From assembly GCF_001423245.1 (NCBI RefSeq), contig NZ_LMOH01000023.1:1645-65644 (forward strand): a DNA stretch of 64,000 bases, in the 5' to 3' direction. The position numbers and the translations under genes were made by a program. Below, piece after piece: positions 1 to 64,000 of this stretch (within the stretch, counting starts at the first letter, position 1; the number at the start of each line of letters is the position of its first letter). The notes under the pieces were generated by a model. That model was not told the origin of the DNA. It saw only the letters and a program-made list of their open reading frames with translations, and did no database searches. The stretch comes from Aureimonas sp. Leaf324. GTDB taxonomy: Bacteria > Pseudomonadota > Alphaproteobacteria > Rhizobiales > Rhizobiaceae.

Positions 1-201
1 GCTGAGGTTCGACTTGACCGACTCGGAGGCCGAGATGTCGGAGCGGATCTTCGTGGCGGTCGCCCAGATCCCGGCATCATCCTTCGCAGAGCCGACACGC
101 AGGCCCGTCGCGATGCGGTTCTGGGTCGTGGTGAGATCGGCGTTCACGCGGCGCAGAGCGGCCATGGCGACACCGTTGTTCGTCGTGCTGATAGCAACCA
201 T
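1..201 (-). CDS. fliC: Flagellin, N-terminal part (cut by window edge)
   Basis: Reading the minus strand from the ATG at 201 gives 67 codons before the window ends. The product starts MVAISTTNNGVAMAALRRVN and continues with a TTTQNRIATGLRV stretch and an SAKDDAGIWATAT stretch. This is the conserved D0/D1 coiled region of flagellin, the filament subunit exported by the flagellar type III apparatus. A purine-rich GGGGAAA sequence lies about 6 bases before the start. It stands downstream of fliP in the same direction but behind a terminator, so it probably has its own promoter. Alphaproteobacteria often carry several flagellin genes; whether more copies follow cannot be seen here. Confidence 0.93.
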   Translation of the reverse strand, partial: MVAISTTNNGVAMAALRRVNADLTTTQNRIATGLRVGSAKDDAGIWATATKIRSDISASESVKSNLS

Positions 202-449
202 TGTCTTTTCCCCGTTTATCTTGAAGCTTTTCTTTGAGACTTTGCTCTCTGCTTCGAAGACAAAAATACCGGGGAACTCGGAATACCTGCTGTATTGGAT
301 CGCTAAAATTGAATCATATTGGGGATTTGGACTTCTGACGCTACAGTATAGATGACAGTTGACTTCCGTGTCGGCGCGGTTTCGATTCAAATTGGTGACA
401 TTTTCGGCTAAGCTTCTGAAATGCCGCCAGGCGTCCAGCGTCCAACGCA
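202..449 (-). promoter_or_regulatory. Flagellin upstream region and leader, with a candidate promoter
   Basis: About 250 bases with no credible gene, clearly more AT-rich than the surrounding coding DNA. Read towards the flagellin gene, a TATACT hexamer at 350-345 is preceded 18 bases upstream by CCGACA (374-369), a possible housekeeping-type -10/-35 pair. It would give a leader of roughly 135 bases. Long flagellin leaders are known in alphaproteobacteria, where translation is regulated. The promoter call rests on one hexamer pair and is weak; another sigma factor may be used. Confidence 0.3.
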
Positions 450-483
450 GAAAGCCCCCGGACCGGTAAGTCCGAGGGCCTTT
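450..483 (-). terminator. Rho-independent terminator after fliP
   Basis: A hairpin with arms at 454-463 and 471-480 (GCCCTCGGAC pairing with GTCCGGGGGC on the minus strand) is followed by a short TTTCT. One position is a G-U pair on minus-strand RNA but a C-A mismatch on plus-strand RNA, so it works for minus-strand transcripts. It lies 27 bases after the fliP stop and should separate the basal-body genes from flagellin. Confidence 0.7.
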
Positions 484-509
484 GGAAGGGGCCTTGCGTG
501 CGAGCGTCG

Positions 510-1289
510 CTACATGAAGGAGCGCACGAGGCTGCCCGTCAGCATGTTCCAGCCGTCGATCAGGACGAAGAACAGGATCTTGAAGGGCAGCGAGATGATC
601 GTTGGAGGTAGCATCATCATGCCCATCGACATGGTCAGTGTCGCGACGATCAGGTCGATCACCAGGAACGGCAGGACGATCAGGAAGCCGATCTCGAAGC
701 CGCGGCGCAGTTCCGAGATCATGAAGGCCGGGACGAGGATGCGGAAGTCGACGACCTGCCCCTCGCCCGAGCCCTGCTCCACCACCGGCAGACGGTCGCG
801 GATCGAGGCCTCGTTGATGTTGTTGAAGAGGGCGAGGTCTTCCTCCCGCACCTGATCCAGCATGAACTCGCGGAAGGGCTCGGCGATGCGCGGCAATGCC
901 TCTTCTTCCGTGATCTGTCCCTTCATCAAGGGCTGCAGGCCGTCGCGCCAGGACTGGTCGAAGGTCGGCATCATCACGAAGAAGGTGATGAAGAGCGACA
1001 GCGAAATGAGGATCAGGTTGGCCGGCGTCGTCTGGAGGCCGAGACCCGTGCGCAGGATCGAGAGCGCGATCACGACGCGGGTGAAGGCCGTGACCATCAC
1101 GAGGAGGCCCGGCGCCACCGACAGGACGGTGACGATGCCGAACAGCTGGACGATCCGGCCGGAGACGGCGGTGTCGCCTGCGGGGATCAGCGAGGCGAGC
1201 CCGCTTGCCGCTTCCGCGACCGCATCCTGCGCCAGGGCCGGGGCGGCGCTGGCGACGAGGAGCGCAAGAAGGAGGAGAAGCCGCTTCAC
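510..1289 (-). CDS. fliP: Flagellar export-gate protein FliP
   Basis: 259 residues, the usual FliP size. An N-terminal signal sequence (about residues 1-21, ending ALAQ) is followed by several membrane segments and the conserved pattern VTAFTRVVIALSILR near residue 70, typical of FliP/SctR. FliP forms the core of the flagellar type III export gate with FliQ and FliR, which are not in this window. The ATG at 1289 overlaps the end of fliL by 4 bases, so translation is coupled. It is the last gene of the fliL-fliP pair and is followed by a terminator. Confidence 0.95.
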   Translation of the reverse strand: MKRLLLLLALLVASAAPALAQDAVAEAASGLASLIPAGDTAVSGRIVQLFGIVTVLSVAPGLLVMVTAFTRVVIALSILRTGLGLQTTPANLILISLSLFITFFVMMPTFDQSWRDGLQPLMKGQITEEEALPRIAEPFREFMLDQVREEDLALFNNINEASIRDRLPVVEQGSGEGQVVDFRILVPAFMISELRRGFEIGFLIVLPFLVIDLIVATLTMSMGMMMLPPTIISLPFKILFFVLIDGWNMLTGSLVRSFM

Positions 1290-1822
1290 TTGACGATCAA
1301 CGAACGGACGACGACGTCCTTGACGGCGGTCGAGCGCAGCCTGGCGCGCTCGAGGAGGTCTTCCTTGAGGTGCAGGAGGCCGCGAGCGCCCTCGATCTGG
1401 GCCAGTTCCAGCGTGCGCATGAAGACCAGCGTGTCGGCCTGGATCTGCGAGGCCAGCACCGTCTGATCCACGCTTTCGTCCTCCGACAGCGACAGGAGCA
1501 GCCCGGCCTCGAGCCGCACCTGCGTGCCCGGCGGCGAGGCGAGATCGGTGAGGATCGGCTCGAGCGGCTGGACGATTTCCTTCGTGCCGGCCGGAACGGC
1601 GGCGAGCGAGGGAGCGCCGGCCGCCGCGGCCGGAGCCTCGACCGGCGGCGCTTCGGCCACCGGCGGGTCCTTCTTGAGGAGGAAGCCGAGGGCCCCGCCC
1701 CCGGCCAGCGCGATCACCGTCAGGCCGAGAAGCGCGCCGATCGTCTGCGCCTTGTTGCTCTTCTTGGGCGGCGCGAAGCCGTCGGGCAACATGCCTAGGG
1801 CTTCAGGGCTGAGCTCGGTCAT
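1286..1822 (-). CDS. fliL: Flagellar basal body-associated protein FliL
   Basis: 178 residues from the chosen ATG at 1822 (MTELSPEALG). This start has a GGAGCG sequence about 5 bases upstream; an in-frame ATG at 1840 lacks one. One membrane segment (about residues 29-49) is followed by a Pro/Ala-rich linker and a periplasmic domain ending in the FliL-like KDVVVRSLIVK. FliL surrounds the stator at the basal body and supports motor torque. It lies upstream of fliP, but a 201-base gap with a strong hairpin separates it from flgH, so fliL-fliP may also be transcribed separately. Confidence 0.9.
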   Translation of the reverse strand: MTELSPEALGMLPDGFAPPKKSNKAQTIGALLGLTVIALAGGGALGFLLKKDPPVAEAPPVEAPAAAAGAPSLAAVPAGTKEIVQPLEPILTDLASPPGTQVRLEAGLLLSLSEDESVDQTVLASQIQADTLVFMRTLELAQIEGARGLLHLKEDLLERARLRSTAVKDVVVRSLIVK

Positions 1823-1957
1823 TCGGCGCTCCGGCGGCATGGAATGGGACGGCCGGGCGCGGTGTGGGCGGGATCGTCCCGCCGGGCACCGCCGCCCGGC
1901 AAGGAAGTGTTAATAAATCGGTCTGTCGCGAGCCTTGCCGCACCGCACGAGACAACG

Positions 1958-1993
1958 AAAGCCCACGACCGCAGCGGGGCTGCGGTCGTGGGC
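1958..1993 (-). terminator. Strong hairpin between flgH and fliL (possible terminator)
   Basis: A perfect 14-bp inverted repeat, arms 1961-1974 (GCCCACGACCGCAG) and 1980-1993, with a 5-base loop. On the minus strand it is followed by TTTCGTT, a weak U-tract. It sits 30 bases after the flgH stop and could end or attenuate the long flgB-flgH transcript ahead of fliL-fliP. Confidence 0.6.
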
Positions 1994-2023
1994 GGCATCG
2001 GAACGTGGCGAAGACGTCTCTCG

Positions 2024-2734
2024 TCAGTAGGGCAGGACGTTGTCGAGGACCTGCTGGCCCCACCCTGGCTGCTGCACTTCCGTCAGGCGGCCGCGGCCGC
2101 CGTAGGAGATGCGGGCTTCCGCGATCTTCTCGTAATGGATCGTGTTGTTGGGCAGGATGTCGCCCGGCCGGATGATGCCGGCGATCGACAGGACGCGCAC
2201 CTCGAAGTTGACGCGCACCTCCTGCTGGCCGGCAATGTAGAGGTTGCCGTTCGGCAGGACCTGCGTCACCACGGCCGCGACCGACACGTCGATCTCTTCC
2301 TTGCGGTCCACGGTTCCCTTGCCGGTCGCCTTGGTGCCGTTCTTCAGGCCGAGCGTGGTGCCGACGGTCGGCAGCCCGTAGGACCCGATCGAGCCCTTGA
2401 GGTCGGCCCCGACGCTGACGCCGGAATCGCGCGAGCGCTTGGTGTTGTTGTCGAGCGTCGCCTTGTCGTCGATCTGGATCTTCACCGTCACGATGTCACC
2501 GACGTTGAGCGCGCGCGTGTCGCGGAAGAGATCGGCGTTGCGGCCGGTCCACAGCGAGTTGACGTTGCGCGGCAGCTCGTTCGGCCCGGGGCCGGGCGCC
2601 GGCTGGACGATCGGGGCGTTCTGGTAGAGCCCGCTGCCGACCGGCGTCAGCAGCGGCTCGCGGAACGCATCCTCGCGCGTGGTGGAACAACCGGCAAGGA
2701 GGCCGACGGCCAGGAGGGGGGCAATGGCTCTCAC
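2024..2734 (-). CDS. flgH: Flagellar L-ring lipoprotein FlgH
   Basis: 236 residues from a GTG at 2734 that overlaps the motE stop as GTGA. The frame is open further upstream, but this start puts a lipoprotein signal (lipobox LLAGC, Cys16) at the N-terminus, as expected for FlgH. FlgH forms the outer-membrane L ring around the rod. Visible features include NSLWTGRNADLFRDTRA, DIVTVKI and a C-terminal IRPGDILPNNTI segment typical of the family. The order flgI-motE-flgH is the rhizobial one. A strong hairpin follows 30 bases after the stop. Confidence 0.93.
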   Translation of the reverse strand: MRAIAPLLAVGLLAGCSTTREDAFREPLLTPVGSGLYQNAPIVQPAPGPGPNELPRNVNSLWTGRNADLFRDTRALNVGDIVTVKIQIDDKATLDNNTKRSRDSGVSVGADLKGSIGSYGLPTVGTTLGLKNGTKATGKGTVDRKEEIDVSVAAVVTQVLPNGNLYIAGQQEVRVNFEVRVLSIAGIIRPGDILPNNTIHYEKIAEARISYGGRGRLTEVQQPGWGQQVLDNVLPY

Positions 2735-3333
2735 AGGGACTGGTCCTTCGCACCGGCCTCGGCGGAGGCGCGGTCGGTCTTCTTGACGATCAGAGCCGCG
2801 AGTTCGGACGCGATCGGCGCGGGCATCTCGGCGAGGATCGCGCTCGCCTGCCGCGGCTTGAGGCGTGTCAGGAGCGAGGCGGCGATCGGGCGGTCGAGCG
2901 CGGCCATCTGGGCGGCGGCCGCATCCGGCTTCATGCCGGAATAGATGTCGATCACGATGCCGGAGGTGGAATCGATGAAATCCCGCCGCTCGCCGAGCCA
3001 CTTCTCGACCTCGGCGCGCTTGGCCTCCAGCTCGTCGATCTTGGAGGAGATCTCGCCTTCCGCCTGGCGGATCTCGGCCAGCTGCATGGCGTTGCGCGCG
3101 TCGAGCGCGGGATTGGCGATGTTGGAGCAGAAGCGGTCCGTGTCGGTCATCGGCGCTTCCGGCGTCACGACTTCCTTGCCGTCGGCGCCGATGATGCGCA
3201 CCTTGGCCGGCGTCGTCGGCGCGGCCGGCGGCGGCGTCGAGGCGCCTTCGGCAAAGGCCGCGTCTGCCGTCATGACCGAGAGCATCAGGCCGAGCCCGAG
3301 GGCTGCACGATGGGAACGGGACGAGGTCATCAC
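2731..3333 (-). CDS. motE: MotE-type periplasmic motility protein
   Basis: 200 residues. A signal peptide ending near AFA (about residue 28) is followed by a low-complexity Pro/Ala segment, a coiled coil (about residues 80-120, rich in AEIRQAEGEISSKIDELEAK) and a MgtE_N-like end with SLLTRLKPRQASAILAEMP. In rhizobia MotE is a periplasmic chaperone for MotC and lies between flgI and flgH, as here. The start is a GTG overlapping the flgI stop; an ATG one codon later is equally possible. No motB or motC is in this window. The family call rests on domain layout and gene position. Confidence 0.82.
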   Translation of the reverse strand: MMTSSRSHRAALGLGLMLSVMTADAAFAEGASTPPPAAPTTPAKVRIIGADGKEVVTPEAPMTDTDRFCSNIANPALDARNAMQLAEIRQAEGEISSKIDELEAKRAEVEKWLGERRDFIDSTSGIVIDIYSGMKPDAAAAQMAALDRPIAASLLTRLKPRQASAILAEMPAPIASELAALIVKKTDRASAEAGAKDQSL

Positions 3334-4535
3334 TGCACCACGATCTCGGCCTGCATGGCGCCGGCCGTCTTGATAGCCTGAAGGATGGCGATGATGCCGG
3401 TCGGCTTGAGGCCGAGGCGGTTCAACCCGCGCACCACGCTGTCGAGATTGGCGCCCTGCACGATGGCGAGGTTCCCACCACCCTGCTGGGCATTGACCGT
3501 CGTGTCCGCAGTGACCACCGTCTCGCCGTTGCTGAGCGGTCCCGGCTGCGAGACGTTGGGGATGTCGGTGATGCGTACGGTCAGGCTGCCGTGCGTGACC
3601 GCGACCGTCGAGATCTGGACGTCCTTGCCGATGACGACCGTGCCGGTACGCTCGTCGATCACGACGCGGGCGGCGGTGTCCGGCTCGATCATCAGGTCGC
3701 CGACATCCGCGATGAAGCGGGTGGACGACATCTTGGCGGGGCGGGTCAGCGAGATCGTGCGGAAGTCCTGCTCGCGCGCCACCGGCTTGCCGTAGGTGCG
3801 CGCGGCAAACGAGTTGATCGCGTCGACGACGCGGATCGCCGTGCGATAGTCCGGATTGCGCAGTTCCATCGTGATGTTGGGCGTGTCGACCGTCGCGCGG
3901 GGAACTTCGCGCTCGATCAGCGCGCCGCCGGCGATGCGCCCGGTCGTGGGCGTGCCCTGCGTCAGGCTCTCGTTGGTGCCCTCGGACGAGAAGCCGCTGA
4001 CCGCAAGAGCCCCCTGCCCCACCGCATAGATCTCGCCGTCCGGCCCGTAGAGCGGCGTCATGACGAGCGTGCCGCCCATCAGCGACGAGGCGTCGCCGAG
4101 CGAGGACACCGACACGTCGATGCGCGAGCCGATGCCGGCGAAGGCCGGCAGGTCGGCGGTCACGATGACAGCGGCGACGTTGCGCGTGCGCGGATTGGCG
4201 CCCCGCACGTTGACGCCCATGCGGTCGAGCATCGACTGGAGCGACTGCTCGGTGAAGGGCGAGTTGCGCAAGGAGTCGCCCGAGCCCTGTAGGCCGATCA
4301 CGAGACCGTAGCCGACGAGCTGGTTGTCACGCACACCCTTGATCGTGGTGACGTCCTTGATCCGCACGCCGCCGGACTGGCGGGCGCGCGGGACGATGGT
4401 CTGGAAGTTCTCGTGCGCGCCGATGCCGGCCTGCGCATAACCGTAGTCCGCGACGCCGTAGTCGGCGGCGTTCGCCGGAACGAGGACGGCTGCGAGGCTG
4501 GCGCCGAGAACGAGGGTGCGGAGCGAAGCTCTCAT
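3330..4535 (-). CDS. flgI: Flagellar P-ring protein FlgI
   Basis: 401 residues. A signal peptide (cleavage near ANA-ADYG, about residue 23) precedes RIKDVTTIKGVRDNQLVGYG, the family hallmark; later come GLQGSGDSLRNSPFT and a C-terminal TGIIAILQAIKTAGAMQAEI. FlgI builds the periplasmic P ring at the peptidoglycan and needs FlgA, whose gene is immediately upstream. The start ATG overlaps the flgA stop by 4 bases (ATGA). Complete, with nothing unusual in length. Confidence 0.96.
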   Translation of the reverse strand: MRASLRTLVLGASLAAVLVPANAADYGVADYGYAQAGIGAHENFQTIVPRARQSGGVRIKDVTTIKGVRDNQLVGYGLVIGLQGSGDSLRNSPFTEQSLQSMLDRMGVNVRGANPRTRNVAAVIVTADLPAFAGIGSRIDVSVSSLGDASSLMGGTLVMTPLYGPDGEIYAVGQGALAVSGFSSEGTNESLTQGTPTTGRIAGGALIEREVPRATVDTPNITMELRNPDYRTAIRVVDAINSFAARTYGKPVAREQDFRTISLTRPAKMSSTRFIADVGDLMIEPDTAARVVIDERTGTVVIGKDVQISTVAVTHGSLTVRITDIPNVSQPGPLSNGETVVTADTTVNAQQGGGNLAIVQGANLDSVVRGLNRLGLKPTGIIAILQAIKTAGAMQAEIVVQ

Positions 4536-5011
4536 TGCGCCGACACCTCGATCGATCCGTCCTCGGATGCGATGCCACTGATCAGGATGCCGCTGTCGAC
4601 GTTGCGCACGCGCACCGACTGGCCCGCCTGCGCGGACTGGAGCGGCATGCCCTTGCCTGTGATGAGGAGCCCCTCCTCGCGGTAGATGAGCGTCGCGACC
4701 TGGCCGGCCGTGACGGCATCGGGCGACTTGAGGTCGCTGAGGAGGATCGGCTGGTTCGGAAGAAGCGTGCGGCGCGCGAGCCGGTCCTTCAGCATGCCCT
4801 CCTCGACGACGTAGGCCGAGAGCTGGTTCCCCGGCACGGTGAACCGCGCCGAGATGACGCCGCGGTCGAGGACGCTCTGGCCGGGATAAACCACGACCGT
4901 CGGGACCGGCAGATTGAGATCCGCGGCGCCCGCCGAGGAGCCAGCGGCCGGGACGAGGCCGAGCGCGGCGGCGGCCAGGACGTGTTTCGCAAGGCGGACG
5001 ATACGGGTCAT
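4532..5011 (-). CDS. flgA: P-ring assembly chaperone FlgA
   Basis: 159 residues with a signal peptide (about residues 1-29). A SAF-type domain carries the pattern VISARFTVPGNQLS, and the C-terminal domain has GLLITGKGMPLQSAQAGQSVRVRN, the characteristic FlgA end. FlgA is periplasmic and helps FlgI polymerise around the rod. It starts 5 bases after the flgG stop and overlaps flgI by 4 bases, so it is inside the rod/ring operon. Rhizobial FlgA proteins are similarly short compared with the enterobacterial protein. Confidence 0.93.
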   Translation of the reverse strand: MTRIVRLAKHVLAAAALGLVPAAGSSAGAADLNLPVPTVVVYPGQSVLDRGVISARFTVPGNQLSAYVVEEGMLKDRLARRTLLPNQPILLSDLKSPDAVTAGQVATLIYREEGLLITGKGMPLQSAQAGQSVRVRNVDSGILISGIASEDGSIEVSAQ

Positions 5012-5016
5012 GATGC

Positions 5017-5799
5017 TTAGCGGATGCCCTTGGAGACGACGCCCGACATCTCGTCGGCGGCCTGGATGACCTTGGAGTTCATCTCGTAGGCGCGCTGCGC
5101 CGAGATCAGCTCGGAGATTTCCTTCACCGGATCGACGTTGGAGTTTTCGAGGTACCCCTGCTTGATCACGCCGTAGCCCGGATCGCCCGGCACGCCGGCG
5201 ATCGGGGCGCCGGAGGCAGCCGTCTCGCGGAACAGGTTGCCGCCCTCGGCCGCGAGACCCGGCTCGTTGGCGAAATTGACGAGGGTCAGCTGGCCGATCT
5301 GCTGCGCCGCGCCGTCGACCGTGGCGAACACTTCGCCCGAATCGTTGATCGAGATGTCGGTCGTGTTCTGCGGAACGGTGATGCCGGGATCCACCGTGAA
5401 GCCGTCGAGCGTCACGATCTGGCCAGTGTCGTTCTTGTTGAGCGCGCCGTCGCGGGTGTAGAGCGTCTGGCCGCCGGGGCCCTGGATCTGCAGCCAGCCC
5501 TGGCCGTTAATCGCGATGTCGAGGTTGTTGCCGGTCTGCTCGAGCGCACCCTGGATATGGACGGAGCGAACGGCGGCCGTGCGCACGCCGAGGCCGATGC
5601 GCGCGCCCTCGGGCACGACGTTCTCGCCGCCGCGCGCCGGCACCCCCTGCATCCGCTCCACCTGGTAGAGAAGGTCGGTGAACTCGGCGCGGGCGCGCTT
5701 GAAGCCGGTGGTGTTGATGTTCGCGATGTTGTTCGCGATCACTTCGACATTGGTCTGCTGGGCGTTCATGCCGGTCGCGGCGATCGCAAGGGCGCGCAT
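5017..5799 (-). CDS. flgG: Distal rod protein FlgG
   Basis: 260 residues, the usual FlgG size. The N-terminus [20 protein letters not shown] and [18 protein letters not shown] is the Flg_bb_rod signature; the C-terminus [19 protein letters not shown] is the matching helix that packs with it. FlgG polymerises into the distal rod that passes through the P and L rings encoded downstream. It follows fliE by 15 bases in the same operon. Confidence 0.97.
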
Positions 5800-5814
5800 G
5801 GGCTGGGACTTTCG

Positions 5815-6135
5815 TTAGATAGACATGCGGGAAAGTTCGAGATAGGCGGAGACGACCTTGTCGCGCAGCGCGACGGCCGTCTGGAGCGTGCGCTCGGCGC
5901 CCATCACGGCGTCGACCACGGCCTGGGTGGAAGCCTTGCCGTTGACGCCCTGGATCGAGACGGTCTCGGCGCCCTTCATGGACTGCGTCGCCTCGCGAGC
6001 GATCTCGCTCATGGCTGCGGCAAAGCTCTGGCCGGCTTCTTGGGTGGCGGCCGCGCCGGTGGCGCCGGCCGGGGAAAGACCGTCGAGGCGCAGCGCGTCG
6101 ACGCGCGGCATGGCACTGCCGATGGCGGGGATCAT
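5815..6135 (-). CDS. fliE: Hook-basal body complex protein FliE
   Basis: 106 residues, normal for FliE. The C-terminal half has the family pattern VDAVMGAERTLQTAVALRDKVVSAYLELSRM. FliE joins the MS ring to the proximal rod and is the first rod component exported. It lies between flgC and flgG, 5 bases after the flgC stop, as in other rhizobia. Confidence 0.94.
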   Translation of the reverse strand: MIPAIGSAMPRVDALRLDGLSPAGATGAAATQEAGQSFAAAMSEIAREATQSMKGAETVSIQGVNGKASTQAVVDAVMGAERTLQTAVALRDKVVSAYLELSRMSI

Positions 6136-6140
6136 GGGCG

Positions 6141-6557
6141 TCAGCCTCTCATGAGATCGATGGTGAGATTGATGAGCTCGCGTGCCTGCTTGATGACCTG
6201 CAGGTTCGCCTCGTAGGAGCGGTTCGCCTCGCGCATGTCGGTCATCTCGACCAGCATGTTGACGTTCGGCATCTTCACGTAGCCGTCCTGGTCGGCGGCC
6301 GGGTTCCCGGGATCGTGCTCCATGCGGAAGTCCGAGCGGTCGGTGCCCACCGACTTGATGCGCACGAGGTCGGCGCCGAGCAGCCGGTCCATCTCGCTGG
6401 TGAAGGCGACGGTCTTGCGCCGGTAGGGATCGCTGCCCGGCGTCTCGCCCGTCGAGCGCGCGTTGGCGACGTTCTCGGACACGATGCGCATCCGTTCGGA
6501 CTGCGCTTCGAGGCCGCTCGCCGCGATCTTGAGGGCGGAGGTGATCGAGTCGGTCAA
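6141..6557 (-). CDS. flgC: Proximal rod protein FlgC, TTG start
   Basis: 138 residues starting at a TTG (6557) 4 bases after the flgB stop; AGGGC lies about 8 bases upstream. The product starts (M)[19 protein letters not shown], matching FlgC starts of other rhizobia, so the TTG is preferred over later ATGs. [20 protein letters not shown] and the C-terminal [21 protein letters not shown] are family hallmarks. FlgC is one of the proximal rod subunits. Confidence 0.95.
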
Positions 6558-6561
6558 GGCG

Positions 6562-6942
6562 TTAGCCCTTCAGCGTCGTCATGAACATGCGGTGGAACGA
6601 CTTCGCGACCGAGGTCGAGAGGGCGAAGTCGCGCGAGACCTCGCCAGCCTTGAGCATTTCCTGCTCGAGGCTGACGGAGTTGCCGGAATGGGTGACGTCC
6701 CACGGCTTCTGCGTGGCTGCGTCGGTGCCGAAGTCGCGGCCGGCCGACGCCACGAGATGGCTCGGGTTCGAGCCGGACATCTGAAGCGCCGTGTTTTCCA
6801 GAACCTCGGAAAACGGCGTGACGTCCTTGGCCCGGTAGGTCGGCGTGTTCGCGTTGGCCACGTTCTCGGCGACCACGGCCTGACGCGCGGACAGCCACTC
6901 GGCACGGCGGGAACTCAGCCCGAAAAGGTAGAACTCGCTCAA
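6562..6942 (-). CDS. flgB: Proximal rod protein FlgB, TTG start
   Basis: 126 residues from a TTG at 6942 with GAGGA about 10 bases upstream. The frame also holds an ATG at 6993, but the added residues (MPVPMYGAPIKCPRTRP) do not look like FlgB, whose conserved part starts at [33 protein letters not shown] and the C-terminal [15 protein letters not shown] fit the family. It is the first gene of the flgB-flgC-fliE-flgG-flgA-flgI-motE-flgH operon. Both flgB and flgC use TTG, which may hold down proximal-rod translation. Confidence 0.93.
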
Positions 6943-7029
6943 GGGTCGCGTCCTCGGACATTTGATCGGTGCCCCATACATAGGAACAGGCACTTGTCCG
7001 AAGCTGACGATCTTACAGATTTCTTAGTA

Positions 7030-7056
7030 TTAACAGGTCGTTAATCAGTATTAACG
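7030..7056 (-). promoter_or_regulatory. Candidate CtrA binding site before flgB
   Basis: TTAA-CAGGTCG-TTAA at 7030-7044 matches the CtrA consensus TTAA-N7-TTAA exactly on both strands. A third TTAA at 7051-7054 follows with a 6-base spacing, so 7039-7056 is also an inverted repeat (CGTTAAT, 4 bases, ATTAACG). AGTATTAAC also repeats at 7026 and 7047, 21 bases apart. The site is about 90 bases before the flgB start. CtrA controls early flagellar genes in Caulobacter and motility genes in many alphaproteobacteria. The match is direct; its function here is inferred. Confidence 0.6.
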
Positions 7057-7074
7057 AAAGCATAACGCAGATAC

Positions 7075-7100
7075 GAAAAGGCCCCGCCGATGGCGGGGCC
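7075..7100 (-). terminator. Rho-independent terminator after the 149-residue gene
   Basis: GGCCCCGCC and GGCGGGGCC pair around a 3-base loop (7080-7100) and are followed on the minus strand by TTTTC. It lies 28 bases after the stop of the hypothetical gene and separates the flhB side from the flgB promoter. Confidence 0.75.
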
Positions 7101-7127
7101 GTGTCGCTTGCAAAGCGCGCGTTGGTT

Positions 7128-7577
7128 TCAGGCGTTGCGCGCCGTCACGAGGCGTGCCGCGGCGATCGCCGCCTTGAGGCGTTCGGTATTGGCCGCAGGG
7201 TCGGCATCCGGATCGGAGAAGGCGATGTAGTTGATGTGGACGGCCGCCTTGGTCGCGGTCAGCGACAGCTTGAAGTGCACCGTCACCTCGCCGCCGTGGA
7301 ACTCCATGTCGAGGTCGATCGTCGGCGCGCTGCCCCAGTTGAGGTGCACGTCGCCGCCGCCGGCGAACCGCAGCGAGCCGGGCGCGAGGTAGAGCTGCGC
7401 GGAGGACTCCACGATGTCGGCGATGTTGCCGAACTGGTCCATCCGCAGGAACGCGACGTAGTCGACGACGTCGACGAGGCGCAGCTCGGCCACCACTTCC
7501 TTGATCCCGTTCGCCAGCGCCTTCTCGCGGTCGGCTGCGTACTTGTTGCGAACGTTGAGCATGACGTGGGAACCCAT
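7128..7577 (-). CDS. Hypothetical protein inside the flagellar cluster
   Basis: 149 residues; not recognised. The ATG at 7577 has AAAGG about 7 bases upstream. There is no signal peptide or membrane segment, so it should be cytoplasmic. The N-terminal third looks helical (NKYAADREKALANGIKEVVAEL); the middle alternates hydrophobic residues in beta-strand style with paired glycines (GSLRFAGGGDVHLNW, FHGGEVTVHFKLSLTATKAA). It follows flhB by 71 bases in the same direction and precedes the flgB promoter, with its own terminator. Its place suggests a motility role, but nothing in the sequence proves that. Confidence 0.75.
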   Translation of the reverse strand: MGSHVMLNVRNKYAADREKALANGIKEVVAELRLVDVVDYVAFLRMDQFGNIADIVESSAQLYLAPGSLRFAGGGDVHLNWGSAPTIDLDMEFHGGEVTVHFKLSLTATKAAVHINYIAFSDPDADPAANTERLKAAIAAARLVTARNA

Positions 7578-7648
7578 GGAGGACCTTTACGCGAAATGAA
7601 CCGGAACGGCTTCCCGAGGGGAAGGCAGGCGTCGACAGGTCGGCCGGG

Positions 7649-8737
7649 TCAGGCTGCCCCGGTCTCCAGTCGGGCCTGCGGCCGTGACTGGAGGAAGTAG
7701 ATGAGTTCCGCGACCGCCTTGAAGAACTGCGGCGGAATCATCTGGTCGATTTCTACATGGTCGTACATCGACCTTGCCAAGAGCTTGTCTTCGATCACCG
7801 GGATGTCGTTGGTCTCGGCGATCTCGCGGATCTTCAGTGCCAGGACGTCGACACCCTTGGCGACGACCACCGGCGCGCCGCCCTCCTCGCGCACGTAGCG
7901 CAGGGCGATGGCGTAGTGCGTCGGGTTGGCGATCACGACGGTCGCACGCGGCACCGCCGCCATCATGCGCCGCTTGGTGCGCTCGCGGGCGATCTGGCGC
8001 TGGCGGGCCTTGACCATCGGGTCGCCCTCCGCCTGCTTCATCTCGTCCTTGATCTCCTGCTTGGACATGCGCAGGTCGCGCCGCCACAGGATGCGAGAGA
8101 AGAGAAGATCGGCGGCGACCAGCACGATCGTGGCGACCGACACGGCCGCCAGAAGCCGCATCGCAAGGCCGAGGATCGTTTCGGGAAGCAGGAGTGGGTC
8201 CGAGAACATCGTCTTCAACAGCAGGGGAAGTTCGTCGGACAAGATCCAACCGACGATGATCGTAACGGCGGAGAACTTGAATAAGGCTTTACCGAACTCG
8301 GTGAATCCGCGCCGCCCGAACAGACGCCCCCAGCCGCTCGACAGCGACAGGTTGGAATACTTCGGCCGGATGCGCTCGAGGTTGATCTGCGGCGGGTTTT
8401 GCAGGAGCGAGGCGAGAATGCCGGCGAGCATGAAGAGGCCGGTCGCCGGCAGCACGAACCGGGCGCTCTGCAGCGCCATCGCGTGGAGAAACTGTAGAGC
8501 GTCGATTCCGTTCCCGATCGACCACTGCGTCGGGTTCTCGAAGGTGACCTTGAGGTCGCTGGCGAGTTGCGCCGCGTTGTTGCGCGCCTGGAAGACGACG
8601 ACGGCGATGGCGGCAAGAAGCGAGGCGAGGATCGGCGCTTCGCGCGAGACGGGAAGATTTCCCTTCTCGACGGTATCGCGGATCTTCTTCTCCGTCGGTT
8701 CCTCGGTTTGGGACTCCTTGTCCGCACCCTCCGACAT
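7649..8737 (-). CDS. flhB: Flagellar export protein FlhB
   Basis: 362 residues. The N-terminus SQTEEPTEKKIRDTVEKGN, four membrane segments and the self-cleavage motif NPTH (in VVIANPTHYAIALRY, about residue 275) identify FlhB, which switches export from rod/hook to filament substrates after cutting itself at NPTH. The C-terminal cytoplasmic domain is complete, ending in a Gln/Arg-rich tail. It lies 70 bases after fliG, with a terminator-like hairpin in the gap, so it may be transcribed partly on its own. Confidence 0.96.
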   Translation of the reverse strand: MSEGADKESQTEEPTEKKIRDTVEKGNLPVSREAPILASLLAAIAVVVFQARNNAAQLASDLKVTFENPTQWSIGNGIDALQFLHAMALQSARFVLPATGLFMLAGILASLLQNPPQINLERIRPKYSNLSLSSGWGRLFGRRGFTEFGKALFKFSAVTIIVGWILSDELPLLLKTMFSDPLLLPETILGLAMRLLAAVSVATIVLVAADLLFSRILWRRDLRMSKQEIKDEMKQAEGDPMVKARQRQIARERTKRRMMAAVPRATVVIANPTHYAIALRYVREEGGAPVVVAKGVDVLALKIREIAETNDIPVIEDKLLARSMYDHVEIDQMIPPQFFKAVAELIYFLQSRPQARLETGAA

Positions 8738-8756
8738 GCCGCGCCCGCCCTCTCAC

Positions 8757-8799
8757 GAAACAAAGAGCGGCCCCGTGCGCCCTCTAGCGCCGGGACCGC
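8757..8799 (-). terminator. Terminator-like hairpin between fliG and flhB
   Basis: Arms 8767-8775 and 8791-8799 (GCGGTCCCG with CGGGGCCGC on the minus strand, one G-U pair) enclose a 15-base loop and are followed by TCTTTGTTTC. On the plus strand the G-U pair becomes a C-A mismatch, so the hairpin favours minus-strand transcripts, that is, the fliG end. Confidence 0.55.
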
Positions 8800-8807
8800 G
8801 ATGGTGG

Positions 8808-9836
8808 TCAGCCCTCGACCTTCTCGGCAAGGTCGATGCGCCCTTCGGCGGCGAGCCGCAGGGCGGCTCCGGCGATGGCGCGCCGGGCGGCTTGGATGGC
8901 GTCGGCGGCGGCCGGCTCGTTGCGTCCGAGTTCGGCCTCCACCATGCGGCGGGCGCGGGCGCCGAGCGCCGAGAGCACCGCCTCGCGCAGGTCCTGCGGC
9001 GCGCCGCTCAGCGCGATCGTGACCTGTTCGACCTGGATCGCGTCGAAGAGGACGAGGCGGCCCTTCTTCGACAGCTCGGCGACGTCCTCGAAGGCGAAGA
9101 GCAGCTTGCGGAGCGCGGCGGCCTCTTCCGGCTCGGTGGTCTCCAGCGAGGCGAGGAGTTCCTCGGTCTGCGCCTTGTCCATCCGGTTCACGATCTCGGC
9201 CATCGTCGCGTAGCGCTCGCGGCGCTCGGCGCCGTTCGAGCTTGAGACGAACGCCTCGCGGCAGCGCCGCTCGATCAGCCGCGCGATCGCCTCGGGCGGC
9301 GGCGCCGAGGAGAGCATGCGGCGCATGATGTCGTTGCGGCGCGCGGGCGCCATGCCGGCGACGACGACCGCCGCCACATCCGACTTCAGGCGCTGCAGGA
9401 TGTAGGCCGCGACCTGCGGATGCTCGCGGTCGAGGATCTTGGCGAGCGCCTCGGCGCCGAGCTGCTCGATCTCCTGCCAGACCGGGACGCCGCTCTCGTC
9501 CATCGGCATCGCCTCGCCCTCGAAGACGATCGCCAGATCCTCGTTCGACAGGCTCGAGCGCAAGAGCTTGGTCATCTCGTCGTTGAGGCCGGTGATCGCC
9601 GCCCCGGCGCGGAACGCGTCCTGGAAGTCGGCGACGATCTCGTCGAGCTCCATCGGGGTGACCGAGCTCGGCAGCGCCGCGCTCTGGCGCAGCGCCCGGA
9701 TCTCCTCGGCGCTGAAATGCTTCAGGAGCTTGGTCGCGCCCTCGCCGCCCAGCGTCAGAAGCAGGACGGCGGCGCGCGAGGCGCCGCTCAGCGTCGGCGC
9801 TCCCAGTTCGCGGCTCTGATAGGCTTCCGAGAGCAT
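8808..9836 (-). CDS. fliG: Flagellar motor switch protein FliG
   Basis: 342 residues, normal for FliG. The middle domain contains the EHPQ motif (REHPQVAAYILQRL, about residue 155), and the C-terminal domain carries the charged torque helix region DLREAVLSALGARARRMVEAEL. FliG joins the MS ring to the C ring and contacts MotA in the stator; motA lies upstream in the same cluster. It starts 6 bases after the fliN stop. Confidence 0.96.
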   Translation of the reverse strand: MLSEAYQSRELGAPTLSGASRAAVLLLTLGGEGATKLLKHFSAEEIRALRQSAALPSSVTPMELDEIVADFQDAFRAGAAITGLNDEMTKLLRSSLSNEDLAIVFEGEAMPMDESGVPVWQEIEQLGAEALAKILDREHPQVAAYILQRLKSDVAAVVVAGMAPARRNDIMRRMLSSAPPPEAIARLIERRCREAFVSSSNGAERRERYATMAEIVNRMDKAQTEELLASLETTEPEEAAALRKLLFAFEDVAELSKKGRLVLFDAIQVEQVTIALSGAPQDLREAVLSALGARARRMVEAELGRNEPAAADAIQAARRAIAGAALRLAAEGRIDLAEKVEG

Positions 9837-9842
9837 CGTGTC

Positions 9843-10289
9843 TTAGGCGCCCTTGGCGCGGGGCTGGCGTGCGGTGGGAGCGACGATCTCGGTCAGCGTG
9901 ATGCCGAAGCGCGATTCCTCGTTCTCGAGCACGACGACCTCGCCGCGCGCCACGATGCGCCCGTTCACGATCAGGTCGACCGGATCGGAGATGTTGGTGT
10001 CGAGCTTCACGACGGCGCCGCGTCCGAGCTTCATCAGGTTGGCAACCGGCATCACGGTGGAGCCGAGCACGACCTGCATCGTGACCGGGATGTTCATGAT
10101 GACGTCGAGATTGGGGGTCACTTCGGCGACCGTCTCCTCCTCGACGTCGGCAAAGCTCATGCCGTGGCCCATGTGATGGGCGTCTTCGGCATCCTCGACC
10201 GCCTCGTCCATCTCGAAACCGTTGTCCATGGCGCCGAACTGGCCGCCGAACTGGGTCTCGGTCTCGAGTTCCATCGTCTCGTTCTGCAT
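9843..10289 (-). CDS. fliN: Flagellar motor switch protein FliN
   Basis: 148 residues. An acidic, Met/His-rich N-terminal extension (about residues 1-60) leads to the SpoA-like C-terminal domain: IMNIPVTMQVVLGSTVMPV, LGRGAVVKLD, PVDLIVNGRIVARGEVVV. This is the FliN core that forms the base of the C ring. Rhizobial FliN proteins carry similar N-terminal extensions. It lies between the DUF6468-like gene and fliG. Confidence 0.94.
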   Translation of the reverse strand: MQNETMELETETQFGGQFGAMDNGFEMDEAVEDAEDAHHMGHGMSFADVEEETVAEVTPNLDVIMNIPVTMQVVLGSTVMPVANLMKLGRGAVVKLDTNISDPVDLIVNGRIVARGEVVVLENEESRFGITLTEIVAPTARQPRAKGA

Positions 10290-10334
10290 CGGGGTCGTCC
10301 TCGGGAAGGTCTGGATCGCCGGGCGATCCGCAAA

Positions 10335-10703
10335 TTAACGAATAGCGCTCGGAACTGACGCGAAGCGGGAGATCGCGTCGTTGTCGTGGGGGATCGCGGC
10401 GGCGGTGACCGGGGCGCCACGCTTCTGCTCGTAGGAGTCGAGCAGGATGTCGAGACGCTCGACCAGGTCCTGTGCCTCGGCCGCGCGCTCCTCGAGGGCG
10501 CGCAGGGTGCGAACGCCTTCGCTCTTCAGGAGCACCACGGCGTTGGCCGCGCGGTTGATCGAGGCATCGGCATCCTCAAGCGCCTGGCGAAAGCCGGTCT
10601 CCTCGGAGCGCAGTCGCTTCAGCTCCTTGTACATGGAGCCCGTCCGCCAGCTCGTGACCAGCAAGGCCGCGACGAGAACGGCGTCAATGAGCCAGGATGT
10701 CAT
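10335..10703 (-). CDS. Membrane-anchored coiled-coil protein, DUF6468-like, in flagellar cluster
   Basis: 122 residues from the ATG at 10703, which lies 20 bases inside the end of fliM. One membrane segment (about residues 3-18, LIDAVLVAALLVTSW) is followed by a long predicted coiled coil (about residues 22-95, rich in Glu/Arg/Leu heptads) and a short tail. Alphaproteobacterial flagellar clusters often hold such a small protein between fliM and fliN, annotated DUF6468. Its position suggests a function at the motor or membrane; none is established to my knowledge. Confidence 0.8.
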   Translation of the reverse strand: MTSWLIDAVLVAALLVTSWRTGSMYKELKRLRSEETGFRQALEDADASINRAANAVVLLKSEGVRTLRALEERAAEAQDLVERLDILLDSYEQKRGAPVTAAAIPHDNDAISRFASVPSAIR

Positions 10704-11619
10704 CGATGAACTCCTCGGTCGGATCCACGGGTTCGGACACCTTGATGACGTAGGTGTCGCGCGAGCGGCCCATCGAGCCGCGGAAGAGGCGCTGCCCCTC
10801 GCATTCCAGGAGCACGAGGCTCTGCATCGTAGCGTCCAGCGCGAGTGTCTGGCCGACATGGAAGGTCGAGATCTCGCCCAGCGAGGTCTGCTGCTCGCAC
10901 AGGATGGCGCGAACGTGCATGTCGGTCTTCTGGAACCCGGCCTCGAGGTCGCGCGCCCAGGTCTCGTCGACGATCGACGGGCCCTCGTCGGGGACGGCGG
11001 CGAACTTGCGCCGATGCGGCGACAGGACGGATTCCGGGATCGCCACCCGCAGCGCCGCCTCGCAGCGACCGATCGACAGGCGGAAGCGGAACTCGATGAA
11101 GGTGCGCGCGTCGGGTGCGATCCACTCGTCGAGCTTCTCGCCGATCGTTTCGGCCAGCAGCCGGTCGGCCGACATGCCGAGCGTGACGACGTCGGCGAAG
11201 ACGGCGTTGCCGGTCTCGACGAAGCCGCGCAGCGCCGCGTCGGCGAAGAAGCGGCCGACGCTGGTCAGCGGGCGACCGGGTGCCGGCGCGTCGCGGCCGT
11301 CGCCTCCGAAGCCCGCTTCCGTCACCGTGTCGGCGAAGCGTCCGTCGGCCGCGACGAGCGCCATCTCGCGCCACTTCGAGGAACGCACCGTCAGCACCAG
11401 CTGCGTGTCGGTGTCCGACAGGGCCGAGGGCGACAGGACGAAGGGCGAGGATGCGATGAACTCGACGGCGAGCGGCGAGGCATGACCTGCCGCCAGCTTG
11501 GCGGACACGGCCTCGGCCCACTTGGTTCCGATCTGCTTGAGGCGCGGGAAGCGCTCGGGCTCGATCCGGGCGGCGGAGCGCAGGCGCTCGCCGATGTTGC
11601 GTTCGGTGACCGTGTCCAT
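10684..11619 (-). CDS. fliM: Flagellar motor switch protein FliM (divergent rhizobial type)
   Basis: 311 residues. The sequence is divergent compared with enterobacterial FliM, but the central CheC-like domain and a C-terminal SpoA-type domain (LGEISTFHVGQTLALDAT and RGSMGRSRDTYVIKV) are visible. The classical N-terminal CheY-binding motif is not obvious. FliM is the C-ring component that receives phospho-CheY. It follows motA by 9 bases. Position between motA and fliN matches rhizobia and supports the call. Confidence 0.88.
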   Translation of the reverse strand: MDTVTERNIGERLRSAARIEPERFPRLKQIGTKWAEAVSAKLAAGHASPLAVEFIASSPFVLSPSALSDTDTQLVLTVRSSKWREMALVAADGRFADTVTEAGFGGDGRDAPAPGRPLTSVGRFFADAALRGFVETGNAVFADVVTLGMSADRLLAETIGEKLDEWIAPDARTFIEFRFRLSIGRCEAALRVAIPESVLSPHRRKFAAVPDEGPSIVDETWARDLEAGFQKTDMHVRAILCEQQTSLGEISTFHVGQTLALDATMQSLVLLECEGQRLFRGSMGRSRDTYVIKVSEPVDPTEEFIDDILAH

Positions 11620-11628
11620 GGTCCCTCC

Positions 11629-12495
11629 TTATGCGGCCGAGGGGGCGCCGCCGATCGTCTCGGCTTCCACCTGATCGATGGTCGGACGGTCGTAGGCGGA
11701 GATCGCCTTGCGGCCGTATTCGAGAGCGACCTGCGGCAGGGCGCCGTTCATGTAGGCGATGAGCGTCTGCTTGATGATGACGTACATGCGCATCTTCTTC
11801 TCGCGCACGCCCTTCACCTTGGTGGCGAGCGGAGCGAACACGCCGTAGGAGAAGAAGATGCCTGCGAAGGTACCGACGAGCGCCGCGCCGACGAGATGTC
11901 CGAGCACTTCCGGCGACTGATCGAGCGCGCCCATGGCGTGCACGATACCCAGAACCGCGGCGACGATGCCGAGCGCGGGCAGGCCGTCGGCGATGTCCTG
12001 GATCGCGTGCTTGGGCTTCAGCTGGTCGCGGGCGACCGTCTGGATCTCCTCCTCCATCAGCGCCTCGATCTCGTGCGGACGGGCGTTGCCGACGATGATG
12101 AGACGGCAGTAGTCGCAGATGAAGTCGGTCATCGGCTTGTTCTTCAGGATGCTCGGAAAGGCGCTGAAGATGACCGACTCGGATGGGTTGTCGACATGCG
12201 ACTCGAACTCCGAGCGCGACTTCGACTTCATCTCCCGCATCAGGGAGTGCAGAAGGCTCAGGAGGTCGAGATAGTCGCGCTGCTTCGGAACCGCGTTCTT
12301 GAACGCCTCGCCGATCGCCTTGCCCGTGTCCTTCACGACCTTCATGTTGTTGGCGATCAGGAACGTGCCGAGCGCCGCGCCCAGAATGATCAGAAGCTCG
12401 TAGGGCTGCCAGAGAACATAGAGATGTCCGCCAGACGCAACGTAGCCGCCCAGAACGCAGCCGACCGTCACGATAAGGCCGAGAATGATACCCAT
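11629..12495 (-). CDS. motA: Flagellar stator protein MotA
   Basis: 288 residues, normal for MotA. Four membrane segments are visible: about 2-20, 31-48, 168-190 ([21 protein letters not shown]) and 200-222. The cytoplasmic loop holds [19 protein letters not shown] with charged residues that contact FliG. MotA with MotB forms the proton-driven stator; motB is not in this window, as in rhizobia, where motBC lie elsewhere. It is the first gene of the motA-fliM-DUF6468-fliN-fliG run. Confidence 0.96.
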
Positions 12496-12683
12496 CGGGC
12501 TAACCCTTGAACGATAAAGGAATTCGTAAGAAGGATTAACGAGGCGGACTTGCGCGAGACTGTGCGTTCCCGACGCGCCCCGGTCAGCCTCGATCCATTC
12601 GCACCGGGCAGTATCGCTGCGATTCCGGCCCGTCCTTCGGGCGGCGCCGGCGCTCGCCCAGCTGCCCAGTCCCGGATCGCATC
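12496..12683. promoter_or_regulatory. Divergent promoter region between motA and flgF
   Basis: 188 bases between two divergent flagellar operons, with no gene visible. Close to motA it is AT-rich and contains TTAATCCTTCTTACG (minus strand, around 12521-12536), which matches only one half of a CtrA site. No clear -10/-35 pair or palindrome was found. Confidence 0.4.
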
Positions 12684-13409
12684 ATGCAAACCTCGCTCCC
12701 CGTCGCCCTCTCCGCGCAGCTTGCCATGGAGAAGCGTCTCGATACGCTGGCCAACAACCTGGCGAACGTCGGCACGGCGGGCTTCCGCGCCGAGGAGGTG
12801 AAGTTCGAGAGCGTCCTGTCGCGGGCGTCCTCGCGCTCCGTCGCCTTCGCCTCGCAGGGCCAGCAGTATCTCTCGACGCGGGCCGGCGCCCTCACCGAGA
12901 CCGGCAACCCGCTCGACATGGCGGTCGCCGGCGAGGCCTTCTTCGCCATCCAGACGCCGAAGGGCACAGTCTACACGCGCGACGGGCGAATGCAGATGTC
13001 GGACGCCGGCGAGCTCCGCACGGTCAACGGCGAGCCCTTCCTCGATGTCGGCGGCGCACCGCTGCAGATCGACCCGAACGGCGGTCCAATCCACATCGCC
13101 CACGACGGCATGATCACGCAGGGCGCCGGCCAGATCGGGGCGGTGGGCCTCTTCAAGATGCCGGCCGGCGCCAACCTCTCGCGCGCCGGCACGTCCGGCG
13201 TTGTCCCCGACGCCAAGGCCCAGCCGATCGTCGACTTCGACGAGAACCGGATCGCACAAGGGTTCGTCGAGGGATCGAACGTCAATCCGATCCTGGAAAT
13301 GACCCGCCTGATCGAGGTGCAGCGCATTTTCGAGCAGGCCGCCAACATGATCCAGACCTCCGAGAACTCGCTGAATGAAGCCGTCACGCAGCTCGGAGCG
13401 CCCAAGTGA
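12684..13409 (+). CDS. flgF: Flagellar rod protein FlgF
   Basis: 241 residues. The N-terminus has LDTLANNLANVGTAGFRAEEV, the rod-protein signature, and the C-terminus VEGSNVNPILEMTRLIEVQRIF is the matching end helix. FlgF is a proximal rod subunit. The ATG at 12684 is preferred from the conserved start. Its stop overlaps the fliI start as GTGA, so flgF and fliI are coupled. This pair is transcribed away from the main flagellar block. Confidence 0.95.
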   Translation: MQTSLPVALSAQLAMEKRLDTLANNLANVGTAGFRAEEVKFESVLSRASSRSVAFASQGQQYLSTRAGALTETGNPLDMAVAGEAFFAIQTPKGTVYTRDGRMQMSDAGELRTVNGEPFLDVGGAPLQIDPNGGPIHIAHDGMITQGAGQIGAVGLFKMPAGANLSRAGTSGVVPDAKAQPIVDFDENRIAQGFVEGSNVNPILEMTRLIEVQRIFEQAANMIQTSENSLNEAVTQLGAPK

Positions 13410-14734
13410 CGGAAGCCAGCCGGAAGAGGGATCTGTCCGGCCTCGATGAACCGCTCGTGCGCATCAGCGGGCATGTGGTCGACGTCACGCCCCAGTCCTT
13501 CCGTGTCGCCGGCCTCAGCCCCTATGTCCGGCTCGGCGACTGCATCGTCTGCGAGGGGCCGCAGGGTCCCGAGCTCGGTGAGGTCGTGCGCGTCGAGGAG
13601 GCGGCCGCCACGGTCAAGCCGTTCGCCGTGCGCTTCCAGAGCGGCGTGCGCACGCTCGCCTATCGCACCGGCCCCGTCACCGTCGCCCCCTCCCCGGCCT
13701 GGAAGGGCCGCACGGTGGACGCGTTCGGGCGCCCCTGCGACGACCTCGGCCCGCTCGAGAACGGCGACACCGAGTTCGTCACCGACAGCCTTCCCGACGC
13801 CGCGATGCGCCGGGCGCGCATCCGCCAGCCGGTGCCGACGCGGGTCCGGGCGATCGACATCTTCACGCCGCTGATCCGCGGCCAGCGCATGGGTATCTTC
13901 GCGGGCTCGGGCGTCGGCAAGTCGACACTCATGGGCATGCTCGCGCGCGCGCCGGGCTTCGACACGGTGGTGGTCGCGCTCGTAGGCGAGCGCGGGCGCG
14001 AAGTGCGCGAGTTCCTCGAGGAGACCATGCAGGGCGAGCTGTCGCGCGTCGTCACGGTGGTGGCGACGGGCGACGAGAGCGCCATGATGCGCCGCCTCGC
14101 GCCGAAGACCGCGATGACGGTGGCCGAGTATTTCCGCGATCGTGGCGAGCACGTGCTCCTGATCGTCGATTCCGTCACGCGCCTTGCCCATGCGGCGCGG
14201 GACGTCGCGCTCGCCGCCGGCGAGCCGCCGGTCGCGCGCGGCTATCCGCCGAGCGTCTTCTCCGAACTGCCGCGCCTTCTGGAGCGGGCCGGGCCTGGTG
14301 CGGAAGGCAGCGGCACGATCACCGGCCTCTTCGCCGTCCTCGTCGACGGCGACGACCACAACGAACCGGTCGCGGACGCGATCCGCGGAACGCTCGACGG
14401 GCACATCGTCCTTGACCGGACGATCGCGGAAGAAGGCCGCTTCCCCGCCATCGACCTGCTCAAGTCGATCTCCCGCATGGCCGATCTCGCCTGGAAGCCG
14501 GAGGAGCGCGAGCTCGTGTCGCGGCTGAAGGCGATGATCGCACGCTTCGAGGACACGCGCGACCTTCGGCTTCTCGGCGGATACCAGCGCGGCGCCGATC
14601 CGACGCTCGACCAGGCCGTCGACCTCGTGCCCCACGTCTTCGGCTGCATGATGCAGCATCCGGGCGACGAACCCTCGACCATGCCGTTCGAGGAACTGTC
14701 GCAGCGCCTCAAGGCGGGCCTGTCGGGCGGTTGA
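13406..14734 (+). CDS. fliI: Flagellum-specific ATPase FliI
   Basis: 442 residues from a GTG overlapping the flgF stop. The Walker A motif GSGVGKSTLMGML is at about residue 170, Walker B is in HVLLIVDSVTRLAHA, and ERGREVREFLEE is the type III ATPase motif. FliI unfolds and delivers export substrates with FliH and FliJ, which are not seen here. The length is typical. It converges on the GGDEF/EAL gene, 13 bases away. Confidence 0.97.
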   Translation: MTEASRKRDLSGLDEPLVRISGHVVDVTPQSFRVAGLSPYVRLGDCIVCEGPQGPELGEVVRVEEAAATVKPFAVRFQSGVRTLAYRTGPVTVAPSPAWKGRTVDAFGRPCDDLGPLENGDTEFVTDSLPDAAMRRARIRQPVPTRVRAIDIFTPLIRGQRMGIFAGSGVGKSTLMGMLARAPGFDTVVVALVGERGREVREFLEETMQGELSRVVTVVATGDESAMMRRLAPKTAMTVAEYFRDRGEHVLLIVDSVTRLAHAARDVALAAGEPPVARGYPPSVFSELPRLLERAGPGAEGSGTITGLFAVLVDGDDHNEPVADAIRGTLDGHIVLDRTIAEEGRFPAIDLLKSISRMADLAWKPEERELVSRLKAMIARFEDTRDLRLLGGYQRGADPTLDQAVDLVPHVFGCMMQHPGDEPSTMPFEELSQRLKAGLSGG

Positions 14735-14747
14735 TCCGACCCGAAGC

Positions 14748-17192
14748 TTATCCGGCGCGAGCGAGGTCCGCGTCGGCGGGACGGCGGAAGCGCCCCGTCC
14801 GGAAGCCTTCGCGCACCTCCATCAGGATCTTCGGCAGGTCCGAGGCCGGGCGCGGCTTGGAGAACAGGTAGCCCTGGACCTCGGAGCAGCCCTCCTGCTC
14901 CAGTCGCATGAGCTGATCGACGGTCTCGACGCCCTCCGCGATCACGCTCATCTTCATGGCGGCACCGAGCCCCATGACCGCACGCACGATGGCGATGTTT
15001 TCGTCCCGATTCATGTCGCGGACGAAGGACTGGTCGATCTTGATCTTGTCGAAGGGGAAGCGGCTGAGATAGCCGAGCGAGGAATAGCCGGTGCCGAAGT
15101 CGTCCATCGAGATGACGAGCCCGAGCGCGCGAAGGCGCTGCAGCGTTCCGAGAACGCCCTCGGCATCATCGAGGAAGAGCGACTCCGTCACCTCCAGCTG
15201 AAGCCGCTCCGCCGCGAGCCCGCTGGAGCGCAGCGCGCCCTGCACCACGGTCACGAGATCCTGGTTCTTCACCTGCACCGGCGAGAGGTTCACCGAGAGC
15301 GTCAGGTTGCCCGGCCAGGCGGCCGCATGGCGGCACGCCTCGATCAAGACGAACCGGCCGAGCGGCACGATGAGGCCCATCTCCTCCATCAGCGGAATGA
15401 AGGTCGCGGGACCGACCAGCCCGCGCGTCGGGTGGCGCCAGCGGACGAGGGCCTCGAAGCCTGAGACGGCCTGTCGGCGCAGGTCGACGAAGGGCTGGAA
15501 ATGCAGTTCGAACTCGTTGCGCTCCAATGCCGCGCGAAGGTCGGCGATCATCAGCTGCTTGGCCTGCAGCTCCTCGCGAAGCTCGGGCCGGTAGGCCTTG
15601 AACTTGCGGCCCGGCTGCGCCTTCGCCTGCTGGAGCGCCAGTTCGCAGTTCTGCATCGCGCGGGCGGCGTCCAGCCCGGCCAGCCGGTCGTCGCGGCCGA
15701 TGACTACCATGCCGACGGCGACCGACACCGCCAGCGGGCGACCCGCGACGCGGATCGGCCGGCCCTCGACCGATTCCATGACGCCGCGCGCGATCTTCTG
15801 CTTGGCGCCGGGTTCGCTCGACAGAGCCAGCAGGATCCCGAACTCGTCGCCGTCGAGACGCGCGACCAGCGCATCCTCCGGCACCAGCGAGCGGAAGCGC
15901 TCGCCGAGCTGGCGAAGGAGGTCGTCGCCGGACGCCTGCCCGAGCGTCGCGTTGACCGTGTTGAAGTCCTCGACGTCGATCGACAGAACCGCGATTTCAC
16001 CCTCGATCGCCTTGTCCTGCAGCATCGTATCGAGGCTGGCGTAGAAGCGGGCGCGGTTCGCGAGGCCCGTCAGCGCGTCCTGCCCCGACAACCGCTCCAT
16101 CTCGCGGCTGACGGCCTGGATCCGCGTCACATCCTCGAAGATCACGATCGTCCCGCCGACATGCGGGCTGACGTGGCGGCGCAGCTCGAAGGTGCGGCCG
16201 TCGGGCGCGTCGCGCGTCTCGAATTCGAGGACGGGCTGCGCCAGGAGCGAGGCGAGAAGCGGATCGCTGTCCGGTCCCGTGGTCGACATGCCGACCTTCA
16301 TCGACGGGAAAAGCTGCGAGAACGCGGCGTTGACGCTCATGAGCCGGCCGGCGTCGTCGAGGACGCAGAAGGCCTGCGGCACGTTGTTCAAGGCGGCCTC
16401 GAAGCGCTTCTGCTGGCGCTGAAGCTCGCCCTCGTAGCGGCGCGCGGTCTCGCGGCGGCCGGCCGTGATTTCCTGGATCCGTCCGTCGAGCGCGACCTCG
16501 ACGAACTCGATCGCGGCCTCCAGCTCGGCGATGGCGTCCCCGCCGCCGGCGGTCGGATTTTCTTCGCCGCTGACGCGAAGGAGGTTCGAGGTCGCCTGCC
16601 GGATCGAGCCAGCGATGCTGCGCGAGAGGTAGAGGAGGATCAGAAGGCCGGCGAGAAGGCTTGCCACGGCGCCGATGACGATGATCCGCTTCAGGTCGCC
16701 CGAGCGGTCCTTCGTCGTTTGCTGCATCTCGTCGACGCCCTTGCGCAGGTTCTGCGCGACGCCGTTCAGGCTGGCGACGATCTGGGTCAACTCACGGCGA
16801 ACGAGGCGGCGGGTGATCTCGCCGTCGGCCATGCGCAGCCGGTTGATGCCGTAGTCGAGTTCGTCGAGCCGGGCGGCGATCGGCCCGGAATTCACGGAGA
16901 CGGTGCGCAGCTCGCTCATGACCTTGGACAGGCCCTCGGCGATCTGCGTCGCCTCCTCGCGCGTGACGATCCGGTTCACGTCGCCGCGGTGCTCGCGCTC
17001 GAAGCGTTCTGCGAGTTCGTCCGCGCGGATCGCGGCCGCCTCAATCCGCGACAGCGGCACGGTGCCGTCGCGCAGCACGCGGTCCGACGCATCGACCAGC
17101 GCCACGCCGCTGCGGTCGATCGTCAGCGCGAAGCCGGCGCCGAGGAGAGCCAGTACCAGACCGCTTGCGAGAAGCTTGGCATTGATGGACAT
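14748..17192 (-). CDS. Membrane GGDEF/EAL c-di-GMP enzyme with DGDEF site
   Basis: About 814 residues from the ATG at 17192 (MSINAKLLASG), placed directly before a first membrane segment; in-frame ATGs at 17243 and 17270 are alternatives. After the first segment come a periplasmic helical sensor region, a second segment (about 170-190), a PAS-like domain (about 260-370), GGDEF (about 380-545) and EAL (about 560-800). The cyclase signature reads DGDEF, not GGDEF, and no RxxD inhibitory site is seen. The EAL part looks intact (FEALVRWRHP, SVNLSPVQ, MDDFGTGYSS, KIDQSFV, IAEGVE), so phosphodiesterase activity is likely. Its place beside flagellar genes suggests motility control. Confidence 0.9.
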   Translation of the reverse strand: MSINAKLLASGLVLALLGAGFALTIDRSGVALVDASDRVLRDGTVPLSRIEAAAIRADELAERFEREHRGDVNRIVTREEATQIAEGLSKVMSELRTVSVNSGPIAARLDELDYGINRLRMADGEITRRLVRRELTQIVASLNGVAQNLRKGVDEMQQTTKDRSGDLKRIIVIGAVASLLAGLLILLYLSRSIAGSIRQATSNLLRVSGEENPTAGGGDAIAELEAAIEFVEVALDGRIQEITAGRRETARRYEGELQRQQKRFEAALNNVPQAFCVLDDAGRLMSVNAAFSQLFPSMKVGMSTTGPDSDPLLASLLAQPVLEFETRDAPDGRTFELRRHVSPHVGGTIVIFEDVTRIQAVSREMERLSGQDALTGLANRARFYASLDTMLQDKAIEGEIAVLSIDVEDFNTVNATLGQASGDDLLRQLGERFRSLVPEDALVARLDGDEFGILLALSSEPGAKQKIARGVMESVEGRPIRVAGRPLAVSVAVGMVVIGRDDRLAGLDAARAMQNCELALQQAKAQPGRKFKAYRPELREELQAKQLMIADLRAALERNEFELHFQPFVDLRRQAVSGFEALVRWRHPTRGLVGPATFIPLMEEMGLIVPLGRFVLIEACRHAAAWPGNLTLSVNLSPVQVKNQDLVTVVQGALRSSGLAAERLQLEVTESLFLDDAEGVLGTLQRLRALGLVISMDDFGTGYSSLGYLSRFPFDKIKIDQSFVRDMNRDENIAIVRAVMGLGAAMKMSVIAEGVETVDQLMRLEQEGCSEVQGYLFSKPRPASDLPKILMEVREGFRTGRFRRPADADLARAG

Positions 17193-17494
17193 GAACGACC
17201 GCGTCTCATCCACTCGGGGAACCCGCAGCAGGCCACACTCCATGGCTGACTGCCAATGTCGACCATGCAAGCGTCAACGTTATGGTTCCGTTACTTCTAC
17301 GAACAGGTGCGCATTTTTCGCCTCATTTGAGGCACACGCGCTTTTCCGGGCAAACCGACGCAGCGGAAGCTTGCCGGGCTAAATTTTCCGCAAGGTGGGC
17401 GGCCCGGTCTTGTGGTGCGCCGCGATTTGCGCGAAGCCCCCAACGCCTCGAGCCGGGCGAGACTTGAGATCATGGGCAGAATGTGCGGGTGCCG
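17193..17494. promoter_or_regulatory. Divergent intergenic region, c-di-GMP gene / mprF
   Basis: About 300 bases without a convincing gene beyond possible upstream starts of the two neighbours. It must hold promoters for both. A perfect inverted repeat GCCTCA-TT-TGAGGC lies at 17320-17333 and could be an operator. No clear promoter hexamers were identified. Confidence 0.35.
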
Positions 17495-20086
17495 ATGAGC
17501 GTGGAAGCGGACGTCACGGAAGCCTCGAGCGGGCCGCGGTCCGGTCGGGGCTGGAAGACCTGGGTTCCGGTCGGCATCGGCCTTGCGATCTCGGGCGTCG
17601 CCTTCGCGACCCTGCATACGATGATGTCGAGCCTGTCGGTCGGCGAGATCCACGCCGCCGTGGCGGGCGTTCCCACCGGCGCGCTGGTGCTGGCGATCGT
17701 CTTCACCGTCGTCAGCTTCGCGGCCGTTTCGCTCTACGACGTCGTGGCCGTCGAGACGATCGCGCCCGGCCGGGTGTCGCGGCCCGTGGCCGCGGTCGTC
17801 GGTGCCGCGGGCTACGCCATCTCCAACGCCCTCGGCTTTCCGCTCCTGACCGGCGGCGCGCTGCGCTACCACGCCTACAAGTCCGGCGGCATCGAGCTTG
17901 CCGACATCGGGCGCATCGTCGGAACGTCCTGGTTCGCGCTGTGGTTCGCGCTCGCCATCATGCTCGGCGTCGCGCTGATGGTCGACCCGAGCGGCATTCC
18001 GCTCCTGAAGGATCTCGACCATCGCGTCGATCTCGTGCTCGGCATCGGCGTCGTCGCGCTGGTCGGCCTCTTCGTGCTCTGGCTGTCGCGCGGCGCGCGC
18101 GAGGTCAGGATCGGCCGCTTCCACATGGCACTGCCGTCCCACAAGGGCGCGCTGGTGCAGCTCGTCGCCGGCATCGTTGACGTTGGCGCCGCGGCCGCCG
18201 TGCTTTATGTGCTCATGCCGCCCGGCACGGTCGGCAGCTTTCTCCTGTTCTCGCTCGTCTTCGCGGTGGCGACCGTCGTCGGCGTCGCCTCATCGGCGCC
18301 CGGCGGCCTCGGCGCGTTCGAGGCCACCCTTCTCGTCACGCTCGGATTGTCGGACCGGGCGGACGTCGTCGCGGCCCTCGTTCTCTACCGCCTGATCTAC
18401 ACGGTCCTGCCGCTCGTCGTGACCGTCGTGGCGCTCGCCGTGATCGAAGCCGTCCGGCGTCGGGGCGTCGTGGCCGGCCCGGCCAAGGAACTCTTCCGGG
18501 CGGTCGAGCCGATCGTGCCGCCGGCCGTCGCCGCGCTCACCTTCGGCGGCGGGCTCGTCCTCCTCGCCTCCGGCTCGCTGCCGAGCGTCGCCTCGCGCAT
18601 CGGCGTCCTCGGCGACATGGTGCCCCTCCCCTTCATCGAGATGTCGCAACTGGCCGCGAGCTTCGTCGGCGTCGCGCTCCTGATCGTCGCGCGCGGGCTT
18701 GCCAAGCGGCTGTGGCGCGCCTGGGTCGTGTCGCTCGGCCTGCTCCTGGCCGGCGCGGTCTTCGCGCTGTTCCGCGGTCTCGACTGGGAGGAGGCCGTCC
18801 TCCTGGTGATCCAGGCGACGCTCCTCCTCGGCTTCCGCCGCGCCTTTTATCGCCGGTCGGTGCTCAACCCCTTCGCGCTCACCTGGAGCTGGCTCGCCGC
18901 GGTGCTCGCCACCGTCATGGCCTCGATCTGGCTAGGCTTCTTCGCCTATCGCCATGTCGAATACGCCAACACGATGTGGTGGGACTTCGCGCTCGACGCC
19001 GATGCGCCGCGCTTCCTGCGTGCCAGCGTCGTGGCGGTCGCGATCGTCGCCGCGGTCGGCCTCGATGTCGCCATTCATCGGCGCACGGAGAAACTGCATC
19101 GGGCCAGCGCGATCCCGCCGGAGGTCGCGCCCATCGTCGCCGCCTCACCCTCGACCGACGCCTGGCTCGCCCTTCTCGGCGACAAGCGCTTCCTGTTCTC
19201 GCCCGACCGCCGCGGCTTCGTCATGTACGCGCGCTCGGGCGGCAGCCTGATCGCGCTCGGCGAGCCGGTCGGCCCGCCCGACGTCGTGTCCGAACTCGCC
19301 TGGAGCTTCCGCGATCTCGCCGACCGGCAGGCTGAGCGACCGGTCTTCTATCAGGTCGGACCGCAGAGCCTGCCGCTGTTCCTCGACATGGGCCTCAGCG
19401 CCCTGAAGCTCGGGGAGGTCGCGCGCGTCGACCTGCCGAACTTCAAGCTCGAGGGCCAGAAGATGCAGAACCTGCGCACCGCCATGCGGCGCGCCGAGCG
19501 CGAGGGCTTGTCGTTCGAGATCATCGGGCCGGAGGCGGTCGTCGCCGAGATGGCCGAACTTCGCGCCGTCTCCGACGCGTGGCTGGAGAACAAGGCAGGC
19601 TCGGAGAAGGGCTTCTCGCTCGGCTACTTCGACGAGGCCTATCTCTCGCACTTCGACATGGCGGTGATGCGAAAGGACGGCGCCATCGTCGCCTTCGCCA
19701 ACCTCTGGCGCGGCGCCGACAAGGAAGAGCTGTCGATCGACCTGATGCGGTTCCTGCCGGACGTCTCGCGCGTCCTCATGGATGCCCTGTTCGCCCGGCT
19801 CCTCCTCCACGGCAAGGAGGAGGGCTACCGCTGGTTCAATCTCGGCGCCGCGCCCCTGTCGGGTCTCGTCGACCGGCGCGGCGCTTCGCGCTGGAACCGC
19901 TTCGGCTCGTTCCTCTATCGCCGAGGCGGCAATTTCTACCATTTCGACGGGCTCAAGGGCTTCAAGCAGAAGTTCAATCCCGTGTGGACACCTCATTACC
20001 TGATCTGCCCGGGCGGGTTCGACACCGCCAAGTGCCTCGTCGACGTGACCGCCCTCATCTCCGGACGCCCGAAGCAGGATCCATGA
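17495..20086 (+). CDS. mprF: Lysyl-phosphatidylglycerol synthase/flippase MprF (LpiA)
   Basis: 863 residues from the ATG at 17495; a GTG 12 bases upstream is an alternative. The N-terminal two thirds are a polytopic flippase with about 13-14 membrane segments, including ASSAPGGLGAFEATLL, a family hallmark. The C-terminal third (about 555-850) is the DUF2156/LPG synthase domain that transfers lysine from Lys-tRNA to phosphatidylglycerol, with RFLFSPDRRGFVMYAR and EGYRWFNLGAAPLSGL. In rhizobia LpiA is induced at low pH and protects against cationic peptides. The acvB start overlaps its stop (ATGA), as in other rhizobia. Confidence 0.95.
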   Translation: MSVEADVTEASSGPRSGRGWKTWVPVGIGLAISGVAFATLHTMMSSLSVGEIHAAVAGVPTGALVLAIVFTVVSFAAVSLYDVVAVETIAPGRVSRPVAAVVGAAGYAISNALGFPLLTGGALRYHAYKSGGIELADIGRIVGTSWFALWFALAIMLGVALMVDPSGIPLLKDLDHRVDLVLGIGVVALVGLFVLWLSRGAREVRIGRFHMALPSHKGALVQLVAGIVDVGAAAAVLYVLMPPGTVGSFLLFSLVFAVATVVGVASSAPGGLGAFEATLLVTLGLSDRADVVAALVLYRLIYTVLPLVVTVVALAVIEAVRRRGVVAGPAKELFRAVEPIVPPAVAALTFGGGLVLLASGSLPSVASRIGVLGDMVPLPFIEMSQLAASFVGVALLIVARGLAKRLWRAWVVSLGLLLAGAVFALFRGLDWEEAVLLVIQATLLLGFRRAFYRRSVLNPFALTWSWLAAVLATVMASIWLGFFAYRHVEYANTMWWDFALDADAPRFLRASVVAVAIVAAVGLDVAIHRRTEKLHRASAIPPEVAPIVAASPSTDAWLALLGDKRFLFSPDRRGFVMYARSGGSLIALGEPVGPPDVVSELAWSFRDLADRQAERPVFYQVGPQSLPLFLDMGLSALKLGEVARVDLPNFKLEGQKMQNLRTAMRRAEREGLSFEIIGPEAVVAEMAELRAVSDAWLENKAGSEKGFSLGYFDEAYLSHFDMAVMRKDGAIVAFANLWRGADKEELSIDLMRFLPDVSRVLMDALFARLLLHGKEEGYRWFNLGAAPLSGLVDRRGASRWNRFGSFLYRRGGNFYHFDGLKGFKQKFNPVWTPHYLICPGGFDTAKCLVDVTALISGRPKQDP

Positions 20087-21513
20087 CGCGCACTCTTTCC
20101 GTACTGTCCGCATCGCTCGCTCTCATGCTTCTGGGCGGCGCAAGTTCCGCCTATCTCGCCTCGCACGCCCTCGACCAGGCGGCGGGAAGTCTCGCGGCCG
20201 CCCGCATCTCGTCCGAGAACCTGCAGAACGTCGACGTCCTGGCGCCCGACGACGACGCGCGCGGGCTCGTCGTCCTCGTGTCCGATCGCGGCGGCATCAC
20301 CCGCGCCGACCGTGACCTTGCGGCGGAGCTCGTGTCGTCCGGCCTGATCGTCATTCCGGTCGATCTCGATCGCTGGCGCGCGGCGCTGGAAACCGACGCC
20401 GGGCCCGACGGGGAGTGCCTCTATCTCGGCTCCGATCTCGAGGGCATCGCCAAGGAAGCGCTGCGGGCACTCGAACTCGACACCTACTTCCATCCGGTCG
20501 TCGTCGGCCGGGGCGAAGGCGGGACGCTGGCCTATGCCGCCGTCGCCGACGCGCCGGCCGCGACGCTCGCCGGCGGCGTCGCGCTGGATGCGCCGCCCCT
20601 CGCCCACACGCGCATCCCCGTCTGCGAAGGCGCTGCGGCGACGCCCGCCGGTCCCGGCGCCTTTTCCTACGACCGCAGCGCCGACCTGCCGGCGCCGTTC
20701 ACCTTCGTCGCCTCCGAGGGCACGGAGATCGCGACCGCGATGACCGCGCCGATGCGCGCCGGCCAGAGTGCGATCGCCACGCCCGACGCACGGGCGACCG
20801 CGGTCGTGCAGGGGGCTCTCGCGATCGCCGATGCGGACAGGACCGAACTGCCGATCGTGGTGGGCAAGCCGAAGGGACATCCCAAGGGCGTCGTCGTCTT
20901 CTTCTCCGGCGACGGCGGCTGGCGCGACCTCGACAAGACGATCGGCGACTGGCTGACGGCCGAGGGGATCGAGGTCGTCGGCGTCGACTCGCTCCGCTAT
21001 TTCTGGTCGGAAAAGACGGCGCAGCAGATGGCCGACGATATCGGCGCCATGCTGACGAACGTGAAGCCGGCCGCCAACGTGCCGATCGGCCTCTTTGGCT
21101 ACTCGTTCGGGGCCGACACCCTGCCCTTCGCGATCGCCAAGCTCGATCAGAGGTGGGCGCAGCGCGTCTCGTTGATCGGCCTTCTCGCGCCTTCGACGCA
21201 GACCGGCTTCCAGATTTCCGTCGGCGGCTGGCTCGGCATGTCGACCGGCGACAACGACGTGGTGGAGGCCGCATCGCATCTTCCGGCCGAGCGCGTCCTT
21301 TGTGTGTACGGCTCGGAGGAGGACGACACCGCCTGCATCGAGCCGAAGCTCGCCGCGTTCACCAAGCTGCCGATCGAGGGCGGCCACCATTTCGACGGCA
21401 ACTACGACGCGCTCGCCGCACGGCTCCTCGCGGCCCTGCGCGGCGGGCCGCAGGCAGCGCTCGCGACACCGCCCGCCCCGGCCGGCCCCCCGGCGCCGCC
21501 ATCCGCCAACTGA
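20083..21513 (+). CDS. acvB: AcvB/VirJ-family lysyl-phosphatidylglycerol hydrolase
   Basis: 476 residues from the ATG overlapping the mprF stop. A signal peptide (about 1-23) sends it to the periplasm. The N-terminal half is a degenerate VirJ-like domain; the C-terminal half (about 260-460) is an alpha/beta hydrolase with nucleophile motif GYSFGAD (about residue 342), VVFFSGDGGWRDLD and a late GGHHFDGNY histidine. Agrobacterium AcvB has been shown to hydrolyse lysyl-phosphatidylglycerol made by LpiA, so the operon encodes both making and removal. A Pro/Ala-rich tail ends the protein. Its function here is inferred from the family and from operon structure. Confidence 0.92.
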   Translation: MTRTLSVLSASLALMLLGGASSAYLASHALDQAAGSLAAARISSENLQNVDVLAPDDDARGLVVLVSDRGGITRADRDLAAELVSSGLIVIPVDLDRWRAALETDAGPDGECLYLGSDLEGIAKEALRALELDTYFHPVVVGRGEGGTLAYAAVADAPAATLAGGVALDAPPLAHTRIPVCEGAAATPAGPGAFSYDRSADLPAPFTFVASEGTEIATAMTAPMRAGQSAIATPDARATAVVQGALAIADADRTELPIVVGKPKGHPKGVVVFFSGDGGWRDLDKTIGDWLTAEGIEVVGVDSLRYFWSEKTAQQMADDIGAMLTNVKPAANVPIGLFGYSFGADTLPFAIAKLDQRWAQRVSLIGLLAPSTQTGFQISVGGWLGMSTGDNDVVEAASHLPAERVLCVYGSEEDDTACIEPKLAAFTKLPIEGGHHFDGNYDALAARLLAALRGGPQAALATPPAPAGPPAPPSAN

Positions 21514-21526
21514 CCGCGCCCGGCGG

Positions 21527-22309
21527 TCAGGGCATCAGCTGACCACCGTTCACCTCGAGAATCTGTCCGGTGACGTAGCCGGACAGGGTGTTGGCGGCGA
21601 GGAAGAGGTAGGCGGGCGCGCAGTCCTCGGCGGTGCCGAGCCGCTTCATCGGGATCGCCGCGGCGGTCGCGTCGAGCTTGTCCTTCGTCGAATAGCGGCG
21701 ATGGAAGTCGGTCATGATCGTGCCGGGCGAGACGGCGTTCACCCGGATGCCGTCCGGTGCCAGTTCCTTGGCGAGCGTCTTCGTCCAGGCCGAGACGAAA
21801 GCCTTGGCACCGGAATAGAGCGCCGAGCCGGCGCTCCCGCCCTGCCGGCCCGAGATCGAGACGGTGTTGACGATCGAGGCTCGTTCCGCCCGGCGCAGCG
21901 CCGGCAGGAGGGTGCCGGTGAGCGCCACGACGGAACGGATGTTGAGATCGAGGACGTGGTCGTAGTCCTCGCGCGTCTCCTGGCCCGTCGGAATGCGTCC
22001 GCCCATCGTGCCGGCATTGTTGACGAGGACGTCGATCGCGCTCGCATGGGACAGGATCTCCCGCGCGAGCTCCGCGCCGCCATCCGGTGCGGCGAGATCG
22101 CCGGTGAGGAGCTTCAGGTTCGCCCGCGCGCCGGACGGCAGGCGCGCCAGAAGGTCGCCCTCGACATGCGACAGGTCGCGCCCGGCATGGGCGATGACCT
22201 GCGCGCCGCAACGCAGGAACGCCGTCGCGACGGCCGCCCCAATGCCTCGCCCCGCTCCCGTGACCACCACCGTGCGGTTCGCGAACAGCTTCTCGTCGAA
22301 TCCCGTCAT
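21527..22309 (-). CDS. SDR-family NAD(P)-dependent oxidoreductase
   Basis: 260 residues from the ATG at 22309, which has GGGAGA 7 bases upstream; the frame is open further upstream without a ribosome site. Classical SDR features: cofactor motif VTGAGRGIGAAVA (TGxxxGxG, about residue 15), NNAG, catalytic Ser in TVSISGRQGG, YSGAK (Tyr/Lys) and a C-terminal GYVTGQILEVNGG. It resembles 3-oxoacyl-ACP reductase-like dehydrogenases; the substrate cannot be told. It is convergent with acvB (13-base gap) and lies downstream of the Pha operon. Confidence 0.88.
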   Translation of the reverse strand: MTGFDEKLFANRTVVVTGAGRGIGAAVATAFLRCGAQVIAHAGRDLSHVEGDLLARLPSGARANLKLLTGDLAAPDGGAELAREILSHASAIDVLVNNAGTMGGRIPTGQETREDYDHVLDLNIRSVVALTGTLLPALRRAERASIVNTVSISGRQGGSAGSALYSGAKAFVSAWTKTLAKELAPDGIRVNAVSPGTIMTDFHRRYSTKDKLDATAAAIPMKRLGTAEDCAPAYLFLAANTLSGYVTGQILEVNGGQLMP

Positions 22310-22358
22310 ACTTGTCTCCCATGCCGGCCCGCATGGGAGCCATCGCGCCGACGCGGCG

Positions 22359-22721
22359 TCAAGCCGAGCGGCGCGGAAGGACGGCAAGGATCGCGAGCAT
22401 CAGCCAGGCGAGGATGAGGATCGTGCCGCCGATCGGCGCGGCGTTGGCGAAGAGGCGCTCGCCCGTCACGGCCCGCAGGGCCACGTCGCCGGAAAACAGG
22501 AGCGTGCCGAGGATCATCAGGGATCCGGGCAACACGGGAGCACGTAGGATCCCGATCGGCGCCAGCCCAAGCGCCAAGAGTGCCGGCGCATGCACGAAGG
22601 CGATCGCGGCCGCGATGGCGACGAGGTTGGCTTGCGCGCCCCCATGGGCCGCGAAGGCCGCACCGGCCGTGCCGGCCGCGCCGAACAATCCCGCCATTGC
22701 GATCAGCGCACGAGAGCTCAC
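22359..22721 (-). CDS. DUF423 family membrane protein
   Basis: 120 residues from a GTG at 22721 that overlaps the phaG stop as GTGA. Four membrane segments are visible, starting with LIAMAGLFGAAGTAGAAFAAHG, the DUF423 pattern (gain-of-glycine helix and AHG), and ending LILAWLMLAILAVLPRR. The family has no assigned function. Coupling to phaG places it in the Mrp antiporter transcript, of which it would be the last gene. Confidence 0.85.
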   Translation of the reverse strand: MSSRALIAMAGLFGAAGTAGAAFAAHGGAQANLVAIAAAIAFVHAPALLALGLAPIGILRAPVLPGSLMILGTLLFSGDVALRAVTGERLFANAAPIGGTILILAWLMLAILAVLPRRSA

Positions 22722-23098
22722 AGGATCGGCCTCTGCGACGCGCCGCCGTCGCCCTCTTCCGTCGCGGGTTTGCGCGCCTGCATTTCGTCGAGGACCGAGC
22801 CGGACCACATGCGATACCCCGCCGAATAGGCCGCCTTCCCGAGAAGATGGGCCGCGATCGGCGCGGTCAGGAAGAAGAACACGATGGCCGCGATGGCGCG
22901 CAGCACCTCGGCGGTCTGGACCGAGACGATGGCGAGCGCGACGAGGGCGAGAGCCGATCCCACCGTGCCGGCCTTCGAGGCGGCATGGACGCGGGTGTAG
23001 AAGTCCGGCAGGCGCAGGATGCCGACGGAGGCGACCAGCGCGAACAGCGCGCCGAGGATGACGAACAGGGCGGCCAGAAGATTGCCCATCGCGGTCAT
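22718..23098 (-). CDS. phaG: Mrp-type Na+(K+)/H+ antiporter subunit G
   Basis: 126 residues with three membrane segments; [25 protein letters not shown] is represented by its pieces [13 protein letters not shown] and [10 protein letters not shown], the MnhG/PhaG signature. The start ATG overlaps the phaF stop by 4 bases. It is the last of the seven antiporter subunits; the charged tail after residue 95 is longer than in many homologues. Confidence 0.95.
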
Positions 23099-23460
23099 GG
23101 CTGCGGCTCCTCCGACAGGACGACCTCGTCCGGTTCGTCGCTCAATGCGATCGCGACGGGCGAACGCTCCGTGTCGCCGCGCGCCATGATGAAGCGCGCG
23201 AACGAGATCGTGGCCAGAAAGCCGACGAGACCGAGCGCGATGGCGATATCGACGTAGAGCGTGAACCCTGTGTCGATGCCGATCACCGCGATCAGCCCGA
23301 TCGAGGAGCTCGTCAGGACGTCGAGCCCCAGAACGCGGTCCGGCAGCGTCGGTCCCTTCCAGATGCGCACGATCGTCAGCGTCAGCGAGAGGCAGAGAAG
23401 CACGAGCGCGATCGACAGCGCCCAGTCGAGGACGATCTCGGAAAACTGCAGGAAGCTCAT
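23095..23460 (-). CDS. phaF: Mrp-type antiporter subunit F
   Basis: 121 residues from the ATG at 23460 ([10 protein letters not shown]), which overlaps the phaE stop by 4 bases; the open frame extends upstream but overlaps phaE. Three membrane segments and the pattern [20 protein letters not shown], typical of MnhF/PhaF. The acidic tail (about residues 95-121) is unusual but not alarming. Confidence 0.94.
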
Positions 23461-23930
23461 TCCGACAGCTCCAAGATGCGGCGCTCGAAGCCCTCCGAAA
23501 TTTCCCGGCGGCGCGCGTCGGGATCGGAACAATCGAAGGCGTGGACGTAGAGAGTACGCTCGTCGTCCGAGATGTCGAAGATCAGCGTGCCCGGCGTTAG
23601 CCCGACGAGATTGGAGAGAAGCGCGATCTGGAACTCGCTGCGGACCTTGTGGCGATAAAGGAAGACGCCGGGCTTCAGCTCGAGCTTCGGCCGCATGACG
23701 ACGACCGCGACGCGCCATGCCGACACGGCGAGATCGTAGATCAGGAAGAGGATCAGCGAGGCGACCTTGCGGCCGTTCTGGAAATAGCTCCCCGCGCCCA
23801 CCTGCTCGCGGATGAGATAGAGCGATGCGCCGCCGAGGAAGAAGCCGAAGATCAGGTTCGCCAGGCTGAACCCGCCGGTGATGACCAGCCAGACGAGCGC
23901 GAGGAGGAGGTTGGCGACGAAGGGGCTCAT
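23457..23930 (-). CDS. phaE: Mrp-type antiporter subunit E
   Basis: 157 residues from the ATG at 23930, overlapping the phaD stop by 4 bases. Two or three N-terminal membrane segments (about 5-40 and 60-82) and a cytoplasmic C-terminal domain with [30 protein letters not shown], the MnhE pattern (GTL near the centre, D residues after it). Needed for assembly of the antiporter complex. Confidence 0.94.
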
Positions 23931-25612
23931 GGCACGGCTCCGAGGACAGCCGAGAGGTATTGCGAGGGGTGAAGCACCTGATGGGCGGCCTGCATCGACA
24001 GGCCGGCCAGTGGCTCTGGCCAGATGCCGATCGCGATCACGAAGACGCAAAGCGCGACGAGCGGGATCGTCGCCAGCGGGCGTCCGGGCGGCGGCGCCCG
24101 GAAGGCGTCTTCGCCAGCGTGTGGTTCCGGGTCGGCCAGCGCCGGCAGCGGCCGCCAGAAGGCCAGCGCGAACACGCGGGCGCAGGCGATGGTCAGCAGG
24201 AAACCCGACACGAGCACGGCGAAGGCGAGCCACGGCAGGTCGGCCGAGATCGATGCCCGCACCAGCAGCATCTTCGGCCAGAAGCCCGAGAAGGGAGGCA
24301 GGCCGGAGACGGCGAGAAGCAGCACCAGCATCAGCGCCGAAAAGAGCGGGTGCCGCCGCCACAACCCGCCCATCTCGTGGAGCGACGACGAGCCGTTGCG
24401 GAAAGCCGCGACACCCGCGGCGAGGTACAGCGCGGTCATCACCACGATGGAGTGGACGGCGTAGAAGATCGCACCGGCCAGACCCGTCGCCAGCGGCCCA
24501 TCCGCGGAGACGCCGCTTGCGACCCCTCCCCCCTCCATGCCGCTCCGCAGAACGCTGGCCGCACCGGTGGTGATGGCGCTCGACGCGCTTTCGAGGACGG
24601 GCGGGATCGCGATACCCGCGAGGATGGTGCCGATGCCGGTGATCACGGCGTAGTTCAGCATGCGCCTCAGATCCGACTGCGCCAGTGCGCCGAGCGCGCC
24701 GAACAGCATGGTGAGCGCCGCCATCCAGGCGATGACGAACCCGAGCCCGCCGCGCTCCGGCGGAAACAGCATGAGGACGACGCGGATCAGGGCGTAGATA
24801 CCGACCTTCGTCAGAAGGCCGGCGAACAGGGCCGACACCACGAAGCGGGGCGTGTGGTAGGATGCGGGCAGCCAGAAGTTCAGCGGAAACGCCGCCGCCT
24901 TCATCGCAAAGGCCACGACGAACAGCGAGGCGATGGTGAGAAGGATGCCGTTCCCTTCCATCTGCGCCGACTTGACCGCGATATCGGCCATGTTGAGCGT
25001 GCCGAAGAGGCCGTAGAGGTAGCCGATCGTCAGGAGGAAGAGCGTCGCGCCGATGAGGTTCAGGAAGCAGTATTTGGTCGCGCCGTCGAGCTGCTCGCGC
25101 TCGGAGCCGAGGATCAGGAGCCCGAAGGACCCGATCAGCATCACCTCGAACCAGACATAGAGGTTGAAGATGTCGCCGGTCAGGAACGCGCCGGACACGC
25201 CGCCCATCACCATGAACAGGAACGGATAGAACCCGTAGCGGCGCCCTTCCTCGTCGATCGAGGCGATCGCGTAGATGCCGCAGGCGAGCCCGGCAAAGCC
25301 CGCAACTGAGAGGAACAGGGCGCTGAGGAGATCGGCCGTGAACGAGATGCCGAACGGCGGCCGCCAGCCGCCCATCGCCATGGACATCGGCCCGCCCTCG
25401 GCGATGCGCCAGAGGAGGGCGAGGTCGGTGGCCAGAAGGAGCGCCAGCCCGATCACCGCGATCACCGGATGAAGATCCATGCGCCGGCGCATCATCAGGA
25501 GGATGGCGCCGAAGACGAAGCAGATCACGACCGGCAGCACGAGGAGCGCCTGATCCGGCGTGAACCGGTCGAGCACCATGGCCTGCGAAATTAGGGTGGC
25601 GGTTTCGTCCAT
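23927..25612 (-). CDS. phaD: Mrp-type antiporter subunit D (NuoM/N-like)
   Basis: 561 residues, about 14 membrane segments. The complex I antiporter-like core has [21 protein letters not shown]-type sequence near residue 150 and [14 protein letters not shown] (about residue 235), with lysines and glutamates in the membrane helices expected for proton movement. A small insertion after about residue 340 ([21 protein letters not shown]) is rich in small residues. Starts 8 bases after phaC. Confidence 0.96.
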
Positions 25613-25620
25613 CGTCTTCC

Positions 25621-25998
25621 TCAGTAGCCGAGGGGCGGCAGCCCCTCGTCCTCGGGCTCGGCCACGCGCATCTCCATCGTGTCGTCGGTCTCGAGGTCCT
25701 GGTAGGCGCGGTAGGCGAGGACGAGGAGGAACACGAAGAACGAGAAGGAGATCACGATCGCGGTCAGCACCAGCGCCTGCGGCACAGGGTTGGCGATGTC
25801 CTGCGGCGGGACCTTGAGACCCGCCGGAATGAGCGGCGGGGCGATCGGGCTGATCCGGCCGGCGACGAAGAGCGACAGGTTGACCGAATTCCCGAGCAGC
25901 ACCACGCCCAGCAGCATGCGGATGATGTAGCGCGACAGCAGCAGGTAGATGGTGACGGAGAACATCACGGCGACGAGGCCGGCCAGGGCGATTTCCAT
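25621..25998 (-). CDS. phaC: Mrp-type antiporter subunit C (NuoK-like)
   Basis: 125 residues, three membrane segments with RMLLGVVLLGNSVNLSLF and DIANPVPQALVLTAIVISF, the conserved NuoK/MnhC patterns including the PQALVLTAIVI helix. It lies between phaB and phaD with gaps of 15 and 8 bases. The acidic tail (about 104-125) extends past the membrane part. Confidence 0.95.
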   Translation of the reverse strand: MEIALAGLVAVMFSVTIYLLLSRYIIRMLLGVVLLGNSVNLSLFVAGRISPIAPPLIPAGLKVPPQDIANPVPQALVLTAIVISFSFFVFLLVLAYRAYQDLETDDTMEMRVAEPEDEGLPPLGY

Positions 25999-26013
25999 GT
26001 CAGACGGCCTCCC

Positions 26014-26433
26014 TCATCCCGAGTAGCGTTCTTCGAGCGACAGCGCGATCGAGGAGATCGCGCCGACGATGACGAGGAAGACGCCGAGATCGAAGATCAG
26101 CGTCGTCGACAATGCGAGTTCCGCGCCCGCCACGGACACGAAGGCCCAAAGTCCCGTCATGAACTGCGCGCCGCCGAAGAGCGGCATCAGACCCGCGATC
26201 ACCGCGACGATAAGGCCGAACCCGGCATAGGCGATCGGATGGAAGTGAAGCGCCCGGCGCACCGCATCGACGCCGCAGGCCATGCCGTAGACCGCGATGG
26301 CGGACGAGGCGATGAGGCCGCCGATGAAGCCGCCGCCCGGCTCGTTGTGACCGCGCAGGAGCACGAACAGCGAGAACAGGAGCATGAGGGCCGTGATGTA
26401 GGGCGCAGTCACGCGGAAGATGACGGTCCTCAT
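26014..26433 (-). CDS. phaB: Mrp-type antiporter subunit B
   Basis: 139 residues, four membrane segments, with the pattern [23 protein letters not shown] split here as [14 protein letters not shown] and a following helix; this is the MnhB signature. In some rhizobia A and B are fused into one PhaA; here they are separate, with the phaB ATG overlapping the phaA stop by 4 bases. Confidence 0.95.
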
Positions 26434-28802
26434 GGGTGCAGCTCCCCGGACCGGCGCCGCCGTTTGCGCGAATGGCGTCCGTCCGGCTTCGTCGCCCGGA
26501 TGCGCACGAGCGCGAGGATCGCGGCGCCCGTCGTCAGGACCACGGCGATCTCGCCCCAGGTGTCGACGCCGCGGAAGTCGACGAGGATCACGTTCACGAC
26601 GTTGCGCCCATGCGCGATCGTATAGCTGTAGGTCTCGTAGAATTCGGCGAGCTTCGTGTCGAACGGGCGCTGCGTGACGGCGAGGAGCAGAAGGCCGAAC
26701 CCGATCCCGCCGGCGGCAGCCAGCCCCGCCTCCGGCACGATCTTACTCCACGGACGCCGGTCGGCAGGCATCAGGCGAAGCCGCGTCATCACGAGGGCGA
26801 GGATCGAGACCGACAGGATCTCGACCATGAACTGCGTGAACGACAGGTCCGGCGCCCCGAGGAGCATGAAGAGGAGCGCGACCGCCAGCCCCTGGATGCC
26901 GAGCGAGACGATCGCCGTGAGACGGCTCGCCGAGAACGCGACGACGAGAATACCGAGGATGACGATGCCGATGATCGCCCATTCGTAGAAGAAGAGGCGC
27001 GGGAACTCGGGCACGGCCGGCAGCGACCGCGTCCAGACCAGCGTGATCCAGACGGTCGCGACGATGACGCCGAAGGTCACGCGCATGTAGATGTCGAGAC
27101 GACCGGGCTGGAGGCGGTTGGTGATGTGCCAAGCGATGGCGACGAGCCCGCGCAGCGCCTGATCGAAACCCTTGTCCGGTCCCCATCCGATCCGTGCGAG
27201 AAGCGCGGCGATGCCGGAGCGCATCCGCTGGGCGCGTAGGAACAGCACGACGCCGAGCGCGACCGTCAGGATCGAGAGGATCAGCGCCGGCCCCCAGTGG
27301 AAGCCGAGCGCGATGTCCACCGCCAGCGCCCCGTCGAGGGCGGGCGGCGACATCGGATTGGAGATGAACTTGTGCGTCGTCTGCGAGAAGATCGCCGCGA
27401 GAAGGCCGATCACCCCGAGAAGGAGCGGTCCGAACCAGATCATCGGGCTGGTCTCGTGCGCGCGCCGCATGCCGCTCGGCAACGGCCCGAGGAACGGCTT
27501 CAGGGCCACCAGAAGCGCGACTGCGAACATCAGGGCATTGCCGGCCACGGCCGCGATCGTCGTCAGGACGCCGCGAAGGTCGGCCGTTGCGGTCGCCGCG
27601 TAGACCTCTTCCTTGGCGAGGAAGCCGAAGAGCGGCGGCAGGCCGCCCATCGCCGCCGCCCCGAGGATCGCCGCGGCGAAGGTGACGGGCATTTTCAGGC
27701 GAAGGCCGCCGAGCGCGCGGATGTCGCGCGTTCCCGCGCCGTGGTCGATCGAACCCGCGACCATGAAGAGGCACGCCTTGGCCAGCGAATGGGCGAAGAG
27801 GTAGAGCACCGCCGCCTCGATCGCGAGCTCCGACCCGATGCCGAGCAGCATGACGAGAAGGCCGAGCGAGGCGACCGTGGTGTAGGCGAGCATGAGCTTG
27901 ATGTCGCTCTGGCGGAGCGCCAGCACGGCGCCGACCACCAGGGTGACGCCGCCGAAGAGCGGCAGGACCGTCGCCCAGATGACGCTGTCGCCGACCATCG
28001 GGAACATGCGCATCAGGAGATAGATGCCGGCCTTCACCATCGTCGCGGAATGAAGGTAGGCGGACACCGGCGTCGGCGCCTCCATCGCGTTGGGCAGCCA
28101 GACGTGGAAGGGCATCTGCGCCGACTTCGTGAAGGCCCCGAGGAGGACCAGAAGCAGGGCCGGAACGAAGATGCCGCTGGTGCGGAATGCGTCGGGCGCG
28201 TCGAGAAGGAGGCTCAGCGACGACAGCCCCGTCCCCTCGCGGATCATCAGGAGGCCGGCCAGGAGCGCCAGCCCGCCGCCGCCGGTGACGACCAGCGCCT
28301 GCACGGCGCCGCGCCGCGCCGCCTCGCGCTCGTGGTCGAAGCCGATAAGCAGGAAGCTGGTGATCGACGTCAGCTCCCAGAAGATGAAGAGCGTGATGAG
28401 ATCGTCGGCCAGGACGAGGCCCAGCATCGAGCCCATGAAAAGAAGGATGAACGCGTGGAAGCGGCCGCGCTTGGAGCCGCGCGGCATGTAGCCGCCGGAG
28501 TAGAGGACGACGAGCGCACCGATGAACAGGATCAGGAAGGCGAAGCCGAAGGACAGGCCGTCGAGCCGGAAGGCGAAACGCACGCCGAACGAGGGAACCC
28601 AGTCGAAGCCGAACAGGATCGGCACGCGGGCCTGAACCTGCGCGCTCTGCTGGAAGAGGATGGCGAGACCGCCGATCGGAAACAGCGCGAGGAAGACCGA
28701 ACCGAGCCGGTCGAGGAGAATGATGCTGAGGGGAGCGACGAGGGCTCCTAGGAACGGAAGCGCCAGAGCGAGAAACAACAGTCCGTCCGAAAGGTGGTCC
28801 AT
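26430..28802 (-). CDS. phaA: Mrp-type antiporter subunit A (NuoL-like)
   Basis: 790 residues from the ATG at 28802 ([10 protein letters not shown]), preceded by GGGGACT; an ATG at 28859 is an alternative. The first 500 residues are the NuoL-type antiporter core ([35 protein letters not shown]-type motif around residue 230, HALAKACLF-like [10 protein letters not shown]). The C-terminal 290 residues hold the MnhA-specific extension with [15 protein letters not shown] and the [14 protein letters not shown] segment. PhaA heads the seven-gene operon; in rhizobia Pha systems give tolerance to alkali, K+ or Na+. Confidence 0.96.
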
Positions 28803-29004
28803 CCAGTCCCCGTGATGCCTCGCGCGCTGCGCGGCATTCCTCATGCCGCTACGCAGCAAAGGCTAGAGCCGGGACCCCAATTTTCAAGGTTAAACAGCGC
28901 GTGAACGGTGCATGTGCGCGGGGTCCGCGAGCCTCTGCGCTTGTGGGAGAGGCCCGGCAATCCTAGCTAGGCACCAATCGAGGAATGCCGTGAAGGAGAG
29001 GACG

Positions 29005-29406
29005 ATGGCCGAGCATCAGAAGGTGAACAAGAGCGACGCGGAATGGCGCGAGCAGCTCACGCCCGAGCAGTACCAGGTGGCCCGTGGCCACGGGACGGAG
29101 CGTCCCTTCACGGGACCCAACTGGGACCAGAAGGCGGACGGCCTCTACACCTGCGTGTGCTGCGATCGTCCGCTGTTCCGCTCGGAGACGAAGTTCGACT
29201 CCGGCACCGGCTGGCCGAGCTTCTACCAGCCGGTCGATCCGGCCTCGGTGGACGAGGTGACGGACCGGTCGCACGGCATGGTTCGCACGGAGGTCCGCTG
29301 CCACGACTGCGACGCCCATCTCGGCCATGTCTTCGACGACGGCCCGCGCCCGACGGGCCTGCGCTACTGCATGAACGGATATGCGTTGAACTTCCAGCGC
29401 GATTGA
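29005..29406 (+). CDS. msrB: Peptide-methionine (R)-S-oxide reductase MsrB
   Basis: 133 residues from the ATG at 29005, with AAGGAGAGG 8 bases upstream. It repairs methionine-R-sulfoxide in proteins. Zinc cysteine pairs are in CVCC and CHDC; the catalytic cysteine is in [13 protein letters not shown]. The position that carries the resolving cysteine in many MsrB proteins is Thr here ([10 protein letters not shown]), so recycling must use another cysteine or an external thiol. No msrA is adjacent. Confidence 0.95.
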
Positions 29407-29480
29407 GCGACGAGGTTCCCCGAAGGCGGGGCGCCTCCGGCGTCCCGTATCCTGCCCTTGCGGCCCTGAACGGACACGCC

Positions 29481-31598
29481 ATGCCCTCCGCCTTTCGCGA
29501 CGACCTTCCCCCTCCCCCGCCTGCCGTGCGCCGTCCCGTCTCGGACGAGCGCCATGGCCAGACGCGAACCGACGACTACGCTTGGCTGCGCGCCCCGAAC
29601 TGGCAGGAGATGTTCAAGGACACGAGCCTGCTCGACCCGGCGATCCGCTCGCATATCGATGCGGAGAACGTCTATTCGAAAGCGGTGCTCGGCGACCTCG
29701 ACGCGCTGAAGGCGGAGCTGATCGCCGAGATGCGCGCGCGCATCAAGGAGGACGACTCGTCCGTTCCGGCGCCCGACGGTCCCTATGCCTACGGCGTGTC
29801 CTATCGGCACGGAGCCGAGTACCCCCGCTTCGTCCGTTGTGCGCGCGAGGGCGGCGACGAGCGCGTGATGCTCGACGGCGAGATCGAGGCCGAAGGAACC
29901 GACTACTTCTCGCTGGGCGGCGTCGACCACTCGCCGGACCACCGATGGCTCGCCTGGTCGCGCGACGACAAGGGGTCGGAGTTCTACGATCTGTCCGTGC
30001 GCGATCTCGAGACGGGCGATGACACGGCCGAACTCATCGCCGATACGAGCGGCGGCGTCGCGTGGGACGCCCGCTCGCACGGTTTCTTCTACACCCGCCT
30101 CGACGCCAACCACCGGCCGAGCCGCGTCTTCTACCATGCGCTGGGCACCGCCCCGGCCGACGACCCGCTGATCTACGAGGAGACCGACACCGGCTTCTTC
30201 ATGGGCGTCGGCGGCACACAGGGGAACGGCTTCGTCATCATCGACATCCACGATCACGAAACTTCGGAAGCCTGGCTGATCCCGGCGATGAACCCGGCCG
30301 CCGAGCCGCGCCTCGTGGTGCGCCGCCAGACCGGCGTCGAGTACGACATCGACGAGGGCGACGGCACCCTTTACATCCTGACCAACGCCGACGGCGCGCG
30401 CGACTTCAAGATCGTGACCGCGCCGGCCGACCTGCCCGGCAAGGAGAACTGGCGCGACCTCGTTCCCCATGAGGACGGGCGCCTGATCCTCAGCCATCTG
30501 ATCCTGAAGCGCCACCTCGTCTGGCTGGAGCGCCGGGACGGCCTGCCGCGCATCGTCGTGAAGCGTCTTGCCGATGGCGCCGAGCATGTCGTGGCCTTCG
30601 AGGAGGAGGCCTACTCGCTCGGCCTCGGCGGCACCTACGAGTTCGACACCGACACGATCCGCTTTTCGTATTCGTCGATGACGACGCCGAACCAGACCTT
30701 CGAGTACGATCTGGAAACCCGCGAGCGCCGGCTCCTGAAGACGCAGGAAGTGCCGTCCGGCCACGACCCTGCGGCCTACGTCACGCGCCGCATCCATGCC
30801 CCGGCGGCCGACGGCGAGACGGTGCCGATCTCGCTCGTCTATCGCCGCGACACGCCGCTCGACGGCTCGGCCCCGTGCCTCCTCTACGGCTACGGCTCCT
30901 ACGGGATGACCATTCCCGCCTCGTTCAACACCAATTGCCTGTCGCTCGTCGACCGCGGCTTCGTCTACGCGATCGCCCATATCCGGGGCGGCAAGGACAA
31001 GGGGTTCCGCTGGTACGAGGCGGGGCGGCGCGAGCACAAGCGCAACACGTTCACCGACTTCATCGCGGCGGCCGATCATCTGGTTGCCAAGAACTACACG
31101 CGTCACGACCGGATCGTCGCCAATGGCGGGTCGGCCGGCGGCATGCTGATGGGCGCGGTCGCCAACATGGCGCCGGAGAAGTTCGGCGGCATCGTCGCGG
31201 TGGTCCCGTTCGTCGACGTCCTCAACACGATGCTGGACGACACGCTGCCGCTGACGCCGCCGGAATGGCCGGAATGGGGCAATCCCATCGTCTCGCCCGC
31301 CGACTATGCGACGATCGCGGGCTACAGCCCCTACGACAACGTGAAGCCCCAGGCCTATCCGCCGATCCTGGCGCTCGCGGGCCTCACCGACCCGCGGGTG
31401 ACCTACTGGGAGCCGGCCAAGTGGGTGGCGCGCCTGCGGGCGGTGAAGACCGACGGCAATCCCGTCGTGCTGCACACCAACATGGGGGCCGGCCACGGCG
31501 GCGCGTCGGGCCGCTTCGCCAAGCTCGAGGAGGTCGCGATGATCTACGCCTTCGCGCTGAAGCTTATGGGTCTGCCGGCCAAGCGGCCGGCCGCCTGA
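29481..31598 (+). CDS. ptrB: Oligopeptidase B (S9A serine peptidase)
   Basis: 705 residues from the ATG at 29481; the open frame runs upstream over msrB without homology. The N-terminal beta-propeller (about 80-420) is followed by an alpha/beta-hydrolase domain. Catalytic residues: Ser in NGGSAGGML, Asp in LTDPRVTYWEP, His in MGAGHGGASG. HIRGGKDKGFRWYEAGR is a family signature. It cleaves small peptides after basic residues in the cytoplasm; no signal peptide. 74 bases downstream of msrB in the same direction. Confidence 0.95.
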   Translation: MPSAFRDDLPPPPPAVRRPVSDERHGQTRTDDYAWLRAPNWQEMFKDTSLLDPAIRSHIDAENVYSKAVLGDLDALKAELIAEMRARIKEDDSSVPAPDGPYAYGVSYRHGAEYPRFVRCAREGGDERVMLDGEIEAEGTDYFSLGGVDHSPDHRWLAWSRDDKGSEFYDLSVRDLETGDDTAELIADTSGGVAWDARSHGFFYTRLDANHRPSRVFYHALGTAPADDPLIYEETDTGFFMGVGGTQGNGFVIIDIHDHETSEAWLIPAMNPAAEPRLVVRRQTGVEYDIDEGDGTLYILTNADGARDFKIVTAPADLPGKENWRDLVPHEDGRLILSHLILKRHLVWLERRDGLPRIVVKRLADGAEHVVAFEEEAYSLGLGGTYEFDTDTIRFSYSSMTTPNQTFEYDLETRERRLLKTQEVPSGHDPAAYVTRRIHAPAADGETVPISLVYRRDTPLDGSAPCLLYGYGSYGMTIPASFNTNCLSLVDRGFVYAIAHIRGGKDKGFRWYEAGRREHKRNTFTDFIAAADHLVAKNYTRHDRIVANGGSAGGMLMGAVANMAPEKFGGIVAVVPFVDVLNTMLDDTLPLTPPEWPEWGNPIVSPADYATIAGYSPYDNVKPQAYPPILALAGLTDPRVTYWEPAKWVARLRAVKTDGNPVVLHTNMGAGHGGASGRFAKLEEVAMIYAFALKLMGLPAKRPAA

Positions 31599-31623
31599 CG
31601 AATCCTCGCAAGCGGGGGGAGCG

Positions 31624-32556
31624 TCAGTTCCCCTCGCCGCTTGGTGCGATAGCGGGGATCGCCTTCAGATAGGCTGCGATCGCCGCGCGGTCTTCCGGCA
31701 AAAGCTTCGCCAGGTTGTTCTGGACTGCGACCATCGAGCCGCCGACGCTGTCGAAGTCCGGCGTGAAGCCGGTCTCGAAATAGGTCGCGAGATCGGCCTC
31801 CGACCAGTCGGCCGTCTCGCCGCCCGGCGTGATGTCGGGAATGTTGCCGTCGCCCTCGGGCGCCGGACCACCGGCCAGCCAGCGAGAATGATCGAGACCG
31901 CCGAGCCCGCCGAAGGTCCGCGGCGTGTGGCATTCGCCGCAATGGCCCGGCCCCTCGACGAGATACTGCCCGCGTTTGACCGCCTCGGACGCGTCGGTCG
32001 GCAGCACGACGACCGGCGCCGGATCGAGGAAGACGCGCTGCCACAGCCCGACGCCTCGGCGAATGCTGTAGGGGAATGCGAGATCGTTGGGCGGCGAGAT
32101 GGTCCCCGAAGTCGGCAGCGTCATCAGATAGGCATGGAGGTCGGCGATGTCGCCGGCGGTCATGCGCGCATAGGACGTGTAGGGAAAGGCGGGATAGAGC
32201 GGCTGGCCGTTCGGATCGACGCCGCGCTGCATCGCGTTGGCGAAGTCGGCCAGCGACCAGGCACCGATCCCGGCCTGCGGGTCCGGCGTGATGTTGGGCG
32301 CGTGGAACGTTCCGAACTTCGTCACCAGCGGCGGCCCTCCGGCCAACACCACCGGACCGTCGCCCGCAGGCTCGGACGGCGCGTGGCAGGACGCGCATCC
32401 GCCGGCGTGGAACAGGCGTTCGCCGCGCGCCGCGTCGCCGCTTCCCTCGGCGGCGATCGCTTCCAATGGCAGGCGACGGGGCGTCGTCAGGGCATAGGCG
32501 CCGCTGGCGACGACCACCACGGCGCCCAGCGCCACGAGGATCCGGCGCGCGGCCAC
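31624..32556 (-). CDS. Di-haem c-type cytochrome (alcohol dehydrogenase-type subunit)
   Basis: 310 residues from a GTG at 32556. An N-terminal signal/anchor helix (about 5-22) is followed by two haem c sites, CASCH (about residue 53) and CGECH (about residue 207), each in a cytochrome c domain, with Met ligands likely in the second halves. Such di-haem proteins serve as electron-transfer subunits or partners of periplasmic dehydrogenases. It follows the cytochrome c' gene by 9 bases, so both are one transcript, and it converges on ptrB. Confidence 0.9.
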   Translation of the reverse strand: MAARRILVALGAVVVVASGAYALTTPRRLPLEAIAAEGSGDAARGERLFHAGGCASCHAPSEPAGDGPVVLAGGPPLVTKFGTFHAPNITPDPQAGIGAWSLADFANAMQRGVDPNGQPLYPAFPYTSYARMTAGDIADLHAYLMTLPTSGTISPPNDLAFPYSIRRGVGLWQRVFLDPAPVVVLPTDASEAVKRGQYLVEGPGHCGECHTPRTFGGLGGLDHSRWLAGGPAPEGDGNIPDITPGGETADWSEADLATYFETGFTPDFDSVGGSMVAVQNNLAKLLPEDRAAIAAYLKAIPAIAPSGEGN

Positions 32557-32565
32557 CGGATCGGG

Positions 32566-33021
32566 CTACTTCGCGCGGAACTGCTGGTGGCAGCTCTGGC
32601 AGTTGGCGGCGACGCTCGCGAACGCCGTCTTGAAGGCCTCCACGTCGGCCGGCTTGGCATCAAGCGCGGCCTGTGTATCGGCGACGAACTTGGCGTTTGC
32701 CGCCTCGAACTCGGCCGGCTTCTCCCAGATCGCCGGCGAGGCTTCGGTCTTCCCACCGGTCTTGGAGTCCTCCGGGAACAGCGTGCCGAACGTCTTCGCG
32801 TCGGCGTTCAGCATCGTGAAGATCGCGTTCGCCTTGGCGGCGTCGTAGGGCTCCTCACCCTTGATCAGCGCGTTGGCCGAACGTGCCGCCTTGGCGTTGT
32901 TCTTCATCAGCTGCTGGCGCTCGGCGATGACGTCGGTGTTCTGTGCCGTTGCCGGCAGGAGGGGCGCCAGAAGCGCTGCGGAGACCACGAGACCCGCGAA
33001 ACCCATCTTCCAAGTCGACAT
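32566..33021 (-). CDS. Cytochrome c' / c556 family protein
   Basis: 151 residues. A signal peptide (about 1-26, ending ATA-QNTD) precedes a four-helix-bundle sequence with the haem site near the C-terminus, CQSCHQQFR, the hallmark of cytochrome c'. Proteins of this family bind NO or transfer electrons in the periplasm. Upstream member of a two-gene cytochrome unit; a sodB terminator separates it from superoxide dismutase. Confidence 0.92.
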   Translation of the reverse strand: MSTWKMGFAGLVVSAALLAPLLPATAQNTDVIAERQQLMKNNAKAARSANALIKGEEPYDAAKANAIFTMLNADAKTFGTLFPEDSKTGGKTEASPAIWEKPAEFEAANAKFVADTQAALDAKPADVEAFKTAFASVAANCQSCHQQFRAK

Positions 33022-33122
33022 GTCCGATTCTCCAGGAGCCAGATTTGGAACGTCTCCAGAGAGACAACAGGGGAATGGTCGCCCTGTCCATCCATCTTCG
33101 ATGACGCACCGATGCCGGAATG

Positions 33123-33157
33123 GAAAAGGCCCCGCCGCAGCGGGTGCGGCAGGGCCT
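33123..33157 (-). terminator. Rho-independent terminator after sodB
   Basis: A 12-bp stem (33128-33139 with 33145-33156) with a 5-base loop, followed on the minus strand by TTTTCC. One pair is G-U on minus-strand RNA but C-A on plus-strand RNA, so it serves sodB, whose stop is 28 bases upstream. Confidence 0.8.
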
Positions 33158-33184
33158 CTCGAATGGATCGGAGCGCGTCGGCGA

Positions 33185-33787
33185 TCAGGCGCCGGCGGCC
33201 TCGTAGCGCTCCAGGACGTAATCCCAGTTGATCAGGTTGTCGACGAACGCCTCGAGGTACTTCGGGCGGGCGTTACGGTAGTCGATGTAGTAGGAATGCT
33301 CCCACACGTCGACGCCGAGGATCGGGGTCGCGCCGTGCACCAGGGGGTTCTCGCCGTTCGGCGTCTTGACGATCTGCAGCTTGCCGTCCTTCACGGCGAC
33401 CCACGCCCAGCCCGAACCGAACTGCGTCTTGCCGGCTTCCACGAAATCGTTGCGGAACTTGTCGTAGCCGCCGAGATCGGAATCGAACGCCGTCTGCAGC
33501 TTGCCGGGCAGGCTCTTGCCGCCGCCGTTCGGCTTCATCCACTTCCAGAAGTGGATGTGGTTGTAGTGCTGGCCCGCGTTGTTGAAGAGCGGCTGGTTCT
33601 TGCCGAAGGACTGCTTCACCACCTCTTCCAGCGACGCGTCGGCGAGACCGGCGTCGGCGGCAAGCTTGTTGCCCATGTCGACATAGGCCTGGTGATGCTT
33701 GTCGTGATGATACTCCAGCGTCTCCTTGGACATGTACGGCTGGAGGGCATCGTAGGCGTAGGGGAGTTCGGGCAGGGTGAAGGCCAT
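33185..33787 (-). CDS. sodB: Superoxide dismutase (Fe/Mn family)
   Basis: 200 residues, normal length. Metal ligands fit the family: His in TLEYHHDKHH (about 27), His in HYNHIHFW (about 78), and Asp/His in GVDVWEHSYYIDY (about 160). The order GGGKSLP and the absence of a signal peptide suggest a cytoplasmic, iron-type enzyme, though Fe and Mn forms are hard to tell apart by eye. AAGGAG lies 6 bases before the ATG. Monocistronic, with its own terminator. Confidence 0.95.
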   Translation of the reverse strand: MAFTLPELPYAYDALQPYMSKETLEYHHDKHHQAYVDMGNKLAADAGLADASLEEVVKQSFGKNQPLFNNAGQHYNHIHFWKWMKPNGGGKSLPGKLQTAFDSDLGGYDKFRNDFVEAGKTQFGSGWAWVAVKDGKLQIVKTPNGENPLVHGATPILGVDVWEHSYYIDYRNARPKYLEAFVDNLINWDYVLERYEAAGA

Positions 33788-34085
33788 CGGTCGTCTCCTT
33801 CTTCGCGAGCCCCCGGCGTGGCGATTCGGTCTCGCCGGCGGGCGCTGAAACCGGGCCCTTAGCTAGAGCCTCCCCGCTTGTTTGTCAGCCTCGCGCGTTG
33901 CGAAAGACCAGCTGAGCGGGGAATATCCTTCCCCGGCCGAACCGCCGCGCCGCCGGCGTCAGGAGACCTTAAGGCTTGGGAACGAAGATCGAACCCGCGC
34001 GTTCTCAGCGCATGTGTTGACTCGACCGGATCGCAAGCCTTCAGCAAAAAGGGGGCAGGTGCGGTCGCCAAGTTCTGGCTGGATC
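33788..34085. promoter_or_regulatory. Divergent intergenic region sodB / L,D-transpeptidase
   Basis: 298 bases with no gene I can support. It should hold the promoters of both neighbours. The open frame of the transpeptidase extends back through it, but the signal peptide places the start at 34086. No clear operator was seen. Confidence 0.3.
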
Positions 34086-34811
34086 ATGACCGAAGATCGT
34101 TCCCCGCGCGCCCTCTCGCGCCGTTCCCTGCTTCAGGGGCTCGGCCTCGGGGCCGCCGCCCTCGCCCTGTCCGGGTGCACCACCGACAACCGCGCGCGCA
34201 TCGCCAATCTGACCCCGTTCAACGGCGGCACCGGCCCGTCCGGCGTCAGCCCGGAATACCTGACCGCCTACGGCCCGATCCAGGACGGCGGGTACACGAT
34301 TCCGGGCATCGACTTCCGCCGGATGGACCTGCGCTACCTACGCCGCGAGGTCGCCTACGCCGGTCCGGAAGAGCCGGGCACCATCATCATCGACACCCCG
34401 ACGCGCTACGCCTACCTCATTCAGCCGGGCGGCACCGCGATGCGCTACGGCGTCGGCATCGGCCGCGACGGGTTCGCCTGGGAGGGCCGAGCGAAGGTCC
34501 AGTTCAAGCGCGAGTGGCCGCGCTGGACGCCGCCGGCCGAGATGATCGCGCGCCAGCCGGAACTCGAGATCTATCGCGAAGGGATGGAGCCGGGGCTGAA
34601 GAACCCGCTCGGCGCCCGCGCGCTCTACCTCTTCCAGAACGGACAGGACACGCTCTATCGCCTGCATGGAACGCCGGAGTGGTGGACCATCGGCAAGGCC
34701 GTATCGTCGGGCTGCGTGCGGTTCATGAACCACGACATCATCGACCTCTACGACCGCGCCAGCGCCGGCGCGAACGTGATCGTCAATCAGGCGGGCGGCG
34801 CGACGGTCTGA
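34086..34811 (+). CDS. L,D-transpeptidase lipoprotein (YkuD family)
   Basis: 241 residues from the ATG at 34086. The N-terminus has a twin-arginine-like signal (SRRSLLQGLGLGAAAL) ending in a lipobox LSGC (about Cys29), so it is probably an exported lipoprotein. The YkuD domain (about 90-240) carries the catalytic pair His in LHGTPEW and Cys in SSGCVRFMNHDI. Such enzymes form 3-3 peptidoglycan crosslinks or attach proteins to peptidoglycan. Single gene, converging on kynU (28-base gap). Confidence 0.93.
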   Translation: MTEDRSPRALSRRSLLQGLGLGAAALALSGCTTDNRARIANLTPFNGGTGPSGVSPEYLTAYGPIQDGGYTIPGIDFRRMDLRYLRREVAYAGPEEPGTIIIDTPTRYAYLIQPGGTAMRYGVGIGRDGFAWEGRAKVQFKREWPRWTPPAEMIARQPELEIYREGMEPGLKNPLGARALYLFQNGQDTLYRLHGTPEWWTIGKAVSSGCVRFMNHDIIDLYDRASAGANVIVNQAGGATV

Positions 34812-34839
34812 TCCGCCGCCCCTCCCTTATCGCCGCCGG

Positions 34840-36057
34840 TCAGGTCACCTTGTTTCGGCGGCGATAGTCCGGGCGGTCCCAGCGACCGCTCGCCAGGATC
34901 TCGAGGAGGACGGCCGCACCGCGCCGCACGTCGTCCTCGCCGAGATAGAGCGGCGTAAAACCGAAGCGCATGATGTCGGGGGCGCGATAGTCCCCGATCA
35001 CGCCCTCCGCGATCAGCGCCTGCATCACCGCATAACCCTCGGCATGACGGAACGAGACCTGCGATCCCCGCCGCGCGGGGTCCTCGGGCGATGCCAGTTC
35101 GAGCTCCGGACGGGAGCGTCGGACCTCGGCGATGAAGAGTTCCCCCAGTTCGATCGAGCGGGCGCGCAGAGCCTCCATGTCGATCCCCTCCCAGGCGTCG
35201 AGCGCCGCATCGAGCGCGGACAGCGCCAGGATCGGCGGCGTTCCGACCCGCATCCGCTCGACACCCGCCGCCGGCCGGTAGGTCGGCTCGAAGGCGAAGG
35301 GCGCGTCGTGGCCGAACCAGCCGGACAGGGCGGGCCGAACGGCATCGGAGAGCCGCGGCGCGACATAGATGAAGGCCGGCGCGCCGGGCCCGCCGTTCAG
35401 GTATTTGTAGGTACAGCCCACGGCAAAGTCCGCCCCGGCTGCCGCAAGGTCGATCGGCAGGGCCCCGGCGGAATGGGCGAGATCCCAGATCACGAGGGCT
35501 CCCGCCTCGTGCGCCTTGCGCGTCAATCCGGCCATGTCATGCAGACGGCCGGTCCGATAGTCGACCTGCGTCAGCATGACGACGGCGACGCTTTCGTCGA
35601 TCGCAGCCTCGACGGCTTCCGGCTCGACGACGCGAAGTTTGTGGCCGCGGTCGAGCGAGGCGATCAGCCCTTGCGCCATGTAGAGGTCGGTCGGGAAGTT
35701 GCCGGTGTCCGACAGGATTACGCGTCGATCGGGCCGGAGTTCCAGAGCAGAGGCGAGCGCCTGAAAGACCTTGATCGACAGGGTGTCGCCCATGACGACC
35801 GTCCCCGCCGGTGCTCCGATCAGGCGGCCGACGCGGTCGCCGACGCGGCGCGGCAGATCGACCCAGCCAGCGCTGTTCCAGGCGCCGATGAGCTGCCCGC
35901 CCCATTCGCTCGCGATCACCTCGGCGACGCGCGGCCCGACGCTTTTCGGCAGCGCGCCGAGCGAATTGCCGTCGAGATAGACGAGGCCGTCGGGAAGGTC
36001 GAACAGCGCGCGGGTGGCGCGGAAGGGATCGATCGGGGACATGGGCTCCAGTCGCAT
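34840..36057 (-). CDS. kynU: Kynureninase
   Basis: 405 residues from the ATG at 36057; an ATG at 36042 (MSPIDPF) is an alternative. PLP-dependent fold type I enzyme that cleaves kynurenine to anthranilate and alanine. Visible: VYLDGNSLGALP at the N-terminus, PLP lysine in CTYKYLNGGPGAPAF (about residue 230), and GWFGHDAPFAFEP. Other kyn genes (kynA, kynB) are not adjacent, so the pathway must be completed elsewhere. Confidence 0.95.
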   Translation of the reverse strand: MRLEPMSPIDPFRATRALFDLPDGLVYLDGNSLGALPKSVGPRVAEVIASEWGGQLIGAWNSAGWVDLPRRVGDRVGRLIGAPAGTVVMGDTLSIKVFQALASALELRPDRRVILSDTGNFPTDLYMAQGLIASLDRGHKLRVVEPEAVEAAIDESVAVVMLTQVDYRTGRLHDMAGLTRKAHEAGALVIWDLAHSAGALPIDLAAAGADFAVGCTYKYLNGGPGAPAFIYVAPRLSDAVRPALSGWFGHDAPFAFEPTYRPAAGVERMRVGTPPILALSALDAALDAWEGIDMEALRARSIELGELFIAEVRRSRPELELASPEDPARRGSQVSFRHAEGYAVMQALIAEGVIGDYRAPDIMRFGFTPLYLGEDDVRRGAAVLLEILASGRWDRPDYRRRNKVT

Positions 36058-36121
36058 GGCCGCGCCGACGCAGAAGGCGTCTTCGCGTGGCGCCCTTCTT
36101 GCGCCGGAAGGCGTTCGTCCT

Positions 36122-37180
36122 TCAAGGGGCGCCGGCCGGCACCGTCATCTCGGGCCCGAAGCCGAGAGCGTGAACGAACTCGTTCCAGTCCTTCGCCCGC
36201 AAGGCGCCACCGGACGCGGCCCGGTGACCGTTGCCGTACTGCTCGTCGGCGCCTGCCGGACGGACCTCGGCGAGAAATCGGAGGATGTCACGGTCCGTCG
36301 CCGTGCGTGCGGCAAAATGCACCCAGCCCTCGCGATAGCCGGTGTTGGCGGCGATCACGAGCCGATCCTTGAGACGTCCGCGCCAGGCCTGCGCCACCAG
36401 CGGATGGATCTGGCAGGGCGAGGAGAAGCGGATGATCGCGACATCGCCGACCACCTTCGGAGCGACCTTCCGCGCCTCGTCGAGCGCCACCGCGACCTCG
36501 GCCTTGGCCGCGAGAAGCGAGCCCGTCTCGGGATAAGCACCGGAGAGAACCGCCTTCGGCCCGTCCGCCTTTTCGAGAAGGTCGAAGGCCGCCGACGCAT
36601 CGCCGCTCGCGGTGCGACGGGGCGCGTTGACGAGCGACGTGGCCTTGCGAAGTGCGGTGATGCCGTAGCGCGCCCTGGCTTCGGCCATTTCGTGGAACCC
36701 CGCCTCGTCGGCGAGGTCGCCGATCAACCCGATCGCGGCGAGCCACAGGAGGTCGCCGGCATCGCCGACCGACTGGGCGCATCGGTAGGCCAGAAGGCTG
36801 GACGTCGGGACCGGATCGTCCGCGATGCCGCTGATCGTCAGCGCGTTGACCGGTCGCCCGGTGGGAACGTGATGATCGACGACGATGGCCGGAACGTCCT
36901 CGCGCGGCAGACGCGCGGCCGTGCCGAGGTCCGCGATCACCAGTCCGCCGATCTGCAGCCCGGCGAGTTCCTGCCGAAACGCATCCGAATAGGCGTTCTC
37001 GCCCTTGCCGACGATGCGCACCGACGGTGGTCGACCGGCTCGCGTCATCGCAGCCTTGAGGATGACGCCGGCCGACAGGCCGTCGGCATCGTTGTGACAG
37101 ATGAGGAGCGGTTCGGGGCCGAAAGTTCGCAGCCGCTCGGCAAACGCCTCCGGTCGGTCGAAGCGAGGCTCCTCTCCCAT
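36122..37180 (-). CDS. DHH-family phosphoesterase
   Basis: 352 residues from the ATG at 37180, with GGAAGG about 9 bases upstream; the frame is open upstream without a ribosome site. Motifs of the DHH superfamily: LICHNDADGLSAG near the N-terminus, IVVDHHVPTGRP, and GLIGDLADEAGF, giving the acidic and histidine metal ligands. A C-terminal DHHA1-like half has GYREGWVHFAAR. It is related to RecJ-like and pApase/NrnA-like proteins; the nucleic acid or nucleotide substrate cannot be told. Confidence 0.88.
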   Translation of the reverse strand: MGEEPRFDRPEAFAERLRTFGPEPLLICHNDADGLSAGVILKAAMTRAGRPPSVRIVGKGENAYSDAFRQELAGLQIGGLVIADLGTAARLPREDVPAIVVDHHVPTGRPVNALTISGIADDPVPTSSLLAYRCAQSVGDAGDLLWLAAIGLIGDLADEAGFHEMAEARARYGITALRKATSLVNAPRRTASGDASAAFDLLEKADGPKAVLSGAYPETGSLLAAKAEVAVALDEARKVAPKVVGDVAIIRFSSPCQIHPLVAQAWRGRLKDRLVIAANTGYREGWVHFAARTATDRDILRFLAEVRPAGADEQYGNGHRAASGGALRAKDWNEFVHALGFGPEMTVPAGAP

Positions 37181-37370
37181 GACGTCGGCCCTTCCCAACA
37201 TTCCCGATGGGACCACAACGCGCCCTCTTCGATCACGCTCCACCGCAAGCGTTCGCTTGGCCAGCCAAGCAGTCCGCCGTGGGCTGCCGGAACCGCGCCT
37301 CGCGAAACCCCATTGCCGAACCATCGACGGACGGGCGCGCCTGCCCGGCTGGCATGAAAGAGATGGGCCC

Positions 37371-37673
37371 ATGGTGGACCGCACGAGGATCGAAGAGCAT
37401 CAGGACGTGAGGGGGTCGGACGGCGGCCATGTCGGCACCGTCGACCACCTCGACGGCGACCGGATCAAGCTGACGAAGACCGACCCGGCTGCGGGCGGCG
37501 AACACCACTTCATCCATCTCGACAGCGTGGATCGCGTGGAAGCGGGCGCGGTGATCCTGAACCGGACGACCGCGCAGGCGCGCGACGAATGGGGCGTCGA
37601 AGCCGTCGGCAGCGCACCGGACGAGACCGACGAGCATGGCGCCCAACCGGGCTCTGCGACCGCCGGCCCCTGA
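37371..37673 (+). CDS. DUF2171 domain protein
   Basis: 100 residues from the ATG at 37371, with AAAGAGA about 8 bases upstream. The pattern DVRGSDGGHVGTVDHLDGDRIKL-like (split as VRGSDGGHVGTVDHL and DRIKLTK) and HHFIHLDSVDRVE matches the DUF2171/PRC-barrel-like family of small stress-associated proteins. No signal peptide. Function is not established. It diverges from the DHH gene. Confidence 0.8.
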   Translation: MVDRTRIEEHQDVRGSDGGHVGTVDHLDGDRIKLTKTDPAAGGEHHFIHLDSVDRVEAGAVILNRTTAQARDEWGVEAVGSAPDETDEHGAQPGSATAGP

Positions 37674-37694
37674 TCCATTCCGCTGGAAATGAGT

Positions 37695-37720
37695 GCGTTG
37701 GCACCTGCGGGTGCCAACGC
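37695..37720. repeat. Perfect 11-bp hairpin without U-tract
   Basis: Arms GCGTTGGCACC (37695-37705) and GGTGCCAACGC (37710-37720) with a TGCG tetraloop, in the gap between the DUF2171 gene and a possible small membrane gene. No run of T follows on either strand. It could be a terminator of another type, an RNA-stability element or an operator. Confidence 0.5.
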
Positions 37721-37740
37721 CGAACCGGAGAACGATCCCC

Positions 37741-37998
37741 ATGGACAGCATGCCCAAAGGTTCCGGAGCGCTTCTGCGCGTCTGGCGCGTTCTTTTTGGC
37801 GGAAGCGAAGGCGTCGGAATGACCCGGTTGATGGTCTTTCTCGCCGCCTACGTCCTCGTCGGCGGTCTGATCTTTCGCCTTCGCCACGCGCTGACGCTCG
37901 ATCGGACCGCCCGCCTCGGCGGTCAGACCGCTCGCAGCCGCATCTGCCGGTTCACGCGAAGGGCGATCAACGTGCACACCGCGCCGGACAGGAGATAG
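37741..37998 (+). CDS. Possible small membrane protein, overlapping MFS gene end
   Basis: 85 residues from the ATG at 37741, with CGGAG about 9 bases upstream. One hydrophobic segment (about 28-45, LMVFLAAYVLVGGLIF) after a basic N-terminus. The last 76 bases overlap the 3' end of the MFS gene on the other strand, so only the first 60 residues are free of that constraint. I do not recognise it; it may be spurious. Confidence 0.35.
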   Translation: MDSMPKGSGALLRVWRVLFGGSEGVGMTRLMVFLAAYVLVGGLIFRLRHALTLDRTARLGGQTARSRICRFTRRAINVHTAPDRR

Positions 37999-39254
37999 AT
38001 GCCGACGGCGATGAGGCCGAACCTGCTGGTCGCCCCGAGCGCGACCAGCGGCGCGAAGCCGGCGCCGATCAGCCACGCGAGGTCGGTGGTCAGCGCGGAA
38101 CCCGTGTAGCGATCGCGCCCCGCGAAGTTCGACGCGACGGCGCCGGCGGACTGGCCGTGCGACAGGCCGAGAAGCGCGAAACCGATCATGATGAAAGCGG
38201 TCTGCGCCGTCGAGCCACCGCCCAGAAGGAACGGCGTCGCGACGCTGAAGGCCGCGATGGCGATAGCGCAGGCGCCCAGGTGCGTGCGCCGACCGACGCG
38301 ATCGGCGATCGAGCCGGACAGGAGGATGCACACGAGACAGATCGCTGCGCCGCCGAGCTGCATCAGCAGGAACTCGCCGGGCGAGCGGTTCGAGAAGATG
38401 TCGACGTAGGAGATCGGGAAGATCGTGACGAGATGGAAGAGCGCGAAGCTCGCCAGCGGGACGAAGGCGCCCACGAGCACCGCATTGCCCTGCTTGGCCA
38501 CGAGTTCCTTGACGCTGACCGGCGTCAGGTCGCGGCTCTCGTAGAGCTCGGCATATTCTTCCGTCGCGATCAGGCGAAGGCGGGCGAAGAGCGCCACGAC
38601 GTTGATCGTGAAGGCCACGAAGAACGGATAGCGCCAGCCCCAGCCGAGGAAGTCCTCGGCCGCGAGGTTGAGGTAGAAGAAGGCGAAGAGCGAGCTTGCG
38701 AGAATGAAGCCGATCGGCGTGCCGAGCTGCGGCAGCATCGCGTACCAGGCGCGGTGCTTCTCCGGCGCGTGCATGGCAAGGAGCGACGCCAGACCGTCCC
38801 AGGCGCCGCCGAGCGCGAACCCCTGCCCGAGGCGGAACACGATGAGCGCGACGATCGCCCATATGCCTGCGGACTGGTATCCCGGCAGAAAGGCGATGGC
38901 CGCTGTCGAGCCGCCGAGGAGGAAGAGCGCGATCGTCAGCTTGACCCCTCGTCCGTGCCGGCGATCCACTTCCATGAACAGGATCGAGCCGAACGGACGG
39001 GCGATGAAGGCGAGGCCGAAGATGGCGAACGCATAGAGCGTGCCGGTCAGCTTGTCGGTGAACGGGAACATCAGGGCCGGGAAGACGATCACCGATGCGA
39101 TGCCGTAGACGAAGAAGTCGAACGCCTCCGAGGCGCGCCCGATCACGACGCCGATCGCCAGTTCGCCGGGCGACACATGGCCGTCGGTCGAGACGAGACG
39201 GGCGTCGCGTTCCATTTCCGTGGACGAGGCCACTGACTGGTTCGGCGTCGACAT
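37923..39254 (-). CDS. MFS transporter, metabolite:H+ symporter type
   Basis: 443 residues from the ATG at 39254, with AGGAG 7 bases upstream; the frame is open to 39413 but runs into the cyo promoter region. Twelve membrane segments; IFGLAFIARPFGSILFMEVDRRHGR is represented by IARPFGSILF and a DRRHGR loop, the pattern of the MHS family (ProP/ShiA/citrate-like symporters). The substrate is not evident. It diverges from cyoA. Confidence 0.88.
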   Translation of the reverse strand: MSTPNQSVASSTEMERDARLVSTDGHVSPGELAIGVVIGRASEAFDFFVYGIASVIVFPALMFPFTDKLTGTLYAFAIFGLAFIARPFGSILFMEVDRRHGRGVKLTIALFLLGGSTAAIAFLPGYQSAGIWAIVALIVFRLGQGFALGGAWDGLASLLAMHAPEKHRAWYAMLPQLGTPIGFILASSLFAFFYLNLAAEDFLGWGWRYPFFVAFTINVVALFARLRLIATEEYAELYESRDLTPVSVKELVAKQGNAVLVGAFVPLASFALFHLVTIFPISYVDIFSNRSPGEFLLMQLGGAAICLVCILLSGSIADRVGRRTHLGACAIAIAAFSVATPFLLGGGSTAQTAFIMIGFALLGLSHGQSAGAVASNFAGRDRYTGSALTTDLAWLIGAGFAPLVALGATSRFGLIAVGIYLLSGAVCTLIALRVNRQMRLRAV

Positions 39255-39428
39255 GCCGCAGCTCCTGAGAATGGGGGCGTGATGCCCGCCCCCTAAATTT
39301 ATGGCGTGCTCCGATGCCGAATAGGTCGCCCGCTGCATATTCGTCAAACGAAGCGCGGTTGGACAAAACGTCCAATCCCCATTCCGCACCGCAAAACATA
39401 CATCGCGGAACAAGACATCGGGACTGAG
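39255..39428. promoter_or_regulatory. Divergent promoter region MFS / cyoABCD with inverted repeat
   Basis: 174 bases. TTGGAC-AAAAC-GTCCAA at 39359-39375 is a perfect inverted repeat about 55 bases before cyoA, fitting a dimeric regulator site. A second, GC-rich hairpin (GGGGGCG with CGCCCCC) lies near 39273-39293, close to the MFS start. It is not the FNR consensus. Which regulator binds is unknown; the RegA-type regulator encoded at the end of the operon is a candidate only by position. Confidence 0.45.
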
Positions 39429-40649
39429 ATGGTCGTTTTGCTCCAGAGATCCTTGCGCGCCCTGGCCGTGCTGCCGCTCCTGCTGATCCTCGGCGGGTGT
39501 AACCTTGTGGTGATGAATCCCTCCGGCTTCATCGCCAACCAGCAGGCCAACCTCATCCTTATCTCAACCGGCCTGATGCTGCTCATCATCGTGCCGGTGA
39601 TCATCGCGACCTTCTGGTTCGCGTGGCGCTATCGCGCCAGCAACGCGGACGCCAAATACGACGGCGACTGGCATCATTCGACGCGCCTTGAGGTGTTGAT
39701 CTGGACCGCGCCGCTGATGATCATCATCGCGCTCGGCGCCGTCACCTGGATCTCGACGCACCTGCTCGACCCCTACCGGCCGCTCGACCGCATCGACGCC
39801 GTCCGCCCCGTGACTGCGGACACCCCGCCGATCACCGTGGAGGTCGTCGCGCTCGACTGGAAGTGGATGTTCTTCTACCCGGAATACGGCATCGCGACGG
39901 TCAACGAGCTGGCCGCGCCGGTGGATCGGCCGATCAACTTCAAGATCACCTCCAGCGCGATCATGAACACGTTCTACGTGCCGGCCCTCGCCGGCATGAT
40001 CTACGCCATGCCCGGCATGGAGACGAAGCTCCACGCTGTGATCAACAAGCCCGGCGTCTACGAGGGCATGTCGGCCAACTATTCGGGCGCCGGCTTCTCG
40101 AACATGCACTTCAAGTTCCACGGCTTCGCCCAGGGCGACTTCGATGCCTGGGTGCAGAAGGTGCGCACCGAGGGGCAGCCGCTCGACCGCGCGCGCTATC
40201 TCGAGGTCGAGAAGCCGAGCGAGGCTGAGCCCGTCCACTACTACTCCAGCGTCGAGGATGGCCTCTACAAGGCGGTTCTCAACATGTGCACGGCACCCGG
40301 AAAGATGTGCATGGATGAGATGATGCACATCGACATGCAGGGCGGTGCCGGCATCGAAAGCACAGAGAATCGCGACCGCCTGATCTACGACGGCCACCGC
40401 AACCACGACGGCGCCGGGCATGGTCCCGAAGGCTATGCCGGGGCGTCCGGCGGAAGCGAAGCGCAGGGCGCGACGTTCCCGGCCTCCGGGCGCGAGTCCC
40501 GATCTGAGGAGACCCCGGAAGGCGTCGCACCCATGGGCTCCTCCGGCGACGCCGGGCACGAAGGCATGAGTGGCATGAACGGACACGAAGGTCACGGCGC
40601 CCCATCCGGCGGCGAGATCGCACCGAACCAACTGAACCAGACGAACTGA
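39429..40649 (+). CDS. cyoA: Cytochrome bo3 ubiquinol oxidase subunit II, with long C-terminal tail
   Basis: 406 residues from the ATG at 39429. A lipoprotein signal (lipobox LGGC, about Cys22) and two membrane segments precede the cupredoxin domain with ALDWKWMFFYPEYG and SNMHFKFHGF. CuA ligands are lacking, as expected for a quinol oxidase. After the conserved MCTAPGKMCMDEMMHID region a tail of about 100 residues is rich in Gly, His, Glu and Met (GHEGMSGMNGHEGHG); the E. coli protein has 315 residues in all. First gene of cyoABCD-surf1-regB-regA. Confidence 0.95.
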   Translation: MVVLLQRSLRALAVLPLLLILGGCNLVVMNPSGFIANQQANLILISTGLMLLIIVPVIIATFWFAWRYRASNADAKYDGDWHHSTRLEVLIWTAPLMIIIALGAVTWISTHLLDPYRPLDRIDAVRPVTADTPPITVEVVALDWKWMFFYPEYGIATVNELAAPVDRPINFKITSSAIMNTFYVPALAGMIYAMPGMETKLHAVINKPGVYEGMSANYSGAGFSNMHFKFHGFAQGDFDAWVQKVRTEGQPLDRARYLEVEKPSEAEPVHYYSSVEDGLYKAVLNMCTAPGKMCMDEMMHIDMQGGAGIESTENRDRLIYDGHRNHDGAGHGPEGYAGASGGSEAQGATFPASGRESRSEETPEGVAPMGSSGDAGHEGMSGMNGHEGHGAPSGGEIAPNQLNQTN

Positions 40650-40709
40650 CCGACGGCCGGGGTCCTCCCAGCCTCGGCTCGAAACAGCGCGAACCAGCGG
40701 ATCCGACCA

Positions 40710-42716
40710 ATGTTTTCCAATATGGATCTACAGCAACTGGTGTTCGGGCGCCTGACGCTCGATGCCATTCCCCTCCACGATCCCATCCTCCTCGTGACGT
40801 TCGCCGTGGTCGCCATCGGCGGCACCGCGCTGGTCGCCGCGCTGACCTATTACAAACTGTGGGGCTACCTCTGGACGGAGTGGTTCACCACCGTCGATCA
40901 CAAGAAGATCGGCATCATGTACTGCATCCTGGCGATCGTGATGTTGCTGCGCGGCTTCTCCGACGCGATCCTGATGCGCACGCAGCAGGCCATCGCCTTC
41001 GGCGCGAACGAGGGATACCTTCCCCCGCACCACTACGACCAGATCTTCACCGCCCACGGCGTGATCATGATCTTCTTCGTGGCGATGCCGTTCATCACCG
41101 GTCTGATGAACTACGTCGTGCCGCTGCAGATCGGCGCACGCGACGTGGCGTTCCCGTTCCTCAACAACTTCTCGTTCTGGATGACGGTCGGCGGCGCGGT
41201 GATGGTGATGTTCTCGCTGTTCGTGGGCGAGTTCGCGCGCACCGGCTGGCTGGCGATGCCGCCGCTGTCGGGACCGGCCTATAGTCCGGGCGTCGGCGTC
41301 GACTACTACATCTGGGCCCTGCAGATCGCGGGCGTCGGAACCTTGCTGTCGGGCATCAACCTGATCGTCACGATCGTGAAGATGCGCGCGCCCGGCATGA
41401 CCATGATGAAGATGCCGATCTTCACATGGACCTCGCTCTGCACCAACGTCCTCATCGTCGCCGCCTTCCCGGTGCTGACGGCGGTGATGACCCTCCTCTC
41501 GCTGGATCGCTACGTCGGGACGAACTTCTTCTCGAACGATCTCGGCGGCAATCCGATGATGTACGTGAACCTCATCTGGATCTGGGGTCACCCGGAGGTC
41601 TACATCCTGATCCTGCCGGCCTTCGGCATCTTCTCCGAGGTCGTCTCGACCTATTCCTCGAAGCGTCTCTTCGGCTACGCGTCGATGGTCTACGCGACGG
41701 TCGTCATCACGATCCTCTCCTACCTCGTCTGGCTGCACCACTTCTTCACGATGGGCTCGGGCGCCAGCGTGAACTCGTTCTTCGGCATCACGACGATGAT
41801 CATCTCGATCCCGACGGGCGCGAAGATCTTCAACTGGCTGTTCACGATGTATCGCGGGCGCATCCGGTTCGACGTGCCGATGCTGTGGAGCCTCGGCTTC
41901 ATGGTCACCTTCGTGATCGGCGGCATGACCGGCGTGCTCCTCGCCGTTCCCCCGGCGGACTTCGTGCTGCACAACTCGCTGTTCCTCGTGGCGCACTTCC
42001 ACAACGTCATCATCGGCGGCGTGCTGTTCGGCCTCTTCGCCGGCGTGAACTACTGGTTCCCGAAGGCCTTCGGCTTCAAGCTCGACGAGTTCTGGGGCAA
42101 GATGAGCTTCTGGTTCTGGCTGACCGGCTTCTGGTTCGCCTTCGCGCCGCTCTACGTGCTCGGCCTTATGGGCGTGACGCGCCGCATGAACCACTTCGAG
42201 GATCCGTCGCTGCAGATCTGGTTCGTCATCGCGGCCTTCGGCGCCTTCCTAGTGGCGCTCGGCATCGCCTCGTTCCTGATCCAGATCTACGTGAGCATCA
42301 AGAACCGCGACAAGCTGCGCGACGTGACGGGCGACCCTTGGGGCGGGCGCACGCTGGAGTGGGCGACCTCCTCGCCGCCGCCGGCCTACAACTTCGCCTT
42401 CACCCCGATGATCCACGACGGCGATGCGTGGTGGGACATGAAGCGGCGCGGCTACGTCCGTCCGCTCACCGGCTTCCGTCCTGTCCACATGCCTGCGAAC
42501 ACGGGTGCGGGCGTGATCCTGGCCGGCCTGTCGGTGGCCTGCGGCTTCGCCCTCGTGTGGTACATCTGGTGGCTGGCCGCCCTGTCCTTCGTCGCCATCA
42601 TCGGGACGACGATCGTGCACAGCTTCAACTACAAGCGCGATTTCTACATCCCGGCCGATGAAGTGGCCCGGGCCGAGCAGGAGCGCACGCAGCTCCTGGC
42701 GACATTGGGAGTCTGA
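40710..42716 (+). CDS. cyoB: Cytochrome bo3 ubiquinol oxidase subunit I
   Basis: 668 residues, normal for CyoB, about 15 membrane segments. The haem-copper site is intact: [13 protein letters not shown] with the His-Tyr pair, WLHHFFTMG with the two CuB histidines, and [11 protein letters not shown] with haem ligands. It reduces O2 to water with ubiquinol and pumps protons. It starts 60 bases after cyoA and is followed by cyoC after 3 bases. Confidence 0.98.
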
Positions 42717-42719
42717 TCG

Positions 42720-43358
42720 ATGGCCCACGCAAACGCGGTGTCCGCTGCCGGCATCGACAGCAACGAGCTGAAGTTCTATGTCGCCGAAGAGGAGGGCCAC
42801 GCCGAGGGCGGCACCCTTCTCGGCTTCTGGCTCTACCTGATGAGCGATTGCCTCATCTTCGCGGTGCTCTTCGCCTGCTACGGCGTCTACGGGCGCTCCT
42901 ATGCGGCCGGCCCCTCGGGGGCCGACCTCTTCGATCTCGAACTCGTGGCCCTGTCCACGGGCCTCCTCCTCGTATCGTCGATCACCTACGGCATGGCGAT
43001 GCTCGCGATGGAGAAGGGCTCTAAGGGGCTGACGCTCGCCTGGCTCGCCGTGACCGGCGTCTTCGGTCTCGGGTTCCTCGGCGCCACCGCCTACGAGTTC
43101 CACCACCTGATCGAGATCGGCGCCGGTCCGCAGCGTTCGGCCTTCCTGTCCTCGTTCTTCGCGCTCGTCGGCACCCATGCGCTCCACGTCGCCTTCGGCG
43201 CGCTGTGGCTGGTCGTGCTGATGGTGCAGGTCGTCTGGAAGGGCCTGATCCCGGAAAACCGCCGCCGATTGATGTGCCTGTCGATGTTCTGGCACTTCCT
43301 CGACGTCGTCTGGATCGGCGTCTTCTCCTTCGTCTACCTCATGGGGTCGCTAGCATGA
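42720..43358 (+). CDS. cyoC: Cytochrome bo3 ubiquinol oxidase subunit III
   Basis: 212 residues, five membrane segments, with [18 protein letters not shown] (as [17 protein letters not shown]) and [19 protein letters not shown], typical of subunit III. Its stop overlaps the cyoD start (ATGA). Stabilises the subunit I core. Confidence 0.97.
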
Positions 43359-43741
43359 GCGAGAAGCATCACGGGGCTCAGGTCGAGGTTCTCCACGACC
43401 ACCACGAGGCCGGCCACGGCAGCTTCAAGGGGTATCTCACCGGCTTCCTCCTATCGGTCGTCCTGACGACGATCCCGTTCTGGCTGGTGATGGGCGACGT
43501 CTTCGACTCGACCCGCGTCACGGCCTTCGTGGTCATGGCCTTCGCGGCGGTGCAGATCGTGGTCCACATGGTCTACTTCCTGCACATGAACACGAAGTCG
43601 GAAGGTGGCTGGAACATGCTGGCCCTGATCTTCACCGTCGTGATCCTGATCATCACGATCGCAGGTTCGCTGTGGGTCATGTACCACCTCAACACGAACA
43701 TGATGCCGGCCATGCAGCACGACATGAGCCAGATGCCGTGA
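43355..43741 (+). CDS. cyoD: Cytochrome bo3 ubiquinol oxidase subunit IV
   Basis: 128 residues, three membrane segments: [34 protein letters not shown] and a last helix around residue 100. The central VHMVYFLHM motif is the CyoD hallmark. The N-terminal His-rich stretch ([12 protein letters not shown]) precedes the first helix. Overlaps cyoC and the SURF1 gene by 4 bases each. Confidence 0.96.
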
Positions 43742-44541
43742 CCGAGACCCGGCGCCTGGCGCCGGGGCCGGACGCCTCGAATGCGGCGGGGCGGCCTCGA
43801 AGCCGCCTCTCCCTCCTTCTTCTCGGCGCCGCCGGGCTTTTCGTGTTTGTGGCGCTCGTCGGCCTCGGCGTCTGGCAGGTCCAGCGCCTGTCGTGGAAGC
43901 TCGATCTCATCCAGCGCGTGGAAGCCCGCGTCAATGCGCCGCCCGCTGCTCCCCCCTCCCCCGCGCAGTGGGCTCGGTTCGACGGTCCGGGCGAGGAGTA
44001 CCGCCGGGTGCGGCTCGAAGGCTCCTTTCGCAACGACCGCGAGACGTTCGTCCAGGCCCTCACGGAACTCGGATCGGGCTTCTGGGTGATGACGCCCTTC
44101 GTGACGGCGGACGGATCGACGATCCTCATCAACCGCGGCTTCGTGCTGCCCGAGCGCCGCGATCCGTCGACCCGCGCCGCTGGGCAGTTACCGGGCCCCG
44201 TGACCATCACCGGTCTCCTGCGCCTCGACGAGCCGGGCGGCGGCTTCCTGCGATCGAACGATCCCGCCGGGGACCGCTGGTTTTCGCGCGACGTCGCGGC
44301 GATCGCGCAAATGCGCGGGCTCGGGCCCGTCGCGCCCTTCTTCGTCGACCAGTCGGCCGGCGAGACGCCGGGCGGCGTTCCCGTCGGAGGTTTGACTGTC
44401 GTCGCCTTCCGCAACCACCACCTCGTCTATGCGCTGACCTGGTTCGCGCTCGCCGCCATGCTGGCCGGCGCCGGCATCTGGATCGCGCGTGACGAGCGCC
44501 GCCGCCGGGCGGCGTGGCGTATGGCGGAGGCCGGCCGATGA
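43738..44541 (+). CDS. SURF1 family protein
   Basis: 267 residues from a GTG overlapping the cyoD stop (GTGA). Membrane segments at both ends (about 27-46 and 235-252) flank a periplasmic domain with GVWQVQRLSWKLDLI, FVTADGSTILINRGFV and FRNHHLVYALTWFALA, the SURF1 signature. SURF1 proteins help insert haem into terminal oxidases; in this operon the client is probably the bo3 oxidase. Its stop overlaps the kinase start. Confidence 0.93.
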   Translation: MTETRRLAPGPDASNAAGRPRSRLSLLLLGAAGLFVFVALVGLGVWQVQRLSWKLDLIQRVEARVNAPPAAPPSPAQWARFDGPGEEYRRVRLEGSFRNDRETFVQALTELGSGFWVMTPFVTADGSTILINRGFVLPERRDPSTRAAGQLPGPVTITGLLRLDEPGGGFLRSNDPAGDRWFSRDVAAIAQMRGLGPVAPFFVDQSAGETPGGVPVGGLTVVAFRNHHLVYALTWFALAAMLAGAGIWIARDERRRRAAWRMAEAGR

Positions 44542-45896
44542 GCGCGCCCCTCGACGACGCCGCACCGGTCCCGCCTGCGACGCGTCTTGCCGAGATGCGC
44601 ACCCGTCTCCTGCACGGTGTGCCGCTCGAGGACTCGGCCGGGCGCAAGAACCTCCTGCTTCTGATCCAGCTGCGCTGGATCGCGGCGGCCGGGCAGATCG
44701 CCAGCATCGCCTTCGTCACGCTGTTTCTCGGCGTCACCGTCCCCATCGCGCCGATGCTGGGCGTGATCCTCGGGCTCGTCCTTCTCAACCTCGGAAGTCT
44801 CCTGCGCCTTCGCCTGAAGCGCGGGGTGACGAACGTCGAACTCTTCGCCGCGCTCCTCTTCGACGTCGCGGGACTGACCGCGCAGCTCTACCTCAGCGGC
44901 GGCGCCGCCAACCCGTTCACCTCGCTCTACCTCCTGCAGGTGACGCTCGGCGCGGTGCTTCTGAAGCCCTGGTCGTCGATCGCCCTCGTCCTCGTGACGG
45001 TGCTCTGCTTCGCCGGCCTGACGACGAACTACCGCCCGCTCGAATTTGTCGAGCAGGAGGGGCTCGGGCTGATGAGCCTACACATCATCGGCATGCTGAT
45101 CTGCTTCGCTCTGAACGCGGCGCTGCTGGTCGTCTTCGTCACTCGGATCGGCAACAACATCCGCGAGCGCGACGCACGCCTCGCCGATCTCCGCCAGCAC
45201 GCGGCGGAAGAGGACCACATCGTGCGCATGGGCCTTCTGGCGTCGGGCGCGGCACACGAACTCGGCACGCCGCTTTCGACCCTATCGATTATTCTCGGCG
45301 ACTGGCGCAGGATGCCCTCGCTCACCGCCAACCCGGAACTCGTCGACGAGATCGAGGCGATGCAGGCCGAGGTGCGGCGCTGCAAGTCGATCGTCACCCA
45401 TATCCTGATGTCGGCCGGCGAGGCGCGCGGCCTTGAGGCGGGCATGACGACGATGCACCAGTTCCTCGACGGGCTGGCGGCCGACTGGCGCGCGACGCGA
45501 CCGGGCGCCAACCTGCGCTACGAGAACAGCTTCGACCGGAACATGCCGATCGTATCGGAGTCGACGCTGCGGCAGGTCGTCTTCAACGTCCTCGACAACG
45601 CCTACGAAGTCTCGCCGGACCGCATTCTGTTCCACGCCGCCCGCGTCGGCGACCAGCTTCGGTTACGTGTGGAAGATCGCGGCCCCGGCTTCGACTCGGC
45701 GATCCTCGCCTCGCTCGGCAAGCCCTATCAGTCCACCAAAGGGCGCCTCGGCGGCGGGCTCGGCCTGTTCCTCGTCTTCAACGTCCTTCGCAAGCTCGGC
45801 GGCAACGTTCATGCCGAAAACCTGGCGAACGGCGGGGCGTTGGTCGAACTGACCCTGCCGCTCGACGCCCTGTCGATCGAGGAGGACGCGACATGA
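44538..45896 (+). CDS. regB: Redox-sensing histidine kinase, RegB/PrrB/ActS family
   Basis: 452 residues from the ATG overlapping the SURF1 stop. Six membrane segments (about 40-200) include GGAANPF (121-127), the quinone-sensing loop motif of RegB. The H-box is GAAHELGTPLSTLS with His240; RRCKSIV carries Cys282, at the place of the redox-active cysteine of RegB. N, G1 and G2 boxes follow (NVLDNAYEV, DRGPGF, GGGLGLFL). It should phosphorylate the adjacent RegA-type regulator according to quinone state and oxygen. In rhizobia the pair is called ActS/ActR. Confidence 0.93.
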   Translation: MSAPLDDAAPVPPATRLAEMRTRLLHGVPLEDSAGRKNLLLLIQLRWIAAAGQIASIAFVTLFLGVTVPIAPMLGVILGLVLLNLGSLLRLRLKRGVTNVELFAALLFDVAGLTAQLYLSGGAANPFTSLYLLQVTLGAVLLKPWSSIALVLVTVLCFAGLTTNYRPLEFVEQEGLGLMSLHIIGMLICFALNAALLVVFVTRIGNNIRERDARLADLRQHAAEEDHIVRMGLLASGAAHELGTPLSTLSIILGDWRRMPSLTANPELVDEIEAMQAEVRRCKSIVTHILMSAGEARGLEAGMTTMHQFLDGLAADWRATRPGANLRYENSFDRNMPIVSESTLRQVVFNVLDNAYEVSPDRILFHAARVGDQLRLRVEDRGPGFDSAILASLGKPYQSTKGRLGGGLGLFLVFNVLRKLGGNVHAENLANGGALVELTLPLDALSIEEDAT

Positions 45897-46423
45897 GCGA
45901 ACGCCTGCTGGTGGTGGTCGATGACGATGAGGCCTTCGCCAAGACGCTGAAGCGATCGTTCGAGCGGCGCGAATACGAGGTCGTGGTGGCGCCCGATGCC
46001 GAGGCGCTGCGGGCGCTCCTGATGGAGCGTACGCCCGGCTTTGCGGTCGTCGACCTGAAGCTTGCCGGAAGCTCCGGCCTCGCCTGCGTCGAGATGCTGC
46101 ACGAGCACGACCCCGACATCCTGATCGTCGTCCTGACGGGCTTTGCCAGCATCGCGACGGCGGTCGAGGCGATCAAGCTCGGCGCCAGCCACTATCTCGC
46201 CAAACCCGCCAACACCGACGACATCGAGGCCGCCTTCGGGCGCGGCGCCGGCGATGCGAACGTACCGCTGACCAACCGCCCGACCTCGATCAAGACGCTC
46301 GAATGGGAGCGCATCCACGAAGTTCTCGTGGAAACGGACTTCAACATATCCGAAGCCGCGCGGCGCCTCGGCATGCACCGCCGCACGCTGGCGCGAAAGC
46401 TCGAGAAGCGCCCGATCAAGTGA
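45893..46423 (+). CDS. regA: Response regulator, RegA/PrrA/ActR family
   Basis: 176 residues overlapping regB by 4 bases. Receiver domain (about 1-120) with acidic pair VVDDDEAF, phosphoacceptor Asp54 in FAVVDLKLAG, Thr in VLTGFAS and Lys in YLAKPAN. A Fis-type helix-turn-helix closes the protein (AARRLGMHRRTLARKL, about 155-170). RegA proteins switch genes for respiration, carbon and nitrogen fixation with oxygen; here it is co-transcribed with the quinol oxidase it could control. Confidence 0.95.
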   Translation: MSERLLVVVDDDEAFAKTLKRSFERREYEVVVAPDAEALRALLMERTPGFAVVDLKLAGSSGLACVEMLHEHDPDILIVVLTGFASIATAVEAIKLGASHYLAKPANTDDIEAAFGRGAGDANVPLTNRPTSIKTLEWERIHEVLVETDFNISEAARRLGMHRRTLARKLEKRPIK

Positions 46424-46491
46424 CGGCACGGCGCGTCCGCGGTATGGAGCCGGGCGCCCACCGCGGCGCGACGCAACCGGGATGGCCAACG

Positions 46492-47193
46492 ATGACCGAG
46501 ACGACCGCCTCGACCTCGACACAGATCGAGGCGCTTCTCTTCGACCTCGACGACACGCTGGCGCACACCGATCCCCTACATCTCGTGGCGATGCGCGCGC
46601 TTCTGGAGGACGAGGGGTTGGCGATCGACGAGGAGACTTTTGTCACCCGCGTCTCCGGCCAGCCGAACGATGCGGTCGGCCGCTACCTCTTCCCCGACCG
46701 GACGGCCGAAGAGCACCGCGACTTCATCGACCGCAAGGAAGCGCGCTTTCGAGCCATGGCGGGCGACTTGACACCGCTGGCGGGCGTCGTTGCGTTCATC
46801 GACCGGGCGCGCGTCGATGGATTGCGCATCGCGCTCGTCACCAACGCGTCTCGCAAGAACGTCGCCTTCATGCTGGAGACGCTCGGGATCGCCGACCGGT
46901 TCGAGATCAGGATCTATGGCGACGAACTGGAGCGCGGCAAACCCGACCCTCTGCCCTACCGGCTTGCGCTGGAGGCGTTCGGATTAGGGCCGAGCCAGGC
47001 GATCGCCTTCGAGGATTCGCTGCCGGGTCTCGCCGCGGCCAAGGGGGCCGGTCTCGTCTGCGTCGGGATCGCGACCAGCCGATCGGTCGAGGACCTCACC
47101 GCCGCCGGGGCGGACTTCGCGGTCGCCGACTTCACCGACGCGTCGGTCGTCGCCCTCCATGACCGGCAGAACTGGAACCGTGCCGCGGTCTAA
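46492..47193 (+). CDS. HAD-family hydrolase (phosphoglycolate phosphatase-like)
   Basis: 233 residues from the ATG at 46492; an ATG at 46444 is an alternative. HAD motifs: LLFDLDDTLAHTD (I, about 17-24), VTNASRKN (II, Thr/Asn), KPDPLPYRLAL (III) and FEDSLPGLAAAKGAG (IV). A helical cap between motifs I and II fits beta-phosphoglucomutase- or phosphoglycolate phosphatase-like enzymes. The substrate is not evident. 68 bases after regA, same direction. Confidence 0.9.
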   Translation: MTETTASTSTQIEALLFDLDDTLAHTDPLHLVAMRALLEDEGLAIDEETFVTRVSGQPNDAVGRYLFPDRTAEEHRDFIDRKEARFRAMAGDLTPLAGVVAFIDRARVDGLRIALVTNASRKNVAFMLETLGIADRFEIRIYGDELERGKPDPLPYRLALEAFGLGPSQAIAFEDSLPGLAAAKGAGLVCVGIATSRSVEDLTAAGADFAVADFTDASVVALHDRQNWNRAAV

Positions 47194-47371
47194 GACCGTC
47201 CGGAACGTCACCTGCGGAGGATGGTCGAGGGATTTTCGTCGCCCATGCGGCGCCGAACGCAGCCGATGCCGGCGGCGTCAGTGAGGATCGGCAACGAAAG
47301 GGGGAGCGGAAAGCGCCGTCGAGCCGACCCGGCGGACGTTTCGAACGTTTCGGACGGGCTCTGCGACAGGA

Positions 47372-47402
47372 CGCGCGCCGCCGGGGAGATCGGCGGCGCG
47401 CG
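47372..47402. repeat. Hairpin between convergent genes
   Basis: A perfect 12-bp inverted repeat, arms 47372-47383 (CGCGCGCCGCCG) and 47391-47402, 7-base loop, in the 219-base gap between the HAD gene and the aldolase gene. No U-tract on either side, so it is only a possible bidirectional terminator. Confidence 0.35.
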
Positions 47403-47412
47403 AAGGCGAACG

Positions 47413-48465
47413 TCAGGCGGCGCGAAGCGTCGCGGCCGGCTTGAGGTTCGCCTCGGTGACGGTGCGGTCGTCCTCGAGCGAGCGGGCCGCCTGAAGGCCG
47501 CCCTTCTGGAGTTCACCGTGATAGGCGCGCACGGCCTCGTCCGGCGTCAGCGCACCGTCGGCGACCTGACGCATCATCGACACCATCGCCAGCGGATCTT
47601 CGGCGAGATTGATCTTGCGGCCGAACAGGGCGACGCGCGCGCCGTACTTCTCGGCCTGCGCGACGAGTTCGAACGTATCGCGCGCGGTGCCGGCACCGCC
47701 GCCGAGCACGCCGACGACCAGCGTCGAATCGAAGCTCGCGAGTTCCTCGAGCGCCTTCGGACCGTTGTAGACGATCTTCAGGAACTCCGGTCGGTCGGCC
47801 TTCGAGACGCCCGCCAGAGACCGCAGGATGCAGTCGTTCATGTATTCGCCGAGCGCGTCGCGATCGAGGTCGAGCGGCACGTTCGGGTTGAAGACCTCAT
47901 AGAAGTACTTGAACTCGTTGGCCGCGGCCTCGCGCCGGAACTCGGCGAACGCCTCCAGCGACTCGATGTCGGCGGCGAGATCGTTGTTGAAGGTCACCGA
48001 GTAGAGCCCAAGATCGGTGCCCTTCACCGGCGCGCCCGGCTGCGGGAACGCCGAACCGTAGCGCACGCGCGACAGTTCGGCCGTGCGGAACGGCAGCGAC
48101 GGGGCCTGCGTGTAGCGCTGGTGGCGCATGCCGCCCCAGCAATCAGTCGTCTCGTTCGCGCGGATCGCGGGCTTCACGGCACTGCCGTCGAACGCCCCCC
48201 GCTCATGCAGTTCGTCGAGGTTGGAGACCGACACCAGCATGATGTCGACGACATCCTGGCGGACGATCGCCTCGATCGCATCGAGAAATTCCTGGCGCGT
48301 GCGGCGGCGACCCTGCGTTCCGTCCGGATTGCGCAGGAAGCCGGTGCCGCCGACACCCGATCCCATGTCGCTGTCCTTGGCGTCGGCGATGATGAAATCC
48401 GACCGGCTGTAGCGCCCGGCGCGAATGTTCTGAAGCTTCTGGTCCAACCGGAGCACGGCGGTCAT
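47413..48465 (-). CDS. Class I aldolase-like protein, DhnA/LsrF type
   Basis: 350 residues from the ATG at 48465; an ATG at 48546 adds 27 residues and cannot be ruled out. It resembles TIM-barrel class I aldolases of the DhnA/FbaB/LsrF group. Lys230 in FLKIVYNG is at the Schiff-base position, and VLGGGAGTARDTF (about 253-265) with ALFGRKI (about 279) looks like the phosphate-binding end, so a phosphorylated substrate is likely. The first strand reads DFIIADAKDSDMG. It diverges from the ADP-dependent kinase-like gene; together they could phosphorylate and split a sugar. The exact reaction is not known. Confidence 0.7.
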   Translation of the reverse strand: MTAVLRLDQKLQNIRAGRYSRSDFIIADAKDSDMGSGVGGTGFLRNPDGTQGRRRTRQEFLDAIEAIVRQDVVDIMLVSVSNLDELHERGAFDGSAVKPAIRANETTDCWGGMRHQRYTQAPSLPFRTAELSRVRYGSAFPQPGAPVKGTDLGLYSVTFNNDLAADIESLEAFAEFRREAAANEFKYFYEVFNPNVPLDLDRDALGEYMNDCILRSLAGVSKADRPEFLKIVYNGPKALEELASFDSTLVVGVLGGGAGTARDTFELVAQAEKYGARVALFGRKINLAEDPLAMVSMMRQVADGALTPDEAVRAYHGELQKGGLQAARSLEDDRTVTEANLKPAATLRAA

Positions 48466-48772
48466 CCTCGGATCGTTGATGGAATGCGCGCCCGGTTCCC
48501 GGACCGAGCGAGCGACACAGCCAGGTATAACTCCAAACTGTTTCATCGGAAATCTTTTTCTTCCAAACGCTCCCTGCCATAGACGACGTCGGCACTCACG
48601 GTCTCGGCATTAGCATACCCGGCCTCTCCGCGACGTCTTCAATCCCGATCGGTACGTCGCGCGCTCGCAACCGCAGCACGGGATGCTGCACGACAATGAC
48701 GTTTTATGGTTGACCCAGCCTCGGTTCCGCATGTTCCTGACGCGAATTGACGTGATCTCGCGGAGGAAGCTC
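48466..48772. promoter_or_regulatory. Divergent promoter region aldolase / ADP-dependent kinase
   Basis: 307 bases. Towards the aldolase gene, TTGAAG and TATGCT 19 bases apart (minus strand, about 48642 to 48612) form a loose promoter. Towards the kinase gene, TTGACC at 48709 is a possible -35 without a good -10. No palindrome like the one at 52765 was found. The 81 bases next to 48465 could be coding if the aldolase starts at 48546. Confidence 0.35.
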
Positions 48773-50026
48773 ATGGACGACGGCGAAGCGCACTGGCACG
48801 CGGCCTATGACGGTCTGGTGCGCCGCCTGCCGGCCATGGCGCGCAGCGCCCCGCTGACGCTCTGCGGCATGAGCGCCTGCGTCGATGCCCGGATCGATCT
48901 GTCTGATGCGGCGGCCCTCTGGACCGCCGACGATCCGGGAGCCGCCGCCTTCGCTTCCATGCTGAAGGATCGCGTTGCGCGCGGCGTCGGCGGCGAGGTG
49001 CGCGTCGAGTGGACCGCCGGACCGGCATGGCTCGCCGACCACGTGCCGGCCCGCTACGCTCTCGGCGGCGTCGGCCCGCAGGCCGGATGGGTGCTGACGA
49101 CGCTCGGCGCCCCCGCGATCGTCAACCTGTCGGACCGCAGCGCCCACATGCTCGCGCGCCTGCCCGGGAACCTGCTGCTGGCCGAGGGCGAGCGCACGGT
49201 GCGGGCGCGGTCCGTCCAGCCGCGCGGCGCCCGGCGGCCCGACATCTACATCTTCGAATACACGGCGGGGCGCGCCGTCGGCGACTGCGTGCCCAACCGC
49301 TCGTCGCGCATCATCGTGCGCTTCGGCGATCCGGGCCTTGAGAAGGACGCGGCCTTCGAGGGCCTGACGCCGCATCTGGCACCGGAGGCCGGAACCGGCC
49401 TCGTCGCGGGCTTCAACTGCGTGCCACCGGCCGAACTCGACGACGAACTCGCCCGCGTGTTTTCGCTGACACGGCGCTGGCTCGACGCGGGTCTCTCCAC
49501 CGTGCATCTCGAGATGAGCACCTTTGAGGACGCCGCCTTGCGCGATCGCGTGTTGGACGGCGCGCGGGGTGCCGTGACCTCGCTCGGCATGAGCCACTCG
49601 GAAATGCGCGACCTCGCGCCTGGCGTCGCCGACGCCGACCTGGCTGAGACCATGCGGGCGCTCGGTGAGCGCCTGGACCTGGACCGTGTCTGCGTCCACG
49701 CCGATCATTGGGCGCTGACCGTCACGCGGCGCGACGCCGATGTCGAGCGCGAGGCGCTGATGGCCGGTTGCCTCGTCGCGAGCACGCGGTCGATGGCCGG
49801 ACAGCCCGCCGTGCCCATGAGCGTCGCGGACGGCGCCACGTTCCATCGCCCACCCGTCGACGACGGGGCGCTCGGCGACGGGTGGACCTTGGTCGCCGCG
49901 CCGAGCCCCTATCATGCCGCGCCCGCGACGACCCTCGGGCTCGGCGACACGTTCACCGCCGGTTGCCTCCTCGTTCTCGGCTCGGCCGGCAGCGCCGGGC
50001 GCCAGCGGATCCGCCAACGCGCCTGA
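48773..50026 (+). CDS. ADP-dependent glucokinase/phosphofructokinase family protein
   Basis: 417 residues from the ATG at 48773, with GCGGAGGA 7 bases upstream; open frame and weaker starts extend upstream. The layout matches the ADP-dependent sugar kinase family (ribokinase-like fold): YALGGVGPQAGWVLTTLG at the sugar-binding end, HLEMSTFED (His245, Glu247), SLGMSHSEM (usual NxxE replaced by SHSE, 272-277), VCVHADHW (His309), and TLGLGDTFTAG with catalytic Asp392. These kinases phosphorylate glucose or fructose-6-phosphate with ADP and are known mainly from archaea and animals. It leads an operon with the SDR. Substrate and donor are unproven. Confidence 0.82.
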   Translation: MDDGEAHWHAAYDGLVRRLPAMARSAPLTLCGMSACVDARIDLSDAAALWTADDPGAAAFASMLKDRVARGVGGEVRVEWTAGPAWLADHVPARYALGGVGPQAGWVLTTLGAPAIVNLSDRSAHMLARLPGNLLLAEGERTVRARSVQPRGARRPDIYIFEYTAGRAVGDCVPNRSSRIIVRFGDPGLEKDAAFEGLTPHLAPEAGTGLVAGFNCVPPAELDDELARVFSLTRRWLDAGLSTVHLEMSTFEDAALRDRVLDGARGAVTSLGMSHSEMRDLAPGVADADLAETMRALGERLDLDRVCVHADHWALTVTRRDADVEREALMAGCLVASTRSMAGQPAVPMSVADGATFHRPPVDDGALGDGWTLVAAPSPYHAAPATTLGLGDTFTAGCLLVLGSAGSAGRQRIRQRA

Positions 50027-50049
50027 CCGCGCGACATCAGGACAGTACC

Positions 50050-50823
50050 ATGTACCGCGAAAAATCCGACCTCTCCGGCCGCGCCGCCTTCATCACCGGC
50101 GGCGGGCGCGGCATCGGCCTGTGCACCGCCGAGGCGCTTCTGGAACACGGCGCCCGCGTCGTCATCTCCGACCGGGACCCGGCGGTGCTGGAGGCGGGGC
50201 GCGCGGACCTCGCGGAGAAGGGCTGGGAGGTCGATGTCGTCACGCTCGACGTGACCGATTCCAAGGCCGTCGCCCGCGCCGCGGCAGAGGCCAACGAACG
50301 GCACGGCGGCATCGACATCCTCATCGCCAACGCCGGCATCGCCTGGCCGGACACGCCGGGCGAAAGCATGACCGACGAGGTCTGGCACAAGGTCGTCGAT
50401 GTCGACCTCAACGGCTGCTACTGGTCGTGCCGCGAGTTCGGCCGCGCCATGCTGGAGCGCGGGCGGGGTTCGATCGTCACGGTCGGCTCGATGTCGGGCC
50501 TCATCTCCAACAAGCCGCAGCGGCAGGTGCATTATAACGCCGCGAAGGCCGGCGTGCACCATATGACGCGCTCGCTCGCGGGCGAATGGGCGCCGCGCGG
50601 CGTTCGCGTCAATTCGGTGGCGCCGACCTATGTCGATACCGCCATGTCGCGCGGCGGCTTCACCGACGACGCGCTGATGCCGACCTGGATGGCGTCGACC
50701 CCGATGAACCGCCCGGCCCGGGCCGACGAGATCGCCTCCGCGATCCTGTTCCTCGCCACGGACGCGTCGAGCGCGATGACGGGATCGATCGTGACGGTGG
50801 ATTGCGGCTATACCATTTGGTAA
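50050..50823 (+). CDS. SDR dehydrogenase, galactitol/polyol dehydrogenase-like
   Basis: 257 residues from the ATG at 50050, 23 bases after the kinase. SDR features: TGGGRGIG cofactor site, ISDRD after strand 2 (Asp suggests NAD), NAG, and Ser/Tyr/Lys in VGSMSG and YNAAK. The segment after NKPQ and the ending VDCGYTIW are close to galactitol dehydrogenase of Rhodobacter sphaeroides, which oxidises galactitol to L-tagatose. So a polyol-to-ketose step is likely; the actual polyol is not certain. Confidence 0.85.
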   Translation: MYREKSDLSGRAAFITGGGRGIGLCTAEALLEHGARVVISDRDPAVLEAGRADLAEKGWEVDVVTLDVTDSKAVARAAAEANERHGGIDILIANAGIAWPDTPGESMTDEVWHKVVDVDLNGCYWSCREFGRAMLERGRGSIVTVGSMSGLISNKPQRQVHYNAAKAGVHHMTRSLAGEWAPRGVRVNSVAPTYVDTAMSRGGFTDDALMPTWMASTPMNRPARADEIASAILFLATDASSAMTGSIVTVDCGYTIW

Positions 50824-50887
50824 CCACAATCCACCTCGCACTGCAGCACGGCGGGGGCGCATCGCGAAGACCCTCATAGGATCCCCC

Positions 50888-51697
50888 ATGGACGCCCCCA
50901 CCAAACGCGTCGAGATCATTCCCGCCAAGCGGCGCGCGATGATCCTCGACTACCTGAAGGTCAACGGGACGGCCTCGATCGGCGAACTCACCGAGGCGAT
51001 CGGTGGCTCGCAGTCCACGATCCGCCGCGACCTCGAACAGCTGACCGAGGGCGGCTATCTCGAACGCACGCATGGCGGGGCGCTGCTCGTCCCGCCCTTG
51101 CGCGCTACGTTTGAGCGCGAGCCGGCGCTGAACGCCCACTACCAGCACCGGCAGAAGGCGGCGATCGGCCAGGAGGCGGCGACGCGCCTCAAGGGCGGCG
51201 AGAGCGTGATCTTCGATTCCAGCTCCACCGTGATCGAGGTGGTGCGGGCGACGGCCCTCCGCCGCTTGCCCCTCACCGTCGTCACCAACAACATCGAGAT
51301 CGCGCGGATCGGCTCCAGCGTGCCGGAATGGCGGGTGATCGTTACCGGCGGCACGCTGCGGCCCGGCGGAGACCTTCTGACCGGCCAGCCGGGCGAGCCG
51401 TTCTTCGAGACGATCCATGCCGACGTCTGCTTTACCGGTGCCTATGCCGTGACCGGGCAGATCCTCACCGACGCCTCGATGGAGATCGCCTCGATCAAGC
51501 GGGCGATGATCCGCTCGGCGCGGCGCACGATCCTGCTCGTCGACAGCACCAAGTTCCAGGCGCCCGCCTTCTGCACCTTCGCCCAGCTGTCGCAGATCTC
51601 GGAGGTCATCACCGACCAAGGCGTCGACGCCGACATCGCCTCCAGCCTGCGCGCCAGCGGCACGGAGCTCACCGTCGTCCCCCTGACGGGCGACTGA
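50888..51697 (+). CDS. DeoR/GlpR-family transcriptional regulator
   Basis: 269 residues. N-terminal DeoR helix-turn-helix (about 15-70) with ASIGELTEAIGGSQSTIRRD and LERTHGGALL, then the sugar-phosphate sensing domain with SVIFDSSSTVIEV, VTNN, GGTLRPGG and LLVDSTKF. Such repressors respond to phosphorylated sugars. It follows the SDR by 64 bases and probably regulates the kinase-SDR operon; its operator was not identified. Confidence 0.92.
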   Translation: MDAPTKRVEIIPAKRRAMILDYLKVNGTASIGELTEAIGGSQSTIRRDLEQLTEGGYLERTHGGALLVPPLRATFEREPALNAHYQHRQKAAIGQEAATRLKGGESVIFDSSSTVIEVVRATALRRLPLTVVTNNIEIARIGSSVPEWRVIVTGGTLRPGGDLLTGQPGEPFFETIHADVCFTGAYAVTGQILTDASMEIASIKRAMIRSARRTILLVDSTKFQAPAFCTFAQLSQISEVITDQGVDADIASSLRASGTELTVVPLTGD

Positions 51698-51700
51698 CCG

Positions 51701-52693
51701 TCAGGCCGACGCGCGCACCGTCAGCCGCGCCGGCAGAAGTGTGCGCGTCGCCACCTCGGAGCCGTCGCGCAGGGCATCCAGCAGCATCCGGGTCGCGAGT
51801 TCGGCGTGGGCCTCTACGTCCTGCGCCATCGTGGTCAGCGCCGGGCAGGCGTAGCGGCTGAGCGGATGGTCGTCGTGCCCGGCGATCCGCAGCGCACCGG
51901 GTGCTCGGCCGATCGCCACGCCGCGCGCGAAGGCTGAGGCCAGGGCTCCCAGCGCCAGCCGGTCGTTGGCGCACAGGAGGCTGCGAAAGGGCGGCGGCCC
52001 TGCCTCGAGGATTCGCTCCATCGCCTCGAAACCGAGGCGCTCGAAGTCCCAGCCGTTGCCGGGCGGCGTGATCCGTTGCGGCACGAGGCCGAGTTCGGCC
52101 ATGCGCGAGAGATAGCGGGTCCGGCGCTCGCGGGCGCTCGCGTTCACGTCCGGCATGTCGAGATAGGCGGGCGCCTCGCCGCCCCGCGCCAGATAATCCA
52201 CCAGCGCGGCGACGCTCTGCCCGTTGTCGTTGCCGACGAAGCCGCCCACCGATCCCGCCGCGCTGTCGAGGAAGACGAGAGGCATCCGCTCGCCGAGCGC
52301 CCGCGCCGGCTCTGTCAGCGCGTCCGCTCCGCAGGACGCGATCAAGGCGCCTGAGACCCGCTGGTCGAGAAGCGTTTGGAGTGCCAGCGCCTCGCCCTCC
52401 GCCTCGCCGCGCGACGACAGGACGAGCGGCCAGAAGCCCGCCGATCGGCAGTGCTCTTCCAGAAGCGCGACGAGCGCCGCGTAGAACGGGTCGGCGACGG
52501 TCGGCACCACGATCCCGATAGTGCGGGCTCGCCGACGGTTCAGATTGCGCGCGAAGGGGTTCGGCCGGTAGTCCGACTGGGCCAGCGCCGCCTCGATGCG
52601 CCGGCGCGTCGCGGGACGCACGCTCGCCGGGTCGTCGAAGAACTTCGCCAGCGTCGGCCGCGACAGGCCGCAGGCTTTCGCGAAGTCCTCCAT
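51701..52693 (-). CDS. LacI-family transcriptional regulator
   Basis: 330 residues from the ATG at 52693. LacI helix-turn-helix at the N-terminus (FAKACGLSRPTLAKFFD, RRRIEAALAQSDYRPNP with the hinge helix) and a periplasmic-binding-protein-like sensor domain with TIGIVVPTVADPFYAAL, GNDNGQSV and LCANDRLALGAL. Its gene converges on the DeoR gene with only 3 bases between the stops and diverges from the tagatose kinase-like operon over a palindromic operator, so it very likely represses that operon and itself. Confidence 0.93.
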   Translation of the reverse strand: MEDFAKACGLSRPTLAKFFDDPASVRPATRRRIEAALAQSDYRPNPFARNLNRRRARTIGIVVPTVADPFYAALVALLEEHCRSAGFWPLVLSSRGEAEGEALALQTLLDQRVSGALIASCGADALTEPARALGERMPLVFLDSAAGSVGGFVGNDNGQSVAALVDYLARGGEAPAYLDMPDVNASARERRTRYLSRMAELGLVPQRITPPGNGWDFERLGFEAMERILEAGPPPFRSLLCANDRLALGALASAFARGVAIGRAPGALRIAGHDDHPLSRYACPALTTMAQDVEAHAELATRMLLDALRDGSEVATRTLLPARLTVRASA

Positions 52694-52764
52694 CGTGCGG
52701 TGGCGGGGCGGAAGGGGAATGGCGTGTCTCCGTGTCGGGCCGATACAAGCGCATCGTGACCACG

Positions 52765-52786
52765 AAACTTTACGCGCGTAAAGTTT
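52765..52786. promoter_or_regulatory. LacI-type operator, perfect 22-bp palindrome
   Basis: Half-site AAACTTTACGC followed at once by its exact complement; the core TTTACGCGCGTAAA with central CG is the classical LacI-family operator form. It lies 72 bases before the lacI-type start and 89 bases before the kinase start; TTGACC at 52791 next to it may be the -35 of the kinase promoter. No second copy was seen in the window. Confidence 0.85.
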
Positions 52787-52874
52787 TCGATTGACCGCCC
52801 TTCCCGCCGAGCGCAGCTTGATGATGGGCGCGATGGGAGCACTGATCCCGCGTCCGCCTTGGGGAGGGCTTGGC

Positions 52875-53822
52875 ATGAAGACGGTGGTGACCGCCGGGGA
52901 AATCGTCGTCGAGATCATGGCGACGCGGATCGGGCAGACGTTTCTGGAGCCCGGCCCGCTCATCGGCCCCTTCCCGTCCGGCGCGCCTGCGATTTTCATC
53001 GATCAGGTCGGCCGGCTCGGCCAGCCCTGCGGCATGATCTCCTCGCTCGGCGCCGACGATTTCGGCACTCTCAATCTTGAACGCCTGGCAGCCAGTGGCG
53101 TCGACGTCTCCGCCGTCGCGGTGCATCCCGGCGCCGCCACCGGCAGCGCCTTCGTGCGCTACGCGGCGGACGGGAGCCGCGCCTTCGTGTTCAACATCAA
53201 GGACAGCGCCTGCGGCCTGATGGCGATGACCGGGGCGGCCGAGGCGCTGGTCGGCCGCGCCGACCACATCCACGTCATGGGCTCCTCGCTGTTCTCGGAC
53301 GGCGCGATCACCGTCACCAAGGCAGCCGTCGAGTGCATCAAGGCGCGGGGCGGCACGGTCTCCTTCGATCCCAACATCCGGCCCGAGCTTCTGGTCGGCG
53401 CCATGCGCGAGGCCCTCGAATGGGTGGCCGAGCGGTGCGACGTCTTCCTGCCGAGCGGCACCGAGCTCTTCCTTTTCACTTCGGCACAGGACGAGGAGGG
53501 CGCGGTCGCGGAACTCCTGGCCGCCGGCCGGTCCGCCGTCGTCCTCAAGAAGGGCGGCGACGGGGCCGTCCTCTACGACGCACGCGGGCGCACCGCGGTG
53601 CCGGCCTTCCGCGTCGAGGAGGTCGATCCGACGGGCGCCGGCGACTGCTTCGGCGCCGGATTCGTCTGCGCCTGGCTGCGCAGCGAGAGCCCGGCGGAGG
53701 CCCTTCGCCTCGCCAACGCCTGCGGCGCCCTCGCCGTCACACGCAAGGGGCCGATGGAAGGCACGCGCTTCCGCTCCGAGATCGACGCGTTCATCGCCTC
53801 GCAGACGGGAGTGGCGGCATGA
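52875..53822 (+). CDS. PfkB-family sugar kinase, tagatose kinase-like
   Basis: 315 residues from the ATG at 52875, with GGGGAGGG about 7 bases upstream. The N-terminus TAGEIVVEIMATRIG, GPFPSGAPAIFIDQVGRLG and VEEVDPTGAGDCFGAGF (catalytic Asp257) are the ribokinase/PfkB pattern, close to tagatose kinases of Agrobacterium. It would phosphorylate D-tagatose (or fructose) with ATP. The stop overlaps the gatZ start (ATGA); kinase plus GatZ is the pair shown to take D-tagatose to fructose-6-phosphate in Agrobacterium galactitol catabolism. Substrate inferred from this context. Confidence 0.85.
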   Translation: MKTVVTAGEIVVEIMATRIGQTFLEPGPLIGPFPSGAPAIFIDQVGRLGQPCGMISSLGADDFGTLNLERLAASGVDVSAVAVHPGAATGSAFVRYAADGSRAFVFNIKDSACGLMAMTGAAEALVGRADHIHVMGSSLFSDGAITVTKAAVECIKARGGTVSFDPNIRPELLVGAMREALEWVAERCDVFLPSGTELFLFTSAQDEEGAVAELLAAGRSAVVLKKGGDGAVLYDARGRTAVPAFRVEEVDPTGAGDCFGAGFVCAWLRSESPAEALRLANACGALAVTRKGPMEGTRFRSEIDAFIASQTGVAA

Positions 53823-55099
53823 GCGCCATCGACCGGCTGCGCGCCCTGCCGCGACGGTTTCAAGCGGGCGAACACGCCGGCGTCACCTCGGTCTGTTCCG
53901 CCCACCCGCTGGTGATCGAAGCGGCGCTGCGACATGGTCTCGCCCGTGACCGCGACGTCCTGATCGAGGCGACCTGCAATCAGGTGAACCAGGACGGCGG
54001 CTACACCGGCATGACGCCGGCCGACTTCCGCCGCTTCGTGGAACGGATCGCCGCGATGGTCGGCTTTCCGCTCGAGCGACTGGTGCTCGGCGGCGACCAT
54101 CTCGGCCCCAATCCCTGGAAGCATTTGGATCCGCATGAAGCGATGGCCAAGGCCGAGACGATGATCGAAGGGTTCGCCGCCGCAGGCTTCGCCAAGCTCC
54201 ATCTCGACGCCTCGATGGGATGCGCTGGCGAGCCGGCCGCCCTCGACGACGAGACGGTCGCCGAACGCGCCGCCCGGCTCGCGGCACGGGCGGAGGGCGC
54301 CGTCGCCAGAGGCGGCCTCGTCCCGCCGGTCTATGTGATCGGCACCGAGGTTCCTGTTCCCGGCGGGGCGACCGAAGCGCTCGACCACCTCGCCGTCACC
54401 GGCCGGGAGGCCGTCCGCCATACGGTCGACGTCCACGCGAAGGCCTTTGCCGCGCTCGCGCTCGACGACGCCTTCGCCCGTGTCATCGCGGTGGTCGTGC
54501 AGCCGGGGGTCGAGTTCGGCCACGAGGACATCGTGGTCTACCGGCCGGAAGCAGCCGCCGACCTCAAGGGCTTCCTCGCGGAGGAGCCGCGTCTCGTGTT
54601 CGAGGCCCATTCCACCGACTACCAGCCGGACGACGCGTTGCGCCGACTGGTGGGAGACGGCTTCTCGATCCTGAAAGTGGGCCCGTGGCTTACCTTCGCG
54701 CTGCGCGAGACGCTCTACGGCCTTTCGCACATCGCCGACATCCTGGCACCCGCGCCGGATGAGCCGTCGCTGCGCGATGCGATGGAGGCCCTGATGCTGG
54801 AGAAGCCCGACAACTGGCGGAAATACTGCCACGGCTCGGAGGCGGAGGTGGCGGTCCAGCGCCATTTCTCGCTCAGCGACCGCATCCGCTACTATTGGCC
54901 GGACGCCGCCGCGCAAGGGGCTGTCGATCGCCTGATGACGCGGCTCGACGGTTGCGCGATCCCCCTTCCGCTCGTCGGCCAACATCTCGGACGCCTGGCC
55001 GAGAGCGTTGCGGCGGGACGGGTCACGCCTGAACCTCGGGCCCTTCTCCTCACCGGCATCGAGGCGGTGCTCGACCGCTACGACCGCGCCACGCACTGA
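53819..55099 (+). CDS. gatZ: GatZ/KbaZ family protein, likely D-tagatose-6-phosphate 4-epimerase
   Basis: 426 residues overlapping the kinase by 4 bases. Family hallmarks: HAGVTSVCSAHPLVIEA, TCNQVNQDGGYTGMTP, LGGDHLGPNPWK, LHLDASMGCAG, VIGTEVPVPGGA and FEAHSTDYQ. In E. coli GatZ is called a chaperone-like aldolase subunit, but the Agrobacterium homologue was shown to epimerise D-tagatose-6-phosphate to D-fructose-6-phosphate. No GatY/KbaY aldolase partner is adjacent, which fits the epimerase role. Confidence 0.93.
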   Translation: MSAIDRLRALPRRFQAGEHAGVTSVCSAHPLVIEAALRHGLARDRDVLIEATCNQVNQDGGYTGMTPADFRRFVERIAAMVGFPLERLVLGGDHLGPNPWKHLDPHEAMAKAETMIEGFAAAGFAKLHLDASMGCAGEPAALDDETVAERAARLAARAEGAVARGGLVPPVYVIGTEVPVPGGATEALDHLAVTGREAVRHTVDVHAKAFAALALDDAFARVIAVVVQPGVEFGHEDIVVYRPEAAADLKGFLAEEPRLVFEAHSTDYQPDDALRRLVGDGFSILKVGPWLTFALRETLYGLSHIADILAPAPDEPSLRDAMEALMLEKPDNWRKYCHGSEAEVAVQRHFSLSDRIRYYWPDAAAQGAVDRLMTRLDGCAIPLPLVGQHLGRLAESVAAGRVTPEPRALLLTGIEAVLDRYDRATH

Positions 55100-55116
55100 T
55101 TTCGAAGAGCAGCATC

Positions 55117-56262
55117 ATGGCCCGCATGGGGATCGGCATCATCGGCTGCGGCAACATCGCCGCGACCTACCTGCGCAACGCGCGGCTCTTCGGCGATGTG
55201 GCGCTTGTCGCCTGCGCCGACCGTGTGCCCGAGATGGCGGAGCGCCGCGCGGCCGATTACGGCATGCGGGCGATGAGCGTCGAGGCGCTCCTCGCCGAGC
55301 CCGATGTCCAGCTCGTGCTGAACCTCACCATTCCCGCCGCCCATCGCGAGGTGACGGAGGCGGCGCTCGGGGCCGGCAAGCACGTCTTCACCGAAAAGCC
55401 GCTCGGCGTGACGCTGCGCGAGGGCCGCGCGCTGGTCGAAGAGGCCGAGCGGCGGGGCCTCTCGCTCGGCTCGGCGCCCGACACGTTCCTCGGCGCGGCG
55501 GGCCGCCGGGCGCGCGCGCTGATCGACGCCGGTGCCATCGGCAAGCCGGTGATCGGCACCGCCTTCATGATGGGGCGCGGCATGGAGCACTGGCATCCCA
55601 ATCCGCAGTTCTACTACCAGCCGGGCGGCGGCCCGGTGCTCGACATGGGCCCCTACTACCTAACGATGCTGGTCAATCTCCTTGGGCCCGTGGCGCGCGT
55701 CTCCGCCGTCGCGCGCACGGGTCAGGAGATGCGCGAGATCACCGCCGAAGGGCCCTTCCACGGCACGCGCTTTCCCGTCGCCACGCCGACGAGCCTCCTG
55801 TCGCTCCTGGAATTCCGGAGCGGCGCGGCGGTCACCTTCGGCGCCTCGTGGGACGTCTTCCGCCACTCCAACCATCCGATCGAACTGCACGGCACGGAGG
55901 GTTCGATCCGCCTGCCCGACCCCGATACGTTCGGGGGCGACGTGTCGCTCTCGGCGCGCGGCGAACCGTGGCGGGAGCACCCGAGCGAGCCGGAGCCCTT
56001 CGGCGCAATCAACTGGCCGTTCGACGAACCGCGCATCGCCAACTACCGCATGCTGGGCGTCGCCGATCTCGTGCGTTCCATCACGGAGGGACGCCCCGCG
56101 CGCGCCTCCGGTCGCCTCGCCCTCCACGTCCTCGAGGTCATGGAGGCGATCCTCACCGCGGCCGACACCGGCCAGCCGATCGGCATCGAAGGGAGGCTCG
56201 AGCGGCCCGCGGCGCTCGGCGACGCCGAGGCCACAGCCCTCCTCTCGGGCGACCCGGCATGA
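55117..56262 (+). CDS. Gfo/Idh/MocA-family oxidoreductase
   Basis: 381 residues, 17 bases after gatZ. N-terminal Rossmann fold with GIIGCGNIAATYL, then the family motif VFTEKPLGVTL (EKP, about residue 94). The C-terminal half has GGGPVLDMGPYYLTML, the usual substrate-binding segment (DMGPY). It oxidises or reduces a sugar or sugar derivative with NAD(P). The stop overlaps the hydrolase start (ATGA). Confidence 0.92.
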   Translation: MARMGIGIIGCGNIAATYLRNARLFGDVALVACADRVPEMAERRAADYGMRAMSVEALLAEPDVQLVLNLTIPAAHREVTEAALGAGKHVFTEKPLGVTLREGRALVEEAERRGLSLGSAPDTFLGAAGRRARALIDAGAIGKPVIGTAFMMGRGMEHWHPNPQFYYQPGGGPVLDMGPYYLTMLVNLLGPVARVSAVARTGQEMREITAEGPFHGTRFPVATPTSLLSLLEFRSGAAVTFGASWDVFRHSNHPIELHGTEGSIRLPDPDTFGGDVSLSARGEPWREHPSEPEPFGAINWPFDEPRIANYRMLGVADLVRSITEGRPARASGRLALHVLEVMEAILTAADTGQPIGIEGRLERPAALGDAEATALLSGDPA

Positions 56263-57221
56263 CGCTCGATCCGCAGGCCGCCGAGGTTCTGGCGCTCGGA
56301 GCCCGGTCCCCGTCTCCCCCGTTCGAGGATGGCACGCCCGAGGCCGCGCGACGCGCCTACCGCAAGTCCTACCTCGCGCTGCGGGGCGATCTCGAACCCG
56401 TTGCCGAGACCCGCGACGCCGCGATCGAGGGCGCGGGTGGCCCGATCCCGGTCTGCATCCACCGCGGCATCGGCGCGCCGGCGGAGGGAGCACCGGCGCT
56501 TCTCTACCTCCACGGCGGCGGCTGGGTGATCGGCGACCTCGACTCCCACGACGACATCTGCCGCTGGTTCGCCAATGCCGCCCGCTGCGTCGTCGTCTGC
56601 CCGGATTACCGGCTGGCGCCCGAACACCGCTTTCCCGCCGCGATCGAGGATGCCGGTGCCGTCCTGTCCCACATGGTCGCGGAGGCCCCGGCGCTCGGCA
56701 TCAATGCCGCACATATCGCCGTTGCCGGGGACAGCGCCGGCGGCAACCTCGCGGCGGTGCTGGCGATCCAGTCACGAAACGGCACCGTGCCGCCGCTGGA
56801 GGCGCAACTCCTTCTCTATCCCAACACGGACGCCGGCCAGACGGCCGACAGCTATCGTCGGTTCGCCGAAGGCTACGGCCTGACACGCCGGACGATGCGC
56901 TGGTTCCGCGACCAGTATGTACGCAGCGAAGCAGACATCGCCGACTGGCGCGTCTCGCCCCTGCGCGCCGATCGCCTCGACGGCGCGCCCCCGGCCTTCG
57001 TGGCGCTTGCGGGACAGGACATCCTCCACGACGAGGGGGCGGCCTATGCCGAGCGGCTGCGCAGGGCGGGCGTGCCGCTCGCCGTGCGCCGCCTCAGCGA
57101 CCAGATCCACGGCTTCGCCTCGGCTGGCCGCTACATCGACGCCGCGCGCCGGACGGTGCTGGAAGCGGCGGATGCCTGGGCCGATTTTCGCACGAATGTG
57201 AGGGAGCGACGCGCGGATTGA
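56259..57221 (+). CDS. Alpha/beta hydrolase, HSL-type esterase/lactonase
   Basis: 320 residues. Oxyanion motif LYLHGGGWVIGD (HGGGW), nucleophile GDSAGGNLA (about residue 155), Asp in AGQDILHDEG and His in DQIHGFASA: the hormone-sensitive lipase family. In a sugar operon it may hydrolyse an acetyl ester or lactone, for instance a product of the neighbouring oxidoreductase; this is inference. Last gene of the LacI-controlled operon. Confidence 0.92.
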   Translation: MTLDPQAAEVLALGARSPSPPFEDGTPEAARRAYRKSYLALRGDLEPVAETRDAAIEGAGGPIPVCIHRGIGAPAEGAPALLYLHGGGWVIGDLDSHDDICRWFANAARCVVVCPDYRLAPEHRFPAAIEDAGAVLSHMVAEAPALGINAAHIAVAGDSAGGNLAAVLAIQSRNGTVPPLEAQLLLYPNTDAGQTADSYRRFAEGYGLTRRTMRWFRDQYVRSEADIADWRVSPLRADRLDGAPPAFVALAGQDILHDEGAAYAERLRRAGVPLAVRRLSDQIHGFASAGRYIDAARRTVLEAADAWADFRTNVRERRAD

Positions 57222-57318
57222 CGCAAAACCCTTCCCGAACGCGCCCTCCTTCCGTATTTCGCCATGGAGGATGGGCCATCGGGCTCGTTGGCCCAAAACC
57301 TTACAAGAAACGGCGGCG

Positions 57319-57495
57319 ATGGAAGAGGTCGATCCCATCATCACGATCCTGCGGCTGGTCGAGGAGGAAGACGACGGCAGCGCGATCGCGCGCCGCTTCT
57401 TCGAGAACCACCCAGACCTCGATCGCGCCGCGTTCCTGGAAGCCTGCTCCGTCGCGCTCGACATCATCGGCCTGAAGCCATCGCAGCTTCACTAG
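57319..57495 (+). CDS. Small acidic hypothetical protein
   Basis: 58 residues from the ATG at 57319 (a longer frame starts at 57271). Mostly helical: MEEVDPIITILRLVEEEDDG, then ARRFFENHPDLDRAAFLEAC and DIIGLKPSQLH. Not recognised. 97 bases after the hydrolase gene; the ribosome site is weak, so the call is tentative. Confidence 0.45.
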   Translation: MEEVDPIITILRLVEEEDDGSAIARRFFENHPDLDRAAFLEACSVALDIIGLKPSQLH

Positions 57496-57639
57496 CAGAC
57501 CACGCAGGCGCGGCGGACACTGGGCGGCAGGCGCGGCGCGGGACGGATGGGACGTCGGGCGCCGCCCTGCCTGTGCAGTGTTGCAGGGCTCCTATAGCCG
57601 ACGCCCCATAACGGAAGCATGACGGTTCAGGCGCTGATT

Positions 57640-59319
57640 TTAATCAGCCGCCATTTCGTGGCGGATGGCCGCGAGCCAGACGACGACGGCCTCCGCGCCG
57701 GGGTCCGGCACGCCCACTGCCCGGTCGCCGAGATAGCTCGACCGGCCGCGCCGCGGCGCCATGGCCGCGGTCGCCGCCGCGCCGGCCCGGGCCGCCTCTA
57801 CCGCGGCCGCCAGTCCGCCGCGGGAGAGCGCGTCGGCCGCGGGCAGCAGCGCATCGAGCATCGTCCGGTCGCCGGGCTTCGCGTCGCCGAGCGTCGCGAC
57901 CGCATCGGTGCCCTCGCGAAAGGCCTCGGCCCAATCCGTCGACGTCGGCGCGGCAATGCCGTCGAGGGCGCGCGCGGCGCGCAACAAGCCCGCCGCGTAG
58001 AGCGCACCGGACGTGCCGCCGACCGAGCGGCGAAGGCTGCCGGACAGGGCGCGCAGGATGGAGGCGGCGTCCGCGCCGGTCCAGCCGGTCGCCTCGGCCA
58101 TCGCGACCTCGGCGCCGCGCGCCAGGTTGAGGCCGAGGTCGCCGTCGCCGACCGTCTGATCGAGGGCCGTCAGCCGCCCCTCTTCGGCGATCAGCCGCTC
58201 CGCCGCGCGCGTGAGGATCGCGACCGTCCGAGCGCCGTCGCCCGGCCGCAGGTCTTGCCCCTCGCGCCGGGGCGAGGCGACCACAATCGGTCCCTCCCGA
58301 CCCAGCGGTCCCGCCCCGCGTCCCGGCCATGCGGGCGCCGCGGCCGGCGCATCGAGGAGCCGCAGCGTGTCGGGGTCGGCCCGCAGGAGCGAGACGGAAC
58401 AGCCCGCCATGTCGAGCGCGGTCAGGAACGTCCCGGTCCACAGCCGCTCGATGACGAGACCGTGGGACCGCGCCGCCGCGACGGCATCGCGCGCGACGAT
58501 CTGCATTTCCATCACCGGCGTCGCGCCGAGATTGTTGACGAGAAGCGCGACCGGCGTGTCGCGGCCGAGCGAGAGTTCGGCGACGATCCGCTCCACCAGG
58601 GTCGCGGTGAGCTCGCGCGAAGGGCGCAGCAGTTCGCGCCGCACGCCGGCTTCCCCGTGAATGCCGAGCCCGAGCTCGACCTCGCGCTCGCCGAGTTCGA
58701 AGCCCGGCTTGCCGGCGGCCGGCACGGTGCAGGCCGACAGGGCGACGCCCATGCTGCCGAGCCCGGCGATCGCCTTCTCGGCCGCCGCCGTCACCTCGGC
58801 AAGCGTCGCGCCCTCGGCGGCCCGCGCGCCGGCAACCTTGTGGACGAGCACGGTGCCCGCGATGCCGCGCCGCCCGGCGGTCTCCGTGCTGGCCGCGAGC
58901 GCCACGTCGTCGGCGACGACGACCATTTCGACCGGAATGCCCTCGCCGCGCGCGATCTCCGCCGCAAGGCCGAAGTTGAGCCGGTCGCCCGTGTAGTTCT
59001 TGACGATCAGGAGGACACCCGCCGCCCCGCCCACCGCGCGGATCGCGGCCAGCACCGCGTCGGTCGAGGGCGAGGTGAAGACGTCGCCGCACACGGCCGC
59101 GGTGAGAAGTCCCTCGCCGACATAGCCGGCATGGGCCGGCTCGTGTCCGGACCCGCCGCCCGAGACGAGCGCGACATGCCCACAATCGCGAAAGGCGGCG
59201 AGGTCGGCGCGGACGAGCACGCGCTCGCCTTCGAGGAGAGCAAGACCGGGATGGGCGAGGCAGAGCCCCTCCAGCATCTCGTCGACCACCGCCAGTGGCT
59301 CGTTGATCAGCTTCTTCAT
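57640..59319 (-). CDS. Fused dihydroxyacetone kinase (DhaK-DhaL)
   Basis: 559 residues from the ATG at 59319, with GGGAGA 8 bases upstream. DhaK part (about 1-330): VSGGGSGHEPAHAGYVG, KNYTGD, and the substrate-binding His221 in GLGIHGEAG. After a linker, the DhaL ATP-binding part (about 355-555) has DQTVGDGDLGLNLARGA and VGGTSGALYAAG. Single-chain enzymes use ATP, not PTS phosphate. Substrates in the family include dihydroxyacetone and erythrulose. It ends the sugar region and could capture triose or tetrulose products. Confidence 0.94.
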   Translation of the reverse strand: MKKLINEPLAVVDEMLEGLCLAHPGLALLEGERVLVRADLAAFRDCGHVALVSGGGSGHEPAHAGYVGEGLLTAAVCGDVFTSPSTDAVLAAIRAVGGAAGVLLIVKNYTGDRLNFGLAAEIARGEGIPVEMVVVADDVALAASTETAGRRGIAGTVLVHKVAGARAAEGATLAEVTAAAEKAIAGLGSMGVALSACTVPAAGKPGFELGEREVELGLGIHGEAGVRRELLRPSRELTATLVERIVAELSLGRDTPVALLVNNLGATPVMEMQIVARDAVAAARSHGLVIERLWTGTFLTALDMAGCSVSLLRADPDTLRLLDAPAAAPAWPGRGAGPLGREGPIVVASPRREGQDLRPGDGARTVAILTRAAERLIAEEGRLTALDQTVGDGDLGLNLARGAEVAMAEATGWTGADAASILRALSGSLRRSVGGTSGALYAAGLLRAARALDGIAAPTSTDWAEAFREGTDAVATLGDAKPGDRTMLDALLPAADALSRGGLAAAVEAARAGAAATAAMAPRRGRSSYLGDRAVGVPDPGAEAVVVWLAAIRHEMAAD

Positions 59320-59442
59320 GCGTCGTCTCCCCCTCGACGGCGCGACCCACGCCGGAGCATCGGACGGCAGCCTACAAAGGCCGGGGGCCGCGTTGAAGGC
59401 TGGAACTCACGAAAACCCAAGGGCCTGGCAGCCTCGTTTGGG

Positions 59443-59847
59443 TCAGACGTCGCCGCCCGTCCGTGTGGGCGGTACGACGAGGCGTCCCTCCTCCGCCTTG
59501 TGGTAGTACTGGCTCGCCACCAACCAGCCCTTCAGCGGCCGCAGCGGCAGGATGCAGGTGAGGAGCAGGAACGGCAGGGACACGAAGATGTGGACCCAGA
59601 CCGACGGCTCGAACGCGATCTCCAGCCACACAGCGAAGAGCACCGCCGGCACGCAGCCGAAGCAGACGACGAAGAAGGCCGGACCATCGGCCGGATCGGC
59701 GAAGGAATAATCGAGGCCGCAACGCTCGCAGCCCTTGGCGAGCGTCAGGAAGCCGTCGAACAGATGGCCCTCGCCGCAGCGCGGGCAGCGGCCGCGCAGG
59801 CCGACTTTCCAGGGTTCGAGACGCGGCGCGCGCGGTTGATCGGTCAT
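59443..59847 (-). CDS. DUF983 membrane protein
   Basis: 134 residues from the ATG at 59847. Two CxxC pairs (RCPRCGEGHLF, CERCGLDY) form a zinc-ribbon-like head, followed by two membrane segments (about 55-100). This is the DUF983 pattern; members often lie near oxidase genes in alphaproteobacteria, but here it stands alone. Function unknown. Confidence 0.88.
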   Translation of the reverse strand: MTDQPRAPRLEPWKVGLRGRCPRCGEGHLFDGFLTLAKGCERCGLDYSFADPADGPAFFVVCFGCVPAVLFAVWLEIAFEPSVWVHIFVSLPFLLLTCILPLRPLKGWLVASQYYHKAEEGRLVVPPTRTGGDV

Positions 59848-60001
59848 GTCGGGAATGCCTTTCGCGCATCGGGGATGCCTGCCGTTCATATAGACCGGCG
59901 GCGCGACCGAACAGCGCGTGCGGGGTGCCAAACTGTCCAAGGCCGGGAACGCGCGGGCCGGCATCTTGTTAGGTGGAACCATTCCAGACGGGAGCCGCCT
60001 C

Positions 60002-61567
60002 ATGCGCCACGACGTTCTCGCCCTCGCCGACCTGCCGTCCGACGGGCTGACGGAAGTCAGCGTCGGCGATCTCAAGATCCTCCTGGCGCGCGACGGGGAC
60101 CGGGTTCTGGCGACCGGCGCCACCTGCACGCACAAGGGCGCGCCGCTGAAGAACGGCAAGCGCGTCGGCAATCGCGTAATCTGCCCCTGGCATCATGCGA
60201 TCTTCGACCTCGAAACCGGCGATCATCACGAGCCGCCGGGCAAGGGATGCCTGTCGCGCTTTTCGGCCAGCGTCGAGAATGGGCGCGTGATGGTCGAGGT
60301 GCCGGACGGTGCCAAGCCCCATCGTCCCGAAGTGGAGCCGGGCGACCGCAAGGCCGGAAGCGATCGGGTCTTCGCGATCGTCGGCGGCGGCGCGGCGGGC
60401 CTTGCCTGCGCCGAGGAACTCGTCCATCGCGGATTCGACGGCCGGATCGTGATGTTCGTGCCGGAGCGAGAGCCGCCCTACGACCGCACCGACCTGTCGA
60501 AGACCTATCTGCAGGGCAAGAAGACCGACGAGGCGCTGGCGCTCTACCCGGCCGACAAGCTGAAGGCTCTCGGCGTCGAGCTGGTGGAGACGGCAGTCGA
60601 GCGGATCGACGCTGGCGCCAAGCGCCTGCACCTCACCGGAGGCGAGACGCTGGACTACGACCAGTGCTTCGCCGCGCCCGGCAGCGACGCCGTGCCGCTG
60701 AAGCTCGAAGGCGCCGAGGCCGCCAACGTCGTGTCGCTGCGCAGCCACGACGACGCAAGGACGCTCAAGGAGAAACTGGCCGGTGCCAAGCGCATCGTGA
60801 TCGTCGGCTCCGGCTTCATCGGCATGGAGGCGGCCGCCAGTCTCGTTGGCGACGAGCGATCGGTGACGGTGATCTCGCGCAGCGAACTGCCTTTCGCCAA
60901 GCAGTTCGGCGACGCGGTCGCGCGCCAGCTTCTGGCGACGCACCGCGCCAAGGGCATCGACGTGCGCGCGGGGGCCGAGCTTGCGGCGCTGGAGACGCAA
61001 GACGGCAAGGTGTCGGCGGTGAAGTTGAAGGACGGCTCGACCGTCGAGGCGGATCTCGTGATCGCCGCCCTCGGCGCAGCGCCCCGCTCCGAGCTCGTGT
61101 CGGGCGTGGATCGCGACGGCAAGGGCATCAAGGTGGACGCGACGCTGAAAGCCGCAGACGGCCTGCACGCCGGGGGCGACATCGCGGCCTTCCCGCTGGC
61201 GGCGACGGGCGACACGGCGCGGATCGAACACTGGCGGGTCGCCGAGCAGCATGGACGCCACGCCGCCGGGGCGATGCTCGGCGATGCCTCGCCGTTCCGG
61301 GGCATTCCCTATTTCTGGTCGGCCCAGCACGGGCGTCTCAGCTATCTCGGCCACGCCGAGGATTTCGACGAGGTGCACGTCGAAGGCTCGCTCGCTGAAA
61401 ACTCCTACACCGCCTTCTACATCAAAGAAGGCAAAGTGCTGGCGGCGCTGGGGCTCGGCAAGGGAGACCGGACGCCGGCCCTCCATGCTCTCATGCTCAG
61501 CGATCCCGCGCCCGAACGCGCGCGGCTCGAAGCCGCCGGATGGGATCCGGCGGCCGTGAAGGCCTGA
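60002..61567 (+). CDS. Rieske/FAD reductase, AIFL/ferredoxin reductase-like
   Basis: 521 residues from the ATG at 60002. An N-terminal Rieske [2Fe-2S] domain with CTHKGAPL and CPWHHAIF (CxH and CxxH, about residues 42-65) is fused to an FAD/NAD reductase: VGGGAAGLACAEELV, YDRTDLSKTYL, VIVGSGFIGMEAAASL and a late GGDIAAFP. It resembles human AIFM3-like (AIFL) proteins and reductases of ring-hydroxylating oxygenases. No oxygenase gene is adjacent, so the electron acceptor is unknown. Confidence 0.93.
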   Translation: MRHDVLALADLPSDGLTEVSVGDLKILLARDGDRVLATGATCTHKGAPLKNGKRVGNRVICPWHHAIFDLETGDHHEPPGKGCLSRFSASVENGRVMVEVPDGAKPHRPEVEPGDRKAGSDRVFAIVGGGAAGLACAEELVHRGFDGRIVMFVPEREPPYDRTDLSKTYLQGKKTDEALALYPADKLKALGVELVETAVERIDAGAKRLHLTGGETLDYDQCFAAPGSDAVPLKLEGAEAANVVSLRSHDDARTLKEKLAGAKRIVIVGSGFIGMEAAASLVGDERSVTVISRSELPFAKQFGDAVARQLLATHRAKGIDVRAGAELAALETQDGKVSAVKLKDGSTVEADLVIAALGAAPRSELVSGVDRDGKGIKVDATLKAADGLHAGGDIAAFPLAATGDTARIEHWRVAEQHGRHAAGAMLGDASPFRGIPYFWSAQHGRLSYLGHAEDFDEVHVEGSLAENSYTAFYIKEGKVLAALGLGKGDRTPALHALMLSDPAPERARLEAAGWDPAAVKA

Positions 61568-61577
61568 CCGGCCGCGG

Positions 61578-61808
61578 TCAGCGAAGGACCGGGCGGGCTT
61601 CCATCCGGTCCAGCCGCCGCTCCAGATTCTCCTGCCGCACCATCGAGGGCAGGAGGAACAGGTCGATCAGCTGGCCGATGCCGAGAAGCCCGAAGGTGAA
61701 CAGCCAGAGAAGGCCCGTCAACGGACGCCCGAGATAGAAGCGGTGCAACCCGCAGATGCCGATGAGGCAGCAGAGCCAGAGGACGAAGGCGGCCGGGCCG
61801 GATTTCAT
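61578..61808 (-). CDS. TM2 domain protein
   Basis: 76 residues from the ATG at 61808, with AGGAG about 10 bases upstream (a TTG at 61817 is less likely). Two membrane segments with GICGLHRFYLGRPLTGLLWL and GIGQLIDLFLLP are the TM2 pattern; a charged tail follows. Function of these small proteins is unknown. Confidence 0.9.
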   Translation of the reverse strand: MKSGPAAFVLWLCCLIGICGLHRFYLGRPLTGLLWLFTFGLLGIGQLIDLFLLPSMVRQENLERRLDRMEARPVLR

Positions 61809-61875
61809 GCGTCGCAACTCCTGTTCGCGTTTCCCCTGACATGGAGATCGGCAGGCGGAGTTGCGAGGCCGGTGG

Positions 61876-63510
61876 TCAGCGCCCCCGCTTGAAGGAGCCG
61901 AGGATGCCGCGCACGATCGCGGTGGTGACGGTGGACGCCACTGTGCGGCCCACCTGCTTCATCACCGTCTCGGCGACGGTCTGGCGCTGATAGCCGGCCC
62001 GCGGAGCCGCTGCACGAGGAGCCGCGCGCGAGGCCGGACGCTCCCGCGGCACGGGCTCGTCCTCGTAGACGTCTTCGCTCGGCTCTCCCCACGGCGCGCG
62101 GGGCTCGGTCGAGCGCCGCGCCGCCGCCTCCGCCCGAGCCCGGCCGGTGTCGCGCTGGCGCTGGACGGCGGCTTCGGCTTCTGCGCGCGCGGTCTCCTGC
62201 CGCTGGAGTTCGGCCTCGGCGCGTCCCGTCAGGAGTTCGTAGGCGGATTCGCGATCGACGGCCGTGTCGTAGCGTCCCGCGACCGGGCTCATGCGCATGA
62301 GCTCGGCCCGCTCGGCGTCGGTAATCGGGCCAACACGGCCGGCGGGCGGGCGGATCTTCACCCGTTCGACCATGCTCGGCGCGCCGCCCTCCCCCAGCAC
62401 GGAGACCAGCGCCTCGCCGGTGCCGAGTTCGGTGATGGCGGTGGCGCTGTCGAAGGCCGGGTTCGCCCGGAACGTCTCGGCCGCGGTGCGCACCGCCTTC
62501 TGCTCTCGCGGGCTGTAGGCGCGCAGCGCATGCTGGATGCGGTTGCCGAGCTGGGCGAGCACCTTCTCCGGCAGGTCGAGCGGGTTCTGGGTGACGAAGA
62601 AGACGCCGACGCCCTTGGAGCGGATGAGGCGCACCACCTGCTCGATGCGATCGACCAGCGCCTTCGGCGCGTCGTCGAAGAGAAGATGCGCCTCGTCGAA
62701 GAAGAACACGAGCTTCGGCTTGTCGAGGTCGCCCGCCTCCGGCAACTCCTCGAAGAGCTCCGACAAGAGCCACAGGAGGAACGTCGCGTAGAGGCGCGGG
62801 CTGCGCATCAGCTCGTCCGCGGCCAGCACGCTGACGACGCCGCGCCCTTCCCGGTCGCACCGCATGATGTCGTCGATCGAAAGCGCCGGCTCGCCGAAGA
62901 AGCGGTCGCCCCCTTGCGTCTCCAGAACCAGAAGCTGGCGCTGGATCGCGCCGATCGTGCTCTTCGACACGTTGCCGTAGAGCCGCGTGATCTCGTCGGC
63001 GCGGTCGAGGATATGCGCCAGCATCGCCTGAAGATCCTTCAGGTCGAGAAGCAGCAGGCCGTCCTCGTCCGCGATGCGGAAGGCGATGTTAAGGGCTCCC
63101 TCCTGCGCTTCCGACAGGTCCATCAGGCGCGACAGGAGGAGCGGGCCCATCTCCGACACCGTGGTGCGCACCGGATGACCCTTGCGCCCGAAGAGGTCCC
63201 AAAAGATCGCCGGATAGAAGTCGTTGTACCAGGGATCGAGACCGATCTCGGCCGCCCGCTTGGCGAAGACCTCCTTCGGCTCGCCGCGCTCCGACAGGCC
63301 CGACAGGTCGCCCTTGATGTCGGCGCAGAAGACCGGCACGCCGGCCTCGGAAAACCCTTCCGCCAGGACCTGCAGCGTCACCGTCTTGCCGGTGCCCGTC
63401 GCCCCCGTCACGAGGCCGTGGCGATTGGCATAGCGCAGTTCCAGATATTCCGGCTTCGGCTCGGCGCCCGTGCTGATCCCGCCGAGGAGAATGCGGCCGT
63501 CTTCGAGCAT
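61876..63510 (-). CDS. HerA-like ATPase (DUF853 family)
   Basis: 544 residues from the ATG at 63510, with GGGAG 8 bases upstream. Walker [18 protein letters not shown] (about residue 35), Walker [13 protein letters not shown] (about 265), and [10 protein letters not shown] as sensor; these fit the HerA/FtsK-like DUF853 family (YjgR type). A Gln/Arg/Ala-rich region (about 420-510) and a short glycine-rich end follow. A role in DNA repair or remodelling is presumed from HerA, but not proven for this family. Confidence 0.92.
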
Positions 63511-63672
63511 GATTCGGCTCCCAAGCCATCCCAACGGCGCCACGATACCGCTTTGCCCCGCCCCCCGTCGATTCCACGAGGTCGCTCGCGGCCGATTGCG
63601 CCGGGACGGCAGACTTGCCATCTTCCGCCCGCTTCGCCGGCCAGCGGCGGACGAACGGGAAATGGAACCGAC

Positions 63673-64000
63673 ATGACCGAACTCTGGGACCGCATCGCTG
63701 CCTCGGCCGAAACGGATGCCGACACCGCCAAGACGGCGGTCGGCCACATCCTGTCCTACATGCAGTCCGAAAGCTCGGATCCGGCGGTGGCGAAGATGAT
63801 TTCCGAAACGCCGGGCGCCGCCGACGCCATGGCCGCCGTCGGCGAGACGGACTACTCGGGCGGCATCATGGCGCTCGGCGCCAAGCTGATGGGCCTCGGC
63901 CTCGACATGGGCCAGATCCGCTCCGCCGCCGAAGAACTCGTCGCCTATTCGAAGTCGACGGCGGGCGAGGACACGGTGAACCAGGCCATCCAGTCAGTCC
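63673..64000 (+). CDS. DUF2267-like protein, N-terminal part (cut by window edge)
   Basis: 109 codons from the ATG at 63673 to the window end, no stop. The product starts [20 protein letters not shown] and continues [12 protein letters not shown] and [19 protein letters not shown]. The helical pattern fits small alphaproteobacterial proteins annotated DUF2267, but the family call is by general resemblance. It diverges from the HerA-like gene. Confidence 0.65.

What the first reader, a model, noticed from the sequence alone, without database searches (positions are those of the whole stretch)
47413..50823. ADP-dependent kinase-like gene diverging from a class I aldolase: possible unknown sugar pathway in an alphaproteobacterium
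Seen: the protein at 48773-50026 has the full set of positions of the ADP-dependent glucokinase/phosphofructokinase family (HLE, GMSHSE, GLGDTFTAG with Asp392), and its divergent partner has a Schiff-base-like Lys230 and a phosphate-binding GGGAGT. Known: this kinase family is studied in archaea and animals; archaea pair ADP-dependent phosphofructokinase with DhnA-type class I aldolase in a modified glycolysis. Inferred: here the same two families sit head to head with a polyol dehydrogenase and a DeoR repressor, so they may form a bacterial route polyol to ketose to phosphate to aldol cleavage.
Basis: partly seen in the sequence, partly recalled or inferred. Interest (0 to 1): 0.75.

Follow-up and report, generated by a model that had tools for sequence, protein, structure and literature searches.

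The report
Bacterial ADP-kinase-family and aldolase sugar operon
A sugar kinase of a family studied mainly in archaea and animals sits in soil and plant-leaf bacteria beside an enzyme that splits phosphorylated sugars, and the pairing recurs in several bacterial phyla even where the splitting enzyme has been swapped for another kind, which points to an uncharacterised way of eating some sugar or sugar alcohol.

Summary
The kinase (48773-50026) belongs to the ADP-dependent sugar kinase family: PF04587 50.6 bits, cut-off 27; the 17 best PDB entries by fold are all of that family. Its divergent neighbour (47413-48465) is a class I aldolase-like barrel with invariant Lys230 on a strand that I count as the sixth, nearest to DhnA-type structures but a member of no named family by sequence.

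The pairing goes far beyond the window. In 77 related loci a gene of a tested aldolase type lies within 7 kb of the kinase in 73; the other four are cut, masked or hold an aldolase fragment. The partner is the window-type aldolase (48), a LacD type (22) or a class II aldolase (3). One verrucomicrobial locus reads as a single kinase-LacD frame. In 246 actinomycete genomes all 9 PF04587 genes found (7 of 7 without the centre genome) sit beside an aldolase and a divergent DeoR gene.

Best reading: import, conversion to a ketose, phosphorylation of the free ketose, aldol cleavage. The kinase does not look like a phosphofructokinase: 4 of 6 phosphate ligands of fructose-6-phosphate are replaced. 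Substrate, phosphorylated carbon and phosphoryl donor are not shown. My ten paper searches found no description of it.

The parts
48773..50026 (+). KIN: ADP-dependent sugar kinase family (PF04587), 417 aa
   Evidence: PF04587 50.6 bits, cut-off 27; PDB profile hits to ADP-dependent GK/PFK, best E 5.6e-26; model pLDDT 96; (17 best entries all ADP-dependent kinases, Z 39.7 to 30.2; next entry Z 22.6)
47413..48465 (-). ALD: class I aldolase-like TIM barrel, 350 aa; Lys230 in strand 228-232, GGGAGT 255-260, GR 282-283
   Evidence: start; model pLDDT 82, pTM 0.83; 2qjg ADH synthase Z 22.1, LsrF 21.3, archaeal FBA 20.4; K230, G255-257, R283 29 of 29
50050..50823 (+). SDR, polyol dehydrogenase-like, 23 bp behind KIN
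   Evidence: (3awd putative polyol dehydrogenase E 1.1e-79; galactitol dehydrogenase 2wdz E 6.1e-57)
50888..51697 (+). DeoR-family repressor, likely regulator of the cluster
   Evidence: a DeoR-like gene in 70 of 77 loci
48673..48714 (.). operator/promoter-like block between the divergent genes: inverted repeat 48673-48689 and AATGACGTTTTATGGTTGAC 48695-48714
   Evidence: conserved in most of 6 relatives aligned; only place in the window; the second pattern was found in 0 of 100 shuffles, the first with 2 or more matches in 6 of 100
48526..48554 (.). second conserved block near the ALD start (TATAA...TTTCAT.GGAAATC), possible ALD promoter or operator
   Evidence: position
51701..52693 (-). LacI-family regulator (neighbour, membership uncertain)
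52791..53822 (+). PfkB kinase, tagatose kinase-like; true start probably at 52821 or later (neighbour, membership uncertain)
   Evidence: NF049991 411.6 bits, cut-off 420
53819..55099 (+). GatZ/KbaZ-like protein (neighbour, membership uncertain)
   Evidence: TIGR02810 610.1 bits, cut-off 568.8
55117..56262 (+). Gfo/Idh/MocA oxidoreductase (neighbour; homologues in 12 of 77 loci)
56259..57221 (+). alpha/beta hydrolase (neighbour, membership uncertain)
57640..59319 (-). Dak1-Dak2 dihydroxyacetone kinase (neighbour; bears on the rival reading)
   Evidence: its cluster holds only the window and L071-L073 among the 78 loci clustered

Best explanation
It is the core of a catabolic route for a sugar or sugar alcohol. 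The compound is imported (ABC transporter genes lie in the same locus in most relatives; none was recognised between 46.3 and 57.2 kb of the window). In the window group a short-chain dehydrogenase oxidises a polyol to a ketose. The ADP-kinase-family protein phosphorylates the free ketose, most likely on carbon 1, and the aldolase forms a Schiff base through Lys230 and cleaves the product to dihydroxyacetone phosphate and an aldehyde. DeoR controls both divergent genes. Shown here: kinase family, aldolase fold with the lysine on a barrel strand, and conserved pairing with class I and class II aldolases. Inferred: the polyol and ketose substrates, carbon 1, the Schiff base, dihydroxyacetone phosphate as product, ADP as donor, DeoR control.
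For: Kinase. Free sugar rather than sugar phosphate: of six residues that contact the phosphate of fructose-6-phosphate in PDB 6XIO (PMC7948494, section read), N32, N34, K179 and N181 are replaced (position 34 is Ser in 25 of 40, 36 is Cys in 34 of 40, 157 varies, 158 is His in 21 and Ile in 16); E90 is kept (E75, 40 of 40) and Q244 is Asn215 in 36 of 40. Aldolase. Pairing: aldolase within 7 kb in 73 of 77 loci (48 ALD, 22 LacD-type, 3 class II). The four others: L072 ends at a contig edge, and its contig holds the first 66 residues of ALD there (L010); L115 ends 2 bp behind KIN, its other side shows none; L138 has a run of N behind KIN; L143 carries a DhnA-type fragment (PRK07226 68.5 bits). 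Fusion: in L132 KIN and LacD form one open frame of 749 codons with both Pfam domains (80.2 and 65.4 bits). Order sample: 23 of 25 places plus the window. Actinomycete sample: 9 of 9 PF04587 genes beside an aldolase, 8 class II and 1 LacD; 7 of 7 without the centre genome, which I had picked. Aldolase type changes at least 4 times on the kinase tree. Genomes of the order: ALD in 19 of 21 with KIN, 36 of 376 without, Fisher p 3.9e-16 (from; 12 genomes with only weak partial ALD hits counted as lacking it). In 20 chosen ALD regions without KIN, a PfkB kinase lies within 133 bp of ALD in 11 and within 1 kb in 12. SDR.
Against: No biochemical result exists here. Class II aldolases of the GatY/FBA family are known (recalled) mostly for bisphosphates, so a second kinase could be needed; L145 and L147 do carry two PF04587 genes in tandem (L145 by Pfam, L147 by similarity). 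The 77 loci are the best-scoring of 310 relatives, fetched with a kinase profile, and hold near copies, so they are not independent events. Two of 25 places in the order sample (L047, second gene of L059) have no aldolase within 7 kb. The kinase is patchy even in its genus: 8 of 21 genomes including the window's. ALD occurs in 36 genomes of the order without KIN. The profile comparison of ALD with the LacD set found no similarity. The SDR step: SDRa-like hits in only 31 of 77 loci. The L132 fusion is one metagenome bin, and a Met stands where LacD would start, so a lost stop or a base error is possible. One kinase, that of L085, falls under the PF04587 cut-off (19.9 bits; 17 of 18 genomes tested over it).
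Confidence: 0.62

Rival explanations
1. The kinase phosphorylates the far end of the ketose (like glucokinase on carbon 6) and the aldolase releases free dihydroxyacetone plus an aldose phosphate; the dihydroxyacetone kinase at 57640-59319 finishes the job.
For: Dak1-Dak2 kinase 7.6 kb away, conserved in the window and three Aureimonas loci; the best structural matches of the kinase are glucokinases.
Against: Its cluster holds no other of the 78 loci clustered. ALD keeps GGG and GR turns behind the strands at 250-255 and 278-281, where related aldolases hold the phosphate next to the carbonyl (recalled).
Confidence: 0.17
2. Archaeal-type glycolysis in a bacterium: an ADP-phosphofructokinase acts on fructose-6-phosphate or tagatose-6-phosphate (made by the tagatose kinase at 52791-53822), and ALD is a bisphosphate aldolase.
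For: Tagatose kinase-like gene and GatZ/KbaZ next door; the LacD partner tested carries the name tagatose 1,6-diphosphate aldolase.
Against: 4 of 6 phosphate ligands of the PFK site are replaced. A TagK-like hit is in only 5 and KbaZ in 4 of 77 loci; other kinases (FGGY) are near in some, so a first kinase is not excluded everywhere.
Confidence: 0.1
3. A route for a seven-carbon ketose (for example sedoheptulose) or another substrate whose cleavage gives a four-carbon aldehyde that is oxidised to a tetronate.
For: In L142 (Microbacterium) the order is KIN, LacD, aldehyde dehydrogenase (PF00171), D-threonate kinase-like gene (123.7 bits, cut-off 450), PdxA (TIGR00557 364.4, cut-off 290).
Against: Only 1 of 77 loci shows it (the PdxA near L016 belongs with other genes); the substrate probably differs between branches.
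Confidence: 0.06
4. The pairing is a by-product of sugar-gene clustering, and the kinase is a regulator or acts in an unrelated step.
For: Sugar genes cluster anyway; some kinase copies look interrupted.
Against: Catalytic residues invariant in 40 of 40; adjacency kept while the aldolase type changes; one kinase-LacD fusion frame; three canonical archaeal-type PF04587 loci show no hit to these aldolases nearby (a small control, one locus ends about 230 bases behind the kinase).
Confidence: 0.05

Closest known systems
ADP-dependent glucokinase/phosphofructokinase family (PF04587; e.g. PDB 4b8s, 1ua4, 6xio)
   Same: Fold, GXGD, HXE, D/NXXE glutamate, conserved Arg at the beta-phosphate and His at the ADP ribose
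   Different: 16-19% identity in structure alignments, shorter, sugar pocket changed (Gln116 to Thr in 37 of 40, Asn32/Asn34 to Ser/Cys mostly), far from the three canonical rows on the tree
Sulfo-EMP pathway (sulfofructose kinase and YihT aldolase)
   Same: Works alike: kinase then LacD/DeoC-type class I aldolase; the LacD partner of L017 hits 8tnf (E 3.7e-40) and YihT structures
   Different: Kinase family there is PF00294 (passage in PMC12421959), here PF04587; sulfosugar genes were not searched for
DhnA-type class I aldolases (ADH synthase, LsrF, archaeal FBA)
   Same: Best structural matches of ALD (Z 22.1 to 20.1; the FBA 4moz of Slackia also at 20.8)
   Different: No family cut-off reached by sequence; about 80 residues longer than ADH synthase, with a long stretch between strands 98-102 and 152-158
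LacD, tagatose-1,6-bisphosphate aldolase (PRK12858 subfamily)
   Same: Stands beside the same kinase family in place of ALD in 22 of 77 loci; the member tested reaches the PRK12858 cut-off (228.6, cut-off 184)
   Different: Not in the window's cluster; no detectable profile similarity to ALD

Membership tests
ADP-dependent sugar kinase family (PF04587) | Profile score over the curated cut-off | tested here: met
   50.6 bits, cut-off 27
ADP-dependent sugar kinase family (PF04587) | Fold of the family, distinct from other ribokinase-like kinases | tested here: met
   17 family entries Z 39.7-30.2, next entry Z 22.6
ADP-dependent sugar kinase family (PF04587) | GXGD aspartate, HXE glutamate, D/NXXE glutamate, Arg at beta-phosphate | tested here: met
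   D392, E247, E277, R179 each 40 of 40; roles from PMC7948494; the D/N of D/NXXE is Ser in 29 of 40
ADP-dependent sugar kinase family (PF04587) | Uses ADP as phosphoryl donor | not testable with these tools
   needs assay
ADP-phosphofructokinase | Residues holding the phosphate of fructose-6-phosphate (N32, N34, E90, N181, K179, Q244 of 6XIO) | tested here: not met
   only E90 kept, Q244 mostly Asn; four replaced
ADP-phosphofructokinase / ADP-glucokinase equivalogs (NCBIfam) | Equivalog cut-off | tested here: not met
   best 40.2 bits against 387
DhnA-type class I aldolase | Sequence family cut-off (PRK07226, PRK08227) | tested here: not met
   20.2 against 241 and 16.7 against 297 bits; 0 Pfam families
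DhnA-type class I aldolase | TIM barrel nearest to DhnA-type structures | tested here: inconclusive
   DhnA types rank first (Z 22.1-20.1) but 8tnf, LacD, YihT and other FBA follow at 19.6 and below
Schiff-base (class I) aldolase | Invariant lysine on strand 6 of the barrel | tested here: met
   K230 in strand 228-232, the sixth by my count; 29 of 29; covalent chemistry not tested
Sulfo-EMP pathway | PfkB-type sulfofructose kinase | tested here: not met
   the kinase hits PF04587 only
Polyol dehydrogenase (SDR) | Activity on a polyol | not testable with these tools
   closest solved structures 3awd and 2wdz

The most novel reading that the evidence does not exclude
Bacteria of several phyla (Pseudomonadota and Actinomycetota from named isolates; Verrucomicrobiota, Chloroflexota and Dormibacterota from metagenome bins) run an undescribed sugar-splitting pathway driven by a truly ADP-dependent ketose kinase. 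The aldolase has been exchanged at least four times for other kinds, and once joined to the kinase in one frame. PF04587 in bacteria would then mark mainly this pathway rather than a modified glycolysis.
Probability: 0.42. Interest if true: 0.78.

Novelty: new variant of a known kind. Interest (0 to 1): 0.64.

Why it matters
ADP-dependent kinases are usually discussed with archaeal glycolysis (recalled). A bacterial clade tied to sugar import and aldol cleavage would give the family a second, catabolic role and let its nucleotide preference be tested in easily grown soil and leaf bacteria. The repeated exchange of the aldolase beside one kinase family is a natural experiment on replacement of one enzyme by another, and the binding proteins give a direct way to find the sugar. 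It also warns that a name such as ADP-dependent glucokinase would mislead here.

Tried and rejected
Archaeal-type glycolysis was considered and set low because the fructose-6-phosphate site is mostly not kept. The glutamate that was removed in the ancMT E72A structure corresponds to E75; it is Ala in Pyrococcus ADP-PFK but Glu in the ancestral PFK of 6XIO, so I did not use it as proof. An inositol-like route was considered because GFO, the IolE-like gene and the PfkB partner of ALD have inositol enzymes as best hits, but all are far below the cut-offs. A sulfosugar route was considered after 8tnf appeared; PMC12421959 (passages read) demonstrates another pathway in that organism. A heptulose route rests on one locus.

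A profile comparison of ALD with the LacD set gave nothing (both profiles are shallow). Sequence searches of ALD against the PDB gave no convincing match. A k-mer search for an operator shared across genera gave motifs within groups; none was in all 16 regions. PF04587 itself is rare: 4 of 289 genomes of the class, the window's and three canonical ones.

Literature: ten searches in the open-licence library found no paper on this gene pairing; most subscription papers are not held, so this is not proof. PMC7948494: one section read and passages. Passages only: PMC3688580, PMC12421959, PMC12193009, PMC7304191 (it reports no PF04587 evidence in Candidate Phyla Radiation genomes). Other listed papers: search listing only.
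Full report
What is in the window. The kinase gene (KIN, 48773-50026, +) and the aldolase-like gene (ALD, 47413-48465, -) stand head to head, 307 bp apart. KIN is followed by an SDR (50050-50823) and a DeoR gene (50888-51697). ALD probably starts at 48465 rather than 48546: the two nearest relatives align from the first residue of the longer ORF, five others only from residue 30 to 33. Farther right come a LacI regulator, a tagatose kinase-like PfkB protein, GatZ/KbaZ, a Gfo/Idh/MocA oxidoreductase, an alpha/beta hydrolase and a dihydroxyacetone kinase. The nearest rows of the kinase tree are Aureimonas records (highest identity 95%).

The kinase. It passes the PF04587 cut-off. A profile of 40 relatives finds ADP-dependent glucokinases and phosphofructokinases in the PDB at E down to 5.6e-26. 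A model (pLDDT 96, pTM 0.94) matches 17 entries of this family at Z 39.7 to 30.2; the next entry, a guanosine kinase, is at Z 22.6 (a second look at Foldseek's best 1000 chains). With residue roles from PMC7948494 (section read) and the alignments, the catalytic Asp, the HXE and D/NXXE glutamates, the Arg at the beta-phosphate and the His at the ADP ribose are invariant in 40 of 40. This fits use of ADP but does not prove it. The residues that contact the 6-phosphate of fructose-6-phosphate are mostly lost: Asn32, Asn34, Lys179 and Asn181 are replaced; Glu90 is kept and Gln244 is Asn in 36 of 40. The reading is: a kinase for a free sugar.

The aldolase. It has no Pfam family and only weak NCBIfam hits to DhnA-type enzymes; the second copy in the same genome (L178) hits the same families more clearly, 40.0 bits, still far below the cut-off. 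The model (pLDDT 82, pTM 0.83) is an alpha/beta barrel; Lys230 lies in strand 228-232, the sixth of eight by my count, and the GGG and GR motifs follow the next two strands. Best folds are ADH synthase, LsrF and archaeal FBA (Z 22.1 to 20.1, with the FBA 4moz at 20.8 among them), then sulfohexulose-1-phosphate aldolase 19.6 and LacD 19.2. Of 30 positions that I listed for their conservation, 29 are identical in all 29 sequences.

Conservation of the pairing. Three samples were used. (a) Relatives and order. The kinase is in 9 of 61 relatives, 8 of 21 in the genus with the window's own, and in 21 of 397 genomes of the order. Of 25 kinase places outside the window genome, 23 have ALD or a LacD-type aldolase within 7 kb; the window makes it 24 of 26; the misses are L047 and the second gene of L059. 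Genomes with the kinase have ALD in 19 of 21, the others in 36 of 376 (p 3.9e-16; 12 genomes with only weak partial ALD hits were counted as lacking it; genomes are not independent). (b) A scan of named genomes found 310 relatives; the best gave 77 distinct loci. Within 7 kb an aldolase is found in 73: ALD 48, LacD-type 22, class II 3. Of the four others, L072 ends at a contig edge, and the same contig read as L010 holds the first 66 residues of ALD at its end; L115 ends 2 bp behind the kinase match, with no aldolase on its other side; L138 has a run of N behind the kinase; L143 holds a fragment of a DhnA-type aldolase. A DeoR-like gene is in 70 and some ABC transporter component in 67 of 77 loci, anywhere in up to 21 kb. 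(c) In 246 genomes of the class of Nonomuraea (G731), PF04587 rings in 8 genomes with 9 genes. All 9 lie next to an aldolase (8 class II, 1 LacD) with a divergent DeoR gene, and 8 have a binding protein and two permeases in line. Two of the 9 are in the centre genome, which I had picked because it has the kinase; without it the count is 7 of 7. The eight with class II aldolase are of a second subfamily (KINB; the L202 protein is 24% identical to KIN). As a small control, three canonical archaeal-type PF04587 loci in low-GC alphaproteobacterial genomes have no hit to these aldolases nearby (one of them ends about 230 bases behind the kinase).

Fusion. In L132, a verrucomicrobial metagenome bin, kinase and LacD lie in one open frame of 749 codons without a stop; Pfam finds PF04587 (80.2 bits) and DeoC/LacD (65.4 bits) in it. 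A Met stands where LacD would start, so a lost stop or a base error cannot be excluded; in the other LacD loci the gene caller gave two genes or missed one.

Partner swaps. On a quick tree of 71 kinases with three canonical rows as outgroup the aldolase type changes at least 4 times (branch tests alone, long branches flagged, loci with both types labelled ALD, unlabelled rows left out). L052 and L053 carry both pairs in one region. Conversely, I took 20 ALD regions without KIN: a PfkB kinase lies within 133 bp of ALD in 11 and at 954 bp in one more; five others hold an FGGY kinase 0.2 to 6.4 kb away; three hold neither. So a sugar kinase and an aldolase tend to go together, whichever families supply them. 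This is the strongest argument that they are consecutive steps.

Substrate. The loci differ in their front ends: SDRa-like in 31 of 77, GFO in 12, IolE-like in 6, ManA-like cupin in 4; the ManA-like gene also in 4 of the 9 actinomycete places (L213, L217, L218, L220; L220 is the same place as L140). The ManA-like protein is a weak match to mannose-6-phosphate isomerase (39.6 bits, cut-off 116). These could be ways to make a ketose from a polyol or an aldose. The window's SDR is nearest to a putative polyol dehydrogenase and to galactitol dehydrogenase. I cannot name the sugar, and it probably differs between branches. DHAP as common product is inferred from the known chemistry of these aldolase families (recalled).

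Regulation. The intergenic region has two blocks conserved among most of six relatives, 48526-48554 and 48673-48714, the second with an inverted repeat. They are candidates for operators and promoters; nothing shows binding.

Verdict. The finding is larger than the window: a bacterial branch of the ADP-kinase family bound to aldolases of at least three kinds. Known parts in an arrangement that I did not find described: a new variant of a known kind.

Noticed in passing
L132:9986-12232: Kinase and LacD aldolase in one open frame of 749 codons in a verrucomicrobial bin: a possible fusion of the two steps.
   Followed up: partly
L202:8361-10413, L201, L203, L213-L219: A second bacterial PF04587 subfamily in actinomycetes sits in a compact operon: divergent DeoR, binding protein, two permeases, class II aldolase, kinase (some with a ManA-like gene).
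   Followed up: partly
L178:8078-12368 (window genome, contig C1): The window's genome has a second ALD copy paired with a PfkB kinase and ribose-type transporter genes.
   Followed up: partly
window 57640-59319: A fused Dak1-Dak2 dihydroxyacetone kinase lies near the cluster in the window and three Aureimonas loci.
   Followed up: partly
L142:9953-16055: Microbacterium: kinase, LacD, aldehyde dehydrogenase, threonate kinase-like gene and PdxA in a row, a hint at a four-carbon aldehyde product.
   Followed up: partly
L145:7024-11206 and L147: Two class II aldolase genes followed by two different PF04587 kinases in tandem; a two-kinase, bisphosphate version is possible.
   Followed up: partly
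L066 (G107), L094, L109, L106, L137: Some kinase or aldolase copies look interrupted (one inner stop in G107; genes missed or split by the gene caller); left as they are.
   Followed up: no
L016 and L086, L090, L097, L117 among others: A ribose-type ABC transporter with a ribulokinase-like FGGY kinase and a ROK protein recurs beside the cluster (FGGY in 12 of 77 loci).
   Followed up: partly
L043-L045 (regions L068-L070): Three low-GC alphaproteobacterial genomes carry canonical archaeal-type ADP-kinases (235-262 bits to PF04587) without a hit to the tested aldolases nearby.
   Followed up: partly
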